54,687 nucleotides of DNA from NCBI GenBank assembly GCA_017626095.1, contig JAGAJL010000049.1, positions 1 through 54,687 on the forward strand, in the 5' to 3' direction. Position numbers and translations under genes: made by a program. Below, piece after piece: positions 1 through 54,687 of this stretch. The stretch comes from Lachnospiraceae bacterium (lineage in GTDB: Bacteria > Bacillota > Clostridia > Lachnospirales > Lachnospiraceae). The first letter of the stretch is position 1, and each line of letters starts with the position of its first letter. The notes below the pieces were generated by a model. The model was not told the origin of the DNA, made no database searches, and saw nothing but the letters and a program-made list of their open reading frames with translations.

Positions 1-2
1 AT

Positions 3-122
3 GAGAAAACAATTCACGCCGATTTACTTTTAGCAGGTATATCACAGTTATTAACTGTAGTTGTGGCAGATAAAATGAATCAACGTCAACACATCAGAAG
101 CTTAAAATCTTACATAGCTTAG
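3..122 (+). CDS. C-terminal end of an unidentified protein (partial)
   Basis: An open frame enters from the left edge and stops at TAG at 120-122, giving about 39 residues ending in RSLKSYIA. The text has a hydrophobic stretch (LLLAGISQLLTVVVA) and a basic tail. It resembles the tail of a mobile-element protein, but I cannot name the family. The start lies outside the window, so the reading rests only on an open frame and plausible composition. Confidence 0.35.
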   Translation, partial: EKTIHADLLLAGISQLLTVVVADKMNQRQHIRSLKSYIA

Positions 123-196
123 GGCTTACCAATTCCATAAAACCAAAGGCTTATTAAAGTGCGCCTAAAATGTCCCATTATCCACATTTCATTCCA

Positions 197-219
197 GAAT
201 TCGTACCATGTACGAATTC
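197..219. repeat. Perfect 10 bp inverted repeat with 3 nt loop
   Basis: GAATTCGTAC, then CAT, then GTACGAATTC. The arms are perfect and no T-run follows on either strand, so this is not an ordinary terminator. It lies in the 123-389 spacer, where I see no convincing gene. It could be a regulator site or the scar of a mobile element. Confidence 0.5.
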
Positions 220-333
220 ATCCTTGTTTTTAATCAAGATTGCGAACGAGCTTATCGAGTTTCGCAATTACCTATGTAATATTTTAACGTTTGAAACTTT
301 CGACAGAATTGTCGAGAATAGATTTAGAATGCC

Positions 334-352
334 CCCGCCACAGAGCGGCGGG
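334..352 (-). terminator. GC-rich hairpin downstream of pilT (weak terminator candidate)
   Basis: CCCGCC and GGCGGG pair across a 7 nt loop, about 40 bp beyond the pilT stop in the minus direction. No uridine tract follows, so it could halt or protect the transcript but is not a classic intrinsic terminator. Confidence 0.3.
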
Positions 353-389
353 AGCATGTGAATTCAAATAAGTACCAGAAGTTCTGGAT

Positions 390-1454
390 TTAGAATACCT
401 GTGTACGCATCTTTTCGGGATCACGTGCGTACTGAATACAGCTTTCTTTTGAAATCTTGCGTTCCATATACAGCTTCATCAGATAATCATCCAATGTTGA
501 CATTCCTTCTCGTTTACTTGTCTGAATGACAGATTGAAGCTGATGGGTTTTACCTTCACGAATCAGGTTACGAACAGCTGAATTTGCATGCATAACTTCG
601 AATGCAGCCACACGACCATCTTCTGTGACATTCGGAATCAAGGTCTGAGAAATAATGCAGACCAATACGGCAGACAACTGTACACGAATCTGCTGTTGCT
701 GATGTGTCGGGAATGTATCAATAATACGGTCAACAGACGAAGAGGCGTCCATGGTATGTAAGGTAGATAATACCAAGTGTCCGGTTTCAGCTGCTGTGAT
801 CGCTGTTGAGATTGTTTCAAAGTCACGCATCTCACCTACCAGGATAACATCCGGGTCTTCACGAAGTGCACCACGAAGTGCATTTGCAAAACTCTGTGTA
901 TCCTGATTTACTTCACGCTGATTGATCATGGACATCTTATGTGTATGTGTATACTCGATAGGTTCCTCAATTGTAATGATATGTGCATCACGATTCTCAT
1001 TTATCTTATCAATAATGGATGCAAGAGTGGTCGATTTACCGGAACCGGTAGGTCCGGTTACCAAAATTAAACCTCTCTTACGCTGATATAAATCAACAAC
1101 CGACTGAGGAATACCAAGCTTTTCAGTTGTAGGGATTTCTGTTGTTACAGTACGAAATGCGATACCGATACTACCGCGCTGCTTATAAACATTAACACGA
1201 TAACGTCCGATATTGGGATAACCTACGGACATATCGTATTCACCCATTTCCTCAAAACGTTCTCTCTGTTTTGGTCTTAACAAGTTAACTACAAATTCCA
1301 ATGTATCATTCGGTGTCAATACCGGCAAATCCAATTTTTGTAAGTGTCCATTTAAACGCATAATCGGCGGCACGCCTACAGTAATATGGCAGTCAGATGC
1401 GCCTGCATTGTACGCAATTCCTAAAATTTCCTCTAACGTTGCTGGATATCCCAT
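390..1454 (-). CDS. pilT: PilT-family type IV pilus retraction ATPase
   Basis: 354 residues, normal length for PilT. The N-terminal PAS-like half is followed by a RecA-type ATPase core with Walker A GPTGSGKST at about 134-142, an Asp-box/Walker B region (DVILVGEMRD) and the His box region (TAAETGHLVLSTLHT). PilT hexamers in the cytoplasm power pilus retraction in twitching systems. The start is supported by AAAGGAG just upstream. The gene lies 28 bp after sigK on the same strand and they probably share a transcript. No other pilus genes are in the window, so its partner machine must be encoded elsewhere. Related GspE/VirB11-type ATPases are the alternative, but the PilT motifs fit well. Confidence 0.93.
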   Translation of the reverse strand: MGYPATLEEILGIAYNAGASDCHITVGVPPIMRLNGHLQKLDLPVLTPNDTLEFVVNLLRPKQRERFEEMGEYDMSVGYPNIGRYRVNVYKQRGSIGIAFRTVTTEIPTTEKLGIPQSVVDLYQRKRGLILVTGPTGSGKSTTLASIIDKINENRDAHIITIEEPIEYTHTHKMSMINQREVNQDTQSFANALRGALREDPDVILVGEMRDFETISTAITAAETGHLVLSTLHTMDASSSVDRIIDTFPTHQQQQIRVQLSAVLVCIISQTLIPNVTEDGRVAAFEVMHANSAVRNLIREGKTHQLQSVIQTSKREGMSTLDDYLMKLYMERKISKESCIQYARDPEKMRTQVF

Positions 1455-1482
1455 TTCTTATCTCCTTTACCTTCCCAACATT

Positions 1483-2130
1483 TTACCTTGCTGTGTCATC
1501 CTCAAATCTGGCCCGAAGTTTTCGCAAAGCCTTTTTTTCAATTCTGGATACGTAGCTTCGTGAAATCCCAAGCATCTGACCAATCATACGCTGCGGCATC
1601 TCCTCTTCCCCATCCAATGCATATCTGAGGCGAATGACCTGCAATTCTTTTGGCGTTAATGTCTCTGTCAGTATCGCTCGAAGTTTTTTGATATCATCCT
1701 GTAATGACATTTTTTCAAATGCATCAGTATCTTCCGCACAGGTAATGTCGAGAAGGCTGATCTCATTGCCCTCTTTGTCAATACCAACCGGTTCATATAT
1801 CGATACATCTTTTGAGGATTTTTTCTTGGCACGCAACATCATCAGCAGTTCGTTATCTATACAACGTGCCGCATAAGTAGCCAATCGGTTTCCTTTGCTG
1901 CCATCGTACGTCTGAATAGCTTTAATCAGACCGATGGTCCCAATGGAAATCAAATCCTCGGGACTTTCATCCACATTTTGATATTTCTTTGCAATATGCG
2001 CAACCAACCGCAAATTTCGCTCTATTAAAATCTGCCTGGCTCCTTCGGACGCCTTATCTTCGCCCTCCAAATACATGCGGATATAGTAAGCTTCTTCTTC
2101 CTCGCTTAAGGGTTGTTTAAATGTTCTCAT
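1483..2130 (-). CDS. sigK: Sporulation sigma factor SigK, lacking a pro-sequence
   Basis: 215 residues with sigma-70 regions 2 to 4: the region 2 stretch NLRLVAHIAKKYQN, the signature EDLISIGTIGLIKAI, the SigK-like KDVSIYEPVGIDKEGNEISLLD and a C-terminal helix-turn-helix ending SRSYVSRIEKKALRKL. These match SigK better than SigE. SigK drives late mother-cell genes for coat and cortex. The protein begins MRTFKQPLSEEEE, directly at the conserved core. In-frame stops sit 8-9 codons upstream of the ATG, so the inhibitory pro-peptide of Bacillus SigK cannot be encoded here. GGGGA about 8 nt upstream supports the start. It is probably co-transcribed with pilT. Confidence 0.93.
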   Translation of the reverse strand: MRTFKQPLSEEEEAYYIRMYLEGEDKASEGARQILIERNLRLVAHIAKKYQNVDESPEDLISIGTIGLIKAIQTYDGSKGNRLATYAARCIDNELLMMLRAKKKSSKDVSIYEPVGIDKEGNEISLLDITCAEDTDAFEKMSLQDDIKKLRAILTETLTPKELQVIRLRYALDGEEEMPQRMIGQMLGISRSYVSRIEKKALRKLRARFEDDTAR

Positions 2131-2199
2131 CCAAAATCCCCGAAAACGGTTTTACTATATTCTATGCTTAGGGCTTAATTAAGGTTTCACAACATATTT

Positions 2200-2228
2200 A
2201 TTATACAAACTATACTTTCAAAGTGCAA
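2200..2228 (-). promoter_or_regulatory. Sigma-A-like promoter of sigK-pilT
   Basis: Read on the minus strand, TTGCAC and TATAAT are separated by 17 bp, about 70 bp before the sigK start. The match to the housekeeping consensus is good. SigE-type elements also use an AT-rich -10 box, so the sigma factor actually used is not settled by sequence alone. Confidence 0.5.
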
Positions 2229-2333
2229 GTTTGTTCTGCTTAATTTTTCATCTTTTCTAACCGTCTCTCAACTATCCGGCACAATAATCTGCCACTATAA
2301 AATTGCTAATTACATACACGATAAGACGAAAAT

Positions 2334-2828
2334 CTACTTTTTTCTGTCTTTAAAAGCCCAAAATTTGTTTAAGATAAAATTAATCGGTATGGTAATCAAC
2401 AATGTAACAAGTGGTGCAATAGCTTCGGGAACATGTAAAAAGCGAACCCAGATTACCAACAAAACATTTTCCAATACAAGGCCGGTTCCGGCATAAGACA
2501 AAAATGTTTTCAAAAATGCCTGCCACAAAGATCTTGTAGCATTTTCCTCTTTTACAAAAACATATTTATTGTTCCAGTAAAAGGCATTGATCACGCTGAC
2601 CAAAAAACCAATGACACTGGCGATCAGATAATGGCATCCGGCAAAAATGCAAATCAGATAGGTAAAATAATGTATTAAAGTATTGGATACACCCACAATT
2701 CCAAATTTAATAAATTGTAAAAAAGCCTCCCACTGTGCGTCGGATAAAGATATGCGAAATACTTTTCGAATAATAAAATCCAAAATGAGGACAAGTATTT
2801 CCCACAGTTTATTAAGTAATTTAATCAT
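2334..2828 (-). CDS. GtrA-family membrane protein
   Basis: 164 residues with four predicted membrane helices and the GtrA signature near the first helix (FIKFGIVGVSNTLIHYFTYL). A conserved aromatic/Asn patch (NAFYWNNKYVF) follows helix two. GtrA proteins are thought to help flip or supply polyprenyl-linked sugars for cell-surface glycans. There is no glycosyltransferase beside it, so the substrate is unknown. It stands alone between hemW and sigK with about 100 and 200 bp spacers. Confidence 0.85.
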   Translation of the reverse strand: MIKLLNKLWEILVLILDFIIRKVFRISLSDAQWEAFLQFIKFGIVGVSNTLIHYFTYLICIFAGCHYLIASVIGFLVSVINAFYWNNKYVFVKEENATRSLWQAFLKTFLSYAGTGLVLENVLLVIWVRFLHVPEAIAPLVTLLITIPINFILNKFWAFKDRKK

Positions 2829-2929
2829 CTTTTAATTTTCCTTATTGCAGTTTCTATTTTCATTTCTGATTTTCTTTGTTAAAAATCTGTATCATTCTAT
2901 TCTTTGCAATACTTTATTGATCATTTCCA

Positions 2930-4144
2930 CTATATGAATTTTTCAAACACCCAATTGCTTACATCCATGCCAAATTCGGTAAGCGCAATCCGTTCCTGTT
3001 TCCGGTTAACCAAAATCAGTTTCTCTTTTTCAAGCTCCTGCAGTTCTTGTGAAAAACATTCAAAAACCGAACAACCGAATTGAGTTTCAAATTGCTGTAT
3101 GGAAACGCCCCTTGTCATGCGAAGCCCCAAAAAGAAGTATTCTGCCATAGCGTCTTCTTTGGATAGTTGTTCTATCTCATCATATTGTTGATACAAAGCT
3201 TCATTGCTATCATTTTCTATTGCAGATAAGGAAACATCCTGCACAAAAGAGCTTATCATTAAATTATGTAAACCTATTTTTGTTAATGACCACAACGAAA
3301 TATATTGTTTCAGATCACAAATATTTTTCGTCCGACAACCACCAATAAAAGAAGAAGCCCCTAAGCCAACACCCAGATAGGGCACTCTTTCCCAATATCC
3401 GCTGTTATGTTTTGATTCAAATCCGGCTTTTGCATAATTTGATATTTCATACCGATAATAACCGGCAGCTTGTAAAATCCGTTTTGTTTCATGATACATG
3501 GCGCGATCCGTTTCTTCATCGGGAAGCAGTTCTTTATGATTGGCATATTTCTCATAAAACGGCGTGTTTTCTTCAAGAATCAGACTGTACGAAGAAATAT
3601 GTTCCGGATTCAATTTAATGACATTATGTAAACCCTCGATATATTCTTCCAAGGACTGTTCGGGAAGTGCTGACATGCAATCGATATTGATATTTTGAAA
3701 GCCTGCCCGCCTTGCATCAGAATATGTTTGCAAAAATTGCTCATAGGTATGAATTCTTCCTAATAGCATCAGCTTGTCGTTTTGAACTGACTGCAGACCA
3801 ATGCTTAAGCGGTTAAAACCAGCTTTTCTTAATTTATGTAAACCTTTGTAATCTATGGTTGCCGGATTGATTTCTATCGTTATTTCTGCATTCGGGCACA
3901 CATCAAATTTACTCCGGATCAAATCGAGAAGCTCTGTCAGCTGCTCCGCCATAAGAACAGAAGGCGTTCCTCCGCCAAAATAGATGGTTTCCAGTTTTTC
4001 AGGCAAGCTCTCTGCATAAAAAACGATTTCATTTTTTAATGCCTGCAAATACTGTTTTTTTACAGTATCGTCCGCAGGCATTGATAAAAAATCACAATAA
4101 TTACATTTTTTTATGCAGAAAGGAATGTGTACGTATAATTCCAC
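2930..4144 (-). CDS. hemW: HemW-like radical SAM protein (HemN family)
   Basis: 404 residues. The N-terminus carries the radical SAM cluster motif CIKKCNYC at about residues 10-17, followed by the glycine-rich YFGGGTPS segment and the C-terminal HemN domain. The cysteine pattern CxxxCxxC and absence of an N-terminal extension fit HemW, a heme chaperone, rather than true oxygen-independent coproporphyrinogen oxidase HemN. The start is GTG, with GAGGG 7 nt upstream. It follows lepA by about 100 bp, the gene order found widely in Firmicutes (lepA-hemW). Confidence 0.9.
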   Translation of the reverse strand: MELYVHIPFCIKKCNYCDFLSMPADDTVKKQYLQALKNEIVFYAESLPEKLETIYFGGGTPSVLMAEQLTELLDLIRSKFDVCPNAEITIEINPATIDYKGLHKLRKAGFNRLSIGLQSVQNDKLMLLGRIHTYEQFLQTYSDARRAGFQNINIDCMSALPEQSLEEYIEGLHNVIKLNPEHISSYSLILEENTPFYEKYANHKELLPDEETDRAMYHETKRILQAAGYYRYEISNYAKAGFESKHNSGYWERVPYLGVGLGASSFIGGCRTKNICDLKQYISLWSLTKIGLHNLMISSFVQDVSLSAIENDSNEALYQQYDEIEQLSKEDAMAEYFFLGLRMTRGVSIQQFETQFGCSVFECFSQELQELEKEKLILVNRKQERIALTEFGMDVSNWVFEKFI

Positions 4145-4245
4145 AGTTTTCCCTCATTTTATAACTTCTTTTTACATTTTCTTTTATAATTTCATCCAAT
4201 TCGGGATATGATATCACAATTAAAAGAACATCTTTTTATGCATAT

Positions 4246-6063
4246 TTATTTTTTGTCGTCCAGCTTCAAAACACTCATGAAGGCAGATTGCGGGATTTCT
4301 ACATTACCAACCTGTCGCATTCGTTTTTTGCCCTCTTTCTGCTTTTCAAGCAGTTTCTTTTTACGGGTAATATCACCCCCATAACATTTGGCAAGGACAT
4401 CTTTACGCATTGCCTTAACGGTTTCTCTGGCAATTACTTTTCCGCCGACAGCTGCCTGAATGGGAATCTCAAAAAGGTGTCTCGGAATTTCATCCTTAAG
4501 CTTTTCACACATCCTGCGGCCTCTGTCATAAGCAGAATCCTTATGAACAATAAAAGAAAGTGCATCTACCTCTTCTCTGTTGATTAAGATATCCAGCTTC
4601 ACCAATTCAGACCGAACATATCCCTTTAATTCATAATCAAAAGAAGCATATCCTCTGGAGCGTGATTTTAACGCATCAAAGAAATCATAGATAATTTCAT
4701 TTAATGGTAAATCGTATTTTAATAAAGCTCTGGTTTCTTCCATGTAATCCATGCCAAGATACACACCACGACGTTCCTGGCACAATTCCATGATGGAACC
4801 GATGAACTCCGTTGTAACCATAATCTCAGCGGTTACAATCGGTTCTTCCATATAATCAATTTCTGAAGGATCCGGCAAATTACTGGGATTTGTCAACTCA
4901 ATCACTTCACCATTGGTCTTATATACTTTATAAATAACACCCGGTGCTGTTGTCACCAGATCCAGATTGTATTCACGCTCTAAACGTTCCTGTATGATTT
5001 CCAAATGCAGTAATCCCAAAAATCCGCAACGGAAACCAAATCCCAATGCAATGGAAGTCTCCGGCTCATAATTCAGGGACGCATCATTAAGCTGTAGTTT
5101 TTCTAAGGCATCTCTTAAATCCGGATACTTTGCTCCATCTGCAGGATACATGCCACAATATACCATGGAATTCACTTTTTTATATCCGGGAAGCGGCTCT
5201 GTACAAGGGTTGTCCGCATCGGTTACCGTATCTCCGACTGCCGTGTCACGCACATTTTTGATGGACGCGGTAATATAACCAACCATACCCGCAGACAATT
5301 CATCACAGGGAATAAACTGACCGGCGCCAAAATATCCCACTTCGACAACATCAGCAGAAGCGCCTGTTGCCATCATCCGGATACGGGTTCCTTTTTTTAC
5401 TCTACCGTCAACCAGGCGGCAGAAAATAATAACACCTTTATATGAATCATATAACGAATCAAAAATCAAAGCAGACAAAGGTGCATCGGGATTACCCTTG
5501 GGTGCCGGAATTTTTTGAACAACCTGTTCCAGCACTTCTTCAATACCGATTCCGTTTTTTGCTGAAATCATAGGTGCATCCTGCGCTTCAATGCCAATGA
5601 CATCTTCAATTTCGTCCTTGACACGCTGCGGCTCCGCGCTGGGCAGATCGATTTTATTGATAACCGGAAAGACATCCAGATCATGATCTAACGCCAGATA
5701 AACATTGGCTAACGTCTGCGCTTCAATACCCTGAGCGGCATCTACAACCAAAATAGCGCCGTCACAGGCTGCAAGCGCACGGCTCACTTCATAATTGAAA
5801 TCCACATGCCCCGGCGTATCAATCAGATTAAAGATATACTCTTCCCCATCCTTTGCCTTATAAACAATACGCACGGTCTGCGCTTTAATGGTAATTCCTC
5901 TTTCGCGCTCCAAATCCATATTATCCAGAACCTGCTCCTGCATCTCACGGCTGGTCAAAAGTCCTGTTTTTTCTATAATACGGTCAGCCAGCGTTGACTT
6001 CCCGTGATCTATGTGTGCCACAATACAAAAATTGCGGATTTTACTCTGATCAATATGCTGCAT
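4246..6063 (-). CDS. lepA: Translation factor LepA (EF4)
   Basis: 605 residues from the preferred start, close to the family norm. The GTPase domain shows G1 [10 protein letters not shown]2 [12 protein letters not shown]3 DTPGHVDF and G4 NKIDLP. The C-terminal LepA-specific region ends with the basic tail [20 protein letters not shown]. LepA acts on ribosomes during initiation or back-translocation. The frame is open 63 nt further upstream, but [11 protein letters not shown] is chosen because GGAGGAG lies 7 nt before that ATG and family members begin there. It is upstream of hemW and downstream of spoIIP on the same strand. Confidence 0.97.
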
Positions 6064-6179
6064 AATTCTCCTCCGATATGAAAGCCTATCGTATTGAATT
6101 ATAACAAAAATCCTTATCCTAAGCAATCCATATACATCATGTAAGTGTCAAAAATACAATTTGCGAATGTGCTGGCACC

Positions 6180-7466
6180 TCATCCTTCTCCTTTCAGAAC
6201 CATGGCCAGTATCTGTGCCAAAGGCTCTGCAGCATTCATTGCTTCCTGTACGGTATTGGTCTGTGCACCGACCTCAATCAAAAGGCTCTTGGGCCGGTAA
6301 TGCATATTGTATCGAAGTCCTTTTAAGTAAATATTTCTTGCAAATCCCGGATAATACCGGTCTGCCGCCAGCTTCATCTGAAACGAAAATGCCAGATTTT
6401 CCTTGATGTATGGATTTTTCAGATAATCAATATCTCCCGTCGCATTCAGATAACTAATTCCGTTAAAAAACATAAACTGTGCTGTCTGGCGACCTCCTAC
6501 CTCCTGCACCAAATGCGTTGTTCCCGATACTCCGTCACGATGCAAATCAATGACAACCTCAATACTCGGATTCTCTGCAAGTATCTTTTCAATCGCAGGA
6601 GCCGATACCGAATACGCATAGTCACGATTCGGCAAATCATAAATACCGGTATCATGTATGACATGAAATCCATATTCTTCCCTGAGAATCCCGGCAAGTT
6701 TTTCGCCCACGCCAACGATAGTCGTCGACGGATCCCCGGCTACACTGTCAACAAATCCCTCCTGGGAATGTGTATGATAAATTAAAATCTGCGGAAGCGA
6801 GCTATCCTGCTTCATTGTAGCATCAAATGTTAAAAACTGACCGACATCCAGCTTATCCGCCGTCACGCTGGTTGTTGAATCGACCGTATAGTAATGTTGT
6901 TTTAAATAGGAAAAATCCTGCAAAGCATCATAATCAGGTGTAAAAACAGGCTCCTCCTGTTTAATAAAAGCAGAATTTGCAGCTTTTTGATTTTCTGCTA
7001 ACATCAATTCTTCCATAGACGGCACAGGGTTTATTGTTTCATCGGTATTCTCAGACAGACTGTTTTCTCCTCCTTCTATTTCATTCTGTTTTCCGTCCGT
7101 CAAAGAAAGCGCATCTTCTTCAATTCCCTCCGAATCAGAAGTTTCATTTCCAAATTGCTCCATAAAATATTCCTTTGCTGTGTCATCTAAATTGCTTCTA
7201 CTTTGAACTTCCATGTAGGATGGATACTTCAGATAAAAGCCATATTTTCCTCCCACCAAAGAAAAGGCCATTTCAGACAATGATATATCCGTTTTTCCCA
7301 AAGCTCCATTTCCAAAATAAGTCTGTGAAAAGACCATATTACAAAACTCTTCTTTATAACAAAATGAAAGTAAAATAAATATACAGAAAAATGTACACAA
7401 TGCCAATCTCCGCTCCGGACTGCCAATAACTTGTCTTTTCCGATATCGATAATGCCTTCTTCTCAT
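6180..7466 (-). CDS. spoIIP: Stage II sporulation protein P (SpoIIP)
   Basis: About 428 residues from MRRRHYRYRKRQ. The order is a basic cytoplasmic N-terminus, one membrane helix (LCTFFCIFILLSFCY), a long acidic linker and the catalytic domain. Zinc-ligand and catalytic motifs are visible as LIYHTHSQEGF, VIDLHRDG and LLIEVGAQTN. SpoIIP is the amidase/endopeptidase that works with SpoIID and SpoIIM to thin septal peptidoglycan during engulfment. The frame extends 25 codons further but the upstream text is not protein-like. It lies next to lepA, as in other Firmicutes. Confidence 0.92.
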   Translation of the reverse strand: MRRRHYRYRKRQVIGSPERRLALCTFFCIFILLSFCYKEEFCNMVFSQTYFGNGALGKTDISLSEMAFSLVGGKYGFYLKYPSYMEVQSRSNLDDTAKEYFMEQFGNETSDSEGIEEDALSLTDGKQNEIEGGENSLSENTDETINPVPSMEELMLAENQKAANSAFIKQEEPVFTPDYDALQDFSYLKQHYYTVDSTTSVTADKLDVGQFLTFDATMKQDSSLPQILIYHTHSQEGFVDSVAGDPSTTIVGVGEKLAGILREEYGFHVIHDTGIYDLPNRDYAYSVSAPAIEKILAENPSIEVVIDLHRDGVSGTTHLVQEVGGRQTAQFMFFNGISYLNATGDIDYLKNPYIKENLAFSFQMKLAADRYYPGFARNIYLKGLRYNMHYRPKSLLIEVGAQTNTVQEAMNAAEPLAQILAMVLKGEG

Positions 7467-7546
7467 ATACTCACCACTTAAATATATGTCCGATAGCATC
7501 TGTCTATGACCATGTTGTCCCCAAAACATAATACAAGGCAAAGATT

Positions 7547-7784
7547 CCTTTTCGAATTGGGGTTTCCAATGTATATCTTTGACCGCTGCTTTCTATGAGG
7601 TTTTGTGCCTATCTTAGCGGCATAAGCGAACAAAAAGGAATGCCCGGTTTCAACTGTCTGAAGACGAAGTCTGAGTTTTGAAACCGGGCATTTAATAAGA
7701 TTTTGTGAGCATGCCGCTTAGAGAGGCTAAAAACCGAAGTACGAAGCGGCAAAGATATATATTGGGAACACAAATACGAAAAGG
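7547..7784. repeat. Large palindromic repeat element, copy 1
   Basis: A 238 bp imperfect palindrome. Its ends are CCTTTTCG and CGAAAAGG. Inner arms contain TTAGCGGCAT and ATGCCGCTTA, and the centre is a strong hairpin, ATGCCCGGTTTCA with TGAAACCGGGCAT, which holds a nested AGAC-GAA-GTCT stem. It fills most of the spoIIP-rpsT spacer. Copy 2 lies on the other side of rpsT. The open frame seen across this element is a by-product of the palindrome and is not called. Confidence 0.85.
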
Positions 7785-7796
7785 AAATTACAATAA

Positions 7797-7830
7797 AAAA
7801 GCCAACCGATGGGTTAATTCGGTTGGCTTT
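7797..7830 (-). terminator. Intrinsic terminator of rpsT
   Basis: AAAGCCAACCGA pairs perfectly with TCGGTTGGCTTT around a 9 nt loop. On the minus strand it is followed by a run of T. It lies about 60 bp after the rpsT stop, the expected place. Confidence 0.9.
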
Positions 7831-7889
7831 GCACACATTTCATTTCTTTCCAATCAGGATGACGGACCTGATTAAAAATCTACCATAAA

Positions 7890-8153
7890 TTAGTTCATGC
7901 CGTTAACAGCTTTTGTTAAACGAGAAACCTTTCTGGCAGCATTATTTTTATGATAAATGCCTTTAGAAGCAGCTTTGTTGATTGTTGAAGTAGCATCTGT
8001 CAATGCAGCTTTTGCTCCTTCTGCATCTTTTGCTTCAATTGCAGCGTAAACTTTTTTGATAGAAGTTTTAACACCAGATTTGATAGCTTTATTTCTATCA
8101 GCTTTTGTTCTGTTTACTAAGATTCTCTTTTTTGCAGATTTGATGTTAGCCAT
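7890..8153 (-). CDS. rpsT: 30S ribosomal protein S20
   Basis: 87 residues, starting [11 protein letters not shown] and ending with the typical [15 protein letters not shown] segment; it is Lys/Ala-rich and of family length. S20 binds 16S rRNA during small-subunit assembly. A GGAGGT-type site precedes the ATG. In Bacillus and relatives rpsT points away from gpr and gpr leads into spoIIP. Here rpsT instead points toward spoIIP, which suggests a local inversion. A clear terminator follows. Confidence 0.97.
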
Positions 8154-8345
8154 GACTTACACCTCCTAATAAAATAATCATATCACTATGCCGGTGTCAC
8201 AATCATCCAGACACGGGCAGATAAATGCGAACACACGCATATTATAATAGCGGAAAGCGCACTTTCTGTCAATATGTAAAATTAAGATTTTTCCAAGTTT
8301 TTTCCAAGACTTTTTCCAAGTTTCCTGTTTTTTGTTTGTATATTA

Positions 8346-8567
8346 GATTTTTGTTCCCGCTATATATCTTTGCCCGCCGGCTTTTACGAGTTTTCGTGCC
8401 TTTCTTAGCGGCATAGGCGAACAAAAATAATGACCGGTTTCAACTGTCTGAAGACGAAGTCTGAGTTTTGAAACCGGTCATTTAATAAATACTTTGTGAG
8501 CATGCCGCTTAGAAAGGCTAGAAAGCGAAGTACGAGGCGGCAAAGATATATAGCGGGAACACAAATC
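8346..8567. repeat. Large palindromic repeat element, copy 2
   Basis: A 222 bp imperfect palindrome bounded by GATTTTTGTTCCCGC and GCGGGAACACAAATC. The inner arms TTAGCGGCAT and ATGCCGCTTA and the central hairpin match copy 1. The hairpin here reads ATGACCGGTTTCA with TGAAACCGGTCAT: both sides changed together relative to copy 1 (C-G pair to A-T pair). It occupies the rpsT-gpr spacer and ends about 85 bp before the gpr start. Confidence 0.85.
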
Positions 8568-8651
8568 CGAAAAAAAAGGAATTATTATAATCATTTCCGG
8601 AAATACTATAGAAAAAAACTATATTATCATCATTTGGAGGTTCGTATATAT

Positions 8652-9584
8652 ATGCAATCCAGAACCGACTTGGCATTGGAAGAACACGAATATGCCATAT
8701 CCCATCATTCCACTAAAAAAACAGAGACTCATATTCACGGTGTTGAAATCACGGATGAACATTTTTCTTCTGATCAAATCACGATTTCTACTGTTAATAT
8801 TACAACAAAAAATGCTGCAAAGGCATTGAATAAACCGATGGGAACGTATATTACCATGGAAGCACCGCTACTCGATGCGCCGGATGATGGCTATCATCGC
8901 GAAATCTCACAGCATATTTCAGAACAAATCAAAAAATTAATTCCTGATTTTACAAATGAAAAATCCATTCTGGTAATCGGCTTGGGAAATCGTGCCGTCA
9001 CAGCCGATTCACTTGGTCCTCTCTGTATTGATCATCTCAATATTACCAGACATCTGGTTTTGGAATACGGAAATGCTGCTTTTGATAAAAAGCCGCTTCA
9101 TACTGTCAGTTCTTTGGCCCCCGGTGTACTTGCCCAAAACGGCATTGAAACCGCCGAAATCGTAAAAGGGGTTGTAGCGCAGACAAATCCGGACTGTTTA
9201 CTGGTCGTTGATGCTCTGGCAGCAAGATCCCTGCACCGCCTTAACCGTACCATACAGATCAGTAACACCGGCATTCATCCGGGTTCCGGCGTCGGCAATC
9301 ACCGTTGCTCTCTGACAGAAGAAACACTTGGTATTCCGGTCATTGCAATTGGGGTTCCGACCGTAGTGGATGCCGCAACCATTGTCATGGATACCTTGGA
9401 AGATTTTTCCAAAAAAACAAAGCACTCTCTCAATCATCAAATGCTTTTGAATGATTATGACAGTACTTTGTTTCATGAATTACAAAATATGTATGTTGCG
9501 GGTAAAGACGTCGATGCCATCATACTCAATATGAGCTATACCTTATCGGAGGCGCTGAATATGACATTTAATCCGATAACTTAG
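8652..9584 (+). CDS. gpr: Germination protease GPR
   Basis: 310 residues from MQSRTDLALEEHEY. The short N-terminal pro-region precedes the mature-type start, and the body shows the GPR motifs VIGLGNRAVTADSLGP and NTGIHPGSGVGNHR. GPR degrades small acid-soluble spore proteins during germination. The start is chosen by GGAGG 11 nt upstream. An open frame continues 52 codons further back, but that text comes from the palindromic repeat. The stop overlaps the stop of the facing TPM-domain gene by 4 bp. Confidence 0.94.
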   Translation: MQSRTDLALEEHEYAISHHSTKKTETHIHGVEITDEHFSSDQITISTVNITTKNAAKALNKPMGTYITMEAPLLDAPDDGYHREISQHISEQIKKLIPDFTNEKSILVIGLGNRAVTADSLGPLCIDHLNITRHLVLEYGNAAFDKKPLHTVSSLAPGVLAQNGIETAEIVKGVVAQTNPDCLLVVDALAARSLHRLNRTIQISNTGIHPGSGVGNHRCSLTEETLGIPVIAIGVPTVVDAATIVMDTLEDFSKKTKHSLNHQMLLNDYDSTLFHELQNMYVAGKDVDAIILNMSYTLSEALNMTFNPIT

Positions 9585-10417
9585 TGTCTTCCGCCACCGC
9601 CACCATGGCTGAATCCACCGGAAGAAATATGATGACCGCCGCCGCCACCGCCACCGTTGTTAGTTTGAATTTTACGACTGGTCGTATGCTTGGAAATAAA
9701 GACATCTCTTCGATCCGGGAACTGCGCATGACCTCCTGCCACATAGGTATTGGCATCGGTTGTTTTCCTGCCGACATTGCGGTTTATGCATACCAAAATA
9801 TAGATAAGGGTGATCAGTGCAGCAACACCCCAGATGGCAAAGGTCGGAATTTCAACATTCAAAGAAGAATTCGATGACATGGTGTTTGCCAGTGAATTGA
9901 TATACAGTTGGTATGAACCAAACGGATCACGGTTGACATTGTAGCAAATATCATCTATCAAATCATAAATCATGGATGAGGAATAGCGATTTTCTACTCT
10001 TCCGCATGTTGAAAACCAACTGTAACTATTGCCAATTCCGAGGAAATTGTCCAGATAAAGAGCTCCGTCTCCCCAAGGCTCATCATATCCAAACATATTA
10101 TCATCATAAAAGTCATCGGCATAATTCATCATGGCATTGTCGCCAGCATAATCCGGATCACTGATCGTAACTAAAACGATATCACATCCGATCTCATCCT
10201 GTTTCTCTGCAATCAACTGCCGCAAAGCATCCTCCTCAGCATCCGTCAGAACATCCGCATAGTCAAAAACTCTTTCTTCTGTTTTACACTGTGTATTGGT
10301 GCGTGTATATACTTTTTCCTCTTTAGGCTTTTTCATGATCAGTGCCACAATAAAAACAACCAGAACGATTGCAAAGAGGATGAATAATACTGCAAAATGC
10401 TTTAAATATTTTTTCAT
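9581..10417 (-). CDS. TPM-domain membrane protein (YgcG-like)
   Basis: 278 residues: an N-terminal membrane helix (about 8-28), a TPM domain (about 45-170, beginning RVFDYADVLTDAEEDAL), a second membrane helix (about 193-212) and a Gly/His-rich tail. TPM domains are implicated in photosystem repair in plants and in membrane or envelope maintenance in bacteria; their biochemical role is unsettled. It begins one base after the stop of the zinc-ribbon gene, so the two are surely one operon. Confidence 0.85.
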   Translation of the reverse strand: MKKYLKHFAVLFILFAIVLVVFIVALIMKKPKEEKVYTRTNTQCKTEERVFDYADVLTDAEEDALRQLIAEKQDEIGCDIVLVTISDPDYAGDNAMMNYADDFYDDNMFGYDEPWGDGALYLDNFLGIGNSYSWFSTCGRVENRYSSSMIYDLIDDICYNVNRDPFGSYQLYINSLANTMSSNSSLNVEIPTFAIWGVAALITLIYILVCINRNVGRKTTDANTYVAGGHAQFPDRRDVFISKHTTSRKIQTNNGGGGGGGHHISSGGFSHGGGGGRH

Positions 10418-10418
10418 A

Positions 10419-11402
10419 TCAGAATACCCCCATTATCGTCTGTATCATATAACCCATAGCCGTAATCAATCCAAAAACCGTGGCAGAGCAGCCAATAATC
10501 TTTCCGATGGACATCGGTGCCTTCCCTACCATTTTTCCGGTTTCTCCATTAATACGAAACTGATACTGCTTTCCGCGATAAGAATATGTATAATTCCATA
10601 CGGGTAACAAAGCATAATTTTCTGTTTGTGTCTGACATTGACAATCATCGCACTCCGGTACTACAGAACTGTATCCACTGATTGTCTGCTGCATGAGTGT
10701 AACCGCATCTTTTCGCACCTTTGCTTTTGCCCTGGGTTCTAACGTCGGACCGTCAACACTGTATAACTCCCCACGAAATCCGGACATAAACTTGGGTTGG
10801 AACGGATACATAGCCGAATAATCAAACGGCTCTAATAAATCCATTTCGTTGTCCGGCATTGTCACAGATGCATCTGTCGGAACCCGGTTAAAATCCGCAT
10901 CCATGGTTCGATAAATCTGATAAATAGAAGTCTCCGTATATTGTGTATCTCCTACGGTCCATGTCCTTATTTTTTTTGCCCTTGCAGAATAACGGTAGTG
11001 ACAATGAATATCAAATAAGAAAAAAGGAATATAGTCTCCTTCCATCTTATCCAAAGATGCTTCTTTTAAAAATCCGGACGGCAGAAAGATTTTTTTCTCA
11101 AACTGCTCACGGATAATCTCTTTTGCTTTCTGCTTGCTGACTTTAAACGGAATAACCAGATGCGGCTCATATTTTCCATTAATTCGTTCATCAAAAATCG
11201 TATAGGCACCGCAATGCTCACATTTGATGGCACTGTCATACGGCTTTGGCTCCATCGGTGCACCACAGGAAAGGCACTGATACTGGTTTTCGTTCGTAAT
11301 AAGCTCTTCACTGTCCAGACTGTCACAGTGCGGGCAGCACATTCTGTCATGTTCGGGTGACCAGACCGTATTGGCACCACAGTTTTTACATTTGAAGATC
11401 AT
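10419..11402 (-). CDS. Zinc-ribbon protein with C-terminal membrane anchor
   Basis: 327 residues. Two to three zinc ribbons lie in the first 75 residues (CKNCGAN, CCPHCDS, CLSCGAP, CEHCGAY). A middle domain with several CxxC-type sites follows (CDDCQCQ), and a single membrane helix closes the protein (about 300-320). Related proteins are annotated as TFIIB-type zinc ribbon proteins in Clostridia, with no known function. GAGGGAG precedes the ATG. The tight pairing with a TPM protein suggests a shared membrane role, perhaps membrane-protein quality control; that is inference. Confidence 0.75.
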   Translation of the reverse strand: MIFKCKNCGANTVWSPEHDRMCCPHCDSLDSEELITNENQYQCLSCGAPMEPKPYDSAIKCEHCGAYTIFDERINGKYEPHLVIPFKVSKQKAKEIIREQFEKKIFLPSGFLKEASLDKMEGDYIPFFLFDIHCHYRYSARAKKIRTWTVGDTQYTETSIYQIYRTMDADFNRVPTDASVTMPDNEMDLLEPFDYSAMYPFQPKFMSGFRGELYSVDGPTLEPRAKAKVRKDAVTLMQQTISGYSSVVPECDDCQCQTQTENYALLPVWNYTYSYRGKQYQFRINGETGKMVGKAPMSIGKIIGCSATVFGLITAMGYMIQTIMGVF

Positions 11403-11441
11403 AGAATTCTCCCTCTGATTACATTACATTTATCACTTTTT

Positions 11442-11465
11442 GGATTTGGGTTCCCGCTATATATC
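11442..11465. repeat. Fragment of the palindromic repeat (end segment)
   Basis: GGATTTGGGTTCCCGCTATA followed by TATC matches the outer arm of the elements at 7.5 and 8.4 kb for about 24 bp, then similarity stops. It looks like a truncated copy. The rest of the 11403-11751 spacer is AT-rich. I looked for thiamin, folate and other riboswitch motifs before the ECF gene and saw none. Confidence 0.6.
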
Positions 11466-11751
11466 AGGGGCACGAAACCAAAAAGGGTATTATTTTTCTA
11501 CAACTAATTCTACACCATTCTATTCTGCAATTCTATAATGAATTCGACGCAAAAGAGCTTTTTACAATAGCGTCATCTTTGCGGCATCTATGCGGCGTTC
11601 TAGTGGCATGGTTAAAAAATCAAAAACTGGACATTTTAAGAAAGCCACATTTGCATGTATGATACACTCAATTCATGAATTTATTAAATCATTTGCTATC
11701 ATGTATTCATTACATAATAATAACATAAAACATCAAAAGGAGAGACAAAAT

Positions 11752-12303
11752 ATGAATACACAAAATAAAACGTTAAAAATCGTTCTTGCCGGACTCTTGG
11801 CAGCATTAACCTGTGTAGCAACCATGATTATCCGCATTCCGACATTTAAAGGATATGTGCACATTGGTGACTGTATGGTCATTGCATCCGGTATTATCTT
11901 AGGACCTGTTGTGGGCGGACTTGCAGCCGGTATCGGTTCCATGTTAGCAGATATCTTAGGCGGATACTTTGTATTCTCCGTTGCCACTTTGATCATCAAG
12001 TTTTTGGCAGCTTTTGCAGCCGGCATCAGCTTCTCTTTATTTAAAAAGGTTGTAAAAAAATACGATTTACCCTCTGTCATTGTTGCCGGTATTGCATCGG
12101 AAGTCGTTGTTGTCCTTGGCTATTTCATTTTTGAAATTTTTTACGAAGGTATGGCTGCTGCTATTGCGGAAATTCTTCCCAACTGCGTTCAGGGTGTAAC
12201 CGGACTAATTCTTGCAGCTGTTTTATCACCAATATTATTGAAGATACCGATGATTCGAAATGTTAAATTTCAAATAAAAGAAACAAATAAAGCTAATTCG
12301 TAA
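11752..12303 (+). CDS. ECF transporter S component (substrate unknown)
   Basis: 183 residues with five or six membrane helices. The N-terminus (KTLKIVLAGLLAALTCVATM) and the following GYVHIGDCMV and GPVVGGLAAGIGSMLAD segments are typical of ECF substrate-binding membrane subunits. Such proteins capture vitamins or their precursors and use a shared energising module made elsewhere. The start is set by AAAGGAGAG about 8 nt before the ATG; the open frame extends further but is not protein-like. The 3' end overlaps the facing aguB by 11 bp. No riboswitch was seen that would reveal the ligand. Confidence 0.85.
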   Translation: MNTQNKTLKIVLAGLLAALTCVATMIIRIPTFKGYVHIGDCMVIASGIILGPVVGGLAAGIGSMLADILGGYFVFSVATLIIKFLAAFAAGISFSLFKKVVKKYDLPSVIVAGIASEVVVVLGYFIFEIFYEGMAAAIAEILPNCVQGVTGLILAAVLSPILLKIPMIRNVKFQIKETNKANS

Positions 12304-13189
12304 GCGGGTTATAACATTCCGGGCGCCGATCCCGAAATAACCCCCAATCAAGCCTTTCTTTTGCAAGTGCTTCAAGATTATAAGAAGAAACTAAAATTTC
12401 TTCCCGATCTCTTGAAGCACTTTTTATGATTTCACCAACTCCGTCCGTCATAAAGGATGAGCCGTAAAACTGCAGCGAAGAGCTCTGATTGGCATTTTCT
12501 GTACAGGGATGAACTTCTTCAATCCCAACTCTGTTTGCAGCAATGACAGGCATGCAGTTTGCAGCCGCATGTCCCTGCATGACTCTTCTCCAATGAGGCA
12601 TACTGTCTGTATCCAAAACAGGTTCGCTCCCGATTGCTGTCGGATACAAAAGAAGCTCTGCTCCTAAGACAGCCATACAGCGTGCCGTTTCCGGGAACCA
12701 TTGATCCCAGCAGATTCCCGCACCAATTTTTCCGTATGCCGTATCAAAAACCTGAAACCCGGTATCTCCTGGTGAAAAATAAAACTTTTCCTGATAAAAA
12801 TGATCATCGGGAATATGAGTCTTTCGATATACTCCAAGAATACTACCGTCAGCATCAATCATGGCAAGTGAATTGTACAGCCGGTTTCCGTCCTTTTCAT
12901 AAAAGCTGATTGGAAGCACAACTGACAATTCTTCTGCTACTTTTTGAAAATGCATGACTGCATCATTTTCATGAAGAGGCTTTGCATAGGAATAATAATC
13001 ATATCTTCTTTCCTGACAAAAATAGGGTCTTTCAAACAATTCCGGCAACAAAATAATCTGAGCATCCTGTTTTGCCGCCTGTCTGACCATTTGATCAGCC
13101 TTTTTTATATTTTGCTTCACATCTGAGCACATCTGCATCTGGATGGCTGCAACCGTAACTTGTTTTATCCTGTTTTCTGATATTTTCAT
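12293..13189 (-). CDS. aguB: N-carbamoylputrescine amidase
   Basis: 298 residues, a complete nitrilase-fold enzyme. The catalytic triad is visible as Glu in LLPELFER, Lys in YRKTHIPDD and Cys in GAGICWDQWFPE. It hydrolyses N-carbamoylputrescine to putrescine, CO2 and ammonia in the cytoplasm. Assignment among nitrilases is supported by its place directly after aguA (87 bp) at the end of the polyamine cluster. GAGGA lies about 9 nt before the ATG. Confidence 0.92.
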   Translation of the reverse strand: MKISENRIKQVTVAAIQMQMCSDVKQNIKKADQMVRQAAKQDAQIILLPELFERPYFCQERRYDYYSYAKPLHENDAVMHFQKVAEELSVVLPISFYEKDGNRLYNSLAMIDADGSILGVYRKTHIPDDHFYQEKFYFSPGDTGFQVFDTAYGKIGAGICWDQWFPETARCMAVLGAELLLYPTAIGSEPVLDTDSMPHWRRVMQGHAAANCMPVIAANRVGIEEVHPCTENANQSSSLQFYGSSFMTDGVGEIIKSASRDREEILVSSYNLEALAKERLDWGLFRDRRPECYNPLTN

Positions 13190-13276
13190 TTGTTGAATCC
13201 TCTTTTAATTTTTCGATTTTTTATGATTTTGTTGATTTGATATTGATTTCTTTTTGGCGAATCATCCTTAATCTTT

Positions 13277-14410
13277 TCATAAATTTTGTTCGTAATCTTG
13301 ATTCGGGCAACAATTCACTTTGGGAATTTGCTGCGTAATACAATGTATATTTCCGCCTCCGACAATAATACTTCTGGCGCTTATCGGAACAATCTCCCTT
13401 CCCGGAAAAGCGTCCTTTAAAATATTGACAGCAAGCCTGTCATGCTCATCTCCAAACTGTGGAACCAAAATGCTGTGATTGGAAATATAGAAGTTTACAT
13501 AACTCGCAGCCAATCGTTCTCCGACTTCTCGCTGCTCTTCCCCTTCTTCAAATACAAATCCATCATATTCATATTGCGAAATACAAACCGGATTTTTAGG
13601 AATCGATAGTTTAATAATATCAAACGTTCTTCCTTTGGCATCTTTTTCCTTTGATAAAATATCATATGCTTGTTTTGAATATTCATATTGCGGATCTGTC
13701 TTATCATCCGTCCATGCAAGCACAACGACTCCCGGTTTGATAAAAGCACACATGTTATCAACATGCTCATCTGTTTCATCCTGCCAGATACCATGTGGTA
13801 GCCATATTACTTTTTTACCACCAAGATATTTGCATAACATTTGTTCTATTTCATGTCGGGACAGCTTCGGATTCCTACCGGGACTCAATAAACAGGCTTC
13901 TGTCGTCAGGATGGTTCCCTCTCCATCTGTATGAATTGAACCACCTTCCAATACAAAATCTGACAACTCTATCACTCGTTCACCGGTTGCTTCGCAAAAA
14001 GTTTTGGCAACTCTGTCATCCTTATCATAGTGCTGATATAGACCATTATAATCACCGCCCCAGGCATTGAATTTCCAGGATATTCCACATCTTGTGGTCG
14101 GTGAATCCAACACGAATGTCGGTCCCACATCACGTGCCCAAGAGTCGTCACTGTCAACTATCATCACTGTCATATTTGAAAAATGTTTCTTTTCTGACAG
14201 CTTTGTTACTACCTCTTGGTAATGCTCCTCGTCCGTCAACATATAAAGATGTTCATCTTTTGCAATCGCATCTGCTATTTCAGAAAACGTCCGTTTTGCA
14301 TCACGGCCATCATAGATCCAGGAACCGGGTCTGGTCGGCCAAATCATGATACATCCATCATGAGGTTCAAATTCTCCCGGCATTCTCATTTTAAATTCAT
14401 TTGTTATCAT
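13277..14410 (-). CDS. aguA: Agmatine deiminase
   Basis: 377 residues, the usual length. It has the N-terminal PGEFEPHDG motif, WARDVGPTFV, the LEGGSIHTDG loop, WLPHGIWQDETDEHVDN, and the catalytic-Cys motif GGGNIHCITQQ near the C-terminus. It converts agmatine to N-carbamoylputrescine. It lies between the carboxyspermidine decarboxylase and aguB genes, so arginine-derived agmatine from the decarboxylase gene can go on to putrescine. Confidence 0.95.
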   Translation of the reverse strand: MITNEFKMRMPGEFEPHDGCIMIWPTRPGSWIYDGRDAKRTFSEIADAIAKDEHLYMLTDEEHYQEVVTKLSEKKHFSNMTVMIVDSDDSWARDVGPTFVLDSPTTRCGISWKFNAWGGDYNGLYQHYDKDDRVAKTFCEATGERVIELSDFVLEGGSIHTDGEGTILTTEACLLSPGRNPKLSRHEIEQMLCKYLGGKKVIWLPHGIWQDETDEHVDNMCAFIKPGVVVLAWTDDKTDPQYEYSKQAYDILSKEKDAKGRTFDIIKLSIPKNPVCISQYEYDGFVFEEGEEQREVGERLAASYVNFYISNHSILVPQFGDEHDRLAVNILKDAFPGREIVPISARSIIVGGGNIHCITQQIPKVNCCPNQDYEQNL

Positions 14411-14513
14411 ATCTATTGTTATCTTCCTTATTTATGTCATGCAAATATCAAAACACACATGGGGCAACAAATGTTCAAACATTCTTTCAAGATAGTTATT
14501 AGCATCCATGAAA

Positions 14514-15662
14514 CTATCCGAGTCTCTCCTTGAAATCCGAATATCCGAATTCTTTTTGTACATGGCAGTCACCATTTTCATCCATATATACAATGTCCGG
14601 TAAAGGCATTCCGTTAAACGTGTTATTTTTTACCATCGAATAGATTGCCATATCTTCAAACACCATCTTATCTCCAATATGGATTTCATAATCAAAGGAG
14701 TAGTCACCAATCACATCGCCTGCCAGACATGTTGAGGAAGCGAGGCGATATTCATACCGCTTTTCTGATGGTTTCCCACTGTCTCGAAGGGGTGGACGAT
14801 ATGGCATTTCCAATACATCAGGCATATGGCAGGCTGCTGAACCGTCTAAAATCAGAATATCCTTTCCGTTTTTTACAATATCTACAACTTCTGTCACAAA
14901 ATATCCTGCATTCAGGGCAACCGCTTCACCCGGCTCTAAATAAACCGTTAATCCATATTTTTCCTGCATATATAGGATGCACTTTCTTAAAAGTGCAAGA
15001 TCATATTTATCTCTGGTAATATGATGTCCACCGCCAAAATTAATCCATTTGATTTGTTTCAGATATTCCTGAAACTTTTCCTCTACTGCAAATAATGTCC
15101 TTTCCAAATCGTCGGAATTCTGTTCACAAAGCGTATGAAAGTGCAGACCTTCCACATCTTTTGGCAATTTCCCGCCAAACGCTTTATCAAATTCATCCAT
15201 GCGAATGCCCAATCGGGAAAAAGGCGCACACGGATCATAAATCTCATGTCCATCCTGTGTCGAACATTCCGGATTGATTCGCAGTCCAACGCTCGCATGT
15301 TTGCAATAACCATGGAGTTTTTCATATTGCGTCAGAGAGTTAAACACAAGATGATCACAGATTTCATCCAGTTCTTTCATCTCTTCTTCTTTATAACCCG
15401 GACAAAAAACATGATTTTCCGTATGTAACACCTTCGTTTTCATCTCTTCATAACCAAGACGGGCTTCATAGAGTCCACTGGCGGTTGTCCCACTGATATA
15501 TGTACTGATCAAAGGATAGGAAGGATAATAAGAAAAAGCCTTCTGTGCCAGCAAAACATGGCAGTCCGTTTCTTTTTCCAAATTATTTAATATAGTTAAA
15601 TTTTGTTTTAATTTCTTTTCATCAATCACATAGCAAGGCGTTTTTAATTGGTTAAACTTCAT
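14514..15662 (-). CDS. nspC: Carboxynorspermidine/carboxyspermidine decarboxylase
   Basis: 382 residues of the alanine-racemase-like decarboxylase fold. The PLP lysine lies in LLAQKAFSYYP near residue 42. Further motifs are GLHFHTLCEQ, NFGGGHHI and LDGSAACHMPDVLEMPYRPP. It removes the carboxyl group from carboxyspermidine to give spermidine (or carboxynorspermidine to norspermidine). It follows the dehydrogenase gene by 84 bp. In this cluster putrescine is made, so spermidine is the likely product. Confidence 0.92.
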   Translation of the reverse strand: MKFNQLKTPCYVIDEKKLKQNLTILNNLEKETDCHVLLAQKAFSYYPSYPLISTYISGTTASGLYEARLGYEEMKTKVLHTENHVFCPGYKEEEMKELDEICDHLVFNSLTQYEKLHGYCKHASVGLRINPECSTQDGHEIYDPCAPFSRLGIRMDEFDKAFGGKLPKDVEGLHFHTLCEQNSDDLERTLFAVEEKFQEYLKQIKWINFGGGHHITRDKYDLALLRKCILYMQEKYGLTVYLEPGEAVALNAGYFVTEVVDIVKNGKDILILDGSAACHMPDVLEMPYRPPLRDSGKPSEKRYEYRLASSTCLAGDVIGDYSFDYEIHIGDKMVFEDMAIYSMVKNNTFNGMPLPDIVYMDENGDCHVQKEFGYSDFKERLG

Positions 15663-15746
15663 GGTGTCATCTCATTTCGCATTTTTTCATTTATATTATT
15701 GAGACCATACTTATCGTTTCATACTCGCTGATCCATATTTATCAAA

Positions 15747-17006
15747 TCACTCTACTGTCTCAGGATTTTCAACAACCACCCATGGCAGTCCCCATTTATT
15801 TAACGCTTCCATAAATGGATCCGGATCGAATTCTTCAATATTAAACACACCGTTTCCGCTCCATGTCTTTGTCAAAATCATCATGGCACCAATCATGGCA
15901 GGCACACCGGTCGTATAAGAAATAGCCTGAGATCCAACTTCTTTATAGCATTCCTGATGATCACAAACATTGTAAATATAAATCGTTTTTTCCTTTCCGT
16001 CCTTTTTACCATGGAAAATACAACCGATATTGGTTTTTCCGACTGTCCGTTCTCCTAAAGATGCCGGATCCGGAAGCAATGCTTTCAAAAACTGAATGGG
16101 AACAATTTTCTGACCTTCATAATCAATCGGTTCCGTATTTAACATTCCCACATTTTCCAGACATTTCATATGCGTCAGATAACTCTGTCCAAAAGTCATG
16201 AAAAAGCGGATTCTTTTTACTCCCGGAATGTTCTTTGCAAGCGATTCGATTTCTTCATGATGTAATAAATACATATCCTTCCTTCCAACTTCAGGAAAAT
16301 CATATTCTCGTTTTATGGACATTGCGGGTATCTCAATCCACTTTCCGTTCTCCCAGTAAGAACCAGGAGCCGATACTTCTCTTAAATTGATTTCCGGATT
16401 AAAATTGGTTGCAAACGGATATCCATGATCTCCGCCATTGCAATCAAGTATATCAATGGTTTCAATTTCATCAAAATAGTGTTTTAAAGCATATGCAGAA
16501 AACACACTCGTCACGCCCGGGTCAAATCCACTACCAAGAAGTCCGGTAATTCCTGCCTCCTTAAATTTTTCCTGATAGGCCCACTGCCAGGAATAATCAA
16601 AATAAGCGGTAAAACCTAGTCTTTGACATCTCTCTTCGTATACTTTTCTCCATTCTTTATCATTGGTATCTTCTGCTTCATAATTAGCAGTGTCAATATA
16701 AGATACTTTACATGCCACACAGGCATCCATAATAGTCAAATCCTGATAAGGCAGTGCAACATTTAAAACGGCATCCGGTTGATAGGACTGAATCAGTGCG
16801 ATAACTTCTTTTGTATTATCTGCATCGACTTTTGCAGTCGTAACATTTGTTTTGGTCCATGCATCAACTTCTGCCTTAACCGCATCGCATTTTTCCTTTG
16901 TTCGGCTGGCAATACAAATATCTGTAAAAACCTCGCTGTTCTGGCAGCATTTTTTGACGGCAACCTGTGCAACACCACCACATCCGATAATCAATAATTT
17001 ACTCAT
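15747..17006 (-). CDS. Carboxynorspermidine/carboxyspermidine dehydrogenase (saccharopine dehydrogenase family)
   Basis: 419 residues. The N-terminal Rossmann motif GCGGVAQVAVKKC binds NADPH, and the rest matches the Lys1-like saccharopine dehydrogenase fold (GLLGSGFDPGVTSVFSAY). It condenses aspartate semialdehyde with putrescine and reduces the imine to carboxyspermidine. The start codon overlaps the speE stop by 4 bp, so translation is coupled. True saccharopine dehydrogenase is ruled out mainly by the neighbours. Confidence 0.9.
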   Translation of the reverse strand: MSKLLIIGCGGVAQVAVKKCCQNSEVFTDICIASRTKEKCDAVKAEVDAWTKTNVTTAKVDADNTKEVIALIQSYQPDAVLNVALPYQDLTIMDACVACKVSYIDTANYEAEDTNDKEWRKVYEERCQRLGFTAYFDYSWQWAYQEKFKEAGITGLLGSGFDPGVTSVFSAYALKHYFDEIETIDILDCNGGDHGYPFATNFNPEINLREVSAPGSYWENGKWIEIPAMSIKREYDFPEVGRKDMYLLHHEEIESLAKNIPGVKRIRFFMTFGQSYLTHMKCLENVGMLNTEPIDYEGQKIVPIQFLKALLPDPASLGERTVGKTNIGCIFHGKKDGKEKTIYIYNVCDHQECYKEVGSQAISYTTGVPAMIGAMMILTKTWSGNGVFNIEEFDPDPFMEALNKWGLPWVVVENPETVE

Positions 17007-17860
17007 GAATTTTCTTCCTCCTCTAATAAATCTTCAACATATTTGGGCAGCATAAATGCCCCCATATGCAAATTGGTTGTATAATAATCTGTATGCATGT
17101 TTCTTTCGTTAAATCGTTCCGGTTTAAAATCCGTCAACGGATGATACTTCTTGGAGGCAAAGCCAAATAACCAATATCCGGACGGACAGGTGGGAATATG
17201 AGCCTGATAAACACGACTGACAGGAAAACTACGATACGCCTTCCGATGCATACTGCGGCACGCCACCTCATCTTCATCATAAAACGGGCTTCCATGCTGA
17301 TAAACCATGATACCGTCTTCTTTTAATGCTTTATAGCAATTCCCGTAAAATTCTTTGGTAAAAAGTCCTTCTGTATGCCCAAATGGATCTGTCGAATCAT
17401 TGACGATGATGTCATATTCATTGATTTTCTTTCGCAGAAATTTTAATCCGTCTTCATAATAAATGTTTACACGCGGATCTTCAAAGCCTTTGGCGGTTTC
17501 CGGGAAAAACTGCTTGCAGACATCCACAAACATGTCATCGGATTCAACCACATCGATGACCTCTACTTCCGGATATCGACAGTATTCTCTCGCAACTCCC
17601 CCATCACCACCACCGATGATCAGTACCTTTTTTACATTCGGATGCACGCTCATGGGCACATGGGTCACCATTTCATTATAGACAAATTCATCTGCCTGTG
17701 AAAAAATGATATCTCCGTCTAATGTCACAAATCTTCCCATCTCCGGCGAATCAAATACATCGATGCGCTGATAATCACTTTGCGCACTGTAAAGCTGCTT
17801 ATCAATACGAATGGAAATCTTCACATTCGGCGTATGTAATTCAGAAAACCACATTTCCAT
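17003..17860 (-). CDS. speE: Spermidine synthase-family aminopropyltransferase
   Basis: 285 residues. The methyltransferase-like core shows IIGGGDGGVAREYCRYPEV, the acidic VESDDMF and the catalytic Asp region VNDSTDPFGHTEGLF. The family transfers an aminopropyl group from decarboxylated S-adenosylmethionine to putrescine or related amines. GAGGGG precedes the ATG. No S-adenosylmethionine decarboxylase gene (speD) is in the window, and the next two genes provide another way to spermidine. So the enzyme may use another acceptor or donor, or speD may be elsewhere. Confidence 0.92.
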   Translation of the reverse strand: MEMWFSELHTPNVKISIRIDKQLYSAQSDYQRIDVFDSPEMGRFVTLDGDIIFSQADEFVYNEMVTHVPMSVHPNVKKVLIIGGGDGGVAREYCRYPEVEVIDVVESDDMFVDVCKQFFPETAKGFEDPRVNIYYEDGLKFLRKKINEYDIIVNDSTDPFGHTEGLFTKEFYGNCYKALKEDGIMVYQHGSPFYDEDEVACRSMHRKAYRSFPVSRVYQAHIPTCPSGYWLFGFASKKYHPLTDFKPERFNERNMHTDYYTTNLHMGAFMLPKYVEDLLEEEENS

Positions 17861-17935
17861 AATCGTTACCCCTCTCTTGTTTTATGTAAACCATTTTGGT
17901 GTATTATGTTGGATGTAAATGGTTTTATATAATTA

Positions 17936-19381
17936 TTATATCACTTTTAGATTCTTCACCTCGGGATCTTCCGTTCCCTGCAATGAACATCCCTTTTTTC
18001 CGGCATACAGGATATAGTCAATAATTTCCTTTGTAATTCTTTCTCCGGGTGCTAAAATCGGAATACCGGGTGGATAACACATCACAAACTCTGCGCAGAT
18101 TTTCCCGTCTGTTTTTTCTAACGAAAGGGTTTCTTTTTCTGCATAGAAAGCTTTTTGCGGGCTCATCACAACGTCGGGCTGAATGTATTCTCCTGATACC
18201 AAATCGCTTCCGTCTCTTTCATAAAGACGCTTTATATCCGCGAGTGCACCAACCAACCGCTCGATATCCCGAATACGATCGCCGATGGAAATGTATGCCA
18301 GAATATTTCCGATATCTCCAAACTCGATTTGAATGTCATATTCATCACGCAACAAATCATATACTTCGATTCCGGTCAGTCCAATCCCCTGCGTATGAAT
18401 GGAAAGCTTTGTCACATCGTAATCATAGATGCTGCTGTGATCAACCAGTTCTTTGCTATAAGCATAATAACCACCGATCGCGTTGATTTCATTTCTTGCA
18501 TATTCAGCCATTTTTACTACAGCTGCAAAGGATTCTTTTCCCCGAAGTGCCAGATTTCTTCTTGATATATCTAAGCTAGATAGCAATAAATACGATGCAC
18601 TTGTCGTCTGGGTCAGATTAATGATCTGACGGACATAATCGGCATTCACACCGTTGTTAGTTAGCAGCACAGAGCTCTGTGTCAGGCTTCCTCCGGATTT
18701 ATGCATGGAAACCGCCGCATAATCGGCTCCAGCCTTCATCGCACAAATCGGCAGATTCTCACCAAAATACAAATGTGTTCCATGTGCCTCATCCACTAAA
18801 ACCTGCAGCCCATAGCTATGTGACACTTCTACGATTTTCTTTAAATCCGAACAGATGCCATAATAAGTCGGATTATTGACTAGTACAGCAACAGCATCCG
18901 GATTTTCCCGAATGATTTGTTCCAACGGATCAATCTCTATCCCTAAAGCAATACCTATTCTTTCATTTACTTTTGGTTCTACATATACAGGTATGGCTCC
19001 ACATAAAATCAAAGCATTAATCACACTTTTATGTACATTTCTGGGAAGAATAATCTTATCTCCCGCTTTGCACACCGACAAAACCATACTCTGAACTGCA
19101 GAAGTTGTTCCACCGATCATCAAAAAAGCATGTTCTGCACCAAAGGCATCGGCAGCCAGTTCTTCCGCTTCTCTGATGACCGATATCGGATGACAGAGAT
19201 TATCCAATGGTTTCATGGAATTGACATCCAGATTGACACATTTTTCTCCTAACAACTCTACCAGCTCCGGATTGCCCCGTCCCCTCTTATGTCCGGGAAC
19301 ATCAAACGGAACCACCCTCTTTTTCCTGAATTTTTCTAAAGCTTCATAAATCGGAGCCCTCTTTTGTCTTTCCAAATCCAT
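17936..19381 (-). CDS. speA: Orn/Lys/Arg decarboxylase, probable arginine decarboxylase
   Basis: About 481 residues, the short aspartate-aminotransferase-fold form of the family without the N-terminal wing domain. The PLP lysine is in SMHKSGGSLTQSS, and VDEAHGTHLYFG and the DVPGHKRGRG motif near the N-terminus are present. As first gene of the cluster, followed by agmatine deiminase genes, it most likely makes agmatine from arginine; lysine or ornithine cannot be excluded by sequence. The second ATG is preferred because GAGG lies 8 nt before it. Confidence 0.9.
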   Translation of the reverse strand: MDLERQKRAPIYEALEKFRKKRVVPFDVPGHKRGRGNPELVELLGEKCVNLDVNSMKPLDNLCHPISVIREAEELAADAFGAEHAFLMIGGTTSAVQSMVLSVCKAGDKIILPRNVHKSVINALILCGAIPVYVEPKVNERIGIALGIEIDPLEQIIRENPDAVAVLVNNPTYYGICSDLKKIVEVSHSYGLQVLVDEAHGTHLYFGENLPICAMKAGADYAAVSMHKSGGSLTQSSVLLTNNGVNADYVRQIINLTQTTSASYLLLSSLDISRRNLALRGKESFAAVVKMAEYARNEINAIGGYYAYSKELVDHSSIYDYDVTKLSIHTQGIGLTGIEVYDLLRDEYDIQIEFGDIGNILAYISIGDRIRDIERLVGALADIKRLYERDGSDLVSGEYIQPDVVMSPQKAFYAEKETLSLEKTDGKICAEFVMCYPPGIPILAPGERITKEIIDYILYAGKKGCSLQGTEDPEVKNLKVI

Positions 19382-19520
19382 CTTCATAACCTCAATATTT
19401 GCGTAATTATTTCATTCTGCTTTTTCAAATCATTTTCTCTTTATTAAAAGTTATTTTCAAATATAAAGAATTTTCTTTTACCTAATGCAGCTTATCATTT
19501 TTAACCCCTTCTTGGAACGC

Positions 19521-19551
19521 AAAAAAGCAGGTATTGAAATCAATACCTGCT
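19521..19551 (-). terminator. Intrinsic terminator upstream of speA
   Basis: AGCAGGTATTGA and TCAATACCTGCT form a perfect 12 bp stem with a 2 nt loop, followed on the minus strand by six T. It ends a transcript coming from higher coordinates: the DUF3048 gene or the separate element at 19.56-19.76 kb. Confidence 0.9.
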
Positions 19552-19562
19552 GATAGTCATAT

Positions 19563-19760
19563 TTAATGCATTTCGGGTATGAGGATTATATCCGGAATAA
19601 TTAAAACAAATATATTGTCTTTCTTATTGACTAATTCACAAGCAATGATATCAATAATGTGGCATAAGGCCACCCTCGGCAATCGCCCCGCCTGTCCGTT
19701 GGCTTATTAAAGGGCTTATATTTGCGTAATTATCCATAACGCTCATACAACCATATAATT
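19563..19760 (-). ncRNA. Candidate small RNA or small-peptide locus
   Basis: Between the DUF3048 stop and the terminator there is about 200 bp with a GC-rich island (19667-19702) in otherwise AT-rich DNA. On the minus strand it contains a GTGGC-CTTAT-GCCAC hairpin and ends in a strong intrinsic terminator. A 36-codon frame starting at GTG (19671-19673) and stopping at 19563 encodes an Ile-rich peptide ending LIPEMH, but no good ribosome site precedes it. Either a structured RNA or a small hydrophobic peptide is possible; I cannot name the family. Confidence 0.35.
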
Positions 19761-19823
19761 GCATAAGATTATTTTTTTGTCAATGTATTTTTCATTATAT
19801 AAATGAATTATACAAATGAATTT

Positions 19824-20945
19824 TTACTTAATAACCAAGTCTCCCCATGCATCATCCGGAACGATTGCAATATAAGTCTTACCTGTATTCACAACAATTT
19901 CATTTCCGCTTGCATCATAGAACTGGGTCTTGGTGCATTCATCCGGTTTGGTCCAGGTTACCGGAATTGCTTTACCATTGGTAATATAATAACCTCTCAT
20001 TCCACCCGGCCTGGTCACAAAATAATTCATATATCCGTGATCATCATATTGTTCAAATGTACATTCCTGTAAAATGACATTTTTAAACTCCATATAGTTG
20101 CCGTTTAAGGCATCCTTATACTCTTTCCCATACTCAGAATAACGATACGTTCCCGTTTCCGGAATGTATTCCAGTTTTGATGAGTTATGAGGGAAAGGAA
20201 GTTCAATATTGTTACAGTCAATGGCATCTCCTGCTGTAGATAAATCTACCGGATTCGCTTCACTCGCAAACTGAAAATGGGAACCGCCCTGATAATACTG
20301 TGTATAATTTTCATCAATACCGGCTGCAGCCATCTTGCTTTCAATTCCGACACTTCCGCTATTGGTTACATACTCGGTAAACTCTCTGGCCTTACCGTTA
20401 TCAATACGTGCGAAACCACCACTAATGTGCTGCAAATAAGGGTTCTTTAAGAATGCATCAATATAGAAGGGACCACCGTCATGAATCACAACTGCATTGT
20501 ATTCCGGTGCAATCTGTAAATTGGTCGTACGTGTGCTTCGAATACTTCCGAAACGTTCAATATTTTTCCAATCCTTGACAATACACATAAATCTGGTAAT
20601 TCTTCCATTCTGGGTACTGTTCATCATCTCATAAACAATATCCGCTGTTGAAGTACCATAATGATCAAGTGCGTACACTTCATTGTCTACCATGATAGCA
20701 AGTGGTCTCTGGTTAACCAGTGATTCATCAATCCACTCATTGGTAAGTTCACTCCGATAATAACCGGGACGACTTTCTTCTTCAACCGGTGTAACAGGAA
20801 CTTCTTGTGTTGTATCCTCAACAACAACGGTATCTTCTATCGAAGAATCCTCAACCGGTGTTTCCTCTTCTTTTTCCTTTCCACAGGCTACAAGCCCTAA
20901 TGACAAAGTGCATGCAAGTACAAAATACAATAATTTCTTTTTCAT
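19824..20945 (-). CDS. DUF3048 lipoprotein (YerB-like)
   Basis: 373 residues. The signal peptide ends in the lipobox LVAC (Cys about 21), followed by an acidic, Glu/Pro/Thr-rich linker. The DUF3048 domain runs from about residue 60 to the end (RPLAIMVDN, GSIRSTRTTNLQIAPEY). The family is anchored outside the membrane in Firmicutes and has no established activity. It starts 19 bp after mscL and is probably in its operon. Confidence 0.88.
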   Translation of the reverse strand: MKKKLLYFVLACTLSLGLVACGKEKEEETPVEDSSIEDTVVVEDTTQEVPVTPVEEESRPGYYRSELTNEWIDESLVNQRPLAIMVDNEVYALDHYGTSTADIVYEMMNSTQNGRITRFMCIVKDWKNIERFGSIRSTRTTNLQIAPEYNAVVIHDGGPFYIDAFLKNPYLQHISGGFARIDNGKAREFTEYVTNSGSVGIESKMAAAGIDENYTQYYQGGSHFQFASEANPVDLSTAGDAIDCNNIELPFPHNSSKLEYIPETGTYRYSEYGKEYKDALNGNYMEFKNVILQECTFEQYDDHGYMNYFVTRPGGMRGYYITNGKAIPVTWTKPDECTKTQFYDASGNEIVVNTGKTYIAIVPDDAWGDLVIK

Positions 20946-20964
20946 TTTAAATTACCTCTATTTT

Positions 20965-21396
20965 TTATTTATCCCCTACCGAAAGTTCTGATGTGCAGTG
21001 AGGACATTTTACTGCCTTAATTGAAATTTCACTCTGACAATAAGGGCAGGTCTTTGTAGTTTTTTCTTTTATTTCCGGCTTTTTGCCGACAGACATCATT
21101 TTGTTGACACCTTTCACCATCAAAAACAAAATGAATGCCATGATGAGAAAATTGACAACCGCCGTAATAAATGCTCCATAATCAAATACAACACCATTTA
21201 CTACAAATGTTCCACCGATGACAACACCTTCGGAATTTGCTCCACCGGTACAAACAGCAATTAAGGGATTGATAAAGCTGTCTGTAAGTGCAGCCACAAT
21301 GCTCTGGAAAGCAGCACCGATAATCACACCGATTGCAAGATCCATGACATTTCCTTTTAAAGCAAATTCACGGAATTCTTTAAAAAACTTTTTCAT
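20965..21396 (-). CDS. mscL: Large-conductance mechanosensitive channel with C-terminal zinc ribbon
   Basis: 143 residues from MKKFFKEFREFALKG, chosen by AAGGAAG about 9 nt upstream. The first pore helix (VMDLAIGVIIGAAFQSIVAAL) and second helix (FLIMAFILFLMVKGVN) are typical of MscL, which opens under hypo-osmotic shock. Unlike the classic protein, the C-terminal helix bundle is followed by CPYCQSEI and CPHCTSEL, a four-Cys zinc ribbon. Confidence 0.93.
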   Translation of the reverse strand: MKKFFKEFREFALKGNVMDLAIGVIIGAAFQSIVAALTDSFINPLIAVCTGGANSEGVVIGGTFVVNGVVFDYGAFITAVVNFLIMAFILFLMVKGVNKMMSVGKKPEIKEKTTKTCPYCQSEISIKAVKCPHCTSELSVGDK

Positions 21397-21479
21397 AACA
21401 CTTTTCTTCCTTTTAATAATATAATTCATATGATGCTACAGTCAAAAGGATTCTTTTGGAAATCGTATCATAAAGAATA

Positions 21480-22337
21480 TTATAACAATTCTTCCAAACT
21501 TACTTCAGGAGCGGTCTCGCCGTTATGTTCGGAAGCATAGTTCATTTCATTAACTGCTTCTGAAATAATGGTAATATCATCACCAATCTGGGCATATATT
21601 TCTCCGCTCTGCTTGGATAAATCACTCTCCTGCTTTGCAAGAATACTAAAAGATGCACCTGCAGTACCAAGTCTTGCTGCTTCGATTGCAGAGTTCAATG
21701 CTAAAATTCCCTGTTTAGATGCAATTTTGGTCAGCTTTTTGGAATTGTCCTCAATACGGTCGATTACACCATTGATTTTTTCCAAATCTGTTGAAAAAAC
21801 AGCCATCTTTTTATTTTCGATATACTCGTTATATTTCTGATTCACGTAATTATCTATAACCAGACCAAGTAAATCCGTACAAGCTTCAATTTTTTCTCTG
21901 GGCATAGTCGGTACTTTATGTAATGCCTCAATATATTTATTTTCATCTACACCGATTTCATTTGCAAGCTTACGAAACTTCGCTTCATCAACTTCCATAT
22001 CACTGGGTAATGCTTGTCCGCCGATAGCAGTCATAACAACCTCACCAGTTGCACGGATCTTGATTGGAAAAGCAAAATCCATTAATCCTGCATGACATAA
22101 ATAACAACCCTGTTCCACACCGGCCTTGCATAATCCGTTCTGATCACAATCTACGCATCTGCGAATACCCTCAGCAGTGCCTCTGGTCAGTTTCATACAA
22201 AAATCCGTAAAATTCTGTTCACCGGTAATATAATTACCGTCAGCATCTGTAAAAATGGATGCCAGTCCGGTTGCACGGGCCCATGCAATCTGAAGCTCTT
22301 CTAATTCTTCAAGGTTCACAAAATCTCTAATGTCCAT
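21480..22337 (-). CDS. Soluble PocR-sensor / chemoreceptor-type signalling protein
   Basis: 285 residues. The N-terminal half (about 5-165) is a PocR-type ligand-binding domain with conserved cysteines (CVDCDQNGLC, YLCHAGLMDFAFP). The C-terminal half is a coiled-coil hairpin with a chemoreceptor tip (KQGILALNSAIEAARLG). There is no membrane segment, so it is cytoplasmic. PocR domains bind small metabolites and may be redox- or metal-sensitive. The second ATG is preferred because of GGGGG just upstream. No chemotaxis genes are nearby. Confidence 0.85.
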   Translation of the reverse strand: MDIRDFVNLEELEELQIAWARATGLASIFTDADGNYITGEQNFTDFCMKLTRGTAEGIRRCVDCDQNGLCKAGVEQGCYLCHAGLMDFAFPIKIRATGEVVMTAIGGQALPSDMEVDEAKFRKLANEIGVDENKYIEALHKVPTMPREKIEACTDLLGLVIDNYVNQKYNEYIENKKMAVFSTDLEKINGVIDRIEDNSKKLTKIASKQGILALNSAIEAARLGTAGASFSILAKQESDLSKQSGEIYAQIGDDITIISEAVNEMNYASEHNGETAPEVSLEELL

Positions 22338-22650
22338 TGCTTTAACCCCCATATGTTAAATTATAATGAAAACCACGATTAAATCTATTTTACATTATTT
22401 TTCGTGTTTTTACAACACGGAAATAACTTTCGCGTCACTTTTCATGGCTTTTTTACAACTCCTTTCATTGCTCCTTTTATGGTTCTTCTCATGGTTCTTT
22501 TGATGAAAAAATATACTGAAATTTTACCATCTTTCGCAATGCTTTCTTTATGAAATATCTTTCTCTGTGTTTTGGCACTATCATAACACGAGCAAAATAT
22601 ATTCAAATAATTATCCAAATTCGACTGTAATACAATATATCAAAGACAAG

Positions 22651-22708
22651 ACCCGACATAATAACGGAAAACATAAATATCATTTTTCATTATTATGCCG
22701 GGCTTTTT
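22651..22708. terminator. Terminator hairpin between the PocR protein and the anti-sigma gene
   Basis: CCCGACATAATAA and TTATTATGCCGGG pair with one mismatch across a 25 nt loop. On the plus strand CTTTTT follows. On the minus strand, the direction of the neighbouring genes, the tail is only T-rich, so it probably ends the anti-sigma transcript with modest strength. The rest of the 22338-22829 spacer is AT-rich with no gene I can support. Confidence 0.6.
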
Positions 22709-22829
22709 AATATTAGACAATATGATGCATCACTGTTTTTATTGTATGACATCACGTCATATATCATTAATGCAATTTCGCTCATACATATTCACGGATG
22801 TGTTTACTCAACCATTCAATTTCTTTTTT

Positions 22830-23753
22830 TCATCTATTTGTCTTTAAAATATCCGATACCACAGAATTATCAATCGTAAACTGCACCAGTCCCATGTAAC
22901 CGGGAGCAACTTCATATTCATCAAAGCAGATGACAATCTGTCCATCTTCATTGAGATAAAAATTCTGATCTTCCTTTATGCTCTTAAAGTTCCATTCCGT
23001 CATTTCGTCATCCACCCAATAGTATAAGTTTTCATCTTCTGCCATCTTTTCACGCATCTGTTTTTTGATATCTTCGCTAATCGGAGTCATATAATCCGCA
23101 CCATCAACGAAAAGATCCTTCAAAGATGCAATTTTGCCGGTAGTCTTATCAATATGATAAAAATACTCATACTCACTACCGCTTCCTGCTACCTGCGTAA
23201 CAACAATCCGGATGGTAAACCAGGTATCCGTATCTGTTACCACCTGTGGTTCCATATAAACGCCGCCATAGCTTTCTCCAAGTTCCACATCCGCTTCAAA
23301 CTGTGCAATCAACCGGTCTGTCATTGCTCCGATATCTTCATTGATGGTCTGAAGCGATTCCTCGGTCTGTTCTTTCACGGCAGAATCCATATCATTTTCC
23401 ACTACCTCTTCCTGCACCAGCTGCGCTTCTTTTATTTTTGCCTCAAAACGTTCACTGTCATAATTATATTCCCTAACTGTAATCATTTTTATGACATTTC
23501 CCAAAATAGGAATCTGTGACATAGCATAAGCCGCGTTTGCCGAAACATTTGGTGTAATAATAATTGCAAGGGCTGCTGCCGCTGCAATTCCTGCCACATA
23601 TCTTTTGGGTTTTCGCTTTGGTTTTCTCTTAATTACACCTTCTTCTTTCATAGCAGAAAAAAGCTTTTCTTTTTCCTCCTCGGTTAAGTCTTCCCGATCC
23701 AGTAAAATATCTTCTGAATCAATTTCATTGCACATTTCATATAATCTTGCCAT
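22830..23753 (-). CDS. RsiV-like membrane anti-sigma factor (DUF3298)
   Basis: 307 residues: a cytoplasmic N-terminus of about 50 with acidic then very basic text (KRKPKRKPKR), one membrane helix (about 53-75), and an extracellular part ending in a DUF3298 domain (YFYHIDKTTGKIASLKDLF). In Bacillus, RsiV binds lysozyme with this domain and is then cleaved to free SigV. The gene sits 3 bp after its cognate sigma gene. Whether lysozyme is the signal here is inference. Confidence 0.82.
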   Translation of the reverse strand: MARLYEMCNEIDSEDILLDREDLTEEEKEKLFSAMKEEGVIKRKPKRKPKRYVAGIAAAAALAIIITPNVSANAAYAMSQIPILGNVIKMITVREYNYDSERFEAKIKEAQLVQEEVVENDMDSAVKEQTEESLQTINEDIGAMTDRLIAQFEADVELGESYGGVYMEPQVVTDTDTWFTIRIVVTQVAGSGSEYEYFYHIDKTTGKIASLKDLFVDGADYMTPISEDIKKQMREKMAEDENLYYWVDDEMTEWNFKSIKEDQNFYLNEDGQIVICFDEYEVAPGYMGLVQFTIDNSVVSDILKTNR

Positions 23754-23756
23754 GTT

Positions 23757-24317
23757 TTACACCCCACTTTCTTTTACAACTCGCCTTATCTGCTTTTTAC
23801 CTCGACTGAGTCGCCCATAAATAGCCGTTTTACTCATCTTCATTCTTTCCGATACCTCATCCATAGATAAATCTTCCAAATAAATCATGCGGAATATTTG
23901 TGCATCCTCTTCTTTCAAAAAAGAGAGTATGATATCAACTTCTTCCTTATATTCCTGCATCAAAAAATCTTTTTTCGCTCTTTCATCTTCCCATTCCGGC
24001 ATCTGCTCCACCGGTTCCTCTTTAGAAGTCTGAATAAATTTTCTGACATAGGTCAGAGCCTTAAATCGGCATACGCCCGCCAGCCAGTTTTGAAATTCCG
24101 TTTTATCCGGCTGATAACTTTCAATATTCTCCCAAACAGCCAGCAATGTATCATTCATACAATCATCCCACAAATGAGGCAGGGTACTCATCTGCCGTTT
24201 CACTACAGTCTTTATTACCCATCCATATTGATTGATGACATACACCAGTGCATCCTCATTTCTTTTTTTCATCTGGTCCACAAAATTCTCTTCTGTGATT
24301 TTCAAGATATCCACCAC
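23757..24317 (-). CDS. ECF-type RNA polymerase sigma factor (SigV-like)
   Basis: 186 residues, with region 2 (LWDDCMNDTLLAVWENIESY) and region 4 (LSMDEVSERMKMSKTAIYGRLSRGKKQ). It pairs with the membrane anti-sigma factor downstream, giving a signal-activated stress switch. The called start is GTG with AGGGAAAGG upstream; a second GTG and a TTG five codons in are close alternatives. I found no clear autoregulatory ECF promoter upstream. The 24318-24621 spacer holds only AT-rich text and T-tracts after gntR. Confidence 0.88.
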   Translation of the reverse strand: MVDILKITEENFVDQMKKRNEDALVYVINQYGWVIKTVVKRQMSTLPHLWDDCMNDTLLAVWENIESYQPDKTEFQNWLAGVCRFKALTYVRKFIQTSKEEPVEQMPEWEDERAKKDFLMQEYKEEVDIILSFLKEEDAQIFRMIYLEDLSMDEVSERMKMSKTAIYGRLSRGKKQIRRVVKESGV

Positions 24318-24621
24318 CTTTCCCTGATACCTATAATTCGCAGTTGCTAGGTATATTTTGACATATCTTTGTTTGAAATATGTTCTATTTTACTTTTTTC
24401 TTGCTTTTTCTTACTTCTTTCTTACTTCTTTCACATTTCTTTCGATTCGTCGGCGCGCCCGGAACATACTTTTTCCCTTGCTTGCTTTTTAGACAACCAG
24501 GGCAGGCAAAAGTTGAAACAAACAGAAAAACGGATGCCTGATATCTATAACATAATCCCTGAAATCATAATCCTGACAAAAGAAAAAAGGCGCCTGCCAT
24601 TTAAGCTGACGTCTTTCTAAT

Positions 24622-25296
24622 TTACAATCTGTTTTCGGCAAGATCATAATGTTCTTTGATATATGCTAAGCACGCATCCTCCTTTTTCTCTACAATGCTG
24701 TTAAAAATATTTCTATGAATCAAAAGAAATTTTGTCATTGTTTCTCTGTCCGTTTCTTCTATTACCTTTGAAACAGACTGTTGATAAACCTCTGAAATTG
24801 CTTCCATGACCGTAATAAAAAGTTGATTTTTAGTAGCTCTGATTAAAGCCAAATGGAATTCATGGTCTAATATAACAAACTTCTCTCCTGATACATTTTC
24901 CATCTCAGCCAAGATTTCTTCCAAATGATTTTTCTCTTCATTGCTAAGTCCATGTCTGAAAACGAATTCTACAACAGTTCCTGCCATCACTCTCCGAAAC
25001 TCCAGAATATCCTTCATTGATATACTTCCCAACGCAAGCATTACCGAAACAATTTGCCAAATAGTGTGCCCGGAATCTTTTGCAATATAATTACCGGAAC
25101 CATGTATGCTTTCTATCAATCCCATTCCTCGCAGAATACTGATTGCTTCTCTGGTAGAATTTCTTCCAATTCCAAGTGTTTCCGCTATATATCGTTCAGA
25201 AGGAATTTTACTTCCAATAATCAGTTTTCCATCTTTTATCATTTGAAAAATAAAATCAATTGCTTTGTGATACTCCATTGTATTATTATTTGACAT
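24622..25296 (-). CDS. GntR-family (FadR/FCD type) transcriptional regulator
   Basis: About 224 residues. The N-terminal winged helix shows GSKIPSERYIAETLGIGRNSTREAI, and the C-terminal all-helical FCD domain binds an organic acid in relatives (LIRATKNQLFITVM and metal-site histidines such as DHEFH). It is the last gene of the HPr-like/kinase/lrgAB run, separated from lrgB by a tandem repeat. FadR-type proteins bind TGGTNNNACCA boxes, and two lie upstream of that operon. The start shown follows GGGGAT; upstream in-frame ATGs are less likely. Confidence 0.88.
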   Translation of the reverse strand: MSNNNTMEYHKAIDFIFQMIKDGKLIIGSKIPSERYIAETLGIGRNSTREAISILRGMGLIESIHGSGNYIAKDSGHTIWQIVSVMLALGSISMKDILEFRRVMAGTVVEFVFRHGLSNEEKNHLEEILAEMENVSGEKFVILDHEFHLALIRATKNQLFITVMEAISEVYQQSVSKVIEETDRETMTKFLLIHRNIFNSIVEKKEDACLAYIKEHYDLAENRL

Positions 25297-25373
25297 ATCA
25301 ATCCCCATCCCGGAAGTTGTAAATTCCATTCTTATTTTCCACATATAACCAATTAAGCAAACAGCACCAGATG

Positions 25374-25470
25374 ATCAGTTTACATAAAGTCGGCAAACAA
25401 TACCAATCAATCAGTTTACATCAAACCATCAAACAATACCAGCGATTAATTTACATAAAACTGGCAAATA
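25374..25470. repeat. Three degenerate 35-36 bp tandem repeats at the lrgB 3' end
   Basis: Units begin at 25374 (ATCAGTTTACATAAAG), 25410 (ATCAGTTTACATCAAA) and 25445 (ATTAATTTACATAAAA). Each continues to a CAAACAATACCA-type or GGCAAATA-type segment. The third unit covers the lrgB stop codon, so the array looks like two extra copies of the gene's 3' end. It lies just upstream of gntR. Confidence 0.75.
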
Positions 25471-26143
25471 GCGAGGCCAAAACCACTGTAAATATACCTG
25501 ATACAGCTATGGCAAGACTACTCATGGCACCTTCCACTTCGCCGATTTCGAGTGCTTTTGCAGTACCAATTGCATGAGAAGACGCACCAAATGCAAGTCC
25601 TTTGGAAATAGGTTCTGTAATCCTGAACAATTTGCAGATTTGTTCCCCAAACATATTTCCAAGCACACCGGTTATGATTATAACTGCAACCGTTATGGTA
25701 ACATATCCTCCCAATTCTTCAGATACCCCCATTCCGATTGCTGTGGTAATGGATTTTGGAAGAAGTGTCACATATTCTTCATGCGAAAGGCCAAAAAGTT
25801 TTGCCAAAACAAATACTGTTGTCAAACTTGTAACCGTACCTGCTAACAAGCCTAATAGCACTGCCTTATAATTTTGTTTCAACAATTCCCATTGTTCATA
25901 CAAAGGAATTGCAAGACAAACCGTAGCCGGTGTCAGAAGCCAACTTAAAAATTTAGCCCCTTCATTATAAGTATCATAATCAACTTTTCCAATTAAAAGG
26001 ACACCGATTGAAATCACAATGGATATCAATAATGGATTAAATATACCCAGTTTCAATTTCTTTTTAAGTATTACTCCAATCAAGTAGGAAATCAGACTTA
26101 GCGTGACCCCCGCAAACATGGAATTTTGAAAAAATGCATTCAT
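25451..26143 (-). CDS. lrgB: LrgB/CidB-family membrane protein
   Basis: 230 residues from MNAFFQNSMFAG, standard LrgB length, with about six membrane helices and the family segments LLTPATVCLAIPLYEQW, LLPKSITTAIGMGVSEELGG and GASSHAIGTAKALEIGEVEGAMS. With LrgA it forms a holin/antiholin-like pair. In several Gram-positives the pair has been shown to move pyruvate or related acids. The ATG overlaps the lrgA stop by 4 bp; the open frame further upstream is lrgA in another frame. Confidence 0.93.
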   Translation of the reverse strand: MNAFFQNSMFAGVTLSLISYLIGVILKKKLKLGIFNPLLISIVISIGVLLIGKVDYDTYNEGAKFLSWLLTPATVCLAIPLYEQWELLKQNYKAVLLGLLAGTVTSLTTVFVLAKLFGLSHEEYVTLLPKSITTAIGMGVSEELGGYVTITVAVIIITGVLGNMFGEQICKLFRITEPISKGLAFGASSHAIGTAKALEIGEVEGAMSSLAIAVSGIFTVVLASLFASFM

Positions 26144-26499
26144 TTTCTTTGTTCCTTCGACTTTCTTATAATTGCTTGTGATACAAGCCCTGTAGCAATC
26201 ATAACCGTAATAATCGTAAGAACCGTTATGACACTTACCGGCATAATTGATGATTTTAATATTTCCCAACTCGTCATCAATCCAACACCTGCAGGAATAA
26301 ACATTAACGGCATGATCTCAATTAAAAAAGTGCCGGCTTCCTTCACATTTTCCAGTTTAATCCATCCTGTCATAAGTCCTGCAAACAACAGTACCATTCC
26401 ATATATGCTCGCAGGTATTGGCAACGGCAGAATATATTTTAAAATTTCTCCTATTAAGGATATTCCAAGAATAATTAAGCACTGTCTGATATATCTCAT
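26140..26499 (-). CDS. lrgA: LrgA/CidA-family membrane protein
   Basis: 119 residues with four membrane helices. Family signatures are LPLPIPASIYGMVLLF and FLIEIMPLMFIPAGVGLM. It is the small partner of LrgB in the membrane. It starts one base after the cytidylate-kinase-like gene stops and overlaps lrgB, so the group is one operon. Confidence 0.93.
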   Translation of the reverse strand: MRYIRQCLIILGISLIGEILKYILPLPIPASIYGMVLLFAGLMTGWIKLENVKEAGTFLIEIMPLMFIPAGVGLMTSWEILKSSIMPVSVITVLTIITVMIATGLVSQAIIRKSKEQRK

Positions 26500-26500
26500 T

Positions 26501-27088
26501 TTAGCCTCTCTTCAAATTTCTTTCACTTTCTCGGCCTGTTATAAAAGCATCAACCACATTTATCACACCTTGTATTCCCAGTTCAGAGACATCCATAGTC
26601 AAATTATAATTACCAGCATATCCCCATTCTTCTCCGGTATAATACTGATGATATCGTTTCCGTCTCTCATCTGTCTCTTCCACAAGTTTTCGGGCCTTAT
26701 CCATAGGCAGATTATGCTTCATGGCAATCTGAGCAATCCTGTATTTTAAATTAGCACATAAGAAAATGCGCACAGAATCATCTTTGTCCCTAAAAACAAA
26801 GTTTGATGTTCTTCCAATTATGATGCAATCCTTATCCTGTATCAACTTTCCTAATGCTTCCTTGGGTGTATTCCTCACGCGCTCCATCACATTTTCATCT
26901 AAGGAACTCATAAAAAAATCTGTCGGAACTTCTCCAAAAAAATATGGATACTTCTCATATATTCCTTTTTCTTTTGCATATTTTACCAATTCCGACTTCG
27001 CATAAAATGGAATTCCGTATTTATCGGAAAGGATTTTTCCGATTTCATCCGCTCCACATCCACACTCTCGACCAATCGTAATCAACAT
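26501..27088 (-). CDS. Cytidylate kinase-like protein
   Basis: 195 residues of the cytidylate-kinase-like fold. The P-loop region is ITIGRECGCGADEIG, where relatives have GSGG, followed by the IPFYAKSEL segment. A central IIIGRTSNFV and a basic lid (DERRKRYHQYYTGEEW) are also present. Housekeeping Cmk proteins are longer and more canonical, so this is a specialised paralogue with unknown substrate. It lies between the HPr-like gene (44 bp) and lrgA (1 bp). Confidence 0.82.
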   Translation of the reverse strand: MLITIGRECGCGADEIGKILSDKYGIPFYAKSELVKYAKEKGIYEKYPYFFGEVPTDFFMSSLDENVMERVRNTPKEALGKLIQDKDCIIIGRTSNFVFRDKDDSVRIFLCANLKYRIAQIAMKHNLPMDKARKLVEETDERRKRYHQYYTGEEWGYAGNYNLTMDVSELGIQGVINVVDAFITGRESERNLKRG

Positions 27089-27132
27089 ATTTTCTTAACC
27101 TCTTCATTTCGCTCATCTGCAAAAAATAGCCA

Positions 27133-27360
27133 TTAACTTATGTTATACTTTTTTAGTATTTCCAGGAATTTTACGGACTCACCCATATAATCCACTTTAA
27201 TTTTTTCACCCATAACAGCCATCATACCCATAATAGATGCACCATCAATTTGATATTTAAATCCAACTTTTGAAACAAGTACACTTTCTCCGAGCTCTTC
27301 CGCATTTTTGACAAATTCTTTTATAGCCTCCAGATTTGGCAATTTAATGATTTTACTCAT
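27133..27360 (-). CDS. HPr-like protein lacking the phosphorylatable histidine
   Basis: 75 residues. The C-terminal two thirds resemble HPr, including the regulatory serine motif as DGASIMGMMAVMG. The active-site segment that normally reads GLHARPA is absent: the text goes NLEAIKEFV and contains no histidine at all. It cannot act as a PTS phosphocarrier in the usual way, but could be a serine-phosphorylated regulator or binding module. AGGAGG fixes the start. It is first in the operon, behind the double operator. Confidence 0.78.
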   Translation of the reverse strand: MSKIIKLPNLEAIKEFVKNAEELGESVLVSKVGFKYQIDGASIMGMMAVMGEKIKVDYMGESVKFLEILKKYNIS

Positions 27361-27399
27361 TTTGCGCTACCTCCTACCACTTTTTGTACTTATAAAGCA

Positions 27400-27433
27400 A
27401 TAACTGGTAACACCAAGTGGTATTACCAGTTAT
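27400..27433. promoter_or_regulatory. Double FadR-type operator in a 16 bp inverted repeat
   Basis: Two TGGTNNNACCA boxes, TGGTAACACCA (27405-27415) and TGGTATTACCA (27418-27428), lie 2 bp apart inside a larger inverted repeat with ATAACTGGTAA and TTACCAGTTAT as arms. This is the known operator form for FadR/PdhR/LldR-type regulators. It is 40-70 bp upstream of the HPr-like gene, matching control by the FCD regulator at the end of the operon. As RNA it would also form a hairpin, but no T-run follows. Confidence 0.82.
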
Positions 27434-27536
27434 CAATTATATACATAGCAAATTATTTGTCAATTCTTTTTTTAATATAGCAAAAACCAATATTTTAGAA
27501 TCAATATAGTAAGAATATGAAATACGTATTCCAGAA

Positions 27537-28490
27537 TTATCGGGCAATTAGGTCTTCTACTTCCATTTTTTCCGGCATGGAACGGATGGCTCCTTTTTTG
27601 GTTGTTACCAAAGAAGCGGCGGCATTGGCAAAAGTAAGCATTTCTTTGAGATTTTCTTCTGTAAGACTATCCAGACCATGCTCACAAATATAGTTTAATA
27701 CACATCCGCAAAATGTATCTCCGGCACCGGTGGTATCAACCACGTGCTCCTGATAAAATCCGGGAATTTCTACGCGCATATCCCGATAATAAGCCCGGCT
27801 TCCATCTTTTCCCATGGTTAAGCAGATTAACGGAATGTCACATTGTTTTCTTAATGCGGCAATTCCGGCATCATAATCTTTTTTTCCGGTCAAAAACTGA
27901 ATTTCATTATCTGAAATTTTCAAAATATCACATTCGGAAATGGCACTAAGCATCTGTTCCTTTGCAAGCTCTAACGAAGACCAGAGTGGTTCCCGCAAAT
28001 TCGGATCCAGTGAGATTAACGCTCCTGCTTCTTTTGCCATTTTGACAGCCTTTTTCGTTGCTTTTCGTACTTCTTCATGAGTCATGGACAATGTTCCGAA
28101 ATGGAATATTTTAGTATCTTTTACCATATTCGGTGTAATATCTTCTTCCCGAAGCATCATGTCCGCACCCGGTTTCCGGTAAAATGAAAAATCGCGATCG
28201 CCGTCAGGAAACGTATGCACAAAGGCTAGTGTTGTGGGAATGTCATCATCCTCCATCAGGTAGTCACTGCTAATTCCGACTTCTTCAATGGTCTGTCTTA
28301 ATTGTTTTCCAAACTGGTCTTTACCGACTTTTCCAATAAAAGCTGTCTTTTTTCCCAGCTTTTGCAAAATTGCAAGCACATTACACGGCGCCCCTCCGGG
28401 ATTAGCTTCAAATAAGGGATTTCCTTGATTGCTCAAACCATTGTTTGTAAAATCAATCAATAATTCTCCCAGCGCTGTCACATCTGCCAT
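27537..28490 (-). CDS. PfkB-family carbohydrate kinase, probable fructokinase
   Basis: 317 residues from MADVTALGELLIDF, with GGAGG 8 nt upstream. The PfkB signatures are NPGGAPCNVLAIL near residue 30 and DTTGAGDTFCGCVL near residue 250, with the catalytic Asp in GAGD. It phosphorylates a sugar, most likely fructose, to the 6-phosphate. The next gene upstream encodes a mannose/fructose-type isomerase about 100 bp away, which supports a fructose substrate. Confidence 0.88.
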   Translation of the reverse strand: MADVTALGELLIDFTNNGLSNQGNPLFEANPGGAPCNVLAILQKLGKKTAFIGKVGKDQFGKQLRQTIEEVGISSDYLMEDDDIPTTLAFVHTFPDGDRDFSFYRKPGADMMLREEDITPNMVKDTKIFHFGTLSMTHEEVRKATKKAVKMAKEAGALISLDPNLREPLWSSLELAKEQMLSAISECDILKISDNEIQFLTGKKDYDAGIAALRKQCDIPLICLTMGKDGSRAYYRDMRVEIPGFYQEHVVDTTGAGDTFCGCVLNYICEHGLDSLTEENLKEMLTFANAAASLVTTKKGAIRSMPEKMEVEDLIAR

Positions 28491-28588
28491 TTTCTGCATC
28501 CTCCATTTCCTGCATTCATAAATTCATGCATCCATCACCTACTAATTAACACAAACTGATTCATACCTATGAATAGATTTTTGGCATT

Positions 28589-29845
28589 TTACTGCACTCG
28601 CTCTTTCACACTAACCGCAACAGACAAATCCACCTGTTCATATGGAATGAGTGTTGCCTGTAACGCATGATAAATATCTGATTTTCCCGGCCAGACCGTT
28701 CCGATAACCTGATTTTTTTCATCCAACTGGTGGAACCAGGAGCCATTTACATAATCTCTTACCGTCTCATCCAGATAGGTTAAAAACATGGCATAATCCG
28801 AAGCGTATTTTTCATTTCCCGTCACGCGGTATAAAACAGCTGACGTATTGATAGCTTCAGCTAACGTCCAATGCATCCGGTCTCTTACGACCGACTTCCC
28901 GTTCCAGTCCGTCGTATAGACAATTCCGGGGGCTCCATCAGCATTCCATGCATCCCCAATAGCACGGTTATATAAGTTCTGTGCAGCTTCTAAATAAGGA
29001 AGCGCAGCCGATGTATCATCTCCGTAGGTTGAGGTTGCCCATTGCGTAATCAGGCGGCCCCATTCAATACCATGTCCCGGTGTTGCTCCATAGGGTTTAA
29101 ACTGGTCAGCCGGATTATCCCGGTTGCATTCTAAGTCGGCAACCCAATCGGATGTAAAATGTTCCGGAATACGCCATTCATTTTCTTTTGCCCATGCAAT
29201 CACATGGTCTATGATTCTTCCCGCTCTCTTCCGATACTCTTCTTTACCGGTCACATCCGCAACTGCCAAAAAGGCTTCTACAGTATGCATATTGGCATTG
29301 ATTCCACGGTAGCTGTCCAACTTGGTAAATTCCGTATTCCAGGTATCAACTGCCAGACCTTCCTTTTCATCCCAAAACCGCTCATCGTATACCTTAAGTG
29401 CCCGGTTAAGTAACTCTTCTGCTCCCGGTCTGTGAGCCAGTATCAGAGAAGATGCAGCCAAAATCACAAATGCATGTGCATAGCATTGTTTGTCAGGCAA
29501 GATGCCACCATCTGCTTTTCTGCCGGCATACCATCCACCGTTTTCCTGATCGCACAGTTCACCTAAAAGGCCCCGCAATGCTGCATCGGCCAGTTCTTCA
29601 CTTCCCTTATGCCCTAAGAGACATCCGATACTGTACACATGTGCCATACGACAGGTAATCCATGTTTCACGCGGTCTTGTAACCCATGGGGTTCCATCGT
29701 CTCCCAAATAGTATGCGCCTCCCTCCGGAGAAGGAAAACGATGTCCAAAAGCCAACAATTCTTCTGTCATTTCCTTCAAAAACGCTTTATTTTCTGTTGT
29801 ATCAATCTGATATTTTTCTTTCATTGTCATCCCGTATAATCCCAT
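28589..29845 (-). CDS. AGE-family aldose-ketose isomerase (YihS-like)
   Basis: 418 residues forming an (alpha/alpha)6 barrel. Motifs typical of YihS and mannose isomerases are TWITCRMAHVYSIG, RGINANMHTVEAFL, GATPGHGIEWGRL and the C-terminal GKSDIYHALQATLIPYEQ with a catalytic-type His. YihS interconverts mannose and fructose, and sulfoquinovose and sulfofructose. With the adjacent fructokinase this gives mannose to fructose to fructose-6-phosphate; a sulfosugar role is less likely because no aldolase is present. Start choice among three close ATGs is uncertain. Confidence 0.87.
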   Translation of the reverse strand: MGLYGMTMKEKYQIDTTENKAFLKEMTEELLAFGHRFPSPEGGAYYLGDDGTPWVTRPRETWITCRMAHVYSIGCLLGHKGSEELADAALRGLLGELCDQENGGWYAGRKADGGILPDKQCYAHAFVILAASSLILAHRPGAEELLNRALKVYDERFWDEKEGLAVDTWNTEFTKLDSYRGINANMHTVEAFLAVADVTGKEEYRKRAGRIIDHVIAWAKENEWRIPEHFTSDWVADLECNRDNPADQFKPYGATPGHGIEWGRLITQWATSTYGDDTSAALPYLEAAQNLYNRAIGDAWNADGAPGIVYTTDWNGKSVVRDRMHWTLAEAINTSAVLYRVTGNEKYASDYAMFLTYLDETVRDYVNGSWFHQLDEKNQVIGTVWPGKSDIYHALQATLIPYEQVDLSVAVSVKERVQ

Positions 29846-29894
29846 CCCTGTATAATTCTATTTCATGATATCAGTATATCGCCCCGGATCAATC

Positions 29895-30497
29895 TCATTC
29901 TTTGGTTTTAAACAAAGAATAAAAGCCATAGCCGATAAAATAAACACCAAAGCACCCCAATATAAACGTGATAACGGCTTTAAAATCCAATGTACCAATC
30001 AATTCAAAGCAAAAGCCAAATCCAAGTCCGGCAAAGACAACGCCCAATATCATGTCTTTCCAAAATTCCCGCCATCTGTCACTATTTATTGATGCCGTCA
30101 AAATAATGGATAAGGGTATCACAATTGCCATTCCCCCAAGAAGGAAGAATAACTGATAAAGCGAAAAGCTATCCTTTACAAAAGCCTCAGAAGGATTTTG
30201 CGGATTGTACATGATTTTTTCTTTGGTTCCAATCTTAGGTTTCTTACTCTTGTAAACCATATCCTGAAATGAATATTCTATACCATCTACTTCATAGGTA
30301 TGCACGGCAGCAAAGGTTGAAGAAGCTCCCGCGCGGTTGTTCCCAACAAAATCCGTAATATGCCCTCTGGTCATCTCATAACGATCCAATTGTTCCTTTC
30401 TCTCTGCATGCAGCATATAGCCGGCAAACAACAGACCGATTCCTGCAATCATAAATGCAACCAATAATAGATATGGTACGCCTTCTCTCTTTTTCAT
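29895..30497 (-). CDS. DUF3592 membrane protein
   Basis: 200 residues with an N-terminal helix (about 8-27), an extracytoplasmic part with VHTYEVDGIEYSFQD, and two to three more helices toward the C-terminus. The layout fits the DUF3592 family, whose function is unknown. AGGAGGGG precedes the chosen ATG. It lies just upstream of the isomerase gene with a 49 bp spacer. Confidence 0.72.
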   Translation of the reverse strand: MKKREGVPYLLLVAFMIAGIGLLFAGYMLHAERKEQLDRYEMTRGHITDFVGNNRAGASSTFAAVHTYEVDGIEYSFQDMVYKSKKPKIGTKEKIMYNPQNPSEAFVKDSFSLYQLFFLLGGMAIVIPLSIILTASINSDRWREFWKDMILGVVFAGLGFGFCFELIGTLDFKAVITFILGCFGVYFIGYGFYSLFKTKE

Positions 30498-30616
30498 GCT
30501 CTTTCCCCTCCTCTCTTTCATCAAAATCTTTTGTTTTTTATTCCGATATAACAGTAGAAATAATATATCGTTGTTCGTGACTTTATTTTATCATAAGTCT
30601 TCGCATTTCTAAACTG

Positions 30617-30720
30617 CCTTTTCGGATTTGTGTTGCCAACGTTAAGCTTCTTGTCGCCCTAACAGAAATATATATCTTTGCCACTTCATACTTCTGTTTC
30701 TGACATTTCTGTCAGGGCAA
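30617..30720. repeat. Diverged copy of the palindromic repeat
   Basis: CCTTTTCGGATTTGTGTTGCC at the left end repeats the outer arm of the 7.5 kb element, and TATATATCTTTGCC with a following TACTTC matches its inner arm. The remaining palindrome is GCCCTAACAGAAA with TTTCTGTCAGGGC. It lies in the 30498-30969 spacer, where I see no gene. The AT-rich rest probably holds the promoter of the AraC gene. Confidence 0.65.
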
Positions 30721-30969
30721 ATATCACCAAAGTTACAAATGAAATTGAGAGATGATGACAGAGAATTTAAGAAATATGCAAACAAAAGCTAGAAATAAAT
30801 AATAATTTAGGTATACTATGATAATGTGCCGTTCTTAATTCACAAAAAATTGCTCAATAAGTTCTGGCATTGATTTGTAATCTGTGAGTAAATAGTAACT
30901 TTTCTCGATCAAACAATTATAAAACAATAATTATTGCAATTTCTATTTATAAAATAAAGGGAGCCAAAT

Positions 30970-31833
30970 ATGAAACAGCCAAGTCATGAAATCATCAAGA
31001 TTGATCCGGAACTGAATATGCGATACAGCATTCTGGAGTTAGCCTGTCCTACCTACAATCCTCCTCATTGGCATGATAGTCTGGAAATTTTATTCATTCA
31101 GAAAGGCTCTCTCCAATCCATTGTCGGTGAAGAGACAGATTATCTTGTCAGTGGCGATTTCTGTATTGTAGACAGGAACGTGGTTCATGCCACTGCCACA
31201 TCGGAAGGCATTTCCTATCTTCTGATTCAGATTCCTTATTTGTTTTTAAAACAATACCTTCCCGATATTGATCAGACCAAACTGCCCTATGTGTGCAAAA
31301 ACAAAGAAAAATCAATTCCGTCTCAAGAAGAAATGACGAATCTTCTTGAAAAGCTGTATGATTTAAACCACGAAAAGAAAAAAGGCTATCAGCTTAGTTA
31401 CTACAGCCTTCTTTTTACCTTTTTGGAAATACTATTCCGCCATTTCTGTCAGGAATTATCTGAAGAAGAAGCGGTACACAGCCAGAAATATATTGACCGG
31501 TTATCCCAAATTGCCTCCTTTATTCAGGAACACTATCATGAACCGATCACTTTGCAGCAGGGTGCCGATTTACTTTCATTAAATCCGGAATATTTTTCCC
31601 GTTTCTTTAAAAAATATATGGGCGTTACCTTTATGGATTACGTATATGCAATCCGCCTAAAGGCAGCCGCCCATGAAATCATAAGTTCCGATTTGACCAT
31701 TCAATCGATTATGGAAAAAAATGGGTTTACCAATCCAAAATATTTTAACAGGATTTTCTTCGAGCAATACGGAATGACACCCTTGGCTTTTCGAAAGACC
31801 CTGCGTACAAATAATGCCTTAAAGCAACAATAA
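30970..31833 (+). CDS. AraC-family transcriptional regulator
   Basis: 287 residues. An N-terminal cupin sensor (PPHWHDSLEILFIQKG, GDFCIVDRNVVHA) is followed by two helix-turn-helix motifs (about 185-280) with the family signature KYFNRIFFEQYGMTPLAFRK. AGGGAG precedes the ATG. Its 3' end overlaps the 3' end of the facing MATE gene by 89 bp. The target genes are unknown. Confidence 0.92.
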   Translation: MKQPSHEIIKIDPELNMRYSILELACPTYNPPHWHDSLEILFIQKGSLQSIVGEETDYLVSGDFCIVDRNVVHATATSEGISYLLIQIPYLFLKQYLPDIDQTKLPYVCKNKEKSIPSQEEMTNLLEKLYDLNHEKKKGYQLSYYSLLFTFLEILFRHFCQELSEEEAVHSQKYIDRLSQIASFIQEHYHEPITLQQGADLLSLNPEYFSRFFKKYMGVTFMDYVYAIRLKAAAHEIISSDLTIQSIMEKNGFTNPKYFNRIFFEQYGMTPLAFRKTLRTNNALKQQ

Positions 31834-33154
31834 CCGGAATGCAGCAGATAATCCAGGAAATGGGTTCGCAATAGCAAACTGCCATATATCCGAATCGTTC
31901 TACGAAAAAGGCAACAGCAATCACTTTTCCCGCCATTTCCAGGAAACTTGCAAACAACGTGAAACCGTTGTGGGAAATTCCCTGAAGTACATTTCGAAAC
32001 AGACACAATGCAGAAAGTGCATAATAATAAGGCAGATTAATACGCAGATATCGGACTGCTGTCCTGATAATTTCTCCATCCGCAGTACCGGTCAGCGCCC
32101 GCACAAGAATGCTGCCAAATGAATAGACAATGACAATGGATAACGTACTCCATACAAATAAAATGATACAACCAATTCGGACGCCCTCTTTAATCCGCTC
32201 ATTCTTTCCGGCCCCATAATTCTGACTGGTAAAGGTTGCCATCGCTCCCGCCACCGTTGATACCGGCATCATAAGCAGCTCGGAAATCTTTCTTGCCGTA
32301 ATATGAGCTGCTACAATTCCATTTCCAAGTCCGTTAATACCAATCTGTAAAATCAAAGTTCCGATATTGATAATCGTATACATAAAAGCCATGGAACTGC
32401 CATAAGAAAGCAGTTTTTTATAGTATATGCCGGGAATTGCAAAATCTTCTTTACAAGGGATCAATTCACGACAGTATACGTTTATATAAACAAAGCAAAG
32501 TGTTGCTGAGATAGCCTGTGCTAACACAGTGGCATAAGCTGCGCCCGCAATTCCAAGCCCAAATCCTTTGATAAACAGGATATCCAGAAAAATATTCAAA
32601 AATGAGGAAATGGTCAGAAAAAGCAGAGGTGTCTTACTGTTTCCGACAGCCCGAAGCACGGATGACAACAAATTATAGGCGACATTGACTATTAATCCGA
32701 GTGTAATAATCAAAATATAATCATACGCATCCGCAAACAAAGAATCCGACACATGAATTGCCCTCATAATCTGTTTCATAAATACGGTACTAAACACAGT
32801 CAGGATGACTGCTACCAAAAAAGCCAGCTCAACAGATGCCGCAATTCCCTTTTTTAAGCTTTTTTTATCATCGCTTCCAAAGTACTGGGAAAGTAAAATG
32901 GAAAATCCACTGGTCAGTCCAAAGCAAAATACCGTTAACAGGCTGTAAATGGTGCTGACAGAACCAACCGCCGAAAGTGCATGATCTCCCAGAATATGTC
33001 CGACAATGGCAGTATCTGCCAGATTATAAAACTGTTGAAATAAATTACTTAAAAACAATGGGATTGCAAAAAACAAAATAGCTTTTAGTACAGAACCCTT
33101 TGTCATATCTATCTGTATATTCTTTTTTTCCATCATTCTTTTTGCTGTTCTCAT
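31745..33154 (-). CDS. MATE-family multidrug/Na+ antiporter
   Basis: 469 residues with 12 predicted membrane helices and MATE motifs (IPLFLSNLFQQFYNLADTAIVG, GLTSGFSILLSQYFG). It exports cationic drugs or metabolites using an ion gradient. AAGGAAG supports the ATG at 33154; 58 upstream in-frame codons are not protein-like. The last 29 codons are antisense to the end of araC. The gene is divergent from blaI, so its promoter lies close to the BlaI operator and may be affected by it. Confidence 0.9.
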   Translation of the reverse strand: MRTAKRMMEKKNIQIDMTKGSVLKAILFFAIPLFLSNLFQQFYNLADTAIVGHILGDHALSAVGSVSTIYSLLTVFCFGLTSGFSILLSQYFGSDDKKSLKKGIAASVELAFLVAVILTVFSTVFMKQIMRAIHVSDSLFADAYDYILIITLGLIVNVAYNLLSSVLRAVGNSKTPLLFLTISSFLNIFLDILFIKGFGLGIAGAAYATVLAQAISATLCFVYINVYCRELIPCKEDFAIPGIYYKKLLSYGSSMAFMYTIINIGTLILQIGINGLGNGIVAAHITARKISELLMMPVSTVAGAMATFTSQNYGAGKNERIKEGVRIGCIILFVWSTLSIVIVYSFGSILVRALTGTADGEIIRTAVRYLRINLPYYYALSALCLFRNVLQGISHNGFTLFASFLEMAGKVIAVAFFVERFGYMAVCYCEPISWIICCIPVIVALRHYLYAGSFEKPRVSFRIARRKSC

Positions 33155-33254
33155 GACGATTACTTCCTTTCTCTTATCGAAATGTATTTTATCAACAGCA
33201 TAGGTATAAAAACAGATAAAAATCTGACATGTTTTATGGACAATATTGACTTTT

Positions 33255-33302
33255 TTGACAAACTCGTAAATAATCGTTATACTGTCTTTATTACATTTGT
33301 AA
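33255..33302 (+). promoter_or_regulatory. blaI promoter with BlaI-type operator
   Basis: TTGACA (33255-33260) and TATACT (33278-33283) are 17 bp apart. TTACATTTGTAA (33291-33302), the known BlaI/MecI operator dyad, lies at the expected transcription start. About 100 bp of leader separate it from blaI. This is a textbook autoregulated arrangement. Confidence 0.85.
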
Positions 33303-33405
33303 GAATTAGTGTCGATTTCAAAGGGCAACTAATTGCGAGATTATAAAATGCAAAGCAATCCCTAAATATCATAAATAAAAACAAGATATCATAAGGAGAA
33401 TATTC

Positions 33406-33801
33406 ATGAGCCATTTACCACAAATATCCGAAGCCGAATTTGAAGTGATGAAAATTGTATGGAAATATGCCCCCATCAGCACCAATGAAATCACAGAAAA
33501 ACTGCTTCGCACCACTAATTGGAGTCCCAAAACAATACAGACACTCATCAAACGCCTGGTAAATAAAGGTGCTCTTTCTTACGAAAAGCAAAGCCGTATG
33601 TTTGTATATTCTCCCATTATCAAAGAAAGTGAATATATCGGTCAGGAAAGCAATTCTTTTCTGAAGCGATTTTATAACGGCGATATTACCGCCATGCTGT
33701 CTGCATATATAGAAAATGACAAACTGTCTGAAACAGACATAAATGCTCTGCGCTCTCTTCTTTCCAAGAGTTCAAAAAAAGGAGACGATTCTTATGGCTG
33801 A
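33406..33801 (+). CDS. blaI: BlaI/MecI-family repressor
   Basis: 131 residues: a winged helix (about 8-75, ISEAEFEVMKIVWKYAP and NWSPKTIQTLIKRLVNKGAL) and a C-terminal dimerisation region (SFLKRFYNGDITAMLSAYIEND) of the kind cleaved on induction. It represses transcription until BlaR1 signals. The stop overlaps the blaR1 start by 8 bp. No beta-lactamase or PBP2a gene is present, so the regulated target differs from the classic systems. Confidence 0.93.
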   Translation: MSHLPQISEAEFEVMKIVWKYAPISTNEITEKLLRTTNWSPKTIQTLIKRLVNKGALSYEKQSRMFVYSPIIKESEYIGQESNSFLKRFYNGDITAMLSAYIENDKLSETDINALRSLLSKSSKKGDDSYG

Positions 33802-35608
33802 TTTTATGATGCGCTTTTTTATAAGCAACTTACCTATCAGTGGTATCATCTGCATTCTTTTGATTGCCAAACGATCCTTCAAAAGCATGCTGTCTGCTCG
33901 CATGCAGTATCACCTATGGTTTTTGTTACCCGGACTGTTAATCGTTCCGTTTTTGCCCTTCCACCCGGTTAGTTATACACAACTTTTCTCATGGCTTGCC
34001 CGTCTGGGAAATACTTCCGCTTCTCATACGGATATTGGAGCAAATCATGTAATGGATACCGATTTATCTGGCACCACAAATTGGATTAATGACTTTGCCC
34101 TTTCTGTAAACAGCAAAACTCCTTCCTTTACCGGATATATTTTGTTTGCTATATGGATTGTTGGAATGTTTGTGGTGATTCTATTGGCAATCAAATCTGC
34201 TCTTCGTTTATGTAGCATAAGGAAATCTGCTCTTCCCCTTCAAAATCCGGAGGTTCGCAGACTGTACAACAACTGTCTGGATGAGTTGAAAATTACCAGG
34301 ATTATTCCTATATACAGTACTGCTTATTTACGTTCCCCTATTATGGTCGGATTTTTGAATCCACAGATTTATCTGCCAATTCATTTAATCTCAGACTATC
34401 AGGAAACTGAAATACGCTACATACTGTTGCACGAACTGCAACACTACAGACACCACGATGCCATTGCAGGCTTCTTCATGAACCTTACAGGTATGCTTTA
34501 TTGGTTTAATCCCTTTATCTGGTTTGCGCTCGATGAAATGCGTAATGACAGGGAAATAGCCTGTGACACTTCTGTCCTGAAAATGTTAGATGAAAACGAT
34601 TATGCTGATTATGGAAATACACTGATTAACTTTATCGAAAAAGTTTCCTTTTCTCCTTTTTTGTCTGCTGCCGGCCTTAGTGGAAACAAGAAACAAATAA
34701 AACGCCGCATTATCAATATCGCTTCTTATGAAAAACCAACTTTTTATAGGAAATTAAAAGGCATGACGGTATTTATCCTGACGATTGCTCTCATTCTGGG
34801 ACTGGCACCTTGTATTTCCACATATGCAGCGGATGAAAGTCAATACCACTGGAATACTTCAATAGAAAACATTTCTTATGCAGATTTCTCTGAATACTTT
34901 GGAGCATATGAAGGTAGCTTTGTTTTATATGATTTAAGAAATGATACCTGGAGTATACACGATTTAGAACATGCCACACTGCGGGTTTCACCGGATTCCA
35001 CTTACAAGATTTATGATGCCTTGTTGGGATTAGAAAAAGGGATTATTACGCCAAAAGATTCCTTTCTTGCATGGGATGGAACAAACTATCCTTTTGAAGC
35101 ATGGAATAATAATCAGACCTTACAGTCTGCGATGAGTTCGTCTGTCAACTGGTATTTCCAATCGATAGACGAACAACTCACATTTGCTGATATTTCCCAA
35201 CATATTCATCAAATTGGATATGGAAATGAAAATGTAAGTAGCAATCTCTCTACATATTGGATGGAATCCTCCTTAAAAATTTCTCCGGTAGAGCAGGTCG
35301 AACTTTTAATAAAACTGCAAAATAATAGTTTGGGATTTTCTACTGAAAATATCAATGCCGTAAAAGATGCCATCTGTCTTTCTACTTCAAATGTCGGAGC
35401 ATTGTACGGCAAAACAGGAACCGGACGTATCGATGGCCAAGATGTAAATGGATGGTTTGTAGGATACGTTGAAACTGCAGATAATACATACTTTTTTGCA
35501 ACCAACATAAAAGCCGATAGCAACGCTACCGGAAGCAATGCAAATAAAATAACCATGTCTATTTTGTCTGACATGAATATCTGGCAGTCACATACTACAG
35601 GTATGTGA
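33794..35608 (+). CDS. blaR1: BlaR1/MecR1-family sensor-transducer
   Basis: 604 residues. Four membrane helices frame an M56 metalloprotease with HELQH at about 213-217. A last helix (about 320-340) is followed by an extracellular penicillin-binding domain with the acylated serine motif STYK at about 402-405, an SVN triad and KTGTG at about 540. The domain keeps every motif needed to bind a beta-lactam, so the sensor looks functional. AAAGGAG precedes the ATG, which lies inside the blaI end. Confidence 0.92.
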   Translation: MADFMMRFFISNLPISGIICILLIAKRSFKSMLSARMQYHLWFLLPGLLIVPFLPFHPVSYTQLFSWLARLGNTSASHTDIGANHVMDTDLSGTTNWINDFALSVNSKTPSFTGYILFAIWIVGMFVVILLAIKSALRLCSIRKSALPLQNPEVRRLYNNCLDELKITRIIPIYSTAYLRSPIMVGFLNPQIYLPIHLISDYQETEIRYILLHELQHYRHHDAIAGFFMNLTGMLYWFNPFIWFALDEMRNDREIACDTSVLKMLDENDYADYGNTLINFIEKVSFSPFLSAAGLSGNKKQIKRRIINIASYEKPTFYRKLKGMTVFILTIALILGLAPCISTYAADESQYHWNTSIENISYADFSEYFGAYEGSFVLYDLRNDTWSIHDLEHATLRVSPDSTYKIYDALLGLEKGIITPKDSFLAWDGTNYPFEAWNNNQTLQSAMSSSVNWYFQSIDEQLTFADISQHIHQIGYGNENVSSNLSTYWMESSLKISPVEQVELLIKLQNNSLGFSTENINAVKDAICLSTSNVGALYGKTGTGRIDGQDVNGWFVGYVETADNTYFFATNIKADSNATGSNANKITMSILSDMNIWQSHTTGM

Positions 35609-35661
35609 CTCAGTCTTCCAATGGATATGCCAAGCGGATATGCTTGGCATATCCGCTTGGC
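35587..35661. repeat. Overlapping perfect palindromes at the blaR1 end
   Basis: AGTCACATAC/GTATGTGACT straddles the blaR1 stop. Next come two mutually exclusive perfect hairpins: GGATATGCCAAGC with GCTTGGCATATCC (13 bp), and GCCAAGCGGATATG with CATATCCGCTTGGC (14 bp), which share the middle bases. No T-run follows on either strand. The structures separate the facing 3' ends of blaR1 and the Asp-box gene. Confidence 0.8.
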
Positions 35662-35676
35662 TCGTTGCCCGCAGAA

Positions 35677-37206
35677 TCAATCTAAATTTATTTCCTTAAC
35701 ATAGTCCCACGTTTTTCCATTGTCCTCTGATATATACAGACCATGACAGTAACCATTTTCACCATAATAATCTCCATCTGGTCCCTGTCCGACTTCCATG
35801 TAAAGTTTTCCATCTTTTTCATAGACTTTTTCTGGCATGACAAAAGGATTATAATAAGTTCCATTCGGAAGCTTTGCTTTGGCAGATGGATATTCGACGT
35901 TTTCAAAACTCCTTCCACCATCTTCTGTCCGGTAAAGACTTCCATAAGAGCCACCGCTATAGGTCAAACAGGAGAATCCCGTTTGACCATCCTGTAAAAA
36001 GCTAATCCATTTTGCTCCTCCACCACTGCCCAGATAAGGATCCTGATTAATCATAACCGCACTATTTCCATCATCCGCGGTGGCAACTAACACATAGTAA
36101 CTGCTTCCACATGCCCGGTCAATCGGGATCATCCGATAATCTATTCCATCGGCAGTCTGATAACTGCAATCCGGCTCATGCGACAGATAGTTTTGTATGA
36201 TTTCTTCTGTTAATTCGGAGTTCTCGGTTTCTTCCCTATTTCCGTTTTTATCATCTACATTATTATTTGTATCATCAGTATTTTTTTCTTTTCCTGATAT
36301 GTTTTCCTCATAATCCTCTTCTAATATGTTTTCTACAAAAACATATAAATCATTATAAACATCCGAAATATTATCTTGTGAAAAGTTTTGTATATGTTGA
36401 AGCGGATAATCATATATTTCGTCTTTAAAACGGATAGATATCGTCTGATAAAGTTCTTCATTTCTCTCATATGGAAGCTCTTTCGTAACAGAAAGTAACC
36501 AATTTATAACATCTGAACAAAACCACTCTTTTTCCTCACTACTCGATGAATTTAATGATATAATCAGCGTATAAGACCTTTCTATTCCCTCTCCGATTTG
36601 ACCATACTCATGCGCACGGTTTCTTCCGGAAAAATAAGTATCCGTCAGATAGCGGTAATCCTCCATTTTATAATTATCACTCATCAGCAAATCATTCTTT
36701 ACCAAAAAAGAAAACTCACCTGTATCATAACAATAGAATTCACCATCCCTGCCGGAAAGTTTGATATTACCATAACGTTTTTTCATTTCTGTAGTTAGTT
36801 GTTCCTCACTGTAACCGAAAAAAACATCCGTACCATCATACATAATCTGCAATATCTGATCATCCTGCTCACTTCCCATTAAAGTAATCTGAACCCCTGC
36901 TAATCCCCAGATAATATTCCAATTTTCCTTTCCGAGCATAGCTCCGTCATCATGAATTTCAAAATTTATCTTATTAATCATCTTTTCATCATATCTGACA
37001 AGAATCCTTCCATAAGTGCTGCCAAACGGCCATTCCGGTTCCCCTTTCATCTGTAACGTAAGTTTGCAACGTTCATCCGGTGAAACTTGTATATCAATGT
37101 CTGTATACTTACATTCTGTCACATACCACAAACTTCCTTCCAAGATCAGAATTAAACTTGCAACGATTCCTGTTAGGAGCAAAAACAATTTCACCTTATT
37201 TTTCAT
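35677..37206 (-). CDS. Membrane-anchored protein with Asp-box (BNR) repeats
   Basis: 509 residues. One N-terminal membrane helix (about 7-28) anchors a large extracellular part: an unrecognised region (about 30-290), a Glu/Asn/Asp-rich linker (about 295-325) and a C-terminal beta-rich domain with two Asp-box motifs, YRTEDGGRSFENV and YISEDNGKTWDYV. Asp-boxes occur in sialidases and other beta-propellers; two alone do not show enzymatic activity. It starts 14 bp after the preceding lipoprotein gene, so both probably share the BlaI-type promoter upstream. Confidence 0.7.
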   Translation of the reverse strand: MKNKVKLFLLLTGIVASLILILEGSLWYVTECKYTDIDIQVSPDERCKLTLQMKGEPEWPFGSTYGRILVRYDEKMINKINFEIHDDGAMLGKENWNIIWGLAGVQITLMGSEQDDQILQIMYDGTDVFFGYSEEQLTTEMKKRYGNIKLSGRDGEFYCYDTGEFSFLVKNDLLMSDNYKMEDYRYLTDTYFSGRNRAHEYGQIGEGIERSYTLIISLNSSSSEEKEWFCSDVINWLLSVTKELPYERNEELYQTISIRFKDEIYDYPLQHIQNFSQDNISDVYNDLYVFVENILEEDYEENISGKEKNTDDTNNNVDDKNGNREETENSELTEEIIQNYLSHEPDCSYQTADGIDYRMIPIDRACGSSYYVLVATADDGNSAVMINQDPYLGSGGGAKWISFLQDGQTGFSCLTYSGGSYGSLYRTEDGGRSFENVEYPSAKAKLPNGTYYNPFVMPEKVYEKDGKLYMEVGQGPDGDYYGENGYCHGLYISEDNGKTWDYVKEINLD

Positions 37207-37220
37207 AGGTATTTCCTCTC

Positions 37221-39572
37221 TTATTTTTTACAACGATATTGATAGTCGGGTATATCCACAATCCCATCATTGAGTATTTTATTTCCCAGATACTGAAAGC
37301 TACCATCCTTTGCAAATTGAACTGTCAACTCGTGGGTTATGATTGCATCATCACATATGACCATGTCACAAACTGCATCTACGGTTAGGGTTGTACTACC
37401 ATCTGCGTTTTCTTTTATATCGACAACCTCCGGTACGGAAGTACCAAAAAAAGTAGGTGCATAATTAAAACATCCCAGCCTCACCCATGCGTAGGTTTGT
37501 TTTTCTTCGTCAAATGCGGCATATTTCCGAAGTTTCTCCGCTGTTATCGGAATGTACTCCATAATCAGACTTTCAAATTCCTCTTTAGGAATGCCACCCG
37601 AGGTATTTTTCAAATGAAACTTTTCTCCATATTTCATCTTATACAAATATTCAAACATACCGTTATAATCCAGTTCATCCAAATGATTGGTATCCCAATT
37701 TGAGCACAAAAGATTATTCCCCTGATATCCAAGTTCCTGTACACACTGCTTTGAAAGCTTGCGCAGTTTTTCAGATATCGGCTTGATTCGCATCATACAG
37801 CTTCCATCCATAATCTCACTAACCTCGGGGGGTTCCGGAACACTTAATTCATAACAAAACCATCCTTTTTCAGTATATTTCCACTCTTTGATATCGTAAA
37901 AAGAACTGTAGGACATCATCGGTTTTACATTATCATCCCATACAAAACTTGCACATGCAACACTCATTTTGGTTCCATCAAAGGTAAATTTCATTTTGCC
38001 TAAGCTACCATTATTATGTATTTCGTAAACTATGACAGAACCACTTTTTCCATTCATACATGCTTTTAGAAAGACATCCATTTTCTCATAGTTTTCCATA
38101 TTGGAATATGGCTGTGATGTTGTAACCGGGCACTTTGTTTCTGCCAATTTTTCCTGCATTGCAGATATTGCACGTTCATCTAAAACATCGCTTTCAGACG
38201 TATTCTCGCCGCCATACCATTCATTCCATTCTTCCTCAGTAAGACGCGGCGTATGCCATGTTTCTGCAAAATCGTTTTTGGATGTAATGATATGATTGGA
38301 TACATATTGTACCCTACCATTTTTTAAAGGATGCACTACAACCTCATGTTCATATACTTTTGATATTCCCGCATAAGGAAAGACCACATTTGCATAAAGC
38401 GTAATGGTTCCATCCTCATTGTGTGTATAATCAAAAACTTCCGAATATGGATATTCCGGATATTCCGTTTCATAAAAGCCCCTCGGCTTATACTCATATG
38501 TAGCATCCTCCAGATGATAGATAGTTTTAGCCTGCAACGTTTTGCTGTCAATATTGAAATACGTCATAATCACTTTTTCAAACTCTTCCTTTGGAATCCG
38601 ATAGACAGAACCAACACTCAAATCATCATCGGCAACATAGGGAAGGCTCTTTCCATATACTTTTGGATAGAAAAGATCAAATAAATCATAAAAATTGAGT
38701 TCTCCAAAATCATTTTCATCCCAATCCACCAAAAACATATTGTTCATAGCAAAAGAAACAGGCAGCAGACATTTTCTGTTCAGCTCTCTGCAGCTTTCAT
38801 CCAAAGGCTGAACCCGTAATGCAGCATGTTCTTCTATTCCGCTAAGTGATAGCACAAGCATCTCTTCTGAAAAACAATTTCCCGAAAACATCAGATAACC
38901 TTCTTTTGTGTAGTTAAAAGAATCCGCCTGATAACTTTCCGACGCATTTTTCTGCATACCTCCGTTTTCGTATCTGTAATAATCTCTTACTACATCAACT
39001 TTTCCATCGTTTGTATGCAGATCATAGATAATCAAACCATCCATGTAATTGACTTCTACCATGGTTATTTCTGCCTCTTTTTTTGTGTCCACATTCTCAC
39101 AAAACGCTAAAACAGGCTCTGTCTGTGTCATATCAACCTGATTATCACTATCTACTGCAGAATAACCGTTTTCTCCCAAAAGATTTACAACCTTTTTGGT
39201 TTCCTCTAAATCAAGACTTCTATTTTCCTCAGCCGCCTTTCGAAAGAAATCTACACATAGTTCCATGATTTCTTCCGCTTTTTCGTCTGTCCTTTCTTCT
39301 GTCCTATCTTCAAAAATCTGAATATTATATTCATTTGATTTTTGATCGTTTTCAGAAATGTTTTCTTGAATTTTCTCTTTGCTTTTTGCATTGATATCCA
39401 TATCAGAATCGGCATCAGAATTGACATTTGTTTCTACATTTTCAATAACTGCATCATCTATCACATTACTACGGCATCCTGAAACACCAAACAATATCAT
39501 GATGGAAATTACCATCAATCCTTGCTTTCCAAATTTCGAAATTAGTGCTAGCATCTTTTTTATTATCATCAT
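37221..39572 (-). CDS. Large lipoprotein with two homologous halves
   Basis: 783 residues. The signal peptide ends in the lipobox VSGC (Cys about 33), then comes a long acidic linker. Two homologous segments follow, roughly 250-440 and 620-775. Shared landmarks are (N)NMFLVDWDENDFGELNFYD and NNLLCSNWDTNHLDELDYNG, then IPKEEFEKVIM and IPKEEFESLIM, then HNEDGTITLYANVV and ENADGSTTLTVDAV. I do not recognise a characterised family. AGGAGG precedes the start; two adjacent ATGs are possible. Its promoter carries BlaI-type operators. Confidence 0.72.
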   Translation of the reverse strand: MMIIKKMLALISKFGKQGLMVISIMILFGVSGCRSNVIDDAVIENVETNVNSDADSDMDINAKSKEKIQENISENDQKSNEYNIQIFEDRTEERTDEKAEEIMELCVDFFRKAAEENRSLDLEETKKVVNLLGENGYSAVDSDNQVDMTQTEPVLAFCENVDTKKEAEITMVEVNYMDGLIIYDLHTNDGKVDVVRDYYRYENGGMQKNASESYQADSFNYTKEGYLMFSGNCFSEEMLVLSLSGIEEHAALRVQPLDESCRELNRKCLLPVSFAMNNMFLVDWDENDFGELNFYDLFDLFYPKVYGKSLPYVADDDLSVGSVYRIPKEEFEKVIMTYFNIDSKTLQAKTIYHLEDATYEYKPRGFYETEYPEYPYSEVFDYTHNEDGTITLYANVVFPYAGISKVYEHEVVVHPLKNGRVQYVSNHIITSKNDFAETWHTPRLTEEEWNEWYGGENTSESDVLDERAISAMQEKLAETKCPVTTSQPYSNMENYEKMDVFLKACMNGKSGSVIVYEIHNNGSLGKMKFTFDGTKMSVACASFVWDDNVKPMMSYSSFYDIKEWKYTEKGWFCYELSVPEPPEVSEIMDGSCMMRIKPISEKLRKLSKQCVQELGYQGNNLLCSNWDTNHLDELDYNGMFEYLYKMKYGEKFHLKNTSGGIPKEEFESLIMEYIPITAEKLRKYAAFDEEKQTYAWVRLGCFNYAPTFFGTSVPEVVDIKENADGSTTLTVDAVCDMVICDDAIITHELTVQFAKDGSFQYLGNKILNDGIVDIPDYQYRCKK

Positions 39573-39672
39573 CTTCTTTCCTCCTATCTGCTGCTAAGAA
39601 ACATCCTGTTTATCATTTCTAGTTGAAGCGATTTATATTAAATTACTTGTCCCTTTTGAAATATTGCAATTA

Positions 39673-39803
39673 TTACATTTGTAAGATTTTAGGACGCATC
39701 TTTCTTTTTGAATAATTGATTCTATTACATTTCTTACATTTCACATTTTGCAAAGCTATATTGTTCTTGCTTAAATATTACATATGTAATATTTTTTTGT
39801 CAA
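39673..39803 (-). promoter_or_regulatory. Promoter with BlaI-type operators for the lipoprotein operon
   Basis: On the minus strand TTGACA (39798-39803) and TAATAT (39775-39780) are 17 bp apart. Between them lies a perfect 20 bp palindrome centred on TTACATATGTAA (39778-39789). A second dyad, TTACATTTGTAA (39673-39684), is identical to the one at blaI. A degenerate site, TTACATTTCTTACATTT, lies between them near 39724. This links the operon to BlaI. Confidence 0.82.
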
Positions 39804-39855
39804 TATGATTTTTATTATCTATTATGATTATCTATTATGATTGTACTTCTCTTTT

Positions 39856-40001
39856 CTCGCTTTTTACTACGTAGGACATCCTTTTTCCCTTTATTCCTTC
39901 TTTGGGTATGCCCTAACCTGACTTTTTTCTTGCTTTTTTACTGCTCGGGGCATTCTTTTTTCCTTTATTCCTACTTTTGGTATGCCCTGGACTACTTCTT
40001 C
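39856..40001. repeat. Two-copy 73 bp tandem repeat, each able to form a hairpin
   Basis: Copy 1 (39856-39928) and copy 2 (39929-40001) share CT.GCTTTTT, the GGACATCC or GGGCATTC arm, CCTTTATTCCT.CTTT and GGTATGCCCT. Arms pair within each copy. The period is not a multiple of three, so the frame running across it is not a likely gene. It lies in the 39573-40133 spacer between the lipoprotein promoter and the hsp20 operon terminator. Confidence 0.6.
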
Positions 40002-40027
40002 ATCGCTTTTTCCGGACATTTCAAGAA

Positions 40028-40075
40028 AAAAATAGCTCAAACCACCCCATCATTGGAATGATTTAAGCTATTTTT
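40028..40075 (-). terminator. Intrinsic terminator of the hsp20 operon
   Basis: AAAAATAGCT pairs with AGCTATTTTT, and an inner ATCATT/AATGAT stem strengthens it. On the minus strand the stem runs into a T-tract. It lies about 60 bp after the stop of the 94-residue protein gene. Confidence 0.75.
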
Positions 40076-40133
40076 GAAAGACTTCTGTCTTTGCTTATTT
40101 GTTTGTACACACCTCGCCGGTTTCCTTGTATCC

Positions 40134-40418
40134 TTAACCGACAACAGCTAACTCAACCTCATCAATATCTTTATCTGCAGCATCCATACGAATCTTTGCA
40201 ATTTTTGTATTGTAATGCTTGCCTTCGTAACAGATATCAAAAATTGTATTGCTGCCATTCTTTTTAAGCAGTTCATCCGGTTTGACTTTTTCAAGTTTTA
40301 CCGGAAGAATTGTTTTTTTATCCTCACAAATGATATTTGCAGGGATAAAATCATTAAAACGAATCAGCTTTCTGAGTACATGTGGATTTCTGGCATATGC
40401 ATTTATGACTTCTTTCAT
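40134..40418 (-). CDS. Unknown small protein co-transcribed with hsp20
   Basis: 94 residues, soluble, mixed charge, beginning MKEVINAYARNPHVLRKL and ending DEVELAVVG. I do not recognise the family. A perfect AGGAGG lies 7 nt upstream, the frame is clean, and it starts 15 bp after hsp20, so it is very likely real and heat-shock regulated through the shared CIRCE promoter. A stress or chaperone-linked role is inference. Confidence 0.7.
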   Translation of the reverse strand: MKEVINAYARNPHVLRKLIRFNDFIPANIICEDKKTILPVKLEKVKPDELLKKNGSNTIFDICYEGKHYNTKIAKIRMDAADKDIDEVELAVVG

Positions 40419-40433
40419 GGTGCCAACCTCCTT

Positions 40434-40916
40434 TTATCCCTCAATTGCAATATACTTATTGTTTGCAATTTCTTTTGTATCCTTTTTCGGAATTGTCAGA
40501 TTTAAAATGCCATGTTTGAAGTTTGCCTTGATATCATCCACAGAAAGAGCATCACCTACATAAAAGCTTCTCTGGCAGGAACCACTATAACGTTCTCGTC
40601 TGATATAGTTTCCTTTCTTCTTCTCTTCTTCGTTTTCGGCTTCGTCTTTTTCAAGACCTTTTGTTGCACTGATTGTCAGATAACCGTTTTCCAATGCTAC
40701 GCTGACTTCATCTTTTTTAAAGCCCGGAAGATCAATGGTCATTTCATATTCAGAGTCGGATTCCTTGATATCCGTATTCATTACATTTTTGGCTCTGTGG
40801 CCATACAATTTCTTTTCCAAGTTTTTGAAATCGCGATCGTCAAACGCAAAAAACGGATCCTGATAAAAGCGATCAAATAAGTCAAAGTTGTCATGGAATA
40901 AACTAGGTGTCATCAT
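40434..40916 (-). CDS. Small heat shock protein, Hsp20/alpha-crystallin family
   Basis: 160 residues. The alpha-crystallin domain (about 45-145) contains DLPGFKKDEVSVALENGYLTI and the FKHGILNLTIPKK segment with the conserved G-x-L motif. It is a holdase that keeps unfolded proteins soluble in the cytoplasm. AAGGAAGG precedes the ATG. The upstream promoter carries a perfect CIRCE element, so HrcA represses it outside stress. Confidence 0.95.
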   Translation of the reverse strand: MMTPSLFHDNFDLFDRFYQDPFFAFDDRDFKNLEKKLYGHRAKNVMNTDIKESDSEYEMTIDLPGFKKDEVSVALENGYLTISATKGLEKDEAENEEEKKKGNYIRRERYSGSCQRSFYVGDALSVDDIKANFKHGILNLTIPKKDTKEIANNKYIAIEG

Positions 40917-41025
40917 AAGTCATCCTTCCTTTCTTTTTTTAACCTTACGATACCTTTTGTTAATATGAAACTTTGAACCCGGAATGTTTGGAAGCATTTT
41001 TGCTTCTTTTCTTTGTTCTGACTAC

Positions 41026-41067
41026 GTTATACACCTAAAATTAGCACTCGTCAAGGGTGAGTGCTAA
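41026..41067 (-). promoter_or_regulatory. Promoter with perfect CIRCE element (HrcA operator)
   Basis: TTAGCACTC (41041-41049), nine bases, GAGTGCTAA (41059-41067): exact CIRCE consensus. On the minus strand TTGACG (41049-41054) and TATAAC (41026-41031) are 17 bp apart, so the -35 box lies inside CIRCE and HrcA binding would block polymerase. The promoter is about 110 bp upstream of hsp20. Confidence 0.95.
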
Positions 41068-41200
41068 AACTTTTTCTAAAATAAAAATAAACTATTTATG
41101 AAGTGTTTTATATAGTTTTTTATATTCTGGATACCGCTATTACTTTTAAAAACTGCAAAGAAATAATGTCATAGAAACAACAAAAAAATTGAAAAAACAA

Positions 41201-42115
41201 TCAATATTCCTTCTCAATTTCCATTACCCTGTCATATATATATTTATTTTCAGGTACTCGGATTCCTAATTCTTCTCCCAGACGAATCACGGTTCCGGCA
41301 AACATTTCAACCTCTGAAGGTTTCTTATTAATTCTGTCCTGTCCCATAGACGGTGTTCCGTTTGGATCGAGAGTGCTTTCAATTTCAATACACCTATTCA
41401 GATCCGCTTCGGTCAGACAAATTCCTTTTGCGTTAGCAATCGCTAACACTTCACGCATGGCTGCAATTAAAGTTCTGTTTGCCTCACTTCCTTCACAGAT
41501 TGCCCCTGAATATGTTGTATCATAAACCATACAGGTCTGATTAATTCCGACATTGAGCATATATTTGAACCACATACGCCATAAAATATCTTCCTCTTCA
41601 AAGTATGGCATATCAATTCTTTCAAAATACGCTTTCACGGAATTCAAAATTTCGGGATTACCGCCTTTTATAGTCCCGATATGCAATTTTCCCATTTGTG
41701 TATATTTTAATGAATCACCAAATTTCATAGCATCCATTCCCTGTGCGACGGTATACAGTATCCTATCCATCCCGTATCTTTCACCTATGATTTCTTCACT
41801 GGAAATTCCATTCATTACGGACATAATGATGGTATGTTCATCTATGGATGATTTCATAACATCAAGGGCAGCTTCCAGACCGGTATATTTTACGGCAACA
41901 ATAAGCAGATCCGCCGGGGTTGCATCTGTATCGCTAATCATTTGAAATCTTACTTTTTCACCGTTAATTGAAAAATCTTCACCACGATATTTTTGAATTC
42001 TTTTTTCATCCATAACAAAATAAACCGTATCACTTCCCGCATGTTTTGCAATATGGTTAGCATATAACAGTCCTAAAGCTCCCATACCTACAATTGAAAC
42101 CTTATTAATTTGCAT
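41201..42115 (-). CDS. panE: 2-dehydropantoate 2-reductase (ketopantoate reductase family)
   Basis: 304 residues. The Rossmann motif GMGALGLLYANHIAK is at the N-terminus and the C-terminal helical domain has the catalytic-Lys type segment (FKYMLNVGINQTC). PanE reduces ketopantoate with NADPH in pantothenate synthesis. No other pan genes are near, and the family includes related oxoacid reductases, so substrate is only probable. Confidence 0.85.
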   Translation of the reverse strand: MQINKVSIVGMGALGLLYANHIAKHAGSDTVYFVMDEKRIQKYRGEDFSINGEKVRFQMISDTDATPADLLIVAVKYTGLEAALDVMKSSIDEHTIIMSVMNGISSEEIIGERYGMDRILYTVAQGMDAMKFGDSLKYTQMGKLHIGTIKGGNPEILNSVKAYFERIDMPYFEEEDILWRMWFKYMLNVGINQTCMVYDTTYSGAICEGSEANRTLIAAMREVLAIANAKGICLTEADLNRCIEIESTLDPNGTPSMGQDRINKKPSEVEMFAGTVIRLGEELGIRVPENKYIYDRVMEIEKEY

Positions 42116-42270
42116 CTGTATTTCTCTCCTTGTCTTTTTCTTATATTCCTTTTTATATTTTTATCAAAAGATACCAATGGATTGCTATGCGCTTTTTGCT
42201 ATCGTAATCCTAAAACATTCAAACATACCACCCTGATATCATATTAATACATCATGTATTCTAATTTATT

Positions 42271-43164
42271 TCAGATCTTTTGCAAAGACAAAATTGAAAC
42301 TGCCAGTACAATACACCCAATCCCTACAACATCCATTGGCATGAAGCTCACATGCATAAATACAGCAGCCGCAATCGTTGCCGTCAAAGGCTCTGAGGAT
42401 GCAAACAAGCTCGCTTTTGCTGCGCCGATTGCCCGCGAACCTTTAAAATAGACACCAAAAGCCATAATCGTTCCAACAAGCACAACAGCAAAAAATGCCA
42501 TAATCGTCATGATATCCCATTCCCCCGGAATCATCCACGGCTTTGTAACCGGAACCATGCATATTCCACCAATCAGCATACTCCAACCAATAATGGTTCC
42601 AATTCCAAACGTTCCCATTAGTTTTATCGGAAGAAGATTATATAATGCCATTGTCACAGATGCCACTGCTCCCCAAAAAAGTGCCTGTTTGGAAATCGCC
42701 AACGTACCGACATTACCATGTGTAGCCAGCAAAAAAGTACCCAAAAGAGCCAAAATCAGGGCTAAAATATCGAGATATGTAGGTTTTTTCCAATCCTTGA
42801 ATGCTACATATACCATAATCAAAATCGGAGAAGTATATTGTAATACCGTTGCCGTTCCTGCATTGGAATATTCAATCGTCGAAAAGTAAGATAGTTGACA
42901 TAATGTCATTCCAAACAAACTAAACAACAATAATCTCCATAAATTCTTCCAATCTAAAAATAAAGATTTCCATTTTTTCCTGTTCTCAGCTTTTCGATAT
43001 ACAAGCACCAACATCAATATTCCGGCAACGATAAGCCGGATATTTACCATCCATTTTGCATTTAATCCTTTCACATCAAACAAGTATTGCCCACATACAC
43101 CTGATATTCCCCAAAATACTCCTCCTAATACAGAAAACAGAATTCCTTTCTTTTGTGCACTCAC
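42271..43164 (-). CDS. EamA/DMT-family exporter
   Basis: 297 residues with ten predicted membrane helices in two EamA repeats (GGVFWGISGVCGQYLF; second repeat from about residue 150). Members export amino acids or metabolites. The start is GTG with AGGAGA 10 nt upstream. A second, different EamA gene lies just upstream on the same strand (116 bp spacer). Confidence 0.88.
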   Translation of the reverse strand: MSAQKKGILFSVLGGVFWGISGVCGQYLFDVKGLNAKWMVNIRLIVAGILMLVLVYRKAENRKKWKSLFLDWKNLWRLLLFSLFGMTLCQLSYFSTIEYSNAGTATVLQYTSPILIMVYVAFKDWKKPTYLDILALILALLGTFLLATHGNVGTLAISKQALFWGAVASVTMALYNLLPIKLMGTFGIGTIIGWSMLIGGICMVPVTKPWMIPGEWDIMTIMAFFAVVLVGTIMAFGVYFKGSRAIGAAKASLFASSEPLTATIAAAVFMHVSFMPMDVVGIGCIVLAVSILSLQKI

Positions 43165-43280
43165 CCTGATGTCTCCTTTCTGTCATCTCTTTCTATTTAC
43201 TGCAAATTTATAACTATTTCTTTTAAACTGAGAATTATCCAAAAACATACATAGTTTTCAATCTCATCCCATTTTCAGTT

Positions 43281-44198
43281 CTACTCTTTTTTCATATTCA
43301 CAAGATAGATTCCCAAAGCCACCAGCAATACCGCAATCAGATACTGCCATTTCAATTCTTCATTCAACAATAATGCCGCAAAAATCACACCCAGCACCGG
43401 AATCAATGCATTGTAGATAGCAATCTTGCTGATTGGATGATAAGCAAGCAGCTCATTATACACGGCAAAACACAATGCCGATATCATAATCAATGCCATT
43501 AAGACAAGAATACCTTTCGTTGTCAATTTCCAGACACTTTCCGTTCCGATGACAAATCCGATTAATAAGAGTAACATCCCACCAACCAACATACTTTGCC
43601 CTGTCGCGTGCATAATGTTCATTTTCTTAGAAACCACCCGCGTAATGATTCCGCCCAATGCCGAACACACCGCATTTAACAAAATCATGCCATCGCCCAT
43701 AAAAGTAATATCCGATAAAAATGCTTCTCCGGGCTGAATATTGATGGCAACGATACCGGCAATTCCCAGTACACATCCCCAAATCTTATACGCCGATATT
43801 TTATCATCCGAAAAGATCATTGTTGAGAGAATAATCAAAAAGAATCCTCCCATTGAATCCAATATGGTTGACCTGGCACTGGCATTATAGCCCAGACCGA
43901 TATAGGCAAACATATAATGAAGTGTTGTATTGACAACTGCAAGAAGAAACAGCCACAATATATCCTTCTTACTTTTCATTTCGATTTCTCTTTTTTGAAA
44001 CAGGCAGAACAATAGGACCAAAAGCCCCGCAAAGAAAAAACGAATACCTGCAAAAATGATTTTTCCTCCCAGATCCGTCGATATAACCTGAAATTCCTGA
44101 TAGCCGATTTTTATTAGTGGATATGCCAAAGACCAGCCTAAAGCACAAAAAATTGCCAGTATCGATTTATATTTACTATCCTGAAATATTTTTTCCAT
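43281..44198 (-). CDS. EamA/DMT-family exporter
   Basis: 305 residues, ten membrane helices in two repeats; the C-terminus shows the family segment ISKIAIYNALIPVLGVIFAALLLNEE. It is only distantly similar to the neighbouring EamA protein, so this is not a fresh duplication. Two transporters side by side may form a pair or simply be adjacent paralogues; the substrate is not indicated by context. Confidence 0.88.
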   Translation of the reverse strand: MEKIFQDSKYKSILAIFCALGWSLAYPLIKIGYQEFQVISTDLGGKIIFAGIRFFFAGLLVLLFCLFQKREIEMKSKKDILWLFLLAVVNTTLHYMFAYIGLGYNASARSTILDSMGGFFLIILSTMIFSDDKISAYKIWGCVLGIAGIVAINIQPGEAFLSDITFMGDGMILLNAVCSALGGIITRVVSKKMNIMHATGQSMLVGGMLLLLIGFVIGTESVWKLTTKGILVLMALIMISALCFAVYNELLAYHPISKIAIYNALIPVLGVIFAALLLNEELKWQYLIAVLLVALGIYLVNMKKE

Positions 44199-44372
44199 AA
44201 TCTCTCAAATTTTGTCCTTTCTCTTTATTAACAATGTTATGTAAACTTAGTGAAATGTATTATGGTATGCATCGTTTTATATTTATCCATTTATACAAAT
44301 CATTTTTCCTCTACCAGCATCGCACCAACATATTTGTACCACTGTTTTCATTATATTTCAACACCGTTAAAA

Positions 44373-44508
44373 CAAATGCAATTACGCGAGCGCATTGCAC
44401 TTGCCTCGTCACCATGACCCGATGTAACCGCTTCGCTTATTTCATCGCTGTTCAGTGGTCGGCAAATGCAATTGCGCGAGCGCATTGCACTTGCCTCGTC
44501 ACCATGAC
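44373..44508. repeat. Direct repeat of a 46 bp palindrome-containing unit
   Basis: Copies at 44373-44418 and 44463-44508 differ at one base. Each holds the near palindrome TGCAATTGCGCGAGCGCATTGCA split by short mismatches, followed by CTTGCCTCGTCACCATGAC. The period is 90 bp, so a minus-strand frame through it repeats in phase, but it lacks a ribosome site. It fills the 44199-44510 spacer with AT-rich flanks. Confidence 0.85.
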
Positions 44509-44542
44509 AAAAAAACGGATCAGTTGTTATCAACTAATCCGT
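44509..44542 (-). terminator. Intrinsic terminator downstream of the 450-residue lipoprotein gene
   Basis: ACGGATcAGTTG and CAACTaATCCGT pair around TTAT, followed on the minus strand by seven T. It lies about 115 bp beyond the stop and directly abuts the 46 bp repeat. Confidence 0.85.
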
Positions 44543-44658
44543 CTTCTGATTTTTACTTCTAAATCATTCCATAGACAATCAAATACCACCTAAAACATAT
44601 GGAAGTCCATATGATAAATTGATTCCCTTAAAGATTTCAATTCAACTTTGTCCAACCA

Positions 44659-46011
44659 TCATAAATTGATGTCTTTTGTATAAATTTCACTTACGATTTT
44701 TTCTTTACCCTCATAATCAATTTCCATAACCTTGAATACATTTTCTTCCTCAATCAGATAACCATATACCATGTTTTTACTCAGTCCTTTATAACACAGA
44801 AGACATACAATCTGTCTGTCCTCTTCCTCTACATGTTCTACCCAGTACATCAAAGGAATTCCATCATACTCCAAGTCATAATGATAGAGTAACATATCTT
44901 TTTCCTGTTTATCTGAAAAAAACAGTTTATCTTCTAAATATACGATAGTTGACATACTGGAAGGATAAAAAATGTATTTACTATACCACTCTGTTTGACC
45001 ATCGTTATTTAAATCGGAGCAAAAAACAGTTTTTGTGCTGACTTCATCCTTTAATTCCTCCGGTGTGGCCACAATCTCTTCACCACTGCCCTCCAATACA
45101 AGCCATTCAAAGTAATAGGAGTCCTCCTTAATGAAGCCTTTTTTTCCAAGTTCAGCCGTACTTTTGGCCAGTTTGTCATATCCGTCCTCTACAAAAGCAA
45201 TCTCAGGCACATAGGAAGCTGCTACCTTATTGATATATGCCTTCTCATATAATTCGCCTTTTTCATAGCAGGATAAAATAAAACCGTCCGAACATTTCTT
45301 ATTATAGTCAAAACTCGTTTCTATAAGATAATTCTTATGATCATATTCGACAAAACACAACTCCTGCGTGATTCCTTCATTTTCATAAGTCTTTTTAAAA
45401 CTGCCATCCTTTTGCCCCTGCAAAAATACCCGATGACTGTTTCCCATGGAGCCTCCATCATAAATCCATGCAAACAAATCATCATAACCGTCGTTATCTC
45501 CATCAATCAATAAAAACATGCCGCCATTGGCTGAATCCATACGTTCCTTGCATTCTGCCACATCGGGATTAACCGCATAATTCTCCAATTCTACATCTGT
45601 CACAACTTTATCACATACCTTGGATTGCAGGACTTTATTGATTTCTTCATTTTCCTTTTGAAGCAAATCTCTCAACATTTCCACAAATGAAGCATCAATA
45701 TAGGTTGGCGCATCTAAAACAATGCGCTCTTCTTTTTCATTTTCTATTTCAATATCTTTCTCTTCGTTGTTTTCATCTTCGTCACTTTTATCTTCGCCGT
45801 CTTTTAATTTACCCTTTTCTGTTTCATCGACTGCTAATTCGTCGTTTTCAGTTTCTCCATCTGTTGAATTCGTGTTTTCCAAATCGGCGCTTTCTTCGTT
45901 TTCTGCTGCATACTCTTTTTCCTGTGAAGAAACATCACCATTTTTACCACAACCAACACAAAATACCAGCATTCCCAAGAGCAGCATTATTTTACAAATT
46001 CTTTTTTTCAT
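44659..46011 (-). CDS. Lipoprotein with acidic linker, function unknown
   Basis: About 450 residues from MKKRICKIMLLLGM. The lipobox is CVGC, after which about 75 residues are almost all Glu, Asp, Asn, Lys and Thr. The folded part has Asp-rich repeat-like segments (IDGDNDGYDDLFAW, DLNNDGQTEWY) similar to calcium-binding FG-GAP/dockerin-like loops. The start is chosen over two upstream ATGs because AAGGGG lies about 12 nt before it. It stands alone with its own terminator. Confidence 0.72.
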   Translation of the reverse strand: MKKRICKIMLLLGMLVFCVGCGKNGDVSSQEKEYAAENEESADLENTNSTDGETENDELAVDETEKGKLKDGEDKSDEDENNEEKDIEIENEKEERIVLDAPTYIDASFVEMLRDLLQKENEEINKVLQSKVCDKVVTDVELENYAVNPDVAECKERMDSANGGMFLLIDGDNDGYDDLFAWIYDGGSMGNSHRVFLQGQKDGSFKKTYENEGITQELCFVEYDHKNYLIETSFDYNKKCSDGFILSCYEKGELYEKAYINKVAASYVPEIAFVEDGYDKLAKSTAELGKKGFIKEDSYYFEWLVLEGSGEEIVATPEELKDEVSTKTVFCSDLNNDGQTEWYSKYIFYPSSMSTIVYLEDKLFFSDKQEKDMLLYHYDLEYDGIPLMYWVEHVEEEDRQIVCLLCYKGLSKNMVYGYLIEEENVFKVMEIDYEGKEKIVSEIYTKDINL

Positions 46012-46255
46012 TTGTTTTCGCATCCCCTTTTTCTTTTTTCTGATCATCATTTTCTGCAATCCCTATAGTCTGCCTAATCTATATCCTTACTTTCCTATTC
46101 ACGAAAAAATAGACCGATTATCAACAAACTGTTCGGATAAATAATTTCATATAATATTATAGATGAATTTTTCATAAATTGATATTTTTTTACACGAAAT
46201 GGCATTTTTATTGTATGAAATGAAAAAAACGCTACGAGGCGCCCGGAGCAAAAGG

Positions 46256-46283
46256 TTGACTCTGCATCATGGAATGCTAAAAT
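46256..46283 (+). promoter_or_regulatory. Probable promoter of the aldo/keto reductase gene
   Basis: TTGACT and TAAAAT are 16 bp apart, about 90 bp before the gene. The 46012-46374 divergent spacer is otherwise AT-rich and without a gene I can support. Confidence 0.45.
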
Positions 46284-46374
46284 ATCCATGTGAGATACCA
46301 AAAATGATATAAAATATAATCCATTATATTCACACGAATAAGGCATTTGCAATACAAAAAAGGAGCACTTTTCT

Positions 46375-47295
46375 ATGAAAAAAATCCCGTTAAGTACTAC
46401 AAAAAAAGAAATTCCCGCCATTGGAGCAGGTTGTATGCGCATTGATTCTCTTTCTTTGGACGCACTCTGCCAATATATTGATACTTATATGGAATCGGGT
46501 ATCAATTTTTTTGATCATGCGGATATATATGGTGGCGGAAGATGTGAAGAGTTGTTTGGAAAAGCATTTTTAAAGACCGGTATCAAACGGGAAGATGTGA
46601 TCATTCAATCAAAATGCGGCATTGTTCCCGGCATTATGTATGATTTTTCCAAGGAATATATTTTACAATCCGTAGATTCGATTTTGCAAAGACTTCAGAT
46701 GGATTATCTGGATATTCTGCTTTTACACCGCCCTGATGCGCTGATGGAGCCGGAAGAAGTTGCTGCGGCATTTGATATTCTTGAGACATCCGGTAAAGTA
46801 TTACACTTTGGTGTTTCCAATCAAAGACCGATGCAGATCGAGCTTTTGCAAAAATATGCCAAACAAAAGCTGATGATCAATCAACTGCAGTTTAGTATTC
46901 CGGTTTCCAATATGATTGCAAGCGGTATGGAAGTAAATATGCAGACAGATGGTGCCATAGACAGAGACGGAAGCATTCTTGACTACTGCCGTCTGCATGA
47001 TATTACCATTCAGACCTGGTCGCCATTTCAATATGGATTCTTTGAAGGCGTATTTATCGGAAGTGATAAATATCCGAAGTTAAATGCACTTCTTGATAAA
47101 CTGGCTGAAAAATATAATGTTACTCCCACAACCATTGCCTCTGCATGGATTTTACGTCATCCGGCAAAGATGCAGTTAATTTCAGGTTCAACCAGTCCAA
47201 AGCGCATAAAAGAAATTGCTGCGGCATCTGATATCACACTTACCAGAGAAGAATGGTATCAGCTCTATCTTGCTGCCGGTCATATTTTACCGTAA
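46375..47295 (+). CDS. Aldo/keto reductase family protein
   Basis: 306 residues of the TIM-barrel aldo/keto reductase family. The catalytic set is visible: Asp in NFFDHADIYGGG with Tyr four residues later, Lys in IIQSKCG, His in DILLLHRPD, and the C-terminal NADPH site LISGSTSPKRIKE. AAAGGAG precedes the ATG. It is isolated; the substrate is unknown. Confidence 0.93.
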   Translation: MKKIPLSTTKKEIPAIGAGCMRIDSLSLDALCQYIDTYMESGINFFDHADIYGGGRCEELFGKAFLKTGIKREDVIIQSKCGIVPGIMYDFSKEYILQSVDSILQRLQMDYLDILLLHRPDALMEPEEVAAAFDILETSGKVLHFGVSNQRPMQIELLQKYAKQKLMINQLQFSIPVSNMIASGMEVNMQTDGAIDRDGSILDYCRLHDITIQTWSPFQYGFFEGVFIGSDKYPKLNALLDKLAEKYNVTPTTIASAWILRHPAKMQLISGSTSPKRIKEIAAASDITLTREEWYQLYLAAGHILP

Positions 47296-47317
47296 ATGTT
47301 TATGCAAGTTTTAAATA

Positions 47318-47462
47318 TGTTTTTCTTTTCGGATATCGTTTATTTGCAAATATTGTGTTCTTTGCAGATATAGTTTTCTTTACGGATATCGTTTTCTTGC
47401 AAATATAATTCTCTTTGCGGATATAGTTTTTCTACGGATATTTTTTCTTTGCAAATATGGAT
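47318..47462. repeat. Array of about eight 16-19 bp degenerate tandem repeats
   Basis: Units of the type TTTTCTTTGCGGATATAG repeat from 47318 to 47462, alternating between GGATAT and CAAATAT centres. The array fills the space between the facing ends of the aldo/keto reductase and the 262-residue lipoprotein. No terminator hairpin is evident in it. Confidence 0.7.
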
Positions 47463-47482
47463 TGTTTTTAGAAATAGCATTA

Positions 47483-48271
47483 TTACTTTAATTCAATTAC
47501 AATATCTCCACATTGCCACCTAAACGGTTGAGCAGGCTCCACCTGTTCAAATTCTGCCTCAATCACATAAGCATCCGCGTATTCATCAACTGCGATTTTT
47601 TCTGCTTGATAATCATATCCCCCGATATTACATACAATATCGGGGACATTTTCAGGATTTTTCAATCCGGCAATCGCATATTGGAGCAATCTGTCATCTT
47701 CACGTCGGTCCGTTTCCTTTAATATCCTTACCGACAAGACGGAACCATTATAATAAATCTTTTCTATACCAAATTTCATATCATTCGAAGAATCGTTTTC
47801 ATCTAATGAATCATTTTTATCCGTAAAATCATCCGCATCCTCAAAATCATCTTCAGTCGTAAAATCTTTTGAAAAGAAACTAAACTTGCATTCGGTCAGT
47901 TTCATTTTTCCCAAAAAAGTTTTTTGAAAATAATAGCACTTACTTATATCGGTCGATCCCGTAGTCTCTTTTACTGCTGCCCGGAATATCTTTTCGTCAT
48001 CTTCCATATAGCCTTCAAAGCAAATGCTGTACGAGGTATCCTCATACTCATAAATATAGTATTTTGTACTGCCCGGAACCGGTGCGTTTGAAACCGTTTT
48101 CACATCCACATAATCATCAAAATCTGATTCTCCGACCGCAATCAAATTTTCTTTTTTTAAGCTTTGAAACATCGCTTTTTTCTCTTTTTCATTTGCACCG
48201 CACCCGACAATCAAAACTGTGATTAGACATAGTAGCAAAATAAGAGCTAATTTTCTTATCCGAATCATCAT
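47483..48271 (-). CDS. Lipoprotein, function unknown
   Basis: 262 residues. The signal peptide ends in the lipobox IVGC (Cys about 24). A soluble domain contains a short acidic insert of near-repeats (DDFEDADDFTDKND, SLDENDSSND). I recognise no family. AGGAGG-like text upstream supports the start. It follows the giant TPR gene on the same strand by about 140 bp. Confidence 0.68.
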   Translation of the reverse strand: MMIRIRKLALILLLCLITVLIVGCGANEKEKKAMFQSLKKENLIAVGESDFDDYVDVKTVSNAPVPGSTKYYIYEYEDTSYSICFEGYMEDDEKIFRAAVKETTGSTDISKCYYFQKTFLGKMKLTECKFSFFSKDFTTEDDFEDADDFTDKNDSLDENDSSNDMKFGIEKIYYNGSVLSVRILKETDRREDDRLLQYAIAGLKNPENVPDIVCNIGGYDYQAEKIAVDEYADAYVIEAEFEQVEPAQPFRWQCGDIVIELK

Positions 48272-48414
48272 ATGATTTCTTTTCCTCCTAGTCCGCCGGT
48301 TGCCTTGCGTGGGGTTTATTTTTCTATTTCCTTTTTCCTTACCCCGCCAGCATTTTTAACAATCAAACATACTGTAAATATATTCATCTACCATTTCTGT
48401 ATCAGAATTTCACC

Positions 48415-51400
48415 TTACTCAGAAGCCTTCTCCATCATTTCCTCAAAATACCTGATTAATTCACCATATAACAACTCATTTCCAGAGCGATCCATTGCTT
48501 CTTCATACATACGTTTTGCATTGGCATAATCCTTCTCTATAAAATAGATATTGCCCAGATACAAACTCTTTTCATAGCACGCTTTATACTTGCAAAATGA
48601 ACATTTTTTACATTCATCAACCTTAGAAAGAAGCTCCTTGGCATAATTATAATTTCCGATACATGCCTGCAATTTGGCATATCTGCTAAGATTATACGGA
48701 CGTTCACGCAGGAAATTTAAAGTATTTTCTAAATTATCTTCCATATCCTTTATGTATTCCCGGATTTTCTTCATATACTTATCGTCAATTTCCTTACCGA
48801 GAATCAGACTGTTTATCACCAACGTCATGCATATATTTCTTTCAAAGTTATATCTCATTCTGTCTTCAGCAATTTCAAAACACTTTTTATTGTATTCAAT
48901 TGATTTTTCAATTCCGTCAAAAGAGGTCTCGTACCAATCACCCACAGCCTCTAAGCCTTCCGCATAAGCCTCGTTGTCCTTGCACAACTTCAGACTCTCT
49001 TCCGCCAACTGAAGTGCTTTTTCTCTATTTCCTTTGCGAAGTTCAATCTCTACGAGCGTCTTCTGATAAATATAGTCGGAACATTTTTCTTTTGCCGTAA
49101 TAAGAGCGTTGTCAAAGTCACCGGACCGTATATAGAAATCAGCAATGCTTGCATATGCATCCTCTTTGTTAAATCCCATCTCATCCACTGCTTTCACACA
49201 GCACTCAATGGCTTTGTCAAACTCTCCCATAGCAGTATAGCAGTCTCTCATATTCGTATATGGATTGGATGCTTTCTGTCCGGCATTTCTAAGACATTCC
49301 AGAGCCTTTTGTCCATACTCAATGGCCTTGTCATACTCACCCAGATATTTATAGCAACAACCGAGATTATTGTACGGAGACCAGAAATCCGGATCATGGG
49401 AGATAGCTGCCTCAAAATCCGCAATCGCCAGATCCAATTTGTATGCTCTCAAATAAACCAGACCGCGGTCAATATAAAAATCACAATTCGGATTTACATC
49501 AATCTCTCTTGATATTGCTTCAATTGCTTTTTCCAAATGCACCGGATCATATTTCCTACCATATAAATCCAAATAGTAATCCTTTACGATGGTACAGGCA
49601 TTTCGATAGGTATCTGCCTGTTCCAATACTTCTTCAAAGTATTCGATTGCTTTATCCATTTTATCGCGCAAATAATATACCATACCAAGTCCGTAAAGAA
49701 CCGGAACAACACGTCCAACCTGCTCCAATGCCTTGTTGTAGTATTTTTCTGCCTCATTCAAATATTTGTTATCATCATCTCTTCTGCACGGATGCATAAT
49801 AAAATCGCAGTAAGCAGTATATCCTCTCAATGCTTTTGGATTTTCATGGATGGACATAGCAAGATGCTTTTTCACCATGGCATGATTGGTCTCTGATTCA
49901 TCAAGTGCAGAGAGATGCCAATATAGCAGTCCTTTTACAAAATTAATCTCGGATACGTCCTCGATGTCAAAGTCCTCTTCATCACGCATAGAATCGATTT
50001 TATCCAATTCATGCAGGAGCGTTCTGTATACAATTTCATCTGCGTCGTCTTCGACCATGGTACGTCTAAGCTTGATATCCAACAGCTTCATTTTGGGCGA
50101 AAACTCTACTCCATTTTCCCTTGCTTTATCAAATACCGCCATACAGTCATCATCCTGACCAACCTCAAAAAACACCTGCGCAGCATAATAATAGGGGAGA
50201 AAATGTCCTGCATAAATATTTGTGGCATTATAATAGTCATCAATCACGCCCTGTCCCATATGTAATTCATAAAAGGCTCTCTGTCTTAAAACATATCCGG
50301 CATAGTATCTCCGATTCAGATCTAACAACTCATCACATTTATCAACACACTTATAGTATTCCTTGATTTCAAAGAACATGCCGGCCAATTGATAAAGTGC
50401 ATCCACTTTTTCATTCGGATCAGATGCTAAGGCAATTCCTTTTTCAAAATTTTCAATTGCTGCGTCGATATTGCCCAGATTGAAATAGCAGTTTCCTAAC
50501 ATGGTTGCAGCCATAGATTTTCTGGCAATACGCTTTTGTGTTTCTTCGCTTCCATCGTATACGGTATGATCAAGAATCCGATTCCACTCCTTTAAATGCG
50601 ACAGCCCTTCTTCATATCGTTCCATGGAACATAGTACTCGGCCAAAAAGATTGTGATATGCATACCATTCGTCCTCTTCTGGTTTCATGGTCGAAAGGAT
50701 TTCAACACACTTTTCACTTTCATTCATCTGAAACAGACACCATCCCAATTCTATCGGAAGCATCCCCTTTTTGAAGTGTTCATCTTCTATACCATTCTCG
50801 TATTCATCCGTCAGGATTTTTACATATTCTTCATTCGTAGCATTTATCAGCTGTTGAGCAACCGGGTGATTGCTGTTAACAGATAACAATGCTTCCAGCT
50901 TTTCTCTACACTCATAATATTTCTTTTGATGAAAATCAATTTTAGCCAGATGCAATTTTGCCGTATAGTGATCCGGATTTATTTCAATCGCTTTTGCAAA
51001 ATTAGCAAAGGCTAACTCTTCGTTTTCTGTTTCCCATTCGTATTTTCCAAGTGCATAATAAACACAATCGTCCTTAAAATCCTGATTTTTCAGAGTTTCC
51101 ACAACAGATGCGGCTTCTTCGTATTTTTTTCCAAACAACAATACATGCAGTTTGGAAACAGCCTGATAAGGATGACGGATGCCATATTCGTCAAGCTTTT
51201 CAACGACATTTCCCATATCGGAAAGAGCACATTCCATTCCCCATTCAAAGTCGGTTATCATTCCTTCCAAACGAAACAGTTCCGTCAGATACGCATCAAT
51301 ATCCGTATCCATTAATATATCCGTAATCTTAAGCTCCTCATACGGAAATTCGTCATCTGTCTGAATGCGGTTTGCAACATAATCCATAAAATCTCCCGGA

Positions 51401-51846
51401 AAGATTTTATTCAATTCCTTTTTATCTTCCAGAATTGCAAATACCTTATCAAAACATTTCCAAATCGCATGCGGCAGACGGTAATTTCCCATAAGAAATA
51501 CCAAAAGCTTTTCCCTTGCAATTTCTGTTGTTTCTAAAGAAACGCAAAACGGACAATCCAATAGCTGTTCCCATTCTTCTGTCTTGATTCTTCTTTCATA
51601 ATCCTCATACAATTCTTCCAAAGCATTCTGAAATTGACGTGCTTCTTCTGACTCCATTTTTTCTTCATGGCCGCTGCTCTTTGCATATTCTATTGCTACT
51701 TCAAACGCTTCTCTTAACTGCATAAATCCATCGGGATTATCCTCCGGATTGCATCCGGGCAGCAATTCCCTGTATGCGTTTTTGATTTCGTCCTCATTTT
51801 GTGTTACATCAATTCCCAATACTTTAAATGCCAACTTGAAATCCAT
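48415..51846 (-). CDS. Giant TPR protein with degenerate J-like N-terminus
   Basis: 1143 residues. Residues 1-60 resemble a J domain (FKVLGIDVTQNEDEIKNAYRE, then FMQLREAFEVA), but the essential HPD is replaced by NPE in GCNPEDNPDGF. From about 250 onward there are many TPR units, for example YYALGKYEWETENEELAFAN and YNNLGCCYKYLGEYDKAIEY. A C-terminal CKKCSFCKYKAC cluster may bind metal. It is cytoplasmic, probably a scaffold. AAGGGGAT precedes the ATG. Confidence 0.82.
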   Translation of the reverse strand: MDFKLAFKVLGIDVTQNEDEIKNAYRELLPGCNPEDNPDGFMQLREAFEVAIEYAKSSGHEEKMESEEARQFQNALEELYEDYERRIKTEEWEQLLDCPFCVSLETTEIAREKLLVFLMGNYRLPHAIWKCFDKVFAILEDKKELNKIFPGDFMDYVANRIQTDDEFPYEELKITDILMDTDIDAYLTELFRLEGMITDFEWGMECALSDMGNVVEKLDEYGIRHPYQAVSKLHVLLFGKKYEEAASVVETLKNQDFKDDCVYYALGKYEWETENEELAFANFAKAIEINPDHYTAKLHLAKIDFHQKKYYECREKLEALLSVNSNHPVAQQLINATNEEYVKILTDEYENGIEDEHFKKGMLPIELGWCLFQMNESEKCVEILSTMKPEEDEWYAYHNLFGRVLCSMERYEEGLSHLKEWNRILDHTVYDGSEETQKRIARKSMAATMLGNCYFNLGNIDAAIENFEKGIALASDPNEKVDALYQLAGMFFEIKEYYKCVDKCDELLDLNRRYYAGYVLRQRAFYELHMGQGVIDDYYNATNIYAGHFLPYYYAAQVFFEVGQDDDCMAVFDKARENGVEFSPKMKLLDIKLRRTMVEDDADEIVYRTLLHELDKIDSMRDEEDFDIEDVSEINFVKGLLYWHLSALDESETNHAMVKKHLAMSIHENPKALRGYTAYCDFIMHPCRRDDDNKYLNEAEKYYNKALEQVGRVVPVLYGLGMVYYLRDKMDKAIEYFEEVLEQADTYRNACTIVKDYYLDLYGRKYDPVHLEKAIEAISREIDVNPNCDFYIDRGLVYLRAYKLDLAIADFEAAISHDPDFWSPYNNLGCCYKYLGEYDKAIEYGQKALECLRNAGQKASNPYTNMRDCYTAMGEFDKAIECCVKAVDEMGFNKEDAYASIADFYIRSGDFDNALITAKEKCSDYIYQKTLVEIELRKGNREKALQLAEESLKLCKDNEAYAEGLEAVGDWYETSFDGIEKSIEYNKKCFEIAEDRMRYNFERNICMTLVINSLILGKEIDDKYMKKIREYIKDMEDNLENTLNFLRERPYNLSRYAKLQACIGNYNYAKELLSKVDECKKCSFCKYKACYEKSLYLGNIYFIEKDYANAKRMYEEAMDRSGNELLYGELIRYFEEMMEKASE

Positions 51847-51895
51847 AAATTATCCCCTTTTTGTATTTTTATTGAATCATTTCATCTTTCCTATC

Positions 51896-52057
51896 TTATT
51901 CATTGGCCCCTTTAATAGGCCGTGTCTCTTTCTCCGAATTGGCATGATCCACCGATGTATCTTGTCTACAGGCAGTTAGAGAGAATATTCCCATTACACA
52001 CATCAATAACATAATATTTTGTGTCTTTTTCTTTTTCAGGCTTTTCATTTTTGCCAT
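51896..52057 (-). CDS. Small lipoprotein
   Basis: 53 residues: a basic N-terminus (KSLKKKKTQ), a hydrophobic core and the lipobox LTAC, then a short polar tail. The ATG lies 2 nt after the DUF1697 stop with AAGTGGTGAAG upstream, so it is translationally coupled. The lipoprotein signal is good; the tail is too short to classify. Confidence 0.5.
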   Translation of the reverse strand: MAKMKSLKKKKTQNIMLLMCVMGIFSLTACRQDTSVDHANSEKETRPIKGANE

Positions 52058-52059
52058 GA

Positions 52060-52587
52060 TTACTTCACCACTTTCTTTATCGTATTTGCCGTTCGAATGG
52101 TAAGCTTCTCTGCAATACCGGCACCGGCTGTCTTTTTCCACCAGTTACATTTCTGATATGCTTTTCTGTCAAAAGTCCAAAAAATCACATTTTTATATAT
52201 CTCTATCATTTCAAGCCCTTGTGAAGGTGCTCCAACCAAATCGCATATCTTTTCTGGATTATCACCGGATAGAATAAAAATCAGATTGTCATACTTTTCT
52301 TTATCACCTGAATCCCACCATTTTGGCGAATGCAACAGAATATCTTTCAATTCATCCATTTTTATCACATAAGCAGGTACTTCAAGCCCAAACTGGTCGC
52401 TAAACATTCTTTCTATAACTACCTTTGCATTGTCTGTTTCAGAAGAAAAAACAATATTGCCACTATTAAGATAAGTGGAAACCGCCGCAAAACCCATTTT
52501 CTCAAATTCTGCCTTTAACTCCGCCATACTGATTTTGTTTTTTCCACTAATATTAATTCCTCTTAGAAAGGCAATATATTGATTCAT
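52060..52587 (-). CDS. DUF1697 family protein
   Basis: 175 residues with the family N-terminus AFLRGINISGKNKISMAEL and the YLNSGNIVF segment. The function of DUF1697 is unknown; it is a widespread small cytoplasmic protein. It lies 18 bp after the YbaK-like gene and overlaps nothing, and a small lipoprotein gene follows. Confidence 0.9.
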   Translation of the reverse strand: MNQYIAFLRGINISGKNKISMAELKAEFEKMGFAAVSTYLNSGNIVFSSETDNAKVVIERMFSDQFGLEVPAYVIKMDELKDILLHSPKWWDSGDKEKYDNLIFILSGDNPEKICDLVGAPSQGLEMIEIYKNVIFWTFDRKAYQKCNWWKKTAGAGIAEKLTIRTANTIKKVVK

Positions 52588-52605
52588 TTGCTTCTCCTAT
52601 GTATG

Positions 52606-53082
52606 TTAGCTATTTTCTACAAACTTGCAGACATCAACCCATTTTTCATACCCGGAATACTGTTCCAATTCCGAAATGGTAAGTTCAATCGCACTATTAG
52701 AACTCCCACAGGCAGGAAAAACCGTTTGAAATCTCTTCATGCTTTCATCCAGATACACTTTAACTCCATCGTTTATCCCAAAGGGACACACACCTCCTAC
52801 ACCATGTCCGATTAACGGCTCTACTTCTTCAAATGAAAGCATTTTAGCTTTGGTGCCAAAGGTTGCCTTATATTTCGCATTATCGATTTTAGTATCACCG
52901 GCTGTTACTATCAGAATTGCATGCTCTCCCACATGAAAGGACAAAGTTTTTGCAATACGTGCGCCTTCACAGTGAAGTGCTGTTGCCGCAAGCTCTACCG
53001 TTGCACTGGATACATCAAATTCCAGAATACGTTCTTCCATATTCCACTTTTTAAAATATTCTCTAACTCTCTCTATTGCCAT
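52606..53082 (-). CDS. YbaK/ProX-type aminoacyl-tRNA deacylase
   Basis: 158 residues of the YbaK/prolyl-tRNA editing fold. The conserved Lys lies in ARIAKTLSF and the substrate loop is GHGVGGVCPFG. Family members hydrolyse misacylated tRNA such as Cys- or Ala-tRNA(Pro). The exact specificity cannot be read from this sequence. It is first in a small operon with the DUF1697 gene. Confidence 0.9.
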   Translation of the reverse strand: MAIERVREYFKKWNMEERILEFDVSSATVELAATALHCEGARIAKTLSFHVGEHAILIVTAGDTKIDNAKYKATFGTKAKMLSFEEVEPLIGHGVGGVCPFGINDGVKVYLDESMKRFQTVFPACGSSNSAIELTISELEQYSGYEKWVDVCKFVENS

Positions 53083-53226
53083 AGCCTTTTCTCCTAAAAT
53101 ATCATATCATCAATACACCAGAAAATCTAAATCAATTATTTTACCTTCCTATTCACGTTCTAACATCATATGTTTGAAGAGCACCGGATTTTTCCGATGC
53201 CCTATTACTAAACTTGTTATTTTCTT

Positions 53227-53639
53227 TTATGATTTATGCATGATTTCAAGCATTTCTTTGGGAGTGACAATAAAGGATTTTACAGGAAAATGCTTGCTGT
53301 TTCCTGTAACAAGATATGCGTTATCATGTTCCTTGCGACCTTCCATAACCACTTCATAGAAAACGATATCCTTAGGATCAGGAATTATTTCTTCTACCGG
53401 AACCGCATCCACATATATTCCTCTATCAACGATTCCGTCAATCAATATCTCCACAGTATTTTGATCAAACTGAAATTTAGGTCGTGCTAAAACCTCCCGA
53501 TATTCTGCTATTATTTCATCACTTAATAAAGGAATCAGATCACCCAAAAGTACCTCATTGGCAATCTGTCCTGAAACAGACTGAAATTTAACATTGCGGA
53601 AACCAAAACATTTGTATCTATTACTGCATAATACCGCAT
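53227..53639 (-). pseudogene. PIN-domain toxin gene with a frameshift
   Basis: From ATG at 53639 (AGGAGA 8-9 nt upstream) one frame reads MRYYAVIDTNVLVSAML, the normal PIN start with the first catalytic Asp, then runs into a stop after about 34 codons. The next frame continues the family text (ANEVLLGDLIPLLSDEII, EYREVLARPKF, then EHDNAYLVTGN and the terminal PKEML). One missing base in an A-run near 53588 joins both. The intact form would be about 137 residues, an RNase toxin of the COG1569 type. Confidence 0.8.
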
Positions 53640-53653
53640 CGCATTGTCTCCTA

Positions 53654-53947
53654 TTATTTTGCCTTTCTAACCGCTTCAATTTCAGCATTTATTTCTTCCA
53701 ATGACATTTCTGTAGTTCCATTTTCCATCGCTGCATTGCTTAACTCCTGAAGGGCTCTTGCTGCTCTTTCAGCTTTATAATCAGTCTTTGGTAACGTCAT
53801 ATTAAAAGGAACACCATTTACCATGACCGATCTTTTCAAAAACATTCGCACTGCAGTAGATAAATCAATTCCTAATGCATCATATACAGCAGTTGCCTGA
53901 TTTTTTAATTCATCATCAATTCTAACTTGTACCAATGTAGTTGCCAT
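53654..53947 (-). CDS. RelB/DinJ-type antitoxin
   Basis: 97 residues from MATTLVQVRIDDELKNQA, an N-terminal ribbon-helix-helix (about 1-50, GIDLSTAVRMFLKRSV) and a C-terminal toxin-binding tail. AGGAGG lies 7 nt upstream. It precedes the frameshifted PIN gene by 14 bp. The pairing of a RelB-type antitoxin with a PIN toxin is known in Firmicutes. If the toxin is dead, the antitoxin is an orphan. Confidence 0.88.
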   Translation of the reverse strand: MATTLVQVRIDDELKNQATAVYDALGIDLSTAVRMFLKRSVMVNGVPFNMTLPKTDYKAERAARALQELSNAAMENGTTEMSLEEINAEIEAVRKAK

Positions 53948-54211
53948 ATCAAGCACCTCCTTAATTTGTTTGTAATTCAATTATACTGTATTGTATGACA
54001 ATGTCAATCAAATAATACTTATATTCACAAATTACTACTTCTTATTATATTCAAAAGAATCTATAATCATTCTAAGGAAATGCTTACTATAAGGGCATCG
54101 AATTCCTTATGCCGCTCATTATCTGTATTGGCAAAAATATATTATCTCAGTTTTGTAATCAGCTTGTGCAATGTCTTCTATAATCTCTTATAATATTATA
54201 CAATCTTGCCT

Positions 54212-54595
54212 CTACCGCTTCAATAGCAGTTTCCTGCTATTCCCAATCATCCTTGGAATAGTTGCAGCAATTACTAAAAAGACCGGAATACATGCAAACA
54301 TCGGCCACACAACATATTTGTAGCTAAACATAATCATCTCTCCTGCCATCAAATAGACAATTACATAATTGAGTAGCTGACCTATGGTAAGAACTAATGC
54401 AAATGTAAGTAAAACCCTGAATATTCCTTCATATGACAACATGGCTGCGATTTGTTTTTTTGTCATTCCAATGGCACCAAGCACTTTTAGTTCCTGCTTT
54501 TTCTCATGAATGGAGGTATATGTCAGATTTATAAAGTTTAAAATAGTGTTAAAAATTCCATGAGCTGTCACAGTTCTACTCTTATTCACTGTCAC
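54212..54595 (-). pseudogene. C-terminal fragment of an FtsX/MacB-type ABC permease
   Basis: About 127 residues. Protein-like text starts near IFNTILNFINLTYTSIHEKKQELKVLGAIGM only after about 13 codons. Three membrane helices follow (about 55-75, 85-105, 100-115), ending in a basic KLLLKR tail. This matches only the last third of a permease. No ribosome site precedes the GTG used to open the frame, so it is a broken gene whose upstream part is not in the window. Confidence 0.7.
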
Positions 54596-54687
54596 AAACT
54601 CATTCAGCTTTCTGTCACGACTTCTGGGGCTTTCACCCCGGATTTCTTACTCTATTCCTCCAACCATTTCATGGTCAGCTACAAACC
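54596..54687. other. Unidentified sequence upstream of the permease fragment
   Basis: This 92 bp does not continue the permease frame. It holds a GGGG-TGAAAG-CCCC mini-hairpin (minus strand) and GTGACAG three times between about 54570 and 54625. A short open end (FVADHEMVGGIE, stop at 54647) may belong to a gene outside. The composition suggests the edge of an inserted element. Confidence 0.3.

Follow-up and report, generated by a model that had tools for sequence, protein, structure and literature searches.

The mec system (mecI-mecR1-mecA) and the bla system (blaI-blaR1-blaP/Z of Bacillus licheniformis and Staphylococcus aureus) are the closest described relatives of the locus presented here. 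The operators of mec are TACA/TGTA dyads, and the MecA-type PBP is the cell-wall enzyme behind MRSA. To our knowledge, the effectors reported so far for BlaI/BlaR1 are beta-lactamases and low-affinity PBPs. The present locus shares with mec a sensor-protease and a repressor and, in many relatives, a related MecA-type PBP, usually encoded by the first gene. It differs in that its layout is convergent whereas that of mec is divergent, that DUF6070 and often a membrane protein belong to its gene run, that the window has no PBP, and that the PBPs of two scanned relatives (L087 and L103), with 411 and 467 bits, stay under the NCBIfam MecA/PBP2a cut-off of 750. With bla it has in common the BlaI and BlaR1 families, the operator and the alignment of BlaR1 residues 17-597 with the solved BlaR1 8exp (E 1.2e-79), but a beta-lactamase target is absent from the window. 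The blaCDD-type BlaI/BlaR1 loci of Clostridia are resembled by four sister loci, in which proteins nearest to blaCDD are encoded convergently with blaR1; these four score under the curated cut-offs, and in the window DUF6070 takes their place.

Small BlaI regulons with hypothetical proteins as targets and paired dyads upstream are described for Clostridium thermocellum (PMC8457756); there the motif consists of GACTAT/GTCTAT repeats, and the portion of that report drawn on here names neither a beta-lactamase nor DUF6070. IseA/YoeB of Bacillus subtilis differs in its regulator, WalRK, according to the part of the report used (PMC8359209), and showed no sequence relation to DUF6070; its fold match to the C-lobe of DUF6070 lies inside the noise of the match list. 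The switch presented here is thus of a known type, and its DUF6070 cargo appears to be new to it; the literature searches made returned no published description of this cargo family.

Genes, operators and promoters of the window

The window, i.e. the whole stretch of DNA analysed, comprises the 54,687 nucleotides of contig C19 (JAGAJL010000049.1) from a Lachnospiraceae genome of 2.74 Mb that is 86.6% complete. The host is a gut bacterium. A two-gene lipoprotein operon is convergent to a blaI-blaR1 pair, putative operators flank the pair and head the operon, and the frames of the cassette genes are all open. The features are:

31745-33154, minus strand: MATE transporter gene, with the ATG taken at 33154
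33255-33283, plus strand: predicted blaI-blaR1 promoter, TTGACA-17-TATACT, 11/12 consensus positions, by consensus match alone
33291-33302, no strand assigned: putative BlaI operator O1, TTACATTTGTAA, exact, immediately behind the -10 box, with the blaI ATG following after 104-115 bp
33406-33801, plus strand: blaI, penicillinase-type repressor, 131 aa (PF03965, 120 bits, cut-off 22.6)
33794-35608, plus strand: blaR1, M56 protease and class D-type penicillin sensor, 604 aa (NF000326 blaR1_generic, 677 bits, cut-off 400)
35677-37206, minus strand: second operon gene, 509 aa, with a membrane anchor at the N-terminus and an Asp-box-like C-terminal part
37221-39572, minus strand: DUF6070 lipoprotein gene, first in the operon, 783 aa (PF19546, 802 bits)
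39673-39684, no strand assigned: putative BlaI operator O2, TTACATTTGTAA, exact, within the lipoprotein-operon leader
39773-39794, no strand assigned: putative BlaI operator O3, 22 bp perfect palindrome with the core TTACATATGTAA at 39778-39789
39775-39803, minus strand: predicted lipoprotein-operon promoter, TTGACA-17-TAATAT, 10/12 consensus positions, by consensus match alone

A preliminary description, made from the DNA letters, had recognized a BlaI/BlaR1 regulon with a lipoprotein operon, and rechecking of operators, motifs and gene content bore this out, with some corrections to the operators. The dyad that it put at the blaI start site is O1, which lies 104-115 bp upstream of the start codon at 33406; being directly behind the TTGACA-17-TATACT match, O1 is probably at the blaI transcription start. 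The promoter scan of this region gave two matches, close to the shuffled mean of 1.7. The unchanged recurrence of the dyad at 39673-39684 proved exact. The palindrome described as 20 bp long and located between the -35 and -10 boxes of the lipoprotein operon is indeed perfect, but it measures 22 bp and overlaps part of the spacer and part of the predicted -10 box.

The genome-wide search that the preliminary description had proposed found five sites of the pattern TTACANNTGTAA in 2.74 Mb, a number to be regarded as chance-like because the reversed control pattern also occurs five times. Three of the five lie within these 6.5 kb, against an expectation of 0.012 (Poisson P ~3e-7). The remaining two are an intragenic site (C37:27486) and one (C15:33622) that precedes an unlabelled ORF of 299 aa by 167 bp.

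By sequence, repressor and sensor have the features of a BlaI/BlaR1 pair: a winged-helix repressor, a sensor with the M56 HExxH motif and with SxxK, SxN and KTG, and TACA-N2-TGTA operators at the pair's own promoter and at the target promoter. The BlaR1 motifs listed earlier are present (HELQH at 213, STYK at 402, KTGTG at 540), together with SVNW at 450. Of the 46 BlaR1 sequences that reach 570 aa, including that of the window, 44 have STYK as acylation motif, one has STWK and one STFK; HELQH is found in 45 and KTG in all 46. Given this conservation and the known behaviour of BlaR1, acylation by a beta-lactam is the expected signal.

Conservation of the operators among relatives

Named genomes, mostly of Lachnospiraceae, were scanned and the best 80 of 152 loci were kept, all of which contain DUF6070 by selection. 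ORFs were called in all 80 loci and labelled by BLAST after removal of overlapping shorter ORFs, requiring at least 40% identity to the references for BlaR1 and at least 60% for BlaI. BlaR1 was labelled in 52 and BlaI in 43 of these best 80 loci; the latter is an under-count owing to the identity threshold and the removal of overlapping ORFs, through which a blaI of 81% identity was missed in both L058 and L147. BlaR1 is merely a fragment of less than 300 aa in L092, L097 and L128. Of the 65 loci, from the same best 80, with at least 4 kb downstream of DUF6070, 46 have a cognate BlaR1 and 19 have none. BlaR1 is opposite in strand to the DUF6070 genes in 46/46, as in the window, where convergence was scored as BlaR1 on the minus strand and the fragment-only L092 and L097 are included.

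Operators were sought from -350 to +100 around the module start. With one mismatch allowed, 42 of the 43 BlaR1-bearing DUF6070 loci (from the best 80 of 152) have an operator there, 20 of them exact, compared with 0 to 6 of the same 43 windows for nine control dyads. The blaI upstream regions of relatives have such an operator in 38/43. As control genes, unlabelled genes that lie away from the cassette in these loci and encode 150 aa or more were taken; 11/271 have such an operator, although their start windows are less often intergenic because genes inside operons were included. Exact sites number 73 in the 1.30 Mb of the 80 loci (best of 152), against 0-6 for the nine control dyads. This comparison of gene neighbourhoods upholds the proposal that the lipoprotein operon is a BlaI target, and regulation of that operon by BlaI/BlaR1 is very probable.

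The tie is not universal. Against membership of DUF6070 in the circuit stand the 19/65 loci without cognate BlaR1 and the operators found in 6 of 18 BlaR1-less modules with at least 4 kb downstream (three exact), where the site persists without the sensor. In a family-wide sample, a BlaR1 match was located no more than 15 kb from at least 34 of the 79 DUF6070 clusters, a lower bound because at most three candidates were scored per genome (one position per DUF6070 cluster) and contig ends were ignored. From the BlaR1-less loci and this proportion it follows that DUF6070 can exist outside a BlaR1 circuit. What emerges is a protein family of unknown function that conserved operators appear to tie to the BlaI/BlaR1 switch across many Lachnospiraceae.

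The PBP partner and the position beside blaR1

The preliminary description saw neither beta-lactamase nor PBP, which is correct for the window: PF00905 matched only the BlaR1 sensor domain and PF13354 matched nothing there. Elsewhere in the host genome class A-like matches reach 27-43 bits, and no MecA_N PBP was matched in this 86.6% complete assembly. For the system as a whole the picture does not hold, since many relatives' operons contain a PBP and sister loci contain class D-like proteins. PBP is present in 29/47 scorable BlaR1 loci (best 80 of 152). A BlaR1 locus was scorable if a PBP was found somewhere in the sequence retrieved for it, or if there was none although at least 2.6 kb lay upstream, which was counted as absence; over all 80 loci, the PBP is encoded by the first module gene in 36 of the 37 that have one. 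Roseburia inulinivorans DSM 16841 is one of the strains with the PBP-bearing cassette. The first operon gene of G033, G006 and G021 encodes a PBP of 709-749 aa, with MecA_N, PBP_dimer and Transpeptidase domains in G033 and G021 and a MecA_N match in G006. Against the Enterococcus PBP4(5) model of NCBIfam the L087 and L103 proteins reach 586 and 612 bits (cut-off 700), and solved relatives of the L087 protein include 7bn9 (a PBP3), PBP5 and PBP2a. As these two fall under the curated cut-offs, the cassette PBPs are best called relatives of PBP5 and PBP2a rather than MecA; by analogy with their family they would be low-affinity PBPs.

The position convergent with blaR1 was also examined from the side of the sensor. 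The family-wide search gave 19 BlaR1 matches of 58% identity or more. Within 15 kb, 13 of them have DUF6070 and six do not (contig ends ignored), and eight have a MecA_N PBP; both are near six of the 19 and neither is near four. Ten BlaR1 regions (L246-L255) were inspected, and in four of them (L249, L250, L253 and L254) a class D beta-lactamase-like protein is encoded convergently with blaR1, preceded by operator or one-mismatch sites. These four proteins have 296-345 aa, a length at which no M56 domain is expected, and each has SxFK and KTG; their best model is blaCDD (223-273 bits, cut-off 600), and the general class D model gives 165-186 bits (cut-off 250). L251 has a MecA-related PBP alone and L255 has DUF6070 about 8.5 kb away; in L246, L247, L248 and L252 no effector of the PBP, beta-lactamase or DUF6070 kinds was recognized. 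The convergent position is thus often an effector slot: some loci have a beta-lactamase-like protein there, others a PBP, and others DUF6070, accompanied by a PBP or not. This is the main reason for reading DUF6070 as a beta-lactam effector.

With relatives' operons often containing a PBP related to MecA and PBP5, and sister loci containing class D-like proteins, we consider it fairly probable that the window holds a BlaI/BlaR1 circuit with DUF6070 envelope cargo and so represents a PBP-less version of a mec-like cassette that is frequent among Lachnospiraceae. This fits better than the separate, undescribed response suggested earlier; of that earlier interpretation the inferred BlaI target stands, through the conserved operators, and the absence of beta-lactamase and PBP has to be confined to the window. 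More tentatively, and with less than even expectation, DUF6070 may represent a new class of non-enzymatic beta-lactam effectors. Induced through BlaR1, these would shield or assist the wall machinery, protect cells that have neither a beta-lactamase nor a replacement PBP, and form the core of a cassette to which PBPs are added and from which they are lost.

A relic is a less likely explanation, in which the operon was left behind after loss of the PBP from a mec-like cassette and the lipoproteins alone are no longer useful. It draws on the BlaR1 nearest to that of the window, which belongs to a PBP-bearing locus (L104, Hominifimenecus), and on the tree of 51 BlaR1 (48 distinct rows, as some genomes were entered twice: G033=L087, G005=L138, G002=L147), on which PBP presence takes 15 changes, at least seven of them forced by supported branches, and clusters no more than shuffled labels do. 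By this tree the PBP comes and goes in the cassette. The open frames and the three exact operators of the window speak against decay, and operators within one mismatch are kept in both forms (21/22 with PBP, 21/21 without), those of PBP-less cassettes being at least as good (exact in 14/21, compared with 6/22). Moreover, G002 and G005, two further genomes from the same genus as the window (93% and 99% complete), in which MecA_N has no match genome-wide, retain the cassette with blaI and operators, and the PBP-less versions are long and intact (1195 and 1240 aa).

DUF6070 proteins, proposed mechanism and remaining alternatives

The 783-aa lipoprotein was described earlier as having two homologous halves, and this holds: behind a VSGC lipobox, PF19546 (DUF6070) matches over two stretches (cut-off 27 bits), and the two domains are 23% identical. 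In many relatives they are separate proteins encoded by separate genes. No sequence relative of DUF6070 was found in the PDB at E <= 10, and Foldseek gave no fold match at E <= 0.001. The 509-aa product of the second gene does have the membrane anchor ascribed to it; its Asp-box character is weak, the BNR score being 17.3 bits (cut-off 27). Its first ~126 aa are ~35% identical to the products of genes in the same place in other cassettes and the remainder is mostly different, except that the L123 counterpart matches along the full length. The AlphaFold model of this protein is of low confidence. Whether linked to the switch or not, DUF6070 occurs in 72 of the 397 family genomes sampled, and none of the plasmid records contained it.

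Following the mec/bla pathway, a beta-lactam would acylate Ser402 of BlaR1, the M56 domain would then be activated, and BlaI would leave O1-O3, which would derepress both blaIR and the lipoprotein operon. Less certainly, the lipoproteins may then be located on the outer side of the membrane, where they would guard wall synthesis during blockage of the native PBPs. They might support a transpeptidase (the extra PBP where there is one, a native PBP in the window) or they might restrain autolysis; neither is preferred. Most likely, the operon is a beta-lactam-induced envelope-protection operon. The company in which the genes are found makes a protective role in the envelope a reasonable expectation. 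The lipoproteins probably belong to a response to penicillins that is widespread and has received little study. If they protect alone, common gut bacteria would have a type of beta-lactam tolerance that has been overlooked.

DUF6070 could instead belong to the sensing arm, its lipoproteins binding wall fragments or beta-lactams and tuning BlaR1 signalling as feedback. S. aureus BlaR1 is not known to need DUF6070-like proteins, and six of the 19 cognate-type BlaR1 mentioned above have none nearby, contig ends ignored. These observations make a sensing role improbable, even though DUF6070 adjoins blaIR, has a common operator with it and is present with and without PBP, and even though BlaI of B. 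licheniformis responds to wall fragments according to the part of the report used (PMC3305447).

Another candidate for the main effector is the MATE transporter divergent from blaI, with O1 in their common intergenic region. MATE is a drug-efflux family and O1 lies 137 bp from its start; such a role is very unlikely, as both promoter-like matches in the intergenic region face blaI and a similar gene lies within 2.5 kb of blaI in 1/43 relatives' loci, at 24% identity. That the dyads are chance AT-rich sequences and the operon is constitutive agrees with the equal genome-wide count of the reversed pattern, but is scarcely credible in view of their clustering and of their conservation in 42/43 relatives against 11/271 control genes.

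Some cassettes have probably moved recently. The PBP genes of the Coprococcus catus and Clostridium fessum loci are 96.6% identical at the DNA level, and that of Blautia glucerasea is 96.3% identical to its counterpart in Lachnospiraceae IMSAGC_005 and 93.6% to that of C. fessum. Such identities across Blautia, Coprococcus and Clostridium fessum labels suggest recent transfer of PBP cassettes among gut commensals. The cassette flanks contain phage-type genes in L078 and a serine recombinase in L091.

The second gene of the convergent operon

An N-terminal anchor domain of roughly 126 aa is common to most of the genes that occupy the place of 35677-37206 (minus strand) in the cassettes compared; the C-terminal parts of these genes mostly differ from one another. 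The protein at locus L123 matches the product of 35677-37206 over its full length (62%); for the proteins at L078, L085 and L106, the Asp-box-like C-terminus is the only part in common with it.

Neighboring genes in the window and in related cassettes

The following genes lie near the cassette in the window:
31745-33154, MATE transporter, adjoining blaI
30970-31833, AraC regulator, near blaI
44659-46059, minus strand, lipoprotein-like protein, near the lipoprotein operon
47483-48271, minus strand, lipoprotein-like protein, near the lipoprotein operon

Distant MATE and AraC family members (approximately 24-25% identity) are also found near the cassette in two other genomes of the genus (G002 and G005; loci L058 and L059). 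The presence of these genes near the cassette in all three genomes may be a coincidence. Phage-type genes (DUF2800, DNA polymerase A) flank the cassette of L078, and McrBC together with a serine recombinase that of L091.

Further predicted operators

A fourth exact operator in the window's own genome (G000:C15:33622 = L066:8623) is followed, 167 bp downstream, by an unlabelled 299-aa ORF. The match is probably due to chance; the ORF is a possible further BlaI target. In some related cassettes, the DUF6070 gene is followed by one for a small, approximately 146-aa membrane protein (L075:11026-11466, and likewise in L082, L083, L086, L089, L091, L094, L096, L104 and L143), often preceded by a predicted exact operator of its own.
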